Positions 1-32,886 of a DNA stretch of 32,886 nucleotides are shown piece by piece; position 1 is the first letter of the stretch, and each line of letters opens with the position of its first letter. Below the pieces are notes generated by a model. That model was not told where the DNA came from, searched no databases, and saw only the letters and a program-made list of their open reading frames with translations. A program made the position numbers and the translations under genes. The stretch comes from an uncultured Sphingopyxis sp. (GTDB taxonomy: Bacteria; Pseudomonadota; Alphaproteobacteria; Sphingomonadales; Sphingomonadaceae): contig CALMYE010000217.1 in the NCBI GenBank assembly GCA_937873425.1, positions 1 to 32,886 of the forward strand, read 5' to 3'.

Positions 1-1840
1 TCGACCCGATCGCCTCGCCGTCCTCCAGATTCTTGTTCATCATCTTGGCGAACAAGGTGTCGGGGCCGAAGATGCGCAGCAAATCGTCGTCGAGGCAGAG
101 GTAGAATTTGGACAGGCCGGGGTCGCCCTGCCGCCCCGAGCGGCCGCGCAGCTGATTGTCGATGCGGCGGCTTTCATGACGCTCGGTCGCGAGCACGAAC
201 AGGCCGCCCGCGGCCTTCACCGCCTCGCGCTCGGCGGCGACCTCGTCGCGGATGCGCTGCGCGGCGGCGTCGCGCTCGGGGCCTTCGGGCAGGTCCTTGA
301 GCTCGTCCTCGATGCGGAATTCCTCGTTGCCGCCCAGCTTGATGTCGGTGCCGCGGCCCGCCATGTTGGTGGCGATGGTGACCGCGCCGGAGCGGCCCGC
401 CTGCGCGACGATATGCGCCTCGCTCTCGTGGAAGCGCGCGTTGAGCACGCTGTGCGCGACCCCCTCCTTTTCGAGATAGGAGGAGAGCAGCTCCGACTTC
501 TCGATCGACACGGTGCCGACCAGCACCGGCTGGCCGCGCTCCTGCGCCTCGCGGATCGTGCGCGCGATGGCGCTGAACTTGTCGGTGATGTTCTTGTAGA
601 ATTCATCCTCTTCGTCGCGCCGCGCGATCGGGCGGTTGGTCGGGATGGTGACGACGTTCATCTTGTAGATTTCGAAGAATTCGGCCGCCTCGGTCGCCGC
701 GGTGCCGGTCATCCCCGAAAGCTTGGGATACATGCGAAAATAATTCTGGAAGGTGATCGAGGCGAGCGTCTGGTTCTCGGGCTCGATATTCACCCCTTCC
801 TTCGCCTCGACCGCCTGATGCAGGCCGTCGGACCAGCGGCGGCCGTCCATCATGCGGCCGGTGAATTCGTCGATGATCACCACCTTGCCGTCCTTGACGA
901 TATAGTCGGTGTCCAGCTTGAACATCTTGGTCGCCTTCAGCGCCTGGTTGACGTGGTGGACGACCTGGGTGTTCTCGATGTCGTAGAGGTTGCTGCCCTG
1001 AAGCAGGCCCGCATCCTCGAGCAGCCGCTCGACATGCTCGGTGCCGTCCTCGGTCAGGCTGACCGACTTGGTCTTCTCGTCCTTTTCATAATCCTCCTCG
1101 GCCAGCTGGAGGACGATCTCGTTGACGCGGATGTAGAGCTCGGACTTGTCGTCGGTCGGGCCGGAGATGATCAGCGGCGTGCGCGCCTCGTCGATCAGGA
1201 TCGAATCGACCTCGTCGACAATGCCGAAATTGAAGGGGCGGTGGACCATCTGCGCGCGGTCGAACTTCATATTGTCGCGCAGATAGTCGAACCCCAGCTC
1301 GTTGTTCGTCGCATAGGTGATGTCGCAGCCATAGGCCTCGCGCCGCTGCGTCTCGGTCAGGTTCGGGACGATGACGCCGGTGGTCAGGCCCAGGAAGCCG
1401 TAGACCGCGTCCATCCATTCGGCGTCGCGGCGGGCGAGATAGTCGTTGACGGTGACGACATGGACGCCCCTGCTTTCGAGCGCGTTGAGGTAGCAGGGCA
1501 AAGTCGCCATCAGCGTCTTGCCCTCGCCCGTCGCCATTTCGGCGATCTCGCCGCGGTGGAGCACGATGCCGCCGATCATCTGCACGTCGAAATGCCGCAT
1601 GCCGAGCGTCCGCACCGCTGCCTCGCGCACCGTGGCGAAGGCTTCGGGAAGAATATCGTCGAGCGTCTCGCCGGCGTCGAGCCGGGCGCGGAACGTCTGC
1701 GTCTGCGCCTTCAGCCCCGCGTCGTCGAGCGCCTGCATCGCGGGCTCGAAGGCGTTGATCCTGTCGACGATCTTGCGGATCGAGGCGACGTAACGGTCGT
1801 TGGACGAGCCGAACAGGCTCTTGGCAATGCTGCCGAACAT
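1..1840 (-). CDS. secA: Preprotein translocase ATPase SecA (C-terminal part outside window)
   Basis: SecA is the ATP-driven motor that pushes unfolded preproteins through the SecYEG channel. About 613 codons are present; the C-terminal third (rest of the helical scaffold/wing region and any zinc-binding tail) lies beyond position 1. The start ATG at 1840 gives [17 protein letters not shown]. Walker A region [11 protein letters not shown] follows at about residue 100, then [16 protein letters not shown], the [19 protein letters not shown] Walker B/DEAD-like stretch, and motifs of the second nucleotide-binding domain ([41 protein letters not shown]). The call is certain from these motifs. A long open frame on the opposite strand is its antisense shadow. 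A small signal-peptide gene lies 124 bp upstream on the same strand. Confidence 0.98.
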
Positions 1841-1964
1841 GGCGGATTTCCTTGGGAATGAATGTGTAACAAAGCGAAGGGATCGCGAGGCGACCACCGG
1901 GTCGTGCGGGATCGCATGGCCGCGAAAACGGGGAATCGGGCAGCAGGCGCCCGAAAATCAGCGG

Positions 1965-2234
1965 CTATTCGAGCGCGCGGTCGCTGCCGGTGAGCAGGCC
2001 GGGAACATGCGGCGGCGCGACCTTGCGCGGCCTGCCCGTTCCGGTGGTGGCGGTGCGCCGGGTCGGCGCGGCGGTGGCGGGGCGGCGGTCGGCGTCGCTG
2101 CTTTCGGCCTTGTTCGCCGCATCGGCGAGCAGCAGCATCGACCCCATTGCGGCCGGGGTCGCCGGCGCCGCAACGGCGCGGTCCGCGCCGGAAAGCCCGG
2201 TGATCAACGCCAACAGGGTCAGCAGCAAACGCAA
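1965..2234 (-). CDS. Small exported protein upstream of secA (unknown; possible secretion-linked leader)
   Basis: I do not recognise this family. From a TTG start at 2234 (preceded by AGAGGGG at 8 nt spacing) it encodes about 89 residues: a hydrophobic segment (RLLLTLLALITGLSGAD) and an AVAA-type signal peptidase site, then an Ala/Pro/Arg-rich low-complexity tail containing KVAPPHVPG near the C-terminus. An ATG at 2291 is in frame but has no good Shine-Dalgarno sequence and would put charged residues before the hydrophobic core. It ends 124 bp before secA on the same strand, the position of secM in enterobacteria. It has no SecM arrest motif, so any regulatory role is inference. It could equally be an unrelated small periplasmic protein. 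Confidence 0.55.
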   Translation of the reverse strand: MRLLLTLLALITGLSGADRAVAAPATPAAMGSMLLLADAANKAESSDADRRPATAAPTRRTATTGTGRPRKVAPPHVPGLLTGSDRALE

Positions 2235-2386
2235 GAAAACAGCCCCTCTTTCATCCAGCGCGCGACGTATAGCACGCTGGACGCTGAACATAGGGTGAAA
2301 GCGGCGGAAGGTCCAGAGGCGCGGCGCGTAGATAGCGGGTCAGTTTGAATCTCGGCCTGTGAGCGGTTCGCGCACCTCTCTTTTCC

Positions 2387-2489
2387 CGTCACCCTGAACT
2401 TGTTTCAGGGTCCATGGCCCGCCGCTTCCTTCGGCGCAGCTTCAAATTCGAGGTCCGGCCATGGATGCTGAAACAAGTTCAGCATGACG
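2387..2489. repeat. REP-like inverted repeat, CCTGAACTTGTTTCAGG class
   Basis: Two arms (2387-2415 and 2460-2489) are imperfect reverse complements. Each is itself a palindrome built on CTGAACTTGTTTCAG and carries CGTCA at the outer edge and TCCATG/CATGGA inside. The rest of the gap between the small secreted genes (2235-2566) shows no convincing gene. Transcript processing or 3'-end protection is a plausible inferred role. Confidence 0.75.
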
Positions 2490-2566
2490 AAAGAAGAAAG
2501 AGACTGGCCCTTTGCAAAAGCGGAAACTCAAACTGACCCACTACCGACGCATAGTCGGGGCTTGCC

Positions 2567-2941
2567 TCAGTCCTCCGGCGGCGGACAGGACCGGACCAGC
2601 GGGCCGCGCCATTCCGATGGCCCGTCGATGCTGTGAACGCGCATCGTCAGCCCCCGGTCGAAAAAATCGGGCGCCTCCTTGCAGAATCCGCCGACGAGCG
2701 CGTCCGACAGCGATTCCGGCGTCTCGCCTTCGCGCCAGCCCGCGGGACCGCTCATCTTGAAGATCAGCGTATTGCCCTCCGCCTCGATCCCCACGATCCT
2801 GATCCCGCCATCGAATTCCTTGCCCACCTCTGTCTGCAAGGCCTGCGCGAATTGCGCGGCGGTCGGCCCGCCCTGCCCTTGTGCAAGAACCGGCATGGGC
2901 GCCAGCGCGACCGCGGCCGCAATCATCATCGTCTTCAGCAT
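2567..2941 (-). CDS. Hypothetical exported protein
   Basis: This 124-residue protein starts at ATG 2941, with GGGGAG six bases upstream, and begins MLKTMMIAAAVALAPMPVLA followed by QGQGG, a clear Sec signal peptide with an A-X-A cleavage site. The mature part is about 105 residues, mixed alpha/beta in character (FAQALQTEVGKEFDGGIRIVGIEAEGN, then KMSGPAGW), with two cysteines that could form a disulfide in the periplasm (one in GGFCKEAP, one in RSCPPPED at the C-terminus). An upstream in-frame start at 2995 is rejected because it lacks a ribosome-binding site and would bury the signal peptide. No family is recognised. It stands alone, convergent with nothing and divergent from the SDR gene. 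Confidence 0.7.
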   Translation of the reverse strand: MLKTMMIAAAVALAPMPVLAQGQGGPTAAQFAQALQTEVGKEFDGGIRIVGIEAEGNTLIFKMSGPAGWREGETPESLSDALVGGFCKEAPDFFDRGLTMRVHSIDGPSEWRGPLVRSCPPPED

Positions 2942-3044
2942 GAAAAACTCCCCGGACCCACGGGTCCACCATAGAGGCGAGCGCGGCGATGGCAAAGAGG
3001 ATCATTGCCGCTTGACGCGCGCACTGGCTTGGCCGCATCTCCCG

Positions 3045-3060
3045 CTGACAATCATGTCAG
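3045..3060. promoter_or_regulatory. Perfect palindrome before the SDR gene (possible operator)
   Basis: CTGACA-ATCA-TGTCAG is a perfect 6-bp inverted repeat ending just before the AGGAGGGG ribosome-binding site of the SDR gene, and a TTGACG hexamer (3012-3017) lies upstream. This layout is typical of a repressor site. No regulator gene is adjacent, so the function is inference. Confidence 0.35.
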
Positions 3061-3074
3061 GAGGGGAATGAGCG

Positions 3075-3878
3075 ATGGCGCGGAAGGCGATTTTCATCAC
3101 CGGCGGGGGATCGGGCATCGGCCGGGCCACGGCGCGCCATTTCGCCGCGCAGGGCTGGTTCGTCGGCATCGCCGACGTCAACGCCGCCGGTATCGACGAA
3201 ACCGCCGCGCTGCTTCCCGAGGGCGCCGCGTCGCGCCACATCATGGACGTGCGCGACCGCGACCAGTGGACGGCGGCGCTGGCCGATTTCGCGGCGGCGA
3301 GCGGCGGGCGGCTCGACGTGCTGTTCAACAATGCCGGCATCGGCTCGGGCGGCCAGTTCCTCGACATGGCGCCGGAAGAGGCCGACCGGCTGATCGCGAT
3401 CAACTTCGGCGGCGTCGTCAACGGCATCTACACGGCGCTGCCGCTACTCCGCGCGACGCCGGGATCGACGATCCTCAACACCGGATCGGCCTCGGGCTTC
3501 TATGGCGTCGCGGGGCTTGCCGTCTATTCGGCGACCAAATTCGCGGTGCGCGGCCTGACCGAGGCGCTGGAGATCGAGTTCGCCAAGCACGGCATCAAGG
3601 TGCGCTCGCTGATGCCGGGCTTCATCGACACGCCGCTGCTCGACCAGGTCAGCGCCGACAGCAACGAACCGGCGCGGAACCGCCTGTCGGCGAGCGGCTT
3701 CGAGATCGTCCCCGTCGAGCGCGTCGCCGAGGCGGCGTGGCAGGCGGTGCACGGCGACCGTGTGCATGTCACGGTCGGCCGGATGGCGAAGCGGCTGGCG
3801 CGGATCGCCCGCTGGTTCCCCGGACTGATCGTCCGCCAGTCGAAGAAGATCGACGGGCTGGGCGGCGCGGGGCATTGA
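3075..3878 (+). CDS. Short-chain dehydrogenase/reductase (SDR)
   Basis: A classical SDR of 267 residues, predicted to be a cytoplasmic NAD(P)H-dependent oxidoreductase of unknown substrate. The Rossmann nucleotide-binding motif TGGGSGIG is at residues 9-16, the NNAG motif at about 89-92, and the catalytic Ser-Tyr-Lys set is completed by YSATK (Tyr151, Lys155). PGFIDTPLL follows as the usual PG motif. An acidic Asp after beta-2 (GIADVNAAG) suggests a preference for NAD(H). The start ATG 3075 has AGGAGGGG nine bases upstream; a second ATG at 3068 is out of frame. The basic C-terminal 40 residues (RMAKRLARIARWFPGLIV) resemble a short amphipathic helix. It is monocistronic and followed by a palindromic repeat. 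Confidence 0.93.
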   Translation: MARKAIFITGGGSGIGRATARHFAAQGWFVGIADVNAAGIDETAALLPEGAASRHIMDVRDRDQWTAALADFAAASGGRLDVLFNNAGIGSGGQFLDMAPEEADRLIAINFGGVVNGIYTALPLLRATPGSTILNTGSASGFYGVAGLAVYSATKFAVRGLTEALEIEFAKHGIKVRSLMPGFIDTPLLDQVSADSNEPARNRLSASGFEIVPVERVAEAAWQAVHGDRVHVTVGRMAKRLARIARWFPGLIVRQSKKIDGLGGAGH

Positions 3879-3888
3879 GGCCTCTTCT

Positions 3889-3987
3889 CCCCTCCCGCTT
3901 GCGGGAGGGGTCGGGGGAGGGCCTGGCAAATGCGACGGTTTGAGACGAAACAAGCCCTCCCCTAGCCCCTCCCGCAAGCGGGAGGGG
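3889..3987. repeat. Compound palindromic repeat, copy 1
   Basis: Two terminal hairpins, 3889-3910 and 3966-3987, each pair CCCCTCCCGC with GCGGGAGGGG. The flanking GGGGGAGGGC and GCCCTCCCC also pair across the element, so the whole unit is one nested inverted repeat of about 100 bp. It lies between convergent genes and may act as a bidirectional terminator, though no T-tract is present. Confidence 0.85.
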
Positions 3988-3993
3988 AACGAT

Positions 3994-4704
3994 TCACTTC
4001 CCCGCCCCGCATTCCACCGTGCCGCTGCCCGCGTTGCGCACGGTGCAGACCGGCTTGCCGAGCACGACCGTCTTGCCGACGCCGCGCGTCGTCACCGTGG
4101 CGCTCTTCTCGGCGCGGAGCAGGTGGTCGCCGGCGCCCTCGCTGTCGCTGACCAGTTCGCCGACCGAAAGCGCGCCGGCATCGACCGCGCCCGCCCCCGA
4201 CAGCATCATCTTCGCCTCCTTCGCGCTGCCCGCCAGCGTGATCGCGCCGTTGCCGATCATCGCGACCGACAGCCGGTCGGCGGCGACCGCATCGACAGCG
4301 ATCCGCCCGGGTCCGCGCAGGCCGATGTCGACGCGCGGCCCGCGCAGCCGGTCGATGCGCAGCGACCCCGCGCCCGCGACCGTCGCGCCGCGCAGGTTCG
4401 CGGCGTTGACCCGCACCACGACCGGGCCGGGCGCGGCGCGGCGGCGCTCGTCGCCCGCCCGCTGCCGCTGCCCGATCACCAGCCGGCCGTCGCGCGCCTC
4501 GACCGTCAGCCGGTCGAGCGCGTCCTGCGGCCCGCTCGCCACCGCGCTGACCGGTGCGCGGGTTGTCACCTCGACGATGACGTCGGCCTGCAGTTCGATC
4601 GTCTCGAAGCTGGTCAGGCCATAGCGTTTCTCGGCCGCCGACGCGGGACCGGCGGCGAGGAGGAGGGCGGCCGCCAGCGCGGCCGATCGCGATATCATGG
4701 ACAT
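3994..4704 (-). CDS. Exported GIN-domain protein (DUF2807)
   Basis: 236 residues. The start ATG 4704 has AAGG seven bases upstream and opens a Sec signal peptide (MSMISRSAALAAALLLAAGPASA, then AEKRY). The mature chain is a head-GIN (DUF2807) fold: it opens with the typical FETIELQADVIVEV phrase and continues as short Gly/Ala-punctuated beta rungs (GAGSLRID, GPGRIAVD, GNGAITLAG, GAGAVDAG), expected to stack as a right-handed beta-helix. It ends with a Cys pair in PVCTVRNAGSGTVECG. It is 43 bp downstream of a second GIN protein on the same strand, so the two are probably co-transcribed. The molecular function of GIN-domain proteins is not established; an envelope location is the only firm inference. 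Confidence 0.85.
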   Translation of the reverse strand: MSMISRSAALAAALLLAAGPASAAEKRYGLTSFETIELQADVIVEVTTRAPVSAVASGPQDALDRLTVEARDGRLVIGQRQRAGDERRRAAPGPVVVRVNAANLRGATVAGAGSLRIDRLRGPRVDIGLRGPGRIAVDAVAADRLSVAMIGNGAITLAGSAKEAKMMLSGAGAVDAGALSVGELVSDSEGAGDHLLRAEKSATVTTRGVGKTVVLGKPVCTVRNAGSGTVECGAGK

Positions 4705-4747
4705 GGTGCCGCCTTAGCCGGTCCGGCGCGGCGGCACCAGCGCGCGA

Positions 4748-5500
4748 TCATTTGCAGGTCGCGGTGCCCGATCCCATCCTGCTGGTCGAACAGGTCGCGC
4801 CGCCGGTCAGTTCGACATCGCCCGAGCCGAGGATGCTGATATCGGCCTTGCCGGTCGCCTTCGCCGCGACATCGCCCGATCCGGTCACCGCGACGTCGAT
4901 CGTCGCGACGGTCAGGTCGCTCGCGTCGATGTCGCCCGATCCGGTCACGCTGAGCTCGGCGCTGTCGGCACTACCGCCGTCGATCTCGACGTCGCCCGAC
5001 CCCGACACGCTGATCTTCGCCGTCTTGCCGGTCAGCTTCGCGATCTTGAGGTCGCCCGATCCGGTCAACGCCGCCTCGACCGCGTCGCCCTCGACAGCGT
5101 CGGCGTCGATCGAGCCCGAACCGGTCAGCCGCAGCCTGTCGAGCCGCGGCATCGTGATCGCGATCTTCACCCCCTTGCCGCCGCGGCGGAAGTTGAAACC
5201 CTCGCGCTTGCGGCCGATCGACAGCGTCTGGCCGTCGAGCCTGACCTCCAGCTCGTCGATCTCGGCCTTCGGCCCGGTCGCGCTGATCGAAAAGGCCGTG
5301 CCCTGCCGGATGGTAACGTCGTCGGGCCCGGTGACCTCGACCCCGGTGAAGCCGGTGAGCGCGAAATCCTGCGTCGTCACGGGGCCGGCGTCGCGCGTTT
5401 CGCCCGCCTGCTCCTTGCCGCCGCCGCTCACCGAGGCGTTGCACGCGGTCAGCGTCATCGCGAGGGCCAGCGGCACAGCCGCCATCGTCCAGTGTCGCAT
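4748..5500 (-). CDS. GIN-domain lipoprotein (DUF2807) with SGSGD rungs
   Basis: 250 residues from ATG 5500 (AGGAGAT five bases upstream). The N-terminus MRHWTM...LAMTLTAC has a lipobox LTAC, so Cys20 should be lipidated and the protein anchored to a membrane. The mature part begins FALTGFTGVEVTGPDDVTI, the usual head-GIN opening, then shows at least six rungs carrying (T/S)GSGD or GSGS, spaced about 15-20 residues apart, as expected for a parallel beta-helix. It ends with two cysteines (GATCSTSRMGSGTATCK), echoing the Cys pair of its downstream neighbour. It is the first gene of a two-gene operon controlled by the palindromic promoter region at 5514-5535. An in-frame start at 5578 would read through that promoter and is rejected. 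Confidence 0.88.
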   Translation of the reverse strand: MRHWTMAAVPLALAMTLTACNASVSGGGKEQAGETRDAGPVTTQDFALTGFTGVEVTGPDDVTIRQGTAFSISATGPKAEIDELEVRLDGQTLSIGRKREGFNFRRGGKGVKIAITMPRLDRLRLTGSGSIDADAVEGDAVEAALTGSGDLKIAKLTGKTAKISVSGSGDVEIDGGSADSAELSVTGSGDIDASDLTVATIDVAVTGSGDVAAKATGKADISILGSGDVELTGGATCSTSRMGSGTATCK

Positions 5501-5513
5501 CGTCCATCTCCTT

Positions 5514-5535
5514 TGTGTATTACACACATAATACA
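5514..5535 (-). promoter_or_regulatory. Overlapping palindromic operator and -10 of the GIN operon
   Basis: Two palindromes overlap: TGTGTA-T-TACACA (5514-5526) and TGTATTA-N6-TAATACA (5516-5522 and 5529-5535). On the minus strand TATTAT (5533-5528) matches a -10 box, so a bound repressor would cover -10 to about +10. This AT-rich island contrasts strongly with the surrounding GC-rich DNA. The cognate regulator is not in the window; a GntR- or TetR-type protein is a guess. Confidence 0.6.
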
Positions 5536-5622
5536 GGAGCGCCGCGCTGTCCAGCCCGCGCTGCCATCTTGTCGCCACCTTCCCTCGCCAAAGCGGGCCA
5601 TTCCCCGATAGCGAGATGGACG

Positions 5623-6099
5623 ATGAGCGTAGCGTTCCGCCGCGAGAGCGACGACGAGCACAAGGAACCCGAATATGAGCTGCCGATCCCGGTCGGCGCG
5701 AACCTCGTCACGCCGCGCGGGCTGCGCCTGCTGGGCGAGGAGATCGCGCGGCTGACCGCGCTGGTCGCGGCGGAGGGCGAGGAGGAGGCGCGCAAGAAAT
5801 TGCAGCGCCGGCTGCGCTATGTCGGGACGCGGCAGGCGACCGCCGAGGTGCAGGCGCCGCCCTTGAGCGGCAGCGCCGGCATCGGCAGCCGCGTGCGCTA
5901 CCGGCTGAACGGCACCGAGCGCGCGGTGACGATCGTCGGGCATGACGAGGCCGATCCCGCCGCGGGCCGCATCGCCTTCACCGCGCCGCTCGGCCGCGCG
6001 CTGATGGGGAGCGAAGCCGGCGATTTCGCCGATTTCCAGGGGCGCGAGGAAGCGATCGAGATCGTCGCGATCGACGCCGATCCGGAGGCGGCGGCATGA
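5623..6099 (+). CDS. GreA/GreB-family transcription elongation factor-like protein
   Basis: 158 residues from ATG 5623 (GAGATGG just upstream). The N-terminal part (VTPRGLRLLGEEIARLTALVAAEGEEEARKKLQRRLRY) resembles a Gre-type helical coiled coil, shorter than in true GreA. The C-terminal half (GSRVRYRLNGTERAVTIVGHDEADPAAGRIAFTAPLGRALMG) matches the FKBP-like Gre C-terminal domain that contacts the RNA polymerase secondary channel rim. Classical GreA/GreB rescue backtracked polymerase by stimulating transcript cleavage. Here the acidic tip residues cannot be assigned securely, so a different secondary-channel role is possible. Its stop overlaps the start of the next gene (ATGA). Confidence 0.85.
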   Translation: MSVAFRRESDDEHKEPEYELPIPVGANLVTPRGLRLLGEEIARLTALVAAEGEEEARKKLQRRLRYVGTRQATAEVQAPPLSGSAGIGSRVRYRLNGTERAVTIVGHDEADPAAGRIAFTAPLGRALMGSEAGDFADFQGREEAIEIVAIDADPEAAA

Positions 6100-6275
6100 A
6101 AGGCAAGTTCGAACGCCACAAGCAGCCGTGGACCGCGGCCGAGATCGACAAGCTGCATATGCTCGCCAAGAAGGGCATGGCGCTGAAGGCGATCGCCAAG
6201 GCGCTGACGCGCAGCGAGGAATCGGTGAAGGCGCGCGCCAAGGCCGACGGGCTGTCGATCGCCAAGCTGCACTGA
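6096..6275 (+). CDS. Small HTH/SANT-like protein coupled to the Gre-family gene
   Basis: 59 residues, starting at the ATG within the ATGA overlap with the preceding gene, which predicts translational coupling. The sequence KQPWTAAEIDKLHMLAKKGM, followed by ALKAIAKALTRSEESVKARA, has the three-helix pattern of Myb/SANT-like or HTH domains: a Trp near the start of helix 1, then a recognition-type third helix rich in Ser/Arg/Lys. The protein is strongly basic. DNA binding is inferred from this pattern only. Pairing with a Gre-like factor suggests a joint role in transcription. Confidence 0.72.
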   Translation: MKGKFERHKQPWTAAEIDKLHMLAKKGMALKAIAKALTRSEESVKARAKADGLSIAKLH

Positions 6276-6307
6276 CGAACCTGTGTCTCTTTCGCAGCCC
6301 ATCCCTT

Positions 6308-6483
6308 CCCTCCCCCTTTATGGGGGAGGCAGCGAGACTTGGCAGCTTGCTGCCCTAGTCGCAGCGGTGGGGGTGCGCCCGCGGCCTGAAGCGGCGGCAA
6401 AAGGACGCACCCTCACCCCCATCCAACTTCGCCTAGCGCCTGCGGCGCAAGGCTTCGTATCCTTCCCCCATCGAGGGGGAAGG
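6308..6483. repeat. Compound palindromic repeat, copy 2 (supplies a ribosome-binding site)
   Basis: The element has a left terminal hairpin CTCCCCC...GGGGGAG (6310-6328), conserved AGCGAGACTTG, an inner hairpin GGCAGC-TT-GCTGCC (6341-6354), then CTAGTCGCAGCGGTGGGGGTGC. The right half carries CACCC...CCCATCCAACTTCGCCTA, the hairpin GCGCC-TGC-GGCGC, AAGGC and the right terminal hairpin CTTCCCCC...GGGGGAAG ending at about 6482. Its last bases GGGGGAAGGA lie 4-5 nt before the next gene's GTG start. Confidence 0.9.
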
Positions 6484-6488
6484 ACGTC

Positions 6489-7658
6489 GTGACTTCCTCT
6501 TACGACGCGATCGTGCTGGGCGGCGGCGCGGCCGGGCTGATGTGCGCGGCGGTCGCGGGGCAGCGCGGGCGGCGCGTCCTGCTGCTCGACCATGCCGATG
6601 CGGTGGGCAAGAAGATCCTGATCTCGGGCGGCGGCCGCTGCAACTTCACCAACATCCACGCGGGGCCCGACCGCTTCATCTCGGCGAACCCGCATTTCGC
6701 CAAATCGGCGCTCGCGCGCTACACGCCCGCCGATTTCATCGCGCTGGTCGATGCCTATCGCATCGCCTGGCACGAAAAGGCGCTCGGCCAGCTGTTCTGC
6801 GACGGATCGGCGAAACAGATCGTCGCGATGCTGCTGGAGGAATGCGCCAAAGGCGGCGTCGACGTCCGCTGCGGCCAGCCGGTCGGAGAGGTGACGCACG
6901 CCGACGGCCGCTTCCGCGTGACCTTCGGCGATACCGAATTCACCACGCCCAGCCTCGTCATCGCCACCGGCGGACCGTCGATCCCTAAGATGGGCGCGAC
7001 CGGCTTCGCCTATGACCTCGCGCGCCGCTTCGGGCTCAAGGTCGTCGAGCCGCGCCCCGCGCTGGTGCCGCTGACGCTCGGCGGCGAGGATGTGCTGTTC
7101 CGCGACCTGTCGGGCGTCGCCACGCCGGTCGAAGCGCGCGCGGGCAAGGCGGCGTTCCGCGAGGCGGCGCTGTTCACCCACAAGGGGCTGTCCGGCCCCG
7201 CGATCCTTCAGATCAGCAGCTATTGGCGGCACGGCGAGCCGGTGACGATCGATTTCCTGCCGGGCGCCGCGCCGGGCTTGCTGGCCGAGGCGAAGCGCAG
7301 CCGCCCGCGCGCGACGCTCGCCGCGGTGCTCCCGCTGCCCGACCGCCTCGCGCAGACGCTCGCCGAGCGCCTTGCGCTTCCGGGCGAACTCGGCGCGCAA
7401 ACCGATCGCAAGCTCGCCGACGCCGAGGCGCGCCTCAAGCGCTGGATCTTCCACCCCAACGGCACCGAAGGCTTCGCCAAGGCCGAGGTCACGGTCGGCG
7501 GCATATCGACCGCGAATCTCTCATCGCAAACAATGATGGCCAAAAGCGTCGCGGGCCTCTATGCGGTCGGCGAAGCCGTGGACGTCACCGGGTGGCTGGG
7601 CGGCTATAATTTTCAATGGGCCTGGGCCAGCGGACACGCGGCGGGACAGGCGCTTTAG
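6489..7658 (+). CDS. HI0933-family NAD(P)/FAD-dependent oxidoreductase (BaiN/YhiN-like)
   Basis: 389 residues starting at GTG 6489. The N-terminal dinucleotide-binding motif is VLGGGAAGLMCA with an Asp at the end of beta-2 (LLLDHADAVGKK). The family signature ISGGGRCNFTN follows at about residue 47, and the C-terminal FAD motif is GLYAVGEAVDVTGWLGGYNFQWAWASGHAAG. Length and motif order match the HI0933/YhiN flavoproteins, which are cytosolic and of poorly defined substrate; members in gut clostridia have been linked to bile-acid reduction. GKKILISGGGRCN is fully conserved here, so FAD binding is expected. The ribosome-binding sequence is formed by the end of the preceding palindromic repeat. 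Confidence 0.93.
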   Translation: MTSSYDAIVLGGGAAGLMCAAVAGQRGRRVLLLDHADAVGKKILISGGGRCNFTNIHAGPDRFISANPHFAKSALARYTPADFIALVDAYRIAWHEKALGQLFCDGSAKQIVAMLLEECAKGGVDVRCGQPVGEVTHADGRFRVTFGDTEFTTPSLVIATGGPSIPKMGATGFAYDLARRFGLKVVEPRPALVPLTLGGEDVLFRDLSGVATPVEARAGKAAFREAALFTHKGLSGPAILQISSYWRHGEPVTIDFLPGAAPGLLAEAKRSRPRATLAAVLPLPDRLAQTLAERLALPGELGAQTDRKLADAEARLKRWIFHPNGTEGFAKAEVTVGGISTANLSSQTMMAKSVAGLYAVGEAVDVTGWLGGYNFQWAWASGHAAGQAL

Positions 7659-7677
7659 GAATAACCTTAAAAACCAT

Positions 7678-7775
7678 CGTCATGCCGGACTTGATCCGGC
7701 ATCCATTCGTCACTTGCCACGAAGCGTTGAATGGACCCCGGATCTCCTGAGCTTGTCGAAGGGCCGGGGTGACGA
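7678..7775. repeat. REP-like inverted repeat, TGCCGGACTTGATCCGGCATCCAT class
   Basis: The left arm GTCATGCCGGACTTGATCCG is itself a hairpin and runs into GGCATCCATTCG. The right arm, AATGGACCCCGGAT...GGCCGGGGTGACGAA, is an imperfect reverse complement. It shares the CGTCA outer edge and the internal TCCA/TGGA with the repeats at 2387 and 28522. It lies in the leader of the helicase gene, so it could be transcribed into that mRNA. Confidence 0.75.
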
Positions 7776-7818
7776 ATCAAAGAATCGGCGGCGCTGCCCG
7801 CACACGGAAAAGAAGATA

Positions 7819-9645
7819 ATGACTTTCGATCACCTCCCCCCCGTCCTGTCGGACGCCCTCGCCGCGCGCGGCTATGAGGGGCTCACCCCGGTGCAGGCGC
7901 ATGTCATCGAGCCCGAGGCCAAGGGCCGCGACCTGCTCGTGTCGGCGCAGACCGGATCGGGCAAGACCGTCGCCTTCGGCCTCGCGATGGCCGACGAACT
8001 CCTCGATGACGGCCGCCTGCCCTTCGCGACCGCGCCGCTCGCGCTGATCGTCGCGCCGACGCGCGAACTGGCGTTGCAGGTCAGCCGCGAGCTCGGCTGG
8101 CTCTATGCCAAGGCCGGCGCGCGCATCGCGACCTGCGTCGGCGGCATGGACGCGAGCCGCGAGCGGCGGACCCTCAATCAGGGCGCGCATATCGTCGTCG
8201 GCACGCCGGGGCGCCTGCGCGACCATCTCGAGCGCGGCGCGCTCGATCTCGAATCGCTGCGCGTCGCGGTGCTCGACGAGGCCGACGAGATGCTCGACAT
8301 GGGCTTTCGCGAGGATCTGGAGGAAATCCTCGACGCGACGCCGGCGACGCGCCGCACCCTGCTCTTCTCCGCGACGATCCCCAAACCGATCGCGCAGCTC
8401 GCCAAGCGCTATCAGCAGGGCGCCTTGCGCATCTCGACCGTCGGCGAGGAACGCGGGCATGGCGACATCGCCTATCAGGTGGTGACCGTCGCCCCCGCCG
8501 ACATCGAGGGCGCGGTGATCAACCTGCTGCGCCTGCACGAGGCCGAGACGGCGATGCTGTTCTGCGCGACGCGCGACAATGTCCGCCGCCTGCACGCGAG
8601 CCTCGTCGAGCGCGGTTTCGCCGCCGTCGCGCTGTCGGGCGAGCATAGCCAGAACGAACGCAACCATGCCCTGCAGGCGCTGCGCGACCGCCGCGCGCGC
8701 GTCTGCGTCGCGACCGACGTCGCGGCGCGCGGCATCGACCTGCCCAGCCTGTCCCTCGTCGTCCACGTCGAAATCCCGCGCGACGCCGAAACGCTCCAGC
8801 ACCGCTCGGGCCGCACCGGCCGCGCGGGCAAGAAGGGCACCGCGGTCATCATCGTCCCCTATCCGCGCCGGCGCCGCGTCGACGGTATGCTGCGCGGCGC
8901 GAAGATCGAGGCCGAATGGATGAACGCGCCGACCGCCGCCGACGTCCGCGCGCGCGATCAGGAGCGGCTGATCGAGAAATTGCTCGCGCCGCAGGAACAT
9001 GAGGCCGAGGATATGGAACTCGGCCAGCGCCTGCTCGCCGAACGGTCTCCCGAGGATATCGCCGCCGCGCTCGTCCGCGCGCACCGCGCGACGATGCCGC
9101 CGCCCGAGGATCTGATCGACACCGGCCCGCGCCCGCGCGGCGAGCGGCCCGAGCGCGGCGAGCGCTTCGAGCGGGACCGGGGCGATCGCGGCCAGCACCG
9201 CGAGCAGTTCGACGACAGCGTGTGGTTCAAGCTCAACATCGGCCGCCGCCAGAACGCCGACCCGCGCTGGATATTGCCTTTGCTCTGCCGCCGCGGCCAT
9301 GTGACCAAGCACGAGATCGGCGCGATCCGCATCGGGCCGTCGGAAACCCTGTTCAACATCCCGCTCGCCATCGCCGACCGCTTCGCCGAAGCCGTGCAGC
9401 GCACCGCCAATCAGGACGGCGAGGACGACAGCGGCGTCGCGATCACCCCGGCACCGGGCGGCGCGACCTGGCCGCCGCGGCGCGAGAAGGGCGCAGGCGC
9501 CCCGCGCGCAACCCTCGGCCGCGCGCCCAGCGGCGACCGCGCCGGCCCGCGCAAGCCGCGCGGCCCCGGCGCACCAGGAGGCAACAGCGATCGCTACAAG
9601 CCCAAGCCCTATGGCCAGCGCAGCCCGCGCAAGCCGGGGAAATAA
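7819..9645 (+). CDS. DEAD-box ATP-dependent RNA helicase with DbpA-type RNA-binding domain
   Basis: 608 residues from ATG 7819 (GGAAAAGAAGA upstream). It carries the complete DEAD-box core: Q motif GYEGLTPVQ (18-26), Walker A AQTGSGKT (43-50), PTRELAL, VGTPGRL, VLDEADEM, SAT, ATDVAARGIDLP and HRSGRTGRAG. After the two RecA-like domains, VWFKLNIGRRQNADPRWILP through AIRIGPSETLFNIP matches the DbpA/CsdA RNA-binding domain, which in relatives contacts structured rRNA. The last 60 residues are Arg/Gly/Pro-rich and probably disordered. An RNA-remodelling role in ribosome assembly or cold adaptation (CsdA/DeaD-like) is the family-based inference. The open frame extends upstream through a repeat to 7561, but no start there is credible. 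Confidence 0.95.
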   Translation: MTFDHLPPVLSDALAARGYEGLTPVQAHVIEPEAKGRDLLVSAQTGSGKTVAFGLAMADELLDDGRLPFATAPLALIVAPTRELALQVSRELGWLYAKAGARIATCVGGMDASRERRTLNQGAHIVVGTPGRLRDHLERGALDLESLRVAVLDEADEMLDMGFREDLEEILDATPATRRTLLFSATIPKPIAQLAKRYQQGALRISTVGEERGHGDIAYQVVTVAPADIEGAVINLLRLHEAETAMLFCATRDNVRRLHASLVERGFAAVALSGEHSQNERNHALQALRDRRARVCVATDVAARGIDLPSLSLVVHVEIPRDAETLQHRSGRTGRAGKKGTAVIIVPYPRRRRVDGMLRGAKIEAEWMNAPTAADVRARDQERLIEKLLAPQEHEAEDMELGQRLLAERSPEDIAAALVRAHRATMPPPEDLIDTGPRPRGERPERGERFERDRGDRGQHREQFDDSVWFKLNIGRRQNADPRWILPLLCRRGHVTKHEIGAIRIGPSETLFNIPLAIADRFAEAVQRTANQDGEDDSGVAITPAPGGATWPPRREKGAGAPRATLGRAPSGDRAGPRKPRGPGAPGGNSDRYKPKPYGQRSPRKPGK

Positions 9646-9654
9646 AGCGCAAAC

Positions 9655-9786
9655 CCCCTCCCCTTCAGGGGAGGGGCAGCGAGACTTGGTCCGGCGTCAG
9701 CCGGGCCTTTAGTCGAGCGGGGTGGGACCAGCGGCCGAGCGCTGCGCCGGCAGCCCCACCCCAACCCCTCCCCTGAAGGGGAGGGG
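9655..9786. repeat. Compound palindromic repeat, copy 3
   Basis: Terminal hairpins CCCCTCCCC...GGGGAGGGG occur at 9655-9676 and 9765-9786. After the left hairpin comes CAGCGAGACTT, then an inner hairpin GGTCCGGC-GTCA-GCCGGGCC (9688-9707) with one G-T pair, then TTAGTCGAGCGGGGTGGG. The right half is the short form, CCCCACCCCAA plus the terminal hairpin. It lies between the helicase and quinone reductase genes, both on the plus strand. Confidence 0.9.
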
Positions 9787-9858
9787 CTATTGTCGCGCCG
9801 CCCTTGCGCCGCCTTCCTCCGCGCCCCAGATGGGCTGCACAGCAGGAGAGAGCGGCAC

Positions 9859-10836
9859 ATGCAGGCGATCGAAGCGTTCATCGAGAAACAGGGCGGCCCC
9901 GAGGTCATCGACTGGCGCACTGTCACGCTCGGCGAGCCCGGCACCGGCCAGGTGCTGCTGCGCCAGACCGCGGTCGGGCTCAACTATCTCGACACCTATC
10001 ACCGCGACGGCACCTATCCGATCGGCCTGCCGAGCAGACTCGGGGTCGAGGCGGCGGGCGAGGTGGTCGCGGTCGGCGCCGACGTTCACGGGTTCCAGCC
10101 CGGCGACCGCGTCGCGACCTTCGGGCCGCAGCTGGGCGCCTATGCGAGCGCGCGCATCCTCCCCGCCGCCTCGCTGTTCAGGCTCCCCGCCGGCATCGAC
10201 GACGAGATCGCCGCCGCCGCGCTGCTCAAGGCCTGCACGGTCGAGATGCTCGTCGAGCGCTGCGCGAAGATCGAGGCGGGCTGGCCGGTGCTCGTCCACG
10301 CCGCCGCGGGCGGGGTCGGGCTGATCCTCGTTCAGTGGCTGAAGGCGATCGGCGCGACGGTGATCGGCACCGTCAGCACCGAGGCCAAGGAACATGCGGC
10401 ACGCGAGGCCGGCGCCGACCATGTCATCCGCTACAAGCAGGACGACGTCGCCGCCCATGTCCGCGAGATCACCGACGGCCAGGGCGTGCCGGTGACCTTC
10501 GACGGCATCGGCATGGCGACGTGGCAGGTTTCGCTGAAAGCGACCGCGCGGCGCGGGCTGATCGCCGTCTATGGCAATGCCGGCGGGCCGTTGAGGGGCG
10601 TCGATATCAACACGCTCGCCCAGCATGGCGCCCTGTTCGTCACCCGCCCGTCGCTGTTCGACTATTATCTCCATCCCGGCGAACGCGCGGCGGGCGCGGC
10701 GCGCGTGTTCGAGATGATCGAGAGCGGCGCGGTGACGATCAATGTCGGCCAGCGCTATTCGCTGGAGGACGCGGCGCGCGCGCATGCCGATCTGGAGGCG
10801 GGCCGGACGACGGGGTCGACGCTGCTGATTCCCTGA
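9859..10836 (+). CDS. Zinc-independent quinone oxidoreductase (QorA-like, MDR family)
   Basis: 325 residues from ATG 9859, with AGGAGAG about nine bases upstream. This is a medium-chain dehydrogenase/reductase with the quinone-oxidoreductase signature: GLNYLDTYHRDGTYP near residue 45, GVEAAGEVVAVG, then the NADPH-binding HAAAGGVGLILVQ and IGTVSTEAKE. No structural or catalytic zinc ligands are present, as expected for this branch. It should reduce quinones with NADPH in the cytoplasm, protecting against redox cycling. Upstream in-frame starts at 9790 would read through the repeat and are rejected. It is flanked on both sides by compound palindromic repeats. Confidence 0.93.
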   Translation: MQAIEAFIEKQGGPEVIDWRTVTLGEPGTGQVLLRQTAVGLNYLDTYHRDGTYPIGLPSRLGVEAAGEVVAVGADVHGFQPGDRVATFGPQLGAYASARILPAASLFRLPAGIDDEIAAAALLKACTVEMLVERCAKIEAGWPVLVHAAAGGVGLILVQWLKAIGATVIGTVSTEAKEHAAREAGADHVIRYKQDDVAAHVREITDGQGVPVTFDGIGMATWQVSLKATARRGLIAVYGNAGGPLRGVDINTLAQHGALFVTRPSLFDYYLHPGERAAGAARVFEMIESGAVTINVGQRYSLEDAARAHADLEAGRTTGSTLLIP

Positions 10837-10843
10837 ACAACAT

Positions 10844-10967
10844 CCCTCCCCTTCAGGGGAGGGCAGCGAGACTTGCCAGCTTGCTGGCTTAGTCGCAGCG
10901 GGTGGGGCTATCGGCCTTGCGCTATCTCGCCGGCCCCCACCCCAACCCCTCCCCTGAAGGGGAGGGG
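10844..10967. repeat. Compound palindromic repeat, copy 4
   Basis: The left terminal hairpin CCCTCCCC...GGGGAGGG (10844-10863) is followed by CAGCGAGACTTG, an inner hairpin CCAGC-TT-GCTGG (10876-10887), CTTAGTCGCAGCGGGTGGGG, a short spacer, then CCCCACCCCAA and the right hairpin (10946-10967). It sits between the convergent qor and fghA genes, five bases beyond the fghA stop. Confidence 0.9.
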
Positions 10968-10972
10968 CTTAG

Positions 10973-11821
10973 CTATGCCTTCAACCGCTCCGCATGCCAC
11001 GCCACATGCTCGGCCATGAAGGTCGAGATGAAATAATAGCTGTGGTCGTATCCCGGCTGCATCCGGATCGTCGCCTTCTGCCCGGCGCGCTCGCACGCTT
11101 CCGCCAGCAGATGCGTCCTGAGCTGTTCGGCCAGAAACCCGTCCGCCTCGCCCTGATCGACGAGCAGGTCGGGCAGGCGCGCGCCGCTTTCGATCAGCGC
11201 GCAGGCGTCATAGACCGCCCACGCCTCGCGATCCTCGCCCAGATAGTGCGCCAGCGCCTTTTCGCCCCACGGGCATTGCAGCGGCGCGGCGATCGGCGAG
11301 AAGGCGGAAACCGAGCGGAAGCGGTCGGGGGTGCGCAGCGCCACGGTCAGCGCGCCATGCCCGCCCATCGAATGGCCGGTGATCGCCTGCCGCGTCAGGT
11401 CGGCGGCGGGGAAATTGCGCAGGACCAGCGAGGGCAGCTCGTCCTCGACATAGGAGCGCATGCGGTAATTCGCCGCCCACGGCTCTTCGGTCGCATCGAC
11501 ATAGAAGCCCGCGCCCAGCCCGAAATCCCACGCGCCGTCGGGATCGTCGGGCACGCCCTCGCCGCGCGGGCTGGTGTCCGGCGCGATGAAGATCACGCCA
11601 TGCTCCGCACAGGCGGCGCGATATTCGCCCTTCTCCATCACATTGGCGTGGGTGCAGGTCAGCCCCGACAGATACCAGAGCACAGGCAGTTTCGCGCTTT
11701 CGTCATGGTCGGGAACGAAGACCGCGAATGTCATGTCGGTGCCGGTGGTCGTGCTCGCATGTTTGTAGACGCCCTGCGTGCCGCCGTGGCTGCGGTTGGT
11801 GGAGAGGGTTTCGATGGTCAT
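10973..11821 (-). CDS. fghA: S-formylglutathione hydrolase
   Basis: 282 residues. It is a serine esterase that hydrolyses S-formylglutathione to formate and glutathione, the second step of glutathione-dependent formaldehyde detoxification. The alpha/beta-hydrolase nucleophile elbow is GHSMGGHG (Ser151), and the triad is completed by Asp227 (QGEADGFL) and His260 (PGYDHSYYF). The family phrases LWYLSGLTCTHANVMEKGEY and FIAPDTSPRGEGVPDD are intact. The ATG overlaps the stop of the YbaK-like gene (ATGA, 11818-11821), so it is the last gene of a coupled VOC-ybaK-fghA operon. The glutathione-dependent formaldehyde dehydrogenase that makes its substrate lies 2 kb upstream on the same strand. Confidence 0.97.
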   Translation of the reverse strand: MTIETLSTNRSHGGTQGVYKHASTTTGTDMTFAVFVPDHDESAKLPVLWYLSGLTCTHANVMEKGEYRAACAEHGVIFIAPDTSPRGEGVPDDPDGAWDFGLGAGFYVDATEEPWAANYRMRSYVEDELPSLVLRNFPAADLTRQAITGHSMGGHGALTVALRTPDRFRSVSAFSPIAAPLQCPWGEKALAHYLGEDREAWAVYDACALIESGARLPDLLVDQGEADGFLAEQLRTHLLAEACERAGQKATIRMQPGYDHSYYFISTFMAEHVAWHAERLKA

Positions 11822-12321
11822 GGCGTGTCCTGCACGGGGATGGGAGCGACGAGCGGGCTATGCCCCCAATGACGCAAGAGGTCGAGGATCGTTGCCCCGG
11901 CGAGCCCGATGGTGCCGGTGTTGCGCAGCGGGTGGACGTTGACGCGCTCCGCCGCTGCGAGCCCGGCGTCGAGCACCACGGTGACGCTCCCCGGCGCGGC
12001 GTTGATCGCGGCGAGCGGGGTCACCGAACCCGGCGCTATGCCGAGCAGCCGCTGCATGTCCTCCGCCTTGCCGAAGCTCACGCGCTTGCACCCGATCGCG
12101 GCGGGCAGCGCCTTCAGGTCGACGCGCGCCTCGCCCGGCACGGTGACGAGCCAGAAAACGCCGCCCGCGTCCTTCAGGAACAGATTCTTCGTATGCGCGC
12201 CGGGGATGGCAGCGTTGACCGCGTCGCTCTCGGCGACGGTGAACACCGCTTCATGCTCGTGCGCGGCGAAGGGGATGGCGAGCGCGTTCAAGTCCGCCAG
12301 CAATCCCGCCTCGCCGCGCAT
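11818..12321 (-). CDS. YbaK/ProX-type aminoacyl-tRNA deacylase
   Basis: 167 residues from ATG 12321. The sequence has the YbaK/EbsC fold pattern: HEHEAVFTVAESDAV near the start, GAHTKNLFLKDAGGVFWLVTVPGEARVDLKALP, then SFGKAEDMQRLLGIAPGSVTPLAAINA and the C-terminal VNVHPLRNTGTIGL. The KNLFLKD phrase with its conserved Lys is typical of ProXp/PrdX enzymes, which hydrolyse mischarged Ala-tRNA(Pro) in trans. It begins 7 bp after the VOC gene stop and overlaps fghA by four bases, so the three genes are probably one transcript. An upstream extension of this frame through the VOC gene is spurious. Confidence 0.9.
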   Translation of the reverse strand: MRGEAGLLADLNALAIPFAAHEHEAVFTVAESDAVNAAIPGAHTKNLFLKDAGGVFWLVTVPGEARVDLKALPAAIGCKRVSFGKAEDMQRLLGIAPGSVTPLAAINAAPGSVTVVLDAGLAAAERVNVHPLRNTGTIGLAGATILDLLRHWGHSPLVAPIPVQDTP

Positions 12322-12328
12322 CGTCAGC

Positions 12329-12706
12329 CTACAGCCGGTGCAGTGCGCAGAGCTTGTTGCCCGACGGATCGCGCAGATAGGCGAGATAGAGCTGGCCGAA
12401 GCCGCCTTCGCGCACGCCCGGCGGGTCCTCGATCGAGGTGCCGCCGGCGGCGACGCCCGCGTCGTGCCAGGCATTCGCCTGCTCGGGATTGTCCATCGCG
12501 AAGCCGATGGTGCAGCCGTTGCCCGCGGTCGCCGCCGCGCCGTCGATCGGCTCGGTGACGAGGAACAGCCCGCCATTGTGCATATAGATCAGGCGGCCCT
12601 TGTCGTCCTGGATGCCCGGCTTGCCACCGATCGCCTGAAAGGTCGCGTCATAGAATTTCCGGGACGCGTCGAGGTCGTTCGAACCGACCATATTGTGACT
12701 GTACAT
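12329..12706 (-). CDS. VOC-superfamily protein (glyoxalase/bleomycin-resistance fold)
   Basis: 125 residues from ATG 12706 with AGGAG/AGAGG upstream. It begins MYSHNMVGSNDLDASRKFYDATF, the usual opening strand and helix of a beta-alpha-beta-beta-beta VOC module, and ends AYLRDPSGNKLCALHRL. Candidate metal ligands are His4 near the start and acidic/His positions of the second module. The substrate is unknown. In this operon, upstream of ybaK and fghA, a glutathione-adduct role is possible but unproven; many VOC proteins of this size have no known reaction. Confidence 0.87.
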   Translation of the reverse strand: MYSHNMVGSNDLDASRKFYDATFQAIGGKPGIQDDKGRLIYMHNGGLFLVTEPIDGAAATAGNGCTIGFAMDNPEQANAWHDAGVAAGGTSIEDPPGVREGGFGQLYLAYLRDPSGNKLCALHRL

Positions 12707-12760
12707 ATCCTCTGCTCCTCCTGATTTGGTTGCGAATCGGAACTTATCCTGTCCGGCCGC

Positions 12761-13621
12761 CTAGCGGAAGACCACCGTCTTGCATCCGTCGATCAGCACC
12801 CGCTGCTCGGCGACCCAGCGCACCGCGCGCGCCAGCACCTGCGCCTCGATGTCGCGGCCGGTGCGGATGAGCTCCTCGACCGAATCGCGGTGATCGACGC
12901 GCTCGACCGCCTGCTCGATGATCGGCCCCTCGTCGAGGTCGCCGGTGACGAAATGCGCGGTCGCGCCGATCAGCTTGACCCCGCGCTCGTGCGCGCGGTG
13001 ATAGGGTTTCGCGCCCTTGAAGCCCGGCAGGAAGCTGTGGTGGATGTTGATGCAGCGGCCCGCGAGCTTCGCCGACAGGTCGGTCGAGAGTATCTGCATG
13101 TAACGCGCGAGGACGAGATATTCGGCGCCACCACGCGCCATGACGTCGAGGATCGCGCTTTCCTGCTCGCCGCGGTTCGCGTCGGTGACAGGCAGGTGAT
13201 GGAAGGGGACGCCGTGCCATTCCGACAGCCGCCGCTGATGTTCGTGGTTCGACACCACGCCGACGATATCGATCGCGAGATTGCCCGTCGACCAGCGGTG
13301 GAGCAGGTCGTTGAGGCAATGGCTGCCCTGCGACACCGCGATGACGAAGCGCGGCCTGGCGCTGCGGTCGCCGATCCGCGCATCCATGGCGAAGCGTTCG
13401 ATCACCGGCGCGAACGCCGCCTGCACGGCCGCGAGCCCTTCGGGAAAGCACGGTCCCGCCCCGCGGAACTCGACGCGCATGAAGAAGCGCCCCGAATCGA
13501 GGTCGGCATATTGCTGGCTGTCGAGGATGAAGCCGTCGCGCTCCGCGAGCAGCCCGGTCACGGCAGCGACGATGCCCACCGCATCGGCGCAGCTGAAGGT
13601 CAGGACATAGGGTCCGGTCAA
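12761..13621 (-). CDS. purU: Formyltetrahydrofolate deformylase
   Basis: 286 residues using a TTG start at 13621, with AGGGAG seven bases upstream; the protein begins (M)TGPYVLTFSCADAVGIVAAV. Upstream in-frame ATGs come from a palindromic repeat and are rejected. The N-terminal ACT domain (about 1-80) is followed by the formyltransferase-like catalytic domain: INIHHSFLPGFKGAKPYHRA, then GATAHFVTGDLDEGPII, giving the Asn-His-Asp catalytic set. PurU hydrolyses 10-formyl-THF to formate and THF, balancing the one-carbon pool, and in relatives the ACT domain senses Met/Gly. It lies between adhC and the VOC-ybaK-fghA operon on the same strand, so the block links C1-folate and formaldehyde handling. 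Confidence 0.96.
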   Translation of the reverse strand: MTGPYVLTFSCADAVGIVAAVTGLLAERDGFILDSQQYADLDSGRFFMRVEFRGAGPCFPEGLAAVQAAFAPVIERFAMDARIGDRSARPRFVIAVSQGSHCLNDLLHRWSTGNLAIDIVGVVSNHEHQRRLSEWHGVPFHHLPVTDANRGEQESAILDVMARGGAEYLVLARYMQILSTDLSAKLAGRCINIHHSFLPGFKGAKPYHRAHERGVKLIGATAHFVTGDLDEGPIIEQAVERVDHRDSVEELIRTGRDIEAQVLARAVRWVAEQRVLIDGCKTVVFR

Positions 13622-13656
13622 ATCATCGCTCCCTGCCGGAATTGGACGGCCGCAGA

Positions 13657-13812
13657 CCTCTCCCGTCGGGAGAGGCAACGAGACTTGGCGGCTTGCCGCC
13701 TAGTCGCAGTGGTGAGGGGTTCGACCCCATCGGCGTGCGGAACCCCTCATCCAACTGCGCCTAACCGGCAAAGCCGGTAAGGCTCCATATCCTTCTCCCC
13801 ATGGGAGAAGGG
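13657..13812. repeat. Compound palindromic repeat, copy 5
   Basis: The left terminal hairpin CCTCTCCCG...GGGAGAGG (13657-13675) is followed by CAACGAGACTT, an inner hairpin GGCGGC-TT-GCCGCC (13687-13700) and TAGTCGCAGTGGTGAGGGGTT. The right half has AACCCCTCATCCAACTGCGCC, a second inner hairpin ACCGGC-AAA-GCCGGT within GCCTA...TAAGGC, and the right terminal hairpin CTTCTCCC...GGGAGAAG. It separates adhC from purU. Confidence 0.9.
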
Positions 13813-13822
13813 AGCAATGTCG

Positions 13823-14935
13823 TCAATAAACCACCACGCTGCGGATGCTCTCGCCCGCATGCATCAGGTCGAAGCCCTTGTTGATCTCTTCGAGCGTCAG
13901 CACATGGGTGATCATCGGGTCGATCGCGATCTTGCCGTTCATGTACCAGTCGATGATCTTCGGCACGTCGGTGCGCCCCTTCGCGCCGCCGAACGCAGTG
14001 CCCTTCCACACGCGGCCGGTGACGAGCTGGAACGGGCGGGTGCTGATTTCCTTGCCCGCCTCGGCGACGCCGATGATGATGCTTTCGCCCCAGCCGCGAT
14101 GGCAGCATTCCAATGCGGTGCGCATCACCTCGGTATTGCCCGTCGCATCGAAGCTGTAGTCGGCGCCGCCGTCGGTGATCTCCAATATCTTCGCCACCGT
14201 CTCGTCGCGCGACAGGCCCTTGGAGTTGACGAAGTGGGTCATGCCGAACTTGCGGCCCCACTCTTCGCGGTCGGGGTTGATGTCGATACCGACGATTCTG
14301 TCGGCACCGACCATCTTCGCGCCCTGGATCACGTTGAGCCCGATGCCGCCGAGGCCGAAGACGACGACATTCTCGCCCGCCTGCACCTTCGCGGTGTTGA
14401 CGACCGCGCCGACCCCGGTGGTCACGCCGCAGCCGACGTAGCAGCTCGTCTGGAACGGCGCGTCCTCGCGGATCTTCGCCACCGCGATCTCGGGCAGCAC
14501 GGTGAAGTTGGAGAAGGTCGAGCAGCCCATATAGTGATAGATCGGCTGGCCCTTGTAGCTGAAGCGCGTCGTGCCGTCGGGCATCAGCCCCTTGCCCTGC
14601 GTCGCGCGGATCGCGGTGCAGAGGTTGGTCTTGCCCGACAGGCAGCTTTTGCACTGGCGGCATTCCGGCGTGTAGAGCGGGATCACATGGTCGCCCGCCT
14701 TCACGCTGGTGACACCCGCGCCGACCTCGCGCACGATGCCCGCGCCCTCATGCCCCAGCACGCTCGGAAAGATTCCCTCGCTGTCGAAACCGTCGAGCGT
14801 ATAGGCATCGGTGTGGCAGATGCCCGTCGCCATGATCTCGACCAGAACCTCGCCCGCCTTCGGGCCTTCGAGGTCGAGTTCGACGATCTCCAGCGGCTTC
14901 TTCGCTTCGAACGCAACGGCGGCGCGGGTCTTCAT
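13823..14935 (-). CDS. adhC: S-(hydroxymethyl)glutathione dehydrogenase / class III alcohol dehydrogenase
   Basis: 370 residues. It oxidises the formaldehyde-glutathione adduct to S-formylglutathione with NAD. Catalytic zinc ligands are in GICHTDAY (Cys40) and GHEGAGIV (His62), with a further Cys in [11 protein letters not shown]. The structural zinc cluster is Cys92, 95, 98 and 106 ([17 protein letters not shown]). The Rossmann motif is [10 protein letters not shown] and the typical class III C-terminal region is [19 protein letters not shown]. The gene is divergent from a LysR regulator, with a 97-bp shared promoter region. The gene symbol frmA is also used. FghA downstream supplies the next step. 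Confidence 0.97.
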
Positions 14936-14974
14936 GCGAGCACTCCTCCAGAATCTGTCGCCCAGCCTGTTACA

Positions 14975-15006
14975 CCGATCGAAAGCCGGATAAAGGGGCC
15001 AATCGG
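14975..15006. promoter_or_regulatory. Dyad in the adhC-lysR divergent promoter region
   Basis: CCGAT (14975-14979) and ATCGG (15002-15006) form an interrupted dyad in the 97-bp gap between the divergent adhC and LysR genes, next to an AT-rich AATATATTAT run. LysR proteins commonly bind such dyads and regulate the divergent neighbour. The site is a candidate only, since the short arms could arise by chance. Confidence 0.3.
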
Positions 15007-15032
15007 CAATATATTATCCCAGAGGTGAGACA

Positions 15033-15926
15033 ATGAGCGCATGGGAGGGCATCGACGAGATCGTCGCGATCGCCGACGCGGGCAGCTTCGTCGCCGCGGC
15101 GGCGCGGCTCGGCACCTCAACCTCGCACATCAGCCGCGCGGTGATCCGCCTCGAAAACCGCATCGGCGCGCAGATCTTCGTGCGCACGACCCGCCGCGTC
15201 GTCCCCACGCCCGCGGGCCGCACGCTGATCGAGCAGTTCCGCGGCCTGATCGCCGCGCGCAACGACGCGCTGTCGGCGGTCAGCGACGACGGCGCGCCGC
15301 GCGGCGAGGTGCGGATGACCTGCTCGATCGCGATGGGCGAGCGCTTCGTCGCGCAGATCGCGCGCGATTACGCCTTCGCCTTTCCCGATGTGACGGTGAC
15401 GCTCGAACTCACCAACCGCGTCGTCGACCTGCTCGCCGAGGGGTTCGACCTCGCGATCCGCACCGGGACACTGCCGGACTCGGGGCTGGTCGCGACGCGT
15501 ATCGCCTCGCGCAGCCTCTATCTCTGCGCCGCCCCCGCCTATCTCGCGCGCGCCGGAACCCCTACGTCGATCGACGACCTCGCGCGCCACGAATGCCTGC
15601 TCGGCACCGCCCCCGCCTGGCATTTCCGCGCGCAGGGCAAGGCGATCACCCACCGCCCCGCCGGCCGCTGGCGCTGCAACAGCGGCACCGCGGTCACCGA
15701 AGCCGCGCTCGCGGGTCACGGCGTCTGCCAGCTTCCCGATTTCTACGTGATGCCGCATCTGCAAAGCGGCGCCCTCGTCTCGCTCCTCGACCCGCTCCGC
15801 CCGCAGGAAGAACCGATCTGGGCGGTCTATCCGCAGCGCCGCCATTTGCTCCCGAAGGTGCGGCTGCTGATCGACAAGCTGCGCGAGGAATTGCCGGGGG
15901 CGTTGCGGCGGAACGAGACGGCGTAG
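15033..15926 (+). CDS. LysR-family transcriptional regulator, divergent from adhC
   Basis: 297 residues from ATG 15033 (GAGGTGAG upstream). The N-terminal winged HTH covers about residues 1-60 (IADAGSFVAAAARLGTSTSHISRAVIRLENRIGAQIF, then RTTRRVVPTPAG). It is followed by a linker helix and a periplasmic-binding-protein-like co-inducer domain (about 90-290), including DLLAEGFDLAIRTGTLPDSGL, typical of the CrgA/DsdC-like subgroup. By position it is expected to control adhC and perhaps the formaldehyde block, but no ligand can be named from sequence. It could also be a locally autonomous regulator of unlinked genes. Confidence 0.93.
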   Translation: MSAWEGIDEIVAIADAGSFVAAAARLGTSTSHISRAVIRLENRIGAQIFVRTTRRVVPTPAGRTLIEQFRGLIAARNDALSAVSDDGAPRGEVRMTCSIAMGERFVAQIARDYAFAFPDVTVTLELTNRVVDLLAEGFDLAIRTGTLPDSGLVATRIASRSLYLCAAPAYLARAGTPTSIDDLARHECLLGTAPAWHFRAQGKAITHRPAGRWRCNSGTAVTEAALAGHGVCQLPDFYVMPHLQSGALVSLLDPLRPQEEPIWAVYPQRRHLLPKVRLLIDKLREELPGALRRNETA

Positions 15927-15957
15927 CCAAACACCGTGCTGAACTGATTGCGAGCCA

Positions 15958-16350
15958 TCAATTCTGATGACGCGCAAACAACTCCCTCTGCGCGGGATTT
16001 ATGGCACTATCGCTCCAATCTACTTCGCGCTTGGTCGAAGGAATGCAGCGCTGCTCATTGCCATAAAACAGCGTACCGTGAATCCCAACAGCATCGCGTT
16101 TAAGGATTGGCCGATTCCATATAGGATTTAATGCTTGAGCTGCTGCGTCATCGCCCAGTCTGGCGAACAAGTCCTCAATCAGTTCCATATCTCGACCATC
16201 GGGAAAAATTGCTGTATATTCCTCTTCAGTCGCTTGAAATATGCTGAAGGTCGCATTCGCGGCGCCGTCAATGATCTGGACATTTTTCATACCGATCTTT
16301 TGGCAGCTTTGCTGAAATTCCGCAACCAAACGGTCAACACTCCACCACAC
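15958..16350 (-). CDS. Hypothetical protein, AT-richer than its neighbours
   Basis: 130 residues, probably from GTG 16350, overlapping the end of the serine dehydratase gene by 17 bp in another frame. I do not recognise the family. It has no signal peptide or membrane segment; it begins [19 protein letters not shown], contains an acidic stretch (PDGRDMELIEDLFARLGDD) and ends with STKREVDWSDSAINPAQREL. The DNA is visibly less GC-rich and uses codons such as AAT, ATA and TTT more than the genes on either side, consistent with acquisition by transfer. Overlap with the serine dehydratase could allow coupled translation. A small toxin/immunity-type cytoplasmic protein is one possibility, with no direct support. 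Confidence 0.7.
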   Translation of the reverse strand: MWWSVDRLVAEFQQSCQKIGMKNVQIIDGAANATFSIFQATEEEYTAIFPDGRDMELIEDLFARLGDDAAAQALNPIWNRPILKRDAVGIHGTLFYGNEQRCIPSTKREVDWSDSAINPAQRELFARHQN

Positions 16351-17713
16351 TAACCGCCAGCCCGCCCTTCGACGTTTCCTTATACTTATCCCGCATGTCG
16401 CGCCCCGTTTGCAGCATCGTCGCGATCACCGTGTCGAGGCTCACCACATGCGTGCCGTCGCCGATCATCGCGATGCGGCTCGCGTCGATCGCCTTGATCG
16501 CGCCCATCGCGTTGCGCTCGATGCACGGGATCTGCACCAGCCCGCCGATCGGATCGCAGGTGAGGCCGAGATTATGCTCCATGCCGATCTCGGCGGCGTT
16601 CTCGACCTGCGCGTTGGTGCCGCCGAGCGCCGCGGTCAGCCCCGCCGCCGCCATCGAGCAGGCGACGCCGACCTCGCCCTGGCAGCCGACCTCGGCGCCC
16701 GAGATGCTGGCGTTGCGCTTGTAGAGCGCGCCGACCGCGCCCGCCGCGAGCAGGAAGATACGCACGCCCGCCGCGTCGCCGCGATAGCTGCGCCGATAAT
16801 AGCGGATCACCGCCGGAATGATCCCCGCCGCGCCGTTGGTCGGCGCGGTGACGACGCGGCCGCCCGCGGCATTCTCCTCGTTCACCGCCATCGCCCACAG
16901 GTTGATCCAGTCCATCATCGCCATCGGATCGGACAGATTCTGCTCGTGCCGCGCGCGGATGTCGGCGGCGATCTGCGGCGCGCGACGGCGGACTTTCAGG
17001 CCGCCGGGCAGCACGCCGGTGCTCGAACAGCCGGCGTCGATCGACGCGTCCATCGCGCCCGCGATCGCATCGAGCCCCGCCTCGACCTCTTCGAGGCTCC
17101 GGTGCGCGAGTTCGTTTTCCAGCATCATCTCGGCAAAGCTCTTGCCCGACGCCGCGCCCATGGTCAGCAAATCGGCGCCCGAGGTGAAGGCGAAGGGCAG
17201 CTCGACCTCATCCTCCGCGCCGCGGCTGTTGCGCCCCGCCTCGTCCTCGTCGACGACGAAGCCGCCGCCGATCGAGAAATACATGCGCTTGGCGAGGATT
17301 TCACTCACGCCGTCGCGCGCGGTGAAGCTGAGCGCATTGCTGTGGAAGGGCTGGCGCTGCTTCATCTGGAAATGCAGGTCGCGCGCCGGCTGGAAGCGCA
17401 CCCGCTGGCGGCCGAGCAGATAGAGAAAGCCCTCGCTCTCCGCCCGGTCCCAATGCGCCCTGATCGCGGCGAGGCTGGTCGATGCCGGAATCTCGCCCGC
17501 GAGGCCGGCGACCACCGCGGTGTCGGCGGCATGCCCCTTCCCCGTGAGCGCGAGCGAGCCGTAGAGGTCGGCCTCGACATGCGCGGTCTTTGTCAGCAGG
17601 CCCTGCTCGTCGAGCCAGACCGTAAACCGCCGCGCCGCGACCATCGGCCCGACGGTGTGCGAGCTCGACGGGCCGACGCCGATCTTGAACAGTTCGAACA
17701 GGCTGATCGTCAT
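16334..17713 (-). CDS. sdaA: L-serine ammonia-lyase, iron-sulfur dependent, single-chain
   Basis: 459 residues from ATG 17713 ([24 protein letters not shown]). It deaminates L-serine to pyruvate and ammonia using a labile [4Fe-4S] cluster. The N-terminal beta domain carries [13 protein letters not shown], and the C-terminal alpha domain carries the cluster-region cysteines in [25 protein letters not shown] and [23 protein letters not shown]. The length is normal for the one-polypeptide type. An open frame extends upstream to 17926 only because it reads through a palindromic repeat. The hypothetical gene downstream overlaps its end. No serine transporter or regulator is adjacent. Confidence 0.96.
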
Positions 17714-17761
17714 GGCGGCGCCTATAGGCGATGGGAGGTCATGACGGTAGGCACCAAATCC

Positions 17762-17935
17762 CTCCCCCTTCATGGGGGAGGCAGCGAAACTTGCGAACTT
17801 GTTCGCTAGTTGCAGCGGTGGGGGTGCGGGTTCAGCCTGCAACCGACGGCGAAAGAGCGCACCCTCACCCCCATCCAACTTCGCCTGGCCGCTGCGCGGC
17901 AAGGCTGCGTATCCTTCCCCCATCAAGGGGGAAGG
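17762..17935. repeat. Compound palindromic repeat, copy 6
   Basis: The left hairpin CTCCCCC...GGGGGAG (17762-17780) is followed by GCAGCGAAACTTG, an inner hairpin CGAAC-TT-GTTCG (17794-17805) and CTAGTTGCAGCGGTGGGGGTGC. The right half has CACCC...CCCATCCAACTTCGCCT, an inner hairpin GCCGC-TGC-GCGGC, AAGGC, and the right hairpin CCTTCCCCC...GGGGGAAGG (17913-17935). It is the closest relative of copy 2 and lies between serine dehydratase and superoxide dismutase. Confidence 0.9.
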
Positions 17936-17944
17936 AGAAGGCGA

Positions 17945-18559
17945 TCAGCCCGGATAGGTCCAGGTCGCCTCGCGCGCCAGATTCTCCGCGGCGAAATCCC
18001 AGTTGAGCAGGGTATCGACCACCGCGTTCACATAGTCGGGACGGACATTCTTGCGGTCGATGTAGTAAGCATGCTCCCACACGTCGATGACGAGCAGCGG
18101 CTTGATGCCGGCGGTCAGCTCGGTCCCCGCGTCGTGCGTGTCGGTGACCGACAGCTTGCCGTCCCTGGCGACCAGCCAGGCCCAGCCCGAGGCGAAATGG
18201 TTGACCGCGGTGTCCTTGAGCTGCTTCTTCAACTCGGCAAGCGACCCGAAGTCGCGGTCGATCGCGGCGGCGAGGTCGCCCGCTGGGCTGGTCTTTTCGG
18301 GGCTCAGGCTTTCCCAATAAAAGGCGTGGTTCCACGACTGGGCGGCATTGTTGAACAGCCCCTTGTTACCCGACCCCTCGGCGTGGTGGACGATCTCTTC
18401 GAGCGTCTTGTCGGCCAGCTCGGTGCCCTCGATCGCGGCGTTGACCTTGTCGACATAGGTCTTGTGATGCTTGCCATGATGGGTCTTCAGCGTTTCCGCC
18501 GAGATGTGCGGTTCGAGCGCGTCTTCGGCATAGGGCAGCGGGGGGAAAGCGATGGTCAT
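17945..18559 (-). CDS. sodB: Iron superoxide dismutase
   Basis: 204 residues from ATG 18559 with AAAGGAG seven bases upstream. It converts superoxide to hydrogen peroxide and oxygen in the cytoplasm. Metal ligands by alignment with E. coli FeSOD are His27 (HHGKHH), His78 (SWNHAFYW), Asp159 and His163 (DVWEHAYY). Gln74 in NAAQSWNH is the second-sphere glutamine position characteristic of Fe-type rather than Mn-type enzymes. No signal peptide is present. It is probably monocistronic, bordered by palindromic repeats on both sides. Confidence 0.97.
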   Translation of the reverse strand: MTIAFPPLPYAEDALEPHISAETLKTHHGKHHKTYVDKVNAAIEGTELADKTLEEIVHHAEGSGNKGLFNNAAQSWNHAFYWESLSPEKTSPAGDLAAAIDRDFGSLAELKKQLKDTAVNHFASGWAWLVARDGKLSVTDTHDAGTELTAGIKPLLVIDVWEHAYYIDRKNVRPDYVNAVVDTLLNWDFAAENLAREATWTYPG

Positions 18560-18661
18560 GGCAGTCTCCTTTTTTTGGGGGCTTTGCGGCCTTTAACTCG
18601 GCATCGAGTAGCGGGGTTGCAAGGCCGTGACGGGGAATTTTTCCTTTGGCGCCGACAAATT

Positions 18662-18682
18662 CCCCTCCCTGAAAGGGAGGGG
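18662..18682. repeat. Single terminal hairpin of the palindromic repeat family (copy 7)
   Basis: CCCCTCCCT-GAA-AGGGAGGGG is a perfect hairpin four bases after the ligase stop codon. It looks like one isolated terminal hairpin of the compound repeats and probably forms the 3' end stem of the exonuclease-ligase transcript. No T-run follows, so intrinsic termination is uncertain. Confidence 0.7.
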
Positions 18683-18686
18683 AGCG

Positions 18687-20339
18687 CTAGGTCATCATCC
18701 CCCGCAGCGTCGCGATGCGGTCGGCCTCCTCGGCGGGCTTGTCGCGGCGGATGCGCGAGATGCGGGGGAAACGCATCGCGAGGCCCGACTTGTGGCGCTT
18801 CGAGGCGTGGATCGAATCGAAGGCGACCTCCAGCACCAGAGACTTCTCAACCTCGCGCACCGGGCCGAAGCGGTTCAGCGTGTGGTCGCGCACGAACTTG
18901 TCGAGCCATTTCAGCTCCTCGTCGGTGAAGCCCGAATAGGCCTTGCCCACCGGCAGCAGCTCGCCCTCGTCGCTCCAGCAGCCGAAGGTATAGTCGGAAT
19001 AGAAGCTCGCGCGGCGCCCGTTGCCGCGCTGTGCATACATCATCACGCAATCGGCGGTGAGCGGGTCGCGCTTCCATTTATACCAAAGCCCCGCGCGGCG
19101 GCCCGCGACATAAGGCGCGTCGCGGCGCTTGAGCATCACGCCTTCGATCGCGGCATCGCGGGCGCCGGCACGCAACTCCGCGAGATGGTCGAAGTCGCGC
19201 GCCTCGATGATCTGCGACAGGTCGAAATGGTTGTCGGCGAGCCGCGGCACGAAAGCCTCCAACTGCCGCCGCCGCTCGGTCCACGGCAGGGCGCGCAGGT
19301 CGTTGCCGTCGACGGCGAGCAGGTCGTAGACGCGCACGAAGGCGGGATAGTCGGCGAGCATCCTCTTCGACACCGTCTTGCGCCCGAGCCGCTGTTGCAG
19401 CGCGTTGAAGCTCGCGGCCTCGCCGCCCTGCGCGTCGCCGCGCACGAGCAGTTCGCCGTCGATCACCGCCTCCTGGTCGAAGGCCGCGACCAGTTCGGGA
19501 AAGGCGGTGCTTATCTCCTCGCCGCCGCGGCTGTAGATGCGGGTCTGTCCGCCACCGCGCACGATCTGGACGCGGATGCCGTCCCATTTCCACTCGGCCG
19601 CGAAATCGGCGAGGTTGATGCTTTCCTCCTCGAGCGGATGCGCGAGCATGAAGGGGCGGAAGAAGGCGACGTCGGCGAGGTCGGGCCGCGCAGCCCTCCC
19701 CTCGCCCCAGGCGAAGAGCGGCGCATAGGGCGGCGGGATCGCGTGCCACAATTCCTCGACGTCATCGACCGGCACTTCGAAGGCCTGCGCGAACGCCTGT
19801 TTCGCGAGCCGCGCCGACACGCCGACGCGCATGCCACCGAGCGCGAGTTTCAAGAGTGCATAGCGCCCGTCGGCGTCGAGGCGGTCGAGCAGCGATGCGA
19901 CGATGGCGGGGGCGTCGCTGCGGGTGGCGGCGGAGAGGGCGGCGACGGCTTCGGAAACCGTCAAATCTCCCTCCCCTTCAGGGGAGGGTCGGGGTGGGGC
20001 CTGTTGCGGTTGCGCGCCATCGACATGTCCCACCCCAACCCCTCCCCTGAAGGGGAGGGGCTTGCTCGGCTCCGGCCACAACAGCGCCGCCGTCTCGGCC
20101 GTGTCGCCGACGAAATGCCGCGACAGGCGGAACAGCTCCTCGTCCACGCGGCTTCCCAAGAGCGCGCGCACCGTCCCCGCCTTCACCGCCGGAAAGTCGA
20201 GGCTCTCGGTCAGCGCCGCGATGGCCCAGCCGCGGTCGGGATCGGGCGTGTGCTTCAGATAATCGACGATCAGCGCGAGCTTGCTGTTGCGCGAGCGGGT
20301 GTAGACCAGCCGGTCGATGAGGGCCGCGAAGCGCTTCAC
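18687..20339 (-). CDS. ATP-dependent DNA ligase (ligase-associated cluster type) with translated palindromic insert
   Basis: 550 residues from a GTG start at 20339 that overlaps the exonuclease stop (GTGA). It carries an N-terminal ligase domain (MKRFAALIDRLVYTRSRNSKL), the adenylation domain with the KxDGxR motif WKWDGIRVQI, further nucleotidyltransferase motifs (ELLVRG, GVMLKR, YKWKRD) and an OB-fold tail ending AEEADRIATLRGMMT. This is the ligase of the four-gene LhpExo/Lhr/ligase/Pnp DNA-repair cluster known in bacteria; here only exonuclease and ligase are adjacent. About 31 residues (KPLPFRGGVGVG through PSPEGEG) are encoded by an in-frame palindromic repeat at 19969-20060. It lies between the N-terminal domain and the SEAVAALSAATRSDAP helix and is probably an exposed loop. 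Confidence 0.95.
   Translation of the reverse strand: MKRFAALIDRLVYTRSRNSKLALIVDYLKHTPDPDRGWAIAALTESLDFPAVKAGTVRALLGSRVDEELFRLSRHFVGDTAETAALLWPEPSKPLPFRGGVGVGHVDGAQPQQAPPRPSPEGEGDLTVSEAVAALSAATRSDAPAIVASLLDRLDADGRYALLKLALGGMRVGVSARLAKQAFAQAFEVPVDDVEELWHAIPPPYAPLFAWGEGRAARPDLADVAFFRPFMLAHPLEEESINLADFAAEWKWDGIRVQIVRGGGQTRIYSRGGEEISTAFPELVAAFDQEAVIDGELLVRGDAQGGEAASFNALQQRLGRKTVSKRMLADYPAFVRVYDLLAVDGNDLRALPWTERRRQLEAFVPRLADNHFDLSQIIEARDFDHLAELRAGARDAAIEGVMLKRRDAPYVAGRRAGLWYKWKRDPLTADCVMMYAQRGNGRRASFYSDYTFGCWSDEGELLPVGKAYSGFTDEELKWLDKFVRDHTLNRFGPVREVEKSLVLEVAFDSIHASKRHKSGLAMRFPRISRIRRDKPAEEADRIATLRGMMT
19969..20060. repeat. Compound palindromic repeat inserted in frame within the DNA ligase gene (copy 8)
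   Basis: The left hairpin CCCTCCCC...GGGGAGGG (19969-19988) and right hairpin CCCCTCCCC...GGGGAGGGG (20039-20060) flank GTCGGGGTGGGG and CCCCACCCCAA, the same arrangement as copies 3 and 4 but lacking the inner GAGACTTG hairpin. The reading frame stays open across it, adding roughly 31 codons. It is the only copy in this window lying wholly inside a convincing coding region. Confidence 0.92.
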
Positions 20340-21343
20340 GCCTCCTCCTCCAGATCGCGCCCGACCAGATGCAGCGCCCGCGCCCTGCGCTGGGTCAGCT
20401 CGCACCAGCGCAGCAGCCCCTCCTCGCTGCCGTGGGTGATCCAGCTTTCCCGCGGGTTCACCTCGGCGATCGTCGCGGTCAGTTCGTCCCAGTCGGCATG
20501 GTCGGAGATGACGAGCGGCAGCTCGACCATCCGCTGGCGCGCGCGCTGGCGGACGCGCATCCAGCCCGAGGCCATGGCGGTCACCGGATCGGGCAGCCGC
20601 CGCGACCAGCGGTCGTGCAGCGCCGACGGCGGCGCGAGCACGACCTGCCCCGCCATCGCGGCCTTGTCACTTTCCGACACCAGCCGCAATTCGCCGAGAT
20701 CGACGCCATGCGCGGCATAAAGCTGGCACATGCGTTCGAGCGCACCGTGGATATAGATGGGCGCATCCCACCCCGCGCGGCGCAGTTCGGCGATCACCCG
20801 CTGCGCCTTGCCCAGCGCATAGGCGCCGACGAGCACGCAGCGCGCGGGCTCGGCGCGCACCGCGCCGATCAGTTTCGCGATCTCGTCCCCTGTCGGCGGG
20901 TGGCGGAATACCGGCAGGCCGAAGGTCGCCTCGGTGACGAAGATGTCGCACGGCACCACCTCGAACGGCGCGCAGGTCGGGTCGGCGCGGCGCTTGTAGT
21001 CGCCGGTGACGGTGATCCGCTCGCCGCGATATTCCATCGCGATCTGCGCGCTGCCCAGCACATGACCGGCGGGATGGAAGGAAAAGCGCACCCCGCCGCG
21101 CTCGAATCCCTCACCATAGGCGAAGGCCGCATTGTGGCTCGCCTCCGCATCGACACCGTAGCGCAGCGCCATGATCGCCAGCGTCTCCGGCGTCGCATGG
21201 ACCGCGCCATGACCGCTGCGCGCATGATCGGCATGGCCGTGGGTGACGGCGGCGCGCGGAACCGGCCGCGACGGGTCGATCCACAGGTCGGCCGGGCGCA
21301 CATAAATGCCGTGCGGGTGCGGCTCGATCCAGGATTTCGCCAT
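20336..21343 (-). CDS. Ligase-associated DNA exonuclease (metallo-beta-lactamase/beta-CASP type)
   Basis: 335 residues from ATG 21343 (MAKSWIEPHPHGIYVRPADLWID). The metallo-beta-lactamase metal site begins with THGHADHAR (HxHxDH), followed by FHPAGHVLGSAQI and VTGDYKR; ISDHADWDEL and WITHGSEEG near the C-terminus supply the later metal-binding and beta-CASP positions. This matches the exonuclease that is genetically linked to ATP-dependent ligase, Lhr helicase and phosphoesterase genes and is thought to process DNA ends before ligation. It overlaps the ligase start by four bases. A LexA-box match lies 55 bp upstream. A GTG at 21394 is a possible but less likely start. Confidence 0.94.
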   Translation of the reverse strand: MAKSWIEPHPHGIYVRPADLWIDPSRPVPRAAVTHGHADHARSGHGAVHATPETLAIMALRYGVDAEASHNAAFAYGEGFERGGVRFSFHPAGHVLGSAQIAMEYRGERITVTGDYKRRADPTCAPFEVVPCDIFVTEATFGLPVFRHPPTGDEIAKLIGAVRAEPARCVLVGAYALGKAQRVIAELRRAGWDAPIYIHGALERMCQLYAAHGVDLGELRLVSESDKAAMAGQVVLAPPSALHDRWSRRLPDPVTAMASGWMRVRQRARQRMVELPLVISDHADWDELTATIAEVNPRESWITHGSEEGLLRWCELTQRRARALHLVGRDLEEEA

Positions 21344-21397
21344 CAGCCGATAACCACGCGAAGCGCCGAAAGGTTCATTCTCGCTACCTAGCACAGG

Positions 21398-21412
21398 GAA
21401 CGAACAAAGAAC
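21398..21412 (-). promoter_or_regulatory. LexA (SOS) box match upstream of the exonuclease-ligase operon
   Basis: On the minus strand the site reads GTTC-TTTGTTC-GTTC, exactly the direct-repeat form GTTC-N7-GTTC described for alphaproteobacterial LexA. It is centred about 60 bp before the exonuclease start and overlaps a TTGTTC that could serve as a -35 element. It predicts DNA-damage induction of the two repair genes. The LexA gene is not in the window. Confidence 0.6.
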
Positions 21413-21421
21413 AAATACCGT

Positions 21422-22153
21422 CTAGCCGAGCCGCATGCGAAAGGCGTCGAGGTGGAAATAGCTGGGGTCGAAATCGCACATCGCCGCGAGCGCGTCGGCG
21501 TCGAGGAAGCGAATCCACTGGCGGTGCGTCTCGATATAGCCCTCGCGCACCAGCCGGCGCAGCACGCGGTTGGTGTGGATCGGGGTCAGCCCCAGCGTGT
21601 CGGCGATCTGCGTTTGGGTCAGCGGCAGGCGCATCGCGTCGTCGTTCGCCAGATTGACGATCTGCGCGCGGCGGTGGAGTTCGAGCAGCAGGTGGCCGAT
21701 CCGCTCCTGCGCCGTCTGCCGCCCGTTGCGGACGATCTGTTCGCGCAGGAACGCCTCTTCCTGCACCTGCGTCCACCAGAAGGCCATGGTCAGCGACCCC
21801 GAACCCGCGAGCAGTTCGCGCACCGCCTGCGGCGGGATCGCATAGAGCGACCCCTGGGTGACCGCCAGTACGCCATGATCGGCCTCCGCCGCGACCAGCA
21901 CCTGCAGGTCGAAGATGTCGCCGGGCAGCAGGATGTTGAGGATCTGCCGCCGCCCGTCCTCGAGCTGCTTGAAGCGCGCGGCCCAGCCTTCGCGCATCAC
22001 CAGCACCGCATCCATCCGCTGGCCCGCGCCGATGATCTCGCTGTTCGCCGCGAAGCCGCGCACCTTGCCGCCGAGCGCGAGCAGCCGCGCCCGGTCGCCG
22101 TCGCCGAGCCGACTGTAATAGGAAAGGCGCGCGACCAGCGCTTCGAGCGTCAT
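21422..22153 (-). CDS. Crp/Fnr-family transcriptional regulator
   Basis: 243 residues from ATG 22153. The cyclic-nucleotide-binding-like beta-roll covers about residues 15-130 (GEIIGAGQRMDAV-type strands, then LPGDIFDLQVLV), a long dimerisation helix runs through FLREQIVRNGRQTAQERIGHL, and the C-terminal winged HTH contains LPLTQTQIADTLGLTPIHTNRVLRRL. There are no N-terminal cysteines for an FNR-type iron-sulfur cluster and no clear cAMP-contact Arg-Ser pair, so the effector is unknown. It lies 30 bp after the HWE kinase gene in the same direction, linked to it by two 17-bp tandem repeats that create overlapping start/stop codons. Confidence 0.93.
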   Translation of the reverse strand: MTLEALVARLSYYSRLGDGDRARLLALGGKVRGFAANSEIIGAGQRMDAVLVMREGWAARFKQLEDGRRQILNILLPGDIFDLQVLVAAEADHGVLAVTQGSLYAIPPQAVRELLAGSGSLTMAFWWTQVQEEAFLREQIVRNGRQTAQERIGHLLLELHRRAQIVNLANDDAMRLPLTQTQIADTLGLTPIHTNRVLRRLVREGYIETHRQWIRFLDADALAAMCDFDPSYFHLDAFRMRLG

Positions 22154-22184
22154 GCCCCGTCCCCCGTCATGCCCCGTCCCCCGT
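22151..22184 (-). repeat. 17-bp tandem duplication forming a chained ATGA junction
   Basis: On the minus strand ATGACGGGGGACGGGGC occurs twice in tandem. Read in order, the kinase stop, two six-codon mini-frames (MTGDGA) and the regulator start are all joined by ATGA overlaps. Each unit also contains GGGGACGGGG, a plausible ribosome-binding sequence for the next ATG. Confidence 0.85.
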
Positions 22185-23686
22185 CATGCTTCGCGCCACC
22201 GCGCCGGCAGGGTGATGGTGCAGACGAGGCCGGTCGGCTCCCAGCGCCGCTCGATCGTGCCGCCCAGATTGTTGCGCACGCTGCGCTCCATCAGCAGCGT
22301 GCCGAAGCTCGTTCGCTCGGGCGCCGCGACCGCGCGGTTGCCGCCGGTCTCGGCCCAGACCAGGCGGAATTGCCGGTCCTCGCCCTCCCCGTCCTGCACC
22401 CAGTCGATGTCGACGCGTCCCTCCTCGCTGGCGAGCGCGCCATGCTTGACCGCGTTGGTCGCGAGCTCGTTGAACAGCAGCGCCATCGCCACCAGCGCAT
22501 TTTCGGGCAGTTCCAGATCGGGACCCGACCAGCGGATGCGCGGAAAGGCCGCCTCCACTTCGCGCATCAGCGCATGCATCGACCCGGTCAGGAAATTGGC
22601 GCCGAGCAGCACATTCTGCGCGCGGTTGAGCGCGTCGAGCCGGCTGTTGATCCGCTCGACATAATCGTCGACATCGGTCGCGGCGTGGCGGGTCAGCGAG
22701 ATGATCGCGCCCACCGTCGCGAACAGGTTGCGCATCCGGTGGTGCAATTCGCGCAGCAGGATGGTGGCATTGTCCTGCCGCTGCTTCTGCTCGGTGATGT
22801 CGATGCTGATGCCGGTCAGCATCGCATCGTCGCTGCGCACGTCCCAGTCGCCGCGCGCGGCCAGCCAGCGCACGCCCTTTTCGGGATGCACGATGCGATA
22901 TTCGGTCGCATAGGGTTCGCCGGTCGCGATCGCCTCGTCGAGCACGGCGCGGACGGCCTCGCGGTCCTCGGGGTGCAGGCGGGCGAAGAAACCCGCGCCG
23001 GTCGCCAGCGCGCTTTCATAATCGGCGCCCCACAGGTCGGTGGTCGCGCCGCGCCAGCGCAGATCGTCGGTGCGCGGGTCGAACTGCCAGCTCGCGATGT
23101 TCGAAAAGTCGAGCGCGCGTTCCAGCATGTGCCGCGCCTCGTCGCGCTCGATCCCCAGACGCCGCAGATCGGCCTCCGCCATCACGATCGCGGCGAAATC
23201 CTCGAGCCGCTCGATCTCTTCGGCTTGAAGCGGCGGGCGAACCTTGGTGTCGATGACGCACAGGGTGCCGAGCACCGATCCGTCATAGGCGCGCAGCGGC
23301 ACGCCGGCATAGAAGCGGATGTGCGGCGGGCCGGTGACCAGCGCATTGCCGCGGAACCGCTCGTCGCGCATCGCGTCGGGGACGATCAGCGGCCGCTCGT
23401 CGGCGACGGCATATCGGCAGAAGCTCATCTCGATCGGCGTTTCGGCGGTATCGAGGCCATGGGCCGACTTGAACCACTGGCGGCAGTCGTCGACCAGCGA
23501 CACCAGCGTGATCGGCGCGTCGAACAGCCCCGCGACCAGCTTGGTCACCCGGTCGAAGGCCGGCTCCGGCCCCGTATCCATGATGCGATATTCGCGCAGC
23601 GTGCGCAGCCGCCGCCGCTCGTCCTCCACCCGGTCGCGATCCCCACCGTCCGCCAAAAGCCGCCCCTTGTCCGCCTCCGGCGTCAT
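22184..23686 (-). CDS. GAF-PAS HWE-family sensor histidine kinase
   Basis: 500 residues from ATG 23686; no signal peptide or membrane segment, so a soluble sensor. A GAF domain covers about 30-170 (EPAFDRVTKLVAGLFDAPITLVSLVDD, RFYAGVPLRAYDGSVLGTLCVID). A PAS domain with PAC tail covers about 190-300 (FARLHPEDREAVRAVLDEAI, SIDITEQK). The phosphoacceptor region is LLRELHHRMRNLFATV (His315 or His316). The ATPase domain has the N-box NELATNAVKHGAL and the WxE motif (LVWAETGG) that defines HWE kinases. In alphaproteobacteria, HWE/HisKA_2 kinases are the usual phosphodonors of PhyR, and phyR is divergent here, 227 bp away. It is probably co-transcribed with the Crp/Fnr gene. Confidence 0.94.
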   Translation of the reverse strand: MTPEADKGRLLADGGDRDRVEDERRRLRTLREYRIMDTGPEPAFDRVTKLVAGLFDAPITLVSLVDDCRQWFKSAHGLDTAETPIEMSFCRYAVADERPLIVPDAMRDERFRGNALVTGPPHIRFYAGVPLRAYDGSVLGTLCVIDTKVRPPLQAEEIERLEDFAAIVMAEADLRRLGIERDEARHMLERALDFSNIASWQFDPRTDDLRWRGATTDLWGADYESALATGAGFFARLHPEDREAVRAVLDEAIATGEPYATEYRIVHPEKGVRWLAARGDWDVRSDDAMLTGISIDITEQKQRQDNATILLRELHHRMRNLFATVGAIISLTRHAATDVDDYVERINSRLDALNRAQNVLLGANFLTGSMHALMREVEAAFPRIRWSGPDLELPENALVAMALLFNELATNAVKHGALASEEGRVDIDWVQDGEGEDRQFRLVWAETGGNRAVAAPERTSFGTLLMERSVRNNLGGTIERRWEPTGLVCTITLPARWREA

Positions 23687-23860
23687 CGCGCCGCCTGGTC
23701 CCCAGGGTGCTGTGCCATGATTCCGGTCCTCGCAAAAGCATGGTCGCCACGAAAGCGAAAGGCGAAGTCATTCCCGTCGCTTGCGCCGCAGCCCTGTCGC
23801 GTCCCGGGCTTTTCTACGCACCGCGCGCCGACAAGTTGCACCGATAATCGCAGCGGCGCG

Positions 23861-23886
23861 GGAACCGGATCGCGCGCGGGCGCGTA
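23861..23886 (+). promoter_or_regulatory. Putative EcfG-type promoter of phyR
   Basis: GGAAC (23861-23865), a 17-bp spacer and CGTA (23883-23886) match the general stress promoter consensus GGAAC-N16/17-CGTT except for the last base. It lies 27 bp before the phyR ATG, which has GGGAGG seven bases upstream. The site predicts that phyR is under EcfG control. Confidence 0.5.
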
Positions 23887-23913
23887 TCAACGCTTTCAAG
23901 AGGGAGGATTCGC

Positions 23914-24702
23914 ATGAGCCTGGGTGAAGAAATCCGCGGCCATCTGCCCTTTCTGCGCCGCTATGCGCGGGCGCTGACCGGCAGCCAGCAGCATGGCGAC
24001 AATTTCGTCCACACCCTGCTCGAAGTGATCGTCGCCGCGCCCGACGAGTTCCGCTCGGGCGACGGCATCCGCATCGACCTCTATCGCGCCTTCCACCGCA
24101 TCTGGGAAAGCGCCTTCATCGACGAGGGCGAGGTGGACGACAGCGACGCCTTCGTCCGCGCCGCGACCCGCCGCCTCTCGCGCCTGACCCCGCTCGGCCG
24201 CCAGATATTGCTGCTGACCGCGCTCGAGGGCTTCTCCACCGACGACGCCGCGCGGATCACCGGCACCGATCCCGCCACCGTCGAGACGCTGCTGGGCGAA
24301 GCGGTCGCCGGCCTCGACCGCGAATCGCGCACCTCGGTGCTGATCATCGAGGACGAGCCGCTGATCGCGATGGAGCTGGAACAGATCGTCCGCGGCCTGG
24401 GGCACGAGGTCGCCGGCGTCGCGGCGACCCACGACGCCGCCGTCGCCGCCTTCGAGGAAAGCGAGGCCGGGCTCGTGCTCGCCGACATCCAGCTCGCCGA
24501 CGGCTCGTCGGGGATCGACGCGGTGCAGGATATTCTCGCGATGGCGCCGGTGCCGGCGATCTTCATCACCGCCTTTCCCGAACAATTGCTCACCGGCCAC
24601 CGCGTCGAGCCGACCTTCCTGATCTCCAAGCCGTTCCGCGAGAATACGGTGCGCGCCGCGATCAGCCAAAGCCTGCTGTTCACGCCGCAGCTCGCGGCCT
24701 GA
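23914..24702 (+). CDS. phyR: General stress response regulator PhyR (sigma-like + receiver)
   Basis: 262 residues. PhyR is the anti-anti-sigma factor of the alphaproteobacterial general stress response. Residues 1-135 mimic an EcfG sigma factor (sigma2-like LRRYARALTGSQQHGDNFVHTLLE, sigma4-like LTPLGRQILLLTALEGFSTDDAARI). Residues about 140-255 form a receiver domain with acidic pocket VLIIEDEP, phosphoacceptor Asp191 (LADIQLADG), and the FATGUY-type motif FITAFPE (217-223) followed by the conserved Lys in LISKPF. Phosphorylation opens the protein so the sigma-like part binds NepR. NepR and EcfG are 1.7 kb downstream, and an HWE kinase is divergent. Confidence 0.97.
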   Translation: MSLGEEIRGHLPFLRRYARALTGSQQHGDNFVHTLLEVIVAAPDEFRSGDGIRIDLYRAFHRIWESAFIDEGEVDDSDAFVRAATRRLSRLTPLGRQILLLTALEGFSTDDAARITGTDPATVETLLGEAVAGLDRESRTSVLIIEDEPLIAMELEQIVRGLGHEVAGVAATHDAAVAAFEESEAGLVLADIQLADGSSGIDAVQDILAMAPVPAIFITAFPEQLLTGHRVEPTFLISKPFRENTVRAAISQSLLFTPQLAA

Positions 24703-24794
24703 CAGCCGGTTCCGTTGCGAAGAGATGGACCCCAGCCCCGGCTTGCGGGTTTCCATCCGTGGCCGCTTGTTGCAGCAGCCGCGTTACAGGAACT

Positions 24795-24882
24795 GTGTGC
24801 TCCCGCGAAGGCGGGAGCCCATCTCCTGCCGGTGCCAGGTTGAACCGTCCGGTGATGGGTCCCCGCCTACGCGGGGACACAC
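24795..24882. repeat. Inverted repeat, GTGTGCTCCCGCG class
   Basis: Arms 24795-24823 and 24854-24882 are imperfect reverse complements. Each contains its own hairpin (CTCCCGCGAAGGCGGGAG and TCCCCGCCTACGCGGGGA) and CCCATC/GATGGG inside. With the next element it occupies the 389-bp gap between phyR and the stand-alone ecfG, where I see no gene. Confidence 0.75.
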
Positions 24883-24923
24883 GGCCTTTTTCATGACAGG
24901 AGAGGCTTGGAGCATCGTGCGTT

Positions 24924-25055
24924 AAATCTGACCCGTCTCCCCGAGCGAAGACGAGGGGCCATGCCGAGCGAAGTCGAGGCAGCGACGGCGCTGGTTCTCG
25001 CTTCGCTCGAACGAGCCCCTCGTCTTCGCTCGGGGAGGCGGAGGGATTCAGATTT
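24924..25055. repeat. Long inverted repeat between phyR and ecfG (MITE-like)
   Basis: The left arm AAATCTGACCCGTC then TCCCCGAGCGAAGACGAGGG (from 24924) and the right arm (about 25012-25055) are near reverse complements over about 37 bp with one small gap. The inner segment has further GAGCGAAG/CTTCGCTC pairs. It resembles a miniature palindromic element at the convergent 3' ends of phyR and the stand-alone ecfG. Confidence 0.8.
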
Positions 25056-25091
25056 CGCGCAATTTGCCCTAAATCCGAATCCCCACAAGCG

Positions 25092-25706
25092 CTAACGCCC
25101 CGGAACGCCGCCCGAGGTCAGCGCATCGACATCGTCCATGATCGCGGCGAAGACTTCGCTCGCCGGCGCGGGGGCGCCGCTGCGCAGCGGCATGTCGCCG
25201 CTTTCCAGTATCGCGTGGAGCGCGCTGCGCGCCCGCGACACCCGGCTCTTCATCGTGCCGACCGCGCAGCCGCATATCGCCGCCGCCTCCTCGTAGGAAA
25301 GCTGCCCGGCGCCAATCAGCACCAGCGCCTCGCGCTGGTCGACGGGCAGCAGCATCAGCGCGCGCTGGACGTCGGCGAGGTGCAGGCTGTCGTCCTGGTC
25401 GTCGGGCGCGACGAGCAGCCTCTCCGCCGCGATCTCGTCGTAATCGGCGGTGAATTTCTTGCGCCGCATCTGCGACAGGAAACAGTTGCGCAGGATGACG
25501 AAGGCCCAGCTTTTCATGCTCGACGGCCCCGGAATATATTGCGCGCGCGCCTTCCACGCCTTCAGCATGGTCTCCTGCACCAGATCGTCGGCCAGGTCGG
25601 CGTTGCCGCACAGGCTGCGCCCGAAGGCGCGCAGGTGCGGCAACATGGCGGCCAGTTCGCGCTTGAAGGTCGCGTCGTCGAGCGGCTGAGGCGTATCGCC
25701 GGTCAC
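25092..25706 (-). CDS. EcfG-type sigma factor, stand-alone paralogue
   Basis: 204 residues from GTG 25706. It is an ECF15 (EcfG) general stress sigma factor. Region 2 is LRAFGRSLCGNADLADDLVQETMLKAWKARAQY plus SWAFVILRNCFLSQMRRKKF. Region 4 is LPVDQREALVLIGAGQLSYEEAAAICGCAVGTMKSRVSRARSAL. The C-terminal extension ASEVFAAIMDDVDAL is shared with its paralogue at 26651. It is not followed by its own NepR. The upstream gene on the same strand is the BLUF protein, 114 bp away. A 16-codon frame (25753 to 25703) with Arg-rich product ends in a GTGA overlap with this start. Confidence 0.95.
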   Translation of the reverse strand: MTGDTPQPLDDATFKRELAAMLPHLRAFGRSLCGNADLADDLVQETMLKAWKARAQYIPGPSSMKSWAFVILRNCFLSQMRRKKFTADYDEIAAERLLVAPDDQDDSLHLADVQRALMLLPVDQREALVLIGAGQLSYEEAAAICGCAVGTMKSRVSRARSALHAILESGDMPLRSGAPAPASEVFAAIMDDVDALTSGGVPGR

Positions 25707-25820
25707 GGGATGCGCCGCTCCGGGCGCCTGAGCCGTGCCATGAGGGTCTTCATTATCATCTGCCCCCCGCTTAGCCCGTTCGCCGGACGATGCAAACCAC
25801 TATGCGGCGCACCCATGCGC

Positions 25821-26225
25821 TCATCCCGGCTTGCCATGCCGCCCGAGCGCGAGGAAATTCGCCATCAGCCGCGCATCCTGCGGATCGAGCGCGCCGCGCG
25901 CGGCGAGCCGCGAGAGATCATCGTCATGATCGCGGAACAGCGGGCTGTAGAGCATGGAGAATGCCGCGAATTCGCGTTCGTCGACGAGGCGGCGCCGGAT
26001 TTCGATCATCCCGTTGTGCCGCCGGTCGGCGCGAATCCGCGCAAGACACGCCTCGGCCTTCGCGATCGGCCCTTCGAGCAGCTGCATGAAATTCTGGCCG
26101 TTGTAGATCAGCGCGCCGGTCAGCGCATCGCGCGCATTGTTCGCCTGCGCCTGCTCGACCAGCGCGGCGATGTCGCCGTCCCCCAGCTTCGGGTCCGCGA
26201 CGCTGACATAGACGACCGATAGCAA
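25821..26225 (-). CDS. Short BLUF-domain blue-light receptor
   Basis: 134 residues from TTG 26225 (GGGGAGGG eight bases upstream); an ATG at 26276 is in frame but has no ribosome-binding site. BLUF domains bind FAD and report blue light through a hydrogen-bond switch. The key residues align with AppA at a constant offset of 15: Tyr6 (AppA Y21), Asn30 (N45) and Gln48 (Q63) in VVYVS, QANNARDALTG and FMQLLEG. Met91 matches M106, but Phe89 replaces the semi-conserved Trp104. A C-terminal helical part of about 35 residues follows, with no effector domain. It lies between two EcfG genes and reads toward the stand-alone one, so a role in general stress signalling is inferred. Confidence 0.9.
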   Translation of the reverse strand: MLSVVYVSVADPKLGDGDIAALVEQAQANNARDALTGALIYNGQNFMQLLEGPIAKAEACLARIRADRRHNGMIEIRRRLVDEREFAAFSMLYSPLFRDHDDDLSRLAARGALDPQDARLMANFLALGRHGKPG

Positions 26226-26363
26226 GACGCGACCCTCCCCGCGCCGCGAAGCGCGGCGCCCGGCAATGGTAGCCACGCCCGCCGCAACGCGCGCTAATCT
26301 GGGTTAGAAAGCCGCGGGCGTGCTTTTCCGGCAACACGGTCCGTCGCAAAAAACAACGCGCCG

Positions 26364-26388
26364 GGAACCCGGCGTCATTTTTTTCGTT
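26364..26388 (+). promoter_or_regulatory. EcfG-dependent promoter of nepR-ecfG
   Basis: GGAAC (26364-26368), exactly 16 bp, then CGTT (26385-26388): a perfect match to the general stress response promoter consensus. Transcription would begin near 26394-26397. It indicates positive autoregulation of the nepR-ecfG operon. Confidence 0.85.
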
Positions 26389-26420
26389 CAACGGGCATGG
26401 CAACGCATGGAGATCATAGG

Positions 26421-26654
26421 GTGAAAGGCGGCAGCACGCCGCACACAGCGGCCAACGGCGCGCGCCCGGGCGCAGGGAGCTTTCCCGGCACCGGCGGCGA
26501 TCAGTGGCACCGCGCGCTGACCGGGCGGCAGTCGCCCGAGCCGGTGAGCACGAAGCTGCGCATCATCTATGGCAATATCGTCGCCGAACAACTGCCCGAC
26601 CGGATGCTCGACCTTCTCTCGCAGCTCGACCAGAAAGCGCCCGGCCGCAAATGA
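26421..26654 (+). CDS. nepR: Anti-sigma factor NepR
   Basis: 77 residues from GTG 26421, preceded by GGAG at eight bases. An ATG at 26397 is in frame but would sit at or beside the predicted transcription start. NepR binds and inhibits EcfG until phosphorylated PhyR titrates it away. The first 40 residues are Gly/Pro-rich and probably disordered. The conserved core STKLRIIYGNIVAEQLPDRMLDLLSQLD forms the two helices that clamp either EcfG or PhyR. The stop overlaps the ecfG ATG (ATGA), the usual coupled arrangement. Confidence 0.93.
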   Translation: MKGGSTPHTAANGARPGAGSFPGTGGDQWHRALTGRQSPEPVSTKLRIIYGNIVAEQLPDRMLDLLSQLDQKAPGRK

Positions 26655-27286
26655 CGCAGAGCGGAGCCGCCACGCGGCCGGAGGGAAGCGCAAGCCTCTC
26701 CGACCGCGAGTTCAAGACGTTGCTCGCCGGGGTCATCCCCCATCTTCGCGCCTATGGCCGCAGCCTGTGCGGCAATCCCGACCTCGCCGACGACCTGACG
26801 CAGGACACGATGGTCAAGGCGTGGGCCTCGCGCGAGCGGTTCGAGGCCGGCACCTCGATCAAGGCGTGGACCTTCGTCATCCTGCGCAACACCTTCCTGT
26901 CGCAGATGCGGCGCAACAAGTTCGTCGGCGACTATGACGAAAATGCGGTCGAGCGCACCCTGGCGACCCCCGCCGCGCAGGAGGATTCGGGCGGCATGGC
27001 CGACCTGCAACGCGGGTTGATGGAATTGCCGCAGGACCAGCGCGAGGCGCTGATCCTCGTCAGCGCGGGCGGCCTGTCCTATGAGGAGGCGGCGCATATC
27101 TGCGGCTGCGCGCTCGGCACGATGAAAAGCCGGGTGTCGCGTGCGCGCTCCGCGCTCGAAGAGATCATGGCGCGCGGCCAATTCTCCCAGACCCGCGCCG
27201 AAGCGGCGCCGGCGAGCGAGGCGATCGACGCGATCATGGACAGCGTCGAGACCATCACCGCCCGCCACGAGGCGCGCGGACGCTGA
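26651..27286 (+). CDS. ecfG: General stress response sigma factor EcfG (coupled to NepR)
   Basis: 211 residues from ATG 26651, inside the ATGA overlap with nepR. Region 2 is LRAYGRSLCGNPDLADDLTQDTMVKAWASRERF plus TFVILRNTFLSQMRRNKF. Region 4 is LPQDQREALILVSAGGLSYEEAAHICGCALGTMKSRVSRARSALEEI. The tail ASEAIDAIMDSVETITARH parallels that of the other EcfG 1 kb away. It should direct RNA polymerase to GGAAC-N16/17-CGTT promoters, including the one in front of nepR. Coupling to nepR makes it the likely main NepR target; whether NepR also binds the paralogue is open. Confidence 0.96.
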   Translation: MTQSGAATRPEGSASLSDREFKTLLAGVIPHLRAYGRSLCGNPDLADDLTQDTMVKAWASRERFEAGTSIKAWTFVILRNTFLSQMRRNKFVGDYDENAVERTLATPAAQEDSGGMADLQRGLMELPQDQREALILVSAGGLSYEEAAHICGCALGTMKSRVSRARSALEEIMARGQFSQTRAEAAPASEAIDAIMDSVETITARHEARGR

Positions 27287-27299
27287 CCCTCTCGACTCC

Positions 27300-27333
27300 G
27301 GAAGGCGGGCGCGCCAGACTGCGCCCGTCTTCC
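27300..27333 (+). terminator. Hairpin after ecfG
   Basis: GGAAGGCGGGCGC pairs with GCGCCCGTCTTCC (one G/T mismatch position) around an eight-base loop, 14 bp after the ecfG stop. It is followed by C-rich rather than T-rich sequence, so it may stabilise or attenuate rather than terminate. Confidence 0.4.
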
Positions 27334-27355
27334 CCCCAGCCAAGCGAGATTTTCC

Positions 27356-28519
27356 ATGACGAAATTTCACGTCCTTTACCTTTCCGGCGCGATCCTCGTC
27401 GCCGCCTGTTCGGCCGGCACGTCGAGCGGCAACGCCGCCCCCGCCGACGCGGCGGGCGAGCATCCCGCAAAGCCGCTCGCCGACGCCCCCTTCACGGTCG
27501 AGGAGGTCGCGAGCTTCGACGAACCCTGGGCGATGACCTTCCTGCCCGGCGGCCGTCAGGCGCTGGTCACCGAGAAAGCGGGCAGGCTCAAATTGTGGCA
27601 GGAAGGCGGCGCGACGCTCGACGTCGCGGGCGCGCCGCGCGTCGCCTATGGCGGACAGGGCGGCTTCGGCGACGTGATCCTCGCCCCGGATTTCGGGGCC
27701 ACAGGCACCATCTATCTCAGCTGGGCCGAGGCCGGCGACGGCGGCACCGCCGGCGCGGTGGTCGGCAAGGCGCGGCTGGTGCAGGACGCATCCCCGCGCA
27801 TCGAGGATTTGCAGATCATCTGGCGGCAATCGCCCAAGGTCACCGGGCGCGGCCATTATTCGCACCGCCTCGCCTTCTCGCCCGACGGCGAATATCTGTT
27901 CATCGGCTCGGGCGACCGGCAGAAGCTCGATCCGGCGCAGGACATGGGCGGCACGCTGGGCAAGATCGTCCGGCTGAAGCCCGACGGCAGCGTGCCTGCC
28001 GACAATCCCTTCGCCGAGCGGGGCGGCGTCACCGCGCAGATCTGGTCGCTCGGCCATCGCAACATCCTGGGGCTGACCTTCGACGGCGACGGGCGGCTGT
28101 GGAATCAGGAAATGGGGCCCCGCCACGGCGACGAGATCAACCTGGTCGAACGCGGCGCCAATTACGGCTGGCCGGTCGTGTCCTATGGCGATCATTATGA
28201 CGGCAAGGCGATTCCGGACCATCCGACCCGGCCCGAATTCGCCGCGCCGAAGCTGTGGTGGAACCCCGCCGTCTCGCCGGGCGGTCTGGCCTGGTATGGC
28301 GGCGACCTCTATCCCGGCTGGAAGAACAGCCTGCTGATGGGCGCGCTGTCGGGCGAGGGACTCGTCCGCGCGAGCATCGACGGCGACCAGCTGAGCAAGG
28401 CCGACCGCTGGGATTTCGGCACCCGCATCCGCGAGGTCGAGGTGCGCGAGGACGGCAGCGTCTGGCTGCTCACCGACGGCAGCGGCGGCAAGCTGCTCAA
28501 GCTGGTGCCGAAGGGCTGA
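27356..28519 (+). CDS. PQQ-dependent aldose sugar dehydrogenase-like lipoprotein
   Basis: 387 residues. The N-terminus MTKFHVLYLSGAILVAAC has a lipobox (LVAAC, Cys18) and is followed by a Ser/Ala/Pro linker, so the protein should be a periplasmic lipoprotein. The body is a soluble glucose dehydrogenase (YliI/Asd-type) beta-propeller. It opens with FDEPWAMTFLPGG, and PQQ-site phrases include GRGHYSHRLAFSPDGEYLFIGSGDR, WSLGHRNILGLTFD, EMGPRHGDEINLV and NYGWPVVSYGDHYDG. Such enzymes oxidise aldoses with PQQ and pass electrons to quinones. It starts 69 bp after ecfG; no EcfG promoter is evident in that gap, so linkage to the stress regulon is unproven. Confidence 0.94.
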   Translation: MTKFHVLYLSGAILVAACSAGTSSGNAAPADAAGEHPAKPLADAPFTVEEVASFDEPWAMTFLPGGRQALVTEKAGRLKLWQEGGATLDVAGAPRVAYGGQGGFGDVILAPDFGATGTIYLSWAEAGDGGTAGAVVGKARLVQDASPRIEDLQIIWRQSPKVTGRGHYSHRLAFSPDGEYLFIGSGDRQKLDPAQDMGGTLGKIVRLKPDGSVPADNPFAERGGVTAQIWSLGHRNILGLTFDGDGRLWNQEMGPRHGDEINLVERGANYGWPVVSYGDHYDGKAIPDHPTRPEFAAPKLWWNPAVSPGGLAWYGGDLYPGWKNSLLMGALSGEGLVRASIDGDQLSKADRWDFGTRIREVEVREDGSVWLLTDGSGGKLLKLVPKG

Positions 28520-28521
28520 CC

Positions 28522-28598
28522 GATCCCCGGCGAAAGCCGGGGTCCAGCAACGCCAGCCCAGCGACGCCAGCAATGGACCCCGGCTTTCGCCGGGGATC
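28522..28598. repeat. Perfect 25-bp inverted repeat, CCCCGGCGAAAGCCGGGG class
   Basis: Arms 28522-28546 and 28574-28598 are exact reverse complements. Each contains the hairpin CCCCGGCGAAAGCCGGGG or its complement plus TCCA/TGGA on the inside. It starts two bases after the sugar dehydrogenase stop and ends 15 bp before the next ATG, so it falls between two co-directional genes. Confidence 0.85.
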
Positions 28599-28613
28599 AT
28601 CCAGCACTATATC

Positions 28614-29360
28614 ATGCCCATGATCCGCGCCTTCCTCGCCCGCCGCGCCGAATGGCCTGCGCGCGTTCCCGATCCCGACGCGCCGCCGCCGCTGAAGCTG
28701 CTGTGGCGCGAGGCGTGGGCGCTTGCCCGCGCACTGTGGGGCCGCATCCGCCCGATGCCGCGCCAGCCCAACCCCGACAGCGACCATCCGCCGGTGATGG
28801 TGCTGCCCGGCTTCCTGTCGGGCGACTGGGCGACCAAGGCGCTGCGCGCCGACCTGCGCCGCGCGGGATTCCGCTGCTATGCTTGGGGCCTCGGCTTCAA
28901 CCGCGGCGCGACGGCCGACATCATCGATCGCATCGACACCCGCGTACAATGGATCATCGACCGCACCGGCCACGCCCCGGCGCTCGTCGGCTGGAGCCTC
29001 GGCGGCATCTATGCCCGCGAATATGCCAAGCACCACCCGCACAAGGTCGCGCGCGTCGTGACGCTCGGCTCGCCCTTTTCGGGCAGCCGCCGCGCCAACC
29101 GCGCCTGGCGCCTCTATCACCTGATCGCGCGCCACCCGGTCGAGAACCCGCCGATCGACTTCCACCCCGCCCCGCGCCCGAGCATGCCGACCTTCGCGCT
29201 GTGGTCGGCGCACGACGGCGTCGTCGCGGTGGGCAGCGCGCGCGGCGAGCCGCATGAAAGCGACCGGCAGGTCGAGGTCGACTGCGGCCACATGGGCTTC
29301 GCCTTCGCACCGACGTCGGTGGCGGCGATCGTCGAGGCGTTGAGGGAAGAGGTCGGCTGA
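28614..29360 (+). CDS. Alpha/beta-hydrolase (lipase/PGAP1-like)
   Basis: 248 residues from ATG 28614 (an in-frame ATG at 28620 is equally possible). The alpha/beta-hydrolase fold is shown by VMVLPGFLSGDWATKALRADLRRAG (oxyanion strand region) and the nucleophile elbow GWSLGGIYAREYAKHHP, followed by VVTLGSPFSGSRRANRAWR. A late FALWSAHDGVVAVGSARG supplies the acid and VDCGHMGF the catalytic His. There is no signal peptide. Esters or lipids are the likely substrate class; no specific substrate can be named. It is convergent with the GNAT gene, with only four bases between their ends. Confidence 0.87.
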   Translation: MPMIRAFLARRAEWPARVPDPDAPPPLKLLWREAWALARALWGRIRPMPRQPNPDSDHPPVMVLPGFLSGDWATKALRADLRRAGFRCYAWGLGFNRGATADIIDRIDTRVQWIIDRTGHAPALVGWSLGGIYAREYAKHHPHKVARVVTLGSPFSGSRRANRAWRLYHLIARHPVENPPIDFHPAPRPSMPTFALWSAHDGVVAVGSARGEPHESDRQVEVDCGHMGFAFAPTSVAAIVEALREEVG

Positions 29361-29364
29361 CCCG

Positions 29365-29847
29365 CTACAATGTGCGGCGCATCAGGTGCGACCCCGGCCC
29401 ATAGGGTCCGTCGCGGCCCGGCTCGGCATAATCGAACCCCTGCGCCGACCAATAGCTGTCGGCGCCGTGCACCGCGACGAGCATGGTCTCGTCGCAGTCC
29501 GCCGCCGCGGCCTGTTCCAGCACGAACGCCATCGCCGCCGCCCCCGCGCCGGTCCCGCGCGCCGCGGGCAGCAGCGCGATGTCGTGGAGATAATAGCTGG
29601 CGGTCCCGGCGGGCAGCGCGCCGAGCATCGCCCCGATCTTCGGCGCCGCATCGCGATGCCAGGGATGAGTCACGAGAAACCCCGCGACCGCGCTCTCCGC
29701 CTCGAAAATGCGGCAGCCGTCGGGATAGAGCGCGAGCCGCTCGGCATAGACGGCGAGCGGCTCGGTGAAGACGCCGTGCACTTCGTCGGCGATCGCGACG
29801 ACCGCGGGCAGGTCGGCCGCGCGCATCGGACGCCAGCCGCCGGTCAT
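29365..29847 (-). CDS. GNAT-family N-acetyltransferase
   Basis: 160 residues from ATG 29847, overlapping the thioesterase stop (ATGA). It opens WRPMRAADLPAVVAIADEVHG, a typical GNAT first strand and helix. The acetyl-CoA pyrophosphate loop is LHDIALLPAARGTGAGAAAMAFVLE (R/Q-x-x-G-x-G/A form), and the C-terminal strand region is HGADSYWSAQGFDYAEPG. The acceptor is unknown. Coupled translation with a thioesterase suggests an acyl-CoA-linked function, but this is only contextual. A longer frame running upstream through the thioesterase and threonine dehydratase genes is spurious. Confidence 0.88.
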   Translation of the reverse strand: MTGGWRPMRAADLPAVVAIADEVHGVFTEPLAVYAERLALYPDGCRIFEAESAVAGFLVTHPWHRDAAPKIGAMLGALPAGTASYYLHDIALLPAARGTGAGAAAMAFVLEQAAAADCDETMLVAVHGADSYWSAQGFDYAEPGRDGPYGPGSHLMRRTL

Positions 29848-30242
29848 GCCGCATCCAGGAAGGGCGCGACCACCTCCGCCGTCACCCTGAGCGGCCGGCC
29901 GCTCGCCTTGTCGAGCAGCGCCCACACGGTGCGCGCACGGACATGCACGCGCCCATCGGCGCCGGTGAATTCCATGAAGCGGTCGAACCTCGCGCCCTGC
30001 GGCCTGTCGGCGACCCACGTCCGCGCGGTCACCGCCTCGCCGGGGCCGAGCGCGCGCAGATAGTCGATCTCGTGCCGCACCACGACCCAGATGTAAGCGT
30101 CCTTGTGCGATTGCGGCGCCGCCGCGTCCCAATGCCCGGTCGCAACCTGCTGAATCCACTGGACCCACACCGCATTGTTGACGTGGCCGAGTTCGTCGAT
30201 CGTGTCGGGGATGGCGGTGAGGGAGAGGGAAAAATGTTTCAT
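29844..30242 (-). CDS. Hotdog-fold acyl-CoA thioesterase (4HBT type)
   Basis: 132 residues from ATG 30242 with GAAGGAT six bases upstream. It carries the 4-hydroxybenzoyl-CoA thioesterase/FadM-like signature: IPDTIDELGHVNNAVWVQWIQQVA with the catalytic Asp replaced at the usual position by the GHVNN segment, then VVRHEIDYLRALGPGEAV and RFMEFTGADGRVHVRARTVWALLDKASGRP. It is expected to hydrolyse acyl-CoA in the cytoplasm. It is the first gene of a two-gene unit with the GNAT gene and is separated from threonine dehydratase upstream by one palindromic hairpin. Confidence 0.88.
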   Translation of the reverse strand: MKHFSLSLTAIPDTIDELGHVNNAVWVQWIQQVATGHWDAAAPQSHKDAYIWVVVRHEIDYLRALGPGEAVTARTWVADRPQGARFDRFMEFTGADGRVHVRARTVWALLDKASGRPLRVTAEVVAPFLDAA

Positions 30243-30255
30243 CGCGATCCTTCAA

Positions 30256-30277
30256 CCCCTCCCCTTCAGGGGAGGGG
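30256..30277. repeat. Single terminal hairpin of the palindromic repeat family (copy 9)
   Basis: CCCCTCCCC-TTCA-GGGGAGGGG forms a perfect hairpin 10 bp after the threonine dehydratase stop and 14 bp before the thioesterase start (minus-strand order). It is an isolated terminal hairpin without the rest of the element and may separate expression of the two genes. Confidence 0.8.
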
Positions 30278-30287
30278 CTTCTCTGGC

Positions 30288-31538
30288 TCAGGCCAGCTCC
30301 ACCGTCGTCACCATATAGCTCGCCTCGCGCAGCGCGGCGACGAGGCTGTCGAGATGCTCCTTGTCGCGCGCCTCGCACTCGATGTCGGTGATCAGGCCCT
30401 TGGCGGGGAGCGTCGTGAAGATGCGCTGGTGATAGATTTCGATGATGTTGACCTGTTTCTCGTCGAAGATCTTCATCACCCGGAACAGCGCGCCCGGCCG
30501 GTCCTGAAGCCGGATGCGCAGCCGCGCGATGCGGCCCGAACGCGCGAGGTCGCGCAGCAGCACATTGGCGAGCAGGCGCGTGTCGATATTGCCGCCGGTC
30601 AGCACCAGCCCGACCTTGCGCCCCGCGAACTCCTCGGGATGCGCGAGCATCGCCGCGAGCCCCGCCGCGCCCGCGCCCTCGACCACCGTCTTCTCGATCT
30701 GGAGCAGCAGGCTGACCGCGCGCTCCAGATGGCGCTCGGCGACGAGCACGATATCGTCGTTGAGCTCGGCGACCAGCTTGCGCGTATAGCTCCCCGGCTC
30801 CTTCACCGCGATGCCCTCGGCCAGCGTGTCGCCCTCGCACGCCATGTCGACGCCGTTGAGTTCGGCATACATCGAGGGGTAAAGCTCGGCCTGCACGCCG
30901 ACGAGGCGCATGTCGTTCTTGATCCCGCGCGCCGCGGTGCCCATGCCGGCGAGCAGCCCGCCGCCGCCGATCGGCACGATCAGCGTGTCGATCTCGGGCA
31001 CATCCTCGAGCATCTCGAGCGCCACCGTCCCCTGCCCCGCCGCGACATGCGGATGGTCGAACGGATGAACGAAGGTCAGGCCGCGCTCCTGCTCCAGCAG
31101 CCTCGCATGCGCATAGGCGTCGTCGAACTTCTCGCCGTGGAGGACGATCTGCGCGCCGTGGCCGGCGGTCTGCGACACCTTCACCTGCGGCGTCGTCTTC
31201 GGCATCACGATGGTGACCGGGACGCCGAGCCGCTTGCCGTGATAGGCGAGGCCCTGCGCATGATTGCCCGCCGACGCCGCGATCACGCCGCGCGCTTTCG
31301 CCTCGTCGTCCAGCAGCAGCAGCGCATTGAGCGCGCCGCGTTCCTTGTATGCCGCGGTGAACTGCAGATTCTCGAACTTCAGCCATACGTCGGCGCCGAC
31401 CAGCTCGGACAGCGTCTGCGACTTGAGCGTCGGGGTGCGGACCACCGCGCCGTCAATTCGCTCCGCCGCCGCGCGCACGTCGTCGAGCGTGATCGCCGGA
31501 TAATCGGCGGCGGAGGTCAGGGTGAGTTGATCGGTCAT
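30288..31538 (-). CDS. ilvA: Threonine ammonia-lyase (threonine dehydratase) with ACT domain
   Basis: 416 residues. It is a PLP enzyme converting L-threonine to 2-oxobutanoate, the first step toward isoleucine, or a catabolic dehydratase. PLP Lys65 is in KFENLQFTAAYKERGA, followed by SAGNHAQGLAYHG, the phosphate-binding loop VPIGGGGLLAGMG and LTGGNIDTRLL. A single C-terminal ACT-like domain (LRIRLQDRPGALFRVMKIFDEKQVNIIEI, about 335-416) makes it shorter than the classical two-ACT IlvA and like the about 400-residue form. Either ilvA or tdcB-like naming is defensible; allosteric control through the ACT domain is expected. Confidence 0.92.
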   Translation of the reverse strand: MTDQLTLTSAADYPAITLDDVRAAAERIDGAVVRTPTLKSQTLSELVGADVWLKFENLQFTAAYKERGALNALLLLDDEAKARGVIAASAGNHAQGLAYHGKRLGVPVTIVMPKTTPQVKVSQTAGHGAQIVLHGEKFDDAYAHARLLEQERGLTFVHPFDHPHVAAGQGTVALEMLEDVPEIDTLIVPIGGGGLLAGMGTAARGIKNDMRLVGVQAELYPSMYAELNGVDMACEGDTLAEGIAVKEPGSYTRKLVAELNDDIVLVAERHLERAVSLLLQIEKTVVEGAGAAGLAAMLAHPEEFAGRKVGLVLTGGNIDTRLLANVLLRDLARSGRIARLRIRLQDRPGALFRVMKIFDEKQVNIIEIYHQRIFTTLPAKGLITDIECEARDKEHLDSLVAALREASYMVTTVELA

Positions 31539-31586
31539 GGCGCTGCGGCCCTAACGGCAAGCAAGGCGAAGGGAAAGAGCGAAACT

Positions 31587-31763
31587 CCCCTCCCTGCAAG
31601 GGAGGGGGTGATCAGAGGCACGTGACTCTGATCACGGGTGGGTGAAGCGCAGCCGGGCTCGAAGTCCGGCTGTGCTTGCTCCGGCGCCGCGTCAAAAGGC
31701 CCGCTCCGGCATCGAGCCGGAGCGGGCCTCACCCACCCCTTGCCCCTCCCTTTCAGGGAGGGG
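31587..31763. repeat. Compound palindromic repeat, divergent multi-hairpin form (copy 10)
   Basis: Terminal hairpins CCCCTCCCT...AGGGAGGGG (31587-31607 and 31743-31763) enclose three strong inner hairpins: GTGATCAGAG/CTCTGATCAC, CAGCCGG/CCGGCTG and GGCCCGCTCCGGC/GCCGGAGCGGGCC. GGGTGGGTGA near the left pairs with TCACCCACCC near the right. The outer plan equals the other copies, but the inner sequences are unrelated to the GAGACTTG type. It lies between divergent ilvA and the dehydrogenase gene. Confidence 0.85.
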
Positions 31764-31799
31764 TGGTTCTCGTCACGAACAATGCTTATGGACCACCCC

Positions 31800-32678
31800 A
31801 TGAGCGAACAGAAATTGCGCATCGCCTTCATCGGCACCGGCGTCATGGGCGGGCCGATGGCCGGGCATCTGGCGCGCGCCGGCCATGACGTCACCGTCTA
31901 CAACCGCACCCGCGCCAGGGCCGACGCCTGGGCGGCGGAGCATGGCGGCCGCGCCGCCGCCACGCCCGCGGAGGCCGCGGCGGATGCCGACGCGGTGCTC
32001 GCCTGCGTCGGCAACGACGACGATCTCGCGCAGGTGGCGCTCGGCCGCGACGGAGCGTTCAGGGCGATGCGCAAGGGCGCGGTCTTCATCGACCACACCA
32101 CCGTCTCCGCGCGCATCGCGCGTCAATTGTCGGTCGAGGCCGATGCGCTGGGCCTGCTCGGCGTCGACGCCCCCGTCTCGGGCGGGCAGGCCGGGGCGCA
32201 GAACGGCACGCTGTCGATCATGTGCGGCGGCAGCCCCGCCGCCTTCGCCGCCGCCGAGCCGGTGATGCGCGCCTATGCCGCGCGCATCGTCCATATCGGC
32301 GGCCCCGGCGCGGGCCAGACGACCAAGATGGTCAACCAGATCGCCATCGCCGGCGTGCTGCAGGGCCTGTCGGAGGCGCTGCGCTTCGCGCAGGCATCGC
32401 GGCTCGATACCGACAAGGTGTTCGAGGCGGTGTCGGGCGGCGCCGCGGCGAGCTGGCAGATGCTCAACCGCTGGGGCACGATGGCGAAGGACGAGTTCGA
32501 TTTCGGCTTCGCGGTCGACTGGATGCGCAAGGACCTCGGCCTCGCGCTCGAGGAGGCGCGGGCCAATGGCGCGGCGCTGCCGGTCGCGGCGCTGGTCGAT
32601 CAATTCTATGCCGAGGTGCAGGCGCTGGGTCACGGACGCAGCGACACCAGCTCGCTGGTGACGAGGCTGGGGAAATGA
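31800..32678 (+). CDS. Beta-hydroxyacid dehydrogenase (3-hydroxyisobutyrate dehydrogenase family)
   Basis: 292 residues from ATG 31800 (MSEQKLRIAFIG); in-frame ATGs at 31782 and 31788 are alternatives, and none has a strong ribosome-binding site. The NAD(P)-binding motif is FIGTGVMGGPMAGHLARAGHDVTVYNRT, where the neutral/basic NRT after beta-2 favours NADP(H). The substrate loop is DAPVSGGQAGAQNGTLSIMCGG, the catalytic Lys176 lies in GAGQTTKMVNQ, and DWMRKDLGLALEEA completes the family signature. Substrates could be 3-hydroxyisobutyrate, tartronate semialdehyde or a succinic-semialdehyde-type compound; sequence alone does not decide. Confidence 0.92.
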   Translation: MSEQKLRIAFIGTGVMGGPMAGHLARAGHDVTVYNRTRARADAWAAEHGGRAAATPAEAAADADAVLACVGNDDDLAQVALGRDGAFRAMRKGAVFIDHTTVSARIARQLSVEADALGLLGVDAPVSGGQAGAQNGTLSIMCGGSPAAFAAAEPVMRAYAARIVHIGGPGAGQTTKMVNQIAIAGVLQGLSEALRFAQASRLDTDKVFEAVSGGAAASWQMLNRWGTMAKDEFDFGFAVDWMRKDLGLALEEARANGAALPVAALVDQFYAEVQALGHGRSDTSSLVTRLGK

Positions 32679-32698
32679 GGGACGGCGGCAAAAACCAT

Positions 32699-32853
32699 CC
32701 CCTCCCGCAAGCGGCAGGGGCAGCGAGACTTGCCAGCTTGCTGGCTAGTCGCAGCGGGGTGGGCAGGTTGCGAGGCAGGCTTGCCCACCCCGCTGCAACT
32801 AGGTCCGGCTGCGCCGGACCAAGTTTCGCTGCCCCTCCCGCCTGCGGGAGGGG
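32699..32853. repeat. Compound palindromic repeat, complete symmetrical form (copy 11)
   Basis: This 155-bp copy is the most symmetrical. The left half reads terminal hairpin (32699-32720), CAGCGAGACTTG, inner hairpin CCAGC-TT-GCTGG, CTAGTCGCAGCGGGGTGGGC. The right half is its reverse complement in plan: GCCCACCCCGCTGCAACTAG, inner hairpin GTCCGGC-TGC-GCCGGAC (32803-32819), CAAGTTTCGCTG, terminal hairpin (32832-32853). The inner stems differ in sequence between halves while the flanks match. No gene is seen in the remaining 33 bases of the window. Confidence 0.92.
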
Positions 32854-32886
32854 ATTGCTCCTGTTCGCTGCCCTCCTCCTCACCGC

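Follow-up and report, generated by a model that had tools for sequence, protein, structure and literature searches.

The BLUF Gene and the Surrounding Stress Locus

The stretch of DNA analyzed here (the window; 32,886 nucleotides from an uncultured Sphingopyxis sp., contig CALMYE010000217.1 of assembly GCA_937873425.1) encodes a PhyR-NepR-EcfG general stress response locus, comprising a nepR-ecfG operon with an EcfG-type promoter and, close by, genes for PhyR and an HWE histidine kinase. A gene for a short BLUF protein lies on the minus strand (25821–26225; 134 aa) between two EcfG-type sigma factor genes: ecfG2 (25092–25706) on the same strand, and ecfG1 in the divergent nepR-ecfG1 operon on the plus strand. 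This placement had been proposed in a sequence-only reading of the window, and both the coordinates and the Pfam matches bear it out. ecfG2 was assigned from its Pfam matches, and its position corresponds to that of the gene for EcfG2, which acts as master sigma factor of the stress response in S. granuli TFA (PMC7083833). The anti-sigma factor NepR (26397–26654; 85 aa) matches the Pfam NepR family (PF18557; E = 1.3e-8, 34.8 bits against a cut-off of 25.7), and scores far under the cut-off of the NCBIfam NepR model. Its gene overlaps by four bases with ecfG1 (26651–27286), the product of which is above the Pfam cut-offs for Sigma70_r2, Sigma70_r4_2, and PhyR_sigma2; no NCBIfam equivalog was found above cut-off for the sigma factors.

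The anti-anti-sigma response regulator PhyR (23914–24702, plus strand) is identified by Pfam and by NCBIfam NF006623 (341.9 bits, cut-off 240), and is followed toward lower coordinates by a histidine kinase gene on the minus strand (22184–23686) with GAF, PAS_3, and HWE_HK domains in Pfam. No light domain was called in this kinase by Pfam, and by eye its sequence has no LOV cysteine motif; the protein is thus a GAF and PAS_3 kinase rather than one of the LOV-HK type, in which a LOV domain is joined to an HWE/HisKA2 kinase. Its C-terminal part is closest to two models, PRK13559 and BluLightHisKinLov (the latter a LOV kinase model), but reaches the cut-off of neither. A Crp/Fnr-type regulator (21422–22153) comes after the kinase gene, and is also present in G089, a genome of a second Sphingomonadaceae genus discussed below.

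The BLUF protein matches Pfam PF04940 at 85 bits (E = 3.9e-24; cut-off 25), and this is its sole Pfam domain, in agreement with the earlier claims of a BLUF identity and a missing output domain. The open reading frame originally proposed (25821–26276, with no strand given) exists, but the likely start is an internal TTG at 26225, which shortens the gene: a Shine-Dalgarno-like GGAGGG (26233–26238, minus strand; CCCTCC on the plus strand) lies seven bases ahead of it, and TTG occupies the equivalent position in 41 of 46 orthologues. Counted from this TTG, the proposed register of photocycle residues is exact, with Tyr6, Asn30, Gln48, and Met91 present in the window protein and in 45/45 open orthologues (the broken copy in L188 was left out of the residue counts). 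Residue 89, which corresponds to AppA Trp104, is Trp in 36/45 open orthologues and Phe in the other nine, the window protein included. The predicted structure, of modest confidence overall (mean pLDDT 76.5), has a BLUF fold with C-terminal helices at residues 101–109 and 115–127, both of low confidence, and a second domain is absent, as expected of a short BLUF protein. The best Foldseek match is Tll0078 (1x0p), with TePixD also at the top and Slr1694, BlsA, and BlrB lower; the closest solved structures are thus short BLUF proteins of the PixD type. Flavin photochemistry of the window protein is predicted. The source genome (92% complete) has one BLUF match in its assembly, and by comparison the reading frame is not a chance reading, because 46 of the 74 genus genomes with the locus have an orthologue at this place.

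Conservation and Loss Within Sphingopyxis

Of 80 Sphingopyxis genomes sampled, 74 hold the ecfG2-nepR-ecfG1 arrangement, and 46 encode a BLUF orthologue (45 with at least 56% identity, and one, L188, broken into two pieces), while three further genomes have distant BLUF proteins alone. S. terrae and S. bauzanensis are among the BLUF-bearing species. All 46 orthologues are located in the slot between ecfG2 and nepR-ecfG1, and none was found outside the stress locus among the 80 genomes. The sequence-only reading had staked its proposal on a neighborhood shared beyond a single strain; this is the case, since the neighborhood is conserved in Sphingopyxis and recurs in a second genus, although 28 of the 74 loci are missing the BLUF gene. 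The median dN/dS among open copies is 0.26 (174 of 990 pairs had a usable dS), from which the Sphingopyxis BLUF gene is judged to be under purifying selection. Distances in the BLUF tree correlate with those in the stress-protein tree (Spearman 0.72, 990 pairs), which fits vertical descent.

Presence and absence of the BLUF gene amount to 13 changes on the stress-protein tree. With this tree rooted on L214, which is itself BLUF-less, the nine earliest-branching rows are all BLUF-bearing. Six BLUF-less loci (L150, L157, L164, L173, L190, and L194) retain the leader motif that precedes the BLUF gene elsewhere, and three of these (L150, L190, and L194) also retain the BLUF ribosome site and first codons; no leader or remnant trace was detected in the other 22 of 28, in a search for which shuffles gave 0.0 matches and the positive control did not work, as the stretches end before the BLUF codons. 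Together, the tree pattern and the gene remnants at L150, L190, and L194 (three of 28 BLUF-less loci) suggest that BLUF was probably an early member of the locus and was then lost several times, while ecfG2, nepR, and ecfG1 stayed.

To describe the wider neighborhood, we used 20 genomes selected for a BLUF gene on a long contig (so that BLUF is present in 20/20 by construction). In all 20, ecfG2, nepR, and ecfG1 are adjacent. Within 10 kb of the BLUF gene are phyR and the kinase gene (17 genomes), GSDH and lipase (18), ligase (16), thioesterase (12), ThrDH (10), HIBDH (8), Crp (3), MBL exonuclease (3), and GNAT (2, from a possibly poor query trimmed by script). Since BLUF lies between two conserved core genes in Sphingopyxis, part of its linkage there comes free by inheritance. 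We also examined 832 residue states of EcfG1, EcfG2, NepR, PhyR, and the kinase for co-variation with BLUF loss; the best reached about 4/8 independent pairs, and naming a BLUF partner by this route was dropped.

Recurrence in a Second Genus

Among 144 other-genus genomes with a BLUF match, BLUF and EcfG positions could be crossed in 111 (144 rows). Among the matches listed, one of 99 other-genus family genomes with both genes has them linked (G089, 900 bases apart), and the next-nearest distance is 20.8 kb. In other families, none of 21 alphaproteobacteria with BLUF and an EcfG-like sigma factor had the two within 25 kb. Across 396 sampled genomes of the order, no BLUF protein outside the two genera scored above 134.5 bits, and no stress gene was seen within about 1.5 kb of BLUF in the other-genus loci L007–L031 and L253–L267. 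The linkage of BLUF to the stress locus was thus found in two genera only. A C-terminal NF-x-L motif was considered as a signature of the stress-locus proteins and rejected, since comparable C-termini occur in other short BLUF proteins from the family.

In the genus of G089, EcfG occurs in 17 of 32 genomes, and in 15 of these 17 the BLUF gene precedes nepR-ecfG, oriented in the same direction and 272 to 529 bases before nepR, whereas in Sphingopyxis it is divergent. In a sixteenth genome (G383) the BLUF gene is beside nepR and ecfG, on another contig (L304); the last, G381, is without BLUF. A profile of this BLUF type (A3) scores at least 155 bits in 16/17 EcfG genomes and in 0/15 EcfG-less genomes, where the best BLUF reaches 108 bits (Fisher p = 5.7e-8, uncorrected for descent). 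The profile was built with 11 of the 16 proteins, and the five outside it (G377, G378, G383, G386, and G389) reach between 155 and 194 bits. The 15 remaining genomes (G374, G278, G203, G380, G243, G385, G388, G390–G395, G153, and G397) gave no EcfG match at E = 1e-30; 13 of them are at least 99% complete, and these absences look like losses of the general stress sigma factor. In a tree with 18 of the 45 Sphingopyxis copies, the BLUF proteins of Sphingopyxis and of the second genus fall into one group each (SH-aLRT 99 and 95, respectively), and a test of one versus separate origins gave p-AU = 0.53. Genes upstream of BLUF are conserved in 14 of 16 second-genus loci, compared with 15 of 16 for BLUF itself; since these neighbors are kept about as often, it is the co-occurrence with EcfG, and not synteny alone, that forms the argument.

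In eight of the second-genus loci (L225, L227–L232, and L238) the gap between BLUF and nepR holds a small reverse-strand reading frame of about 71–73 aa (NLKMEGEGSREGSRRFQ...; the frame is longer in L228). An EcfG-type site points at it in 7/8 of these loci, and the NLKMEGEGSREGSRRFQ frame is likely a stress-regulon gene by this feature.

These comparisons bear on what the BLUF protein might contact. It could feed light to the kinase and PhyR side of the pathway, as a detached sensor subunit of the GAF-PAS-HWE kinase or of PhyR. LOV-HWE kinases are the known flavin receptors of the stress response in other alphaproteobacteria (PMC12148442, PMC4438053), the local kinase has the sub-cut-off resemblance to a LOV kinase noted above, and phyR and the kinase gene, besides being near BLUF in most of the long Sphingopyxis contigs, are at the locus in 16/16 second-genus cases. 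However, in four of the 46 BLUF-bearing Sphingopyxis loci (L155, L170, L174, and L202) phyR and the kinase gene were not found within the fetched stretch, and the BLUF gene nonetheless remains between ecfG2 and nepR. A role on the kinase side is therefore unlikely in our estimation, and EcfG2 or NepR would be the likeliest partner, because BLUF keeps its place between their genes where phyR and the kinase are not found beside the locus.

Alternatively, the BLUF protein may have an unrelated target, its gene having been caught between stress genes and carried along with them. The patchy presence of BLUF while the stress genes stay, the lack of co-varying sites and of an EcfG-type promoter of its own (see below), and the comparable retention of other second-genus neighbors would all fit such a bystander. 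This reading has more difficulty with the recurrence in a second genus, in the other orientation and in step with EcfG (16/17 versus 0/15), and with the finding of no orthologue outside the locus in any of the 80 Sphingopyxis genomes, set against a background linkage of one in 99 (among the matches listed) and none in 21; we consider it doubtful.

Copies Without the Photocycle Tyrosine

The residues Tyr, Asn, and Gln are kept in 13 of the 16 second-genus copies in the locus. The exceptions, from G089, G378, and G386, have Phe in place of Tyr6, with Ser for Asn30 in two of the three and Met91 lost in two of the three. Pairwise dN/dS values among them are 0.13–0.22 at a dS of 1.2–1.3, which is near saturation, and these tyrosine-less copies look constrained on that measure. 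Each of the three genomes also encodes a Tyr-bearing BLUF relative elsewhere (L317, L318, and L330). In L317 and L330 this second BLUF gene adjoins a gene for a 452-aa protein which by eye resembles a metallo-beta-lactamase/rhodanese fusion; no partner candidate was recognized among the neighbors in these two loci.

Since three copies in the locus have lost the photocycle tyrosine, light sensing is not the purpose of the protein in every genome. These copies are either being lost, or their fold serves the locus in a way that does not need light. In AppA, a triple mutant with this Tyr to Phe change among its substitutions is photoinactive, retains flavin, and is lit-state-like (PMC7005313). Extended to the linkage as a whole, this would make the protein mainly a light-independent flavin switch (redox or temperature) or a scaffold acting on the stress regulators, for which the constrained Phe6 copies and the AppA mutant both speak. 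Against it stands the retention of Tyr, Asn, and Gln in every open Sphingopyxis copy and in most of those of the second genus, and as a general account we regard it as improbable.

Promoters and Intergenic Elements

An EcfG-type promoter of nepR-ecfG1, GGAAC-N16-CGTT, can be read from the sequence at 26364–26388 (plus strand). A GGAAC-N-GTT site upstream of nepR occurs in 74/74 genus loci, at position -33 or -34 in 73 of them, and the identical form is described upstream of S. granuli TFA nepR2, where ecfG2 is expressed constitutively and EcfG2 drives nepR2-ecfG1 (PMC7083833). By pattern search, an EcfG-type site pointing at BLUF is absent in 40 of the 46 BLUF-bearing loci, the window included. 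The remaining six have a reverse match to a loose EcfG pattern, and in all six it overlaps the nepR site; an EcfG promoter for BLUF was accordingly rejected. That the BLUF gene is an output of the pathway, an EcfG regulon member sharing its intergenic region with an EcfG-type promoter and in six loci matching the loose pattern on the reverse strand, is thus very improbable, given the 40 loci with no such site and the overlap in the other six. As no EcfG-type promoter serves it, the BLUF gene is probably expressed independently of stress, and looks like an input rather than a regulon member.

The gap between BLUF and ecfG2 (25707–25820) contains a conserved promoter-like site for ecfG2 on the minus strand (TTTGCAT ... 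GCTAAG). Its strict form (TTGC..N14-18..CTAA) is found in 47 of 74 loci, compared with 0.16 in shuffles; by BLUF status, the pattern is upstream of ecfG2 in 38/46 loci with BLUF and 9/28 without. A single sigma70-like promoter type for BLUF itself was also considered and rejected, as the same pattern precedes BLUF in just 16/46 loci (0.1 in shuffles) and the window lacks it.

Upstream of the BLUF gene, the window has a palindrome, CTAATCTGGGTTAG, at 26294–26307 (either strand), which takes the form CTAA-N6-TTAG in the clade of the window, and one CTAA half of which aligns with a -10-like CCTAATC of other clades. In many of those other clades (e.g., L152 and L193) a different palindrome, TGTGAGGGGTCACA, separates the -10-like box from the ribosome site of BLUF, and this leader pattern occurs in 20 of the 46 BLUF-bearing loci. 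Both palindromes are possible operators of some repressor, judging from their form and position. A further block, TTTTTTGCGACGAA-TGCGTTGCCAAGAAGCCACA (reading toward BLUF), is located at 26320–26353 in the window, where it is partly diverged. It is retained upstream of the nepR promoter in L142–L217, in BLUF-bearing and BLUF-less loci alike, and is perhaps a binding site controlling nepR-ecfG1.

Comparison With Known Systems

The window protein resembles the short BLUF receptors BlsA (Acinetobacter), PixD/Slr1694/Tll0078 (cyanobacteria), and BlrB (Rhodobacter) in having a single BLUF domain and a short, helical C-terminus. It differs from them in its C-terminal sequence, which is NF-x-ALGRR in Sphingopyxis, and in the location of its gene inside a NepR-EcfG locus. 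Antagonism of a transcription regulator through contact with a BLUF protein is how AppA acts on PpsR in Rhodobacter. The BluF-BluR system of E. coli works in this manner (PMC3509220), and the contact envisaged for the window protein would be similar in kind; BluF and AppA, however, contain additional domains and target repressors rather than a sigma/anti-sigma pair. Among the short BLUF proteins, BlsA binds the regulator Fur in darkness, and more weakly under blue light (PMC5955987).

There is also a functional likeness with the LOV-histidine kinases (Caulobacter LovK, Brucella LOV-HK, and Rubellimicrobium RT-HK), which are flavin blue-light receptors tied to PhyR-NepR-EcfG (PMC4844311, PMC4438053, PMC12148442); here, the tie comes from gene comparison, the receptor is a BLUF protein, and a kinase domain is absent. 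In Caulobacter, the effect on the stress pathway is seemingly light-independent according to a review (PMC4844311). A kinase-free flavin photoreceptor that feeds a general stress sigma factor is known in YtvA of B. subtilis (PMC4844311), much as the BLUF protein may do here, although YtvA is a LOV protein acting through the stressosome on sigma-B, and these proteins are unrelated to those of the present locus.

In gene order and in its EcfG-type promoter, the window resembles the nepR2-ecfG1/ecfG2 locus of S. granuli TFA, where EcfG2 serves as a constitutive master sigma factor. With consecutive locus tags from 1161 to 1164 (nepR2 is SGRAN_1162 and ecfG2 is SGRAN_1163), the TFA locus is a BLUF-less version of the arrangement (PMC7083833).

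A literature search, in which few subscription journals were covered, found no BLUF protein linked with EcfG, NepR, PhyR, or a sphingomonad stress sigma factor, and within that coverage it agrees with the earlier claim that no BLUF protein has been reported in a PhyR-NepR-EcfG system. For BLUF together with Sphingopyxis, the accessible text yielded a soil metagenome match only. Two co-mentions of BLUF and PhyR proved unrelated in the portions available: "phyr" in PMC11796379 is the Phyre2 program, and PMC3230580 names both in separate places.

A Proposed Light Input to the General Stress Response

Taken with the gene comparisons, the most probable explanation, in which we place reasonable though incomplete confidence, is that the stand-alone BLUF protein is an accessory blue-light input to the PhyR-NepR-EcfG switch in Sphingopyxis and a related genus, with the sigma/anti-sigma arm as its likeliest partner. 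Because it has no kinase domain, the protein would have to act by contact. Made independently of stress, it would bind one of the proteins of the switch to a degree set by light, by analogy with BlsA and its partner, and this binding would shift the amount of free EcfG sigma factor. The contact would most likely be with EcfG2 or NepR, with the kinase as the main alternative; the photochemistry, the light effect on the stress response, the direct contact, and the partner are what we infer, while genome comparison establishes the slot, conservation, purifying selection, patchy occurrence, and second-genus recurrence of the gene. A more specific version can be offered only tentatively: BLUF would bind NepR or EcfG2 in a light-dependent manner, bypassing the kinase and PhyR, and the tyrosine-less receptor of one second-genus lineage would be a constitutive, possibly lit-like regulator within the locus.

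The flavin receptors that the literature search tied to the alphaproteobacterial stress response are LOV kinases. If the proposed input is real, a short BLUF receptor encoded beside the sigma/anti-sigma genes, in a genus common in the environment, would provide another, kinase-free route for light. S. granuli TFA, with its BLUF-less locus, has lacZ reporters for both sigma factor genes (PMC7083833), so that the proposal is testable at once. Furthermore, the natural losses of the gene and the constrained tyrosine-less copies may offer a ready comparison between light-driven and light-blind versions of one regulator.
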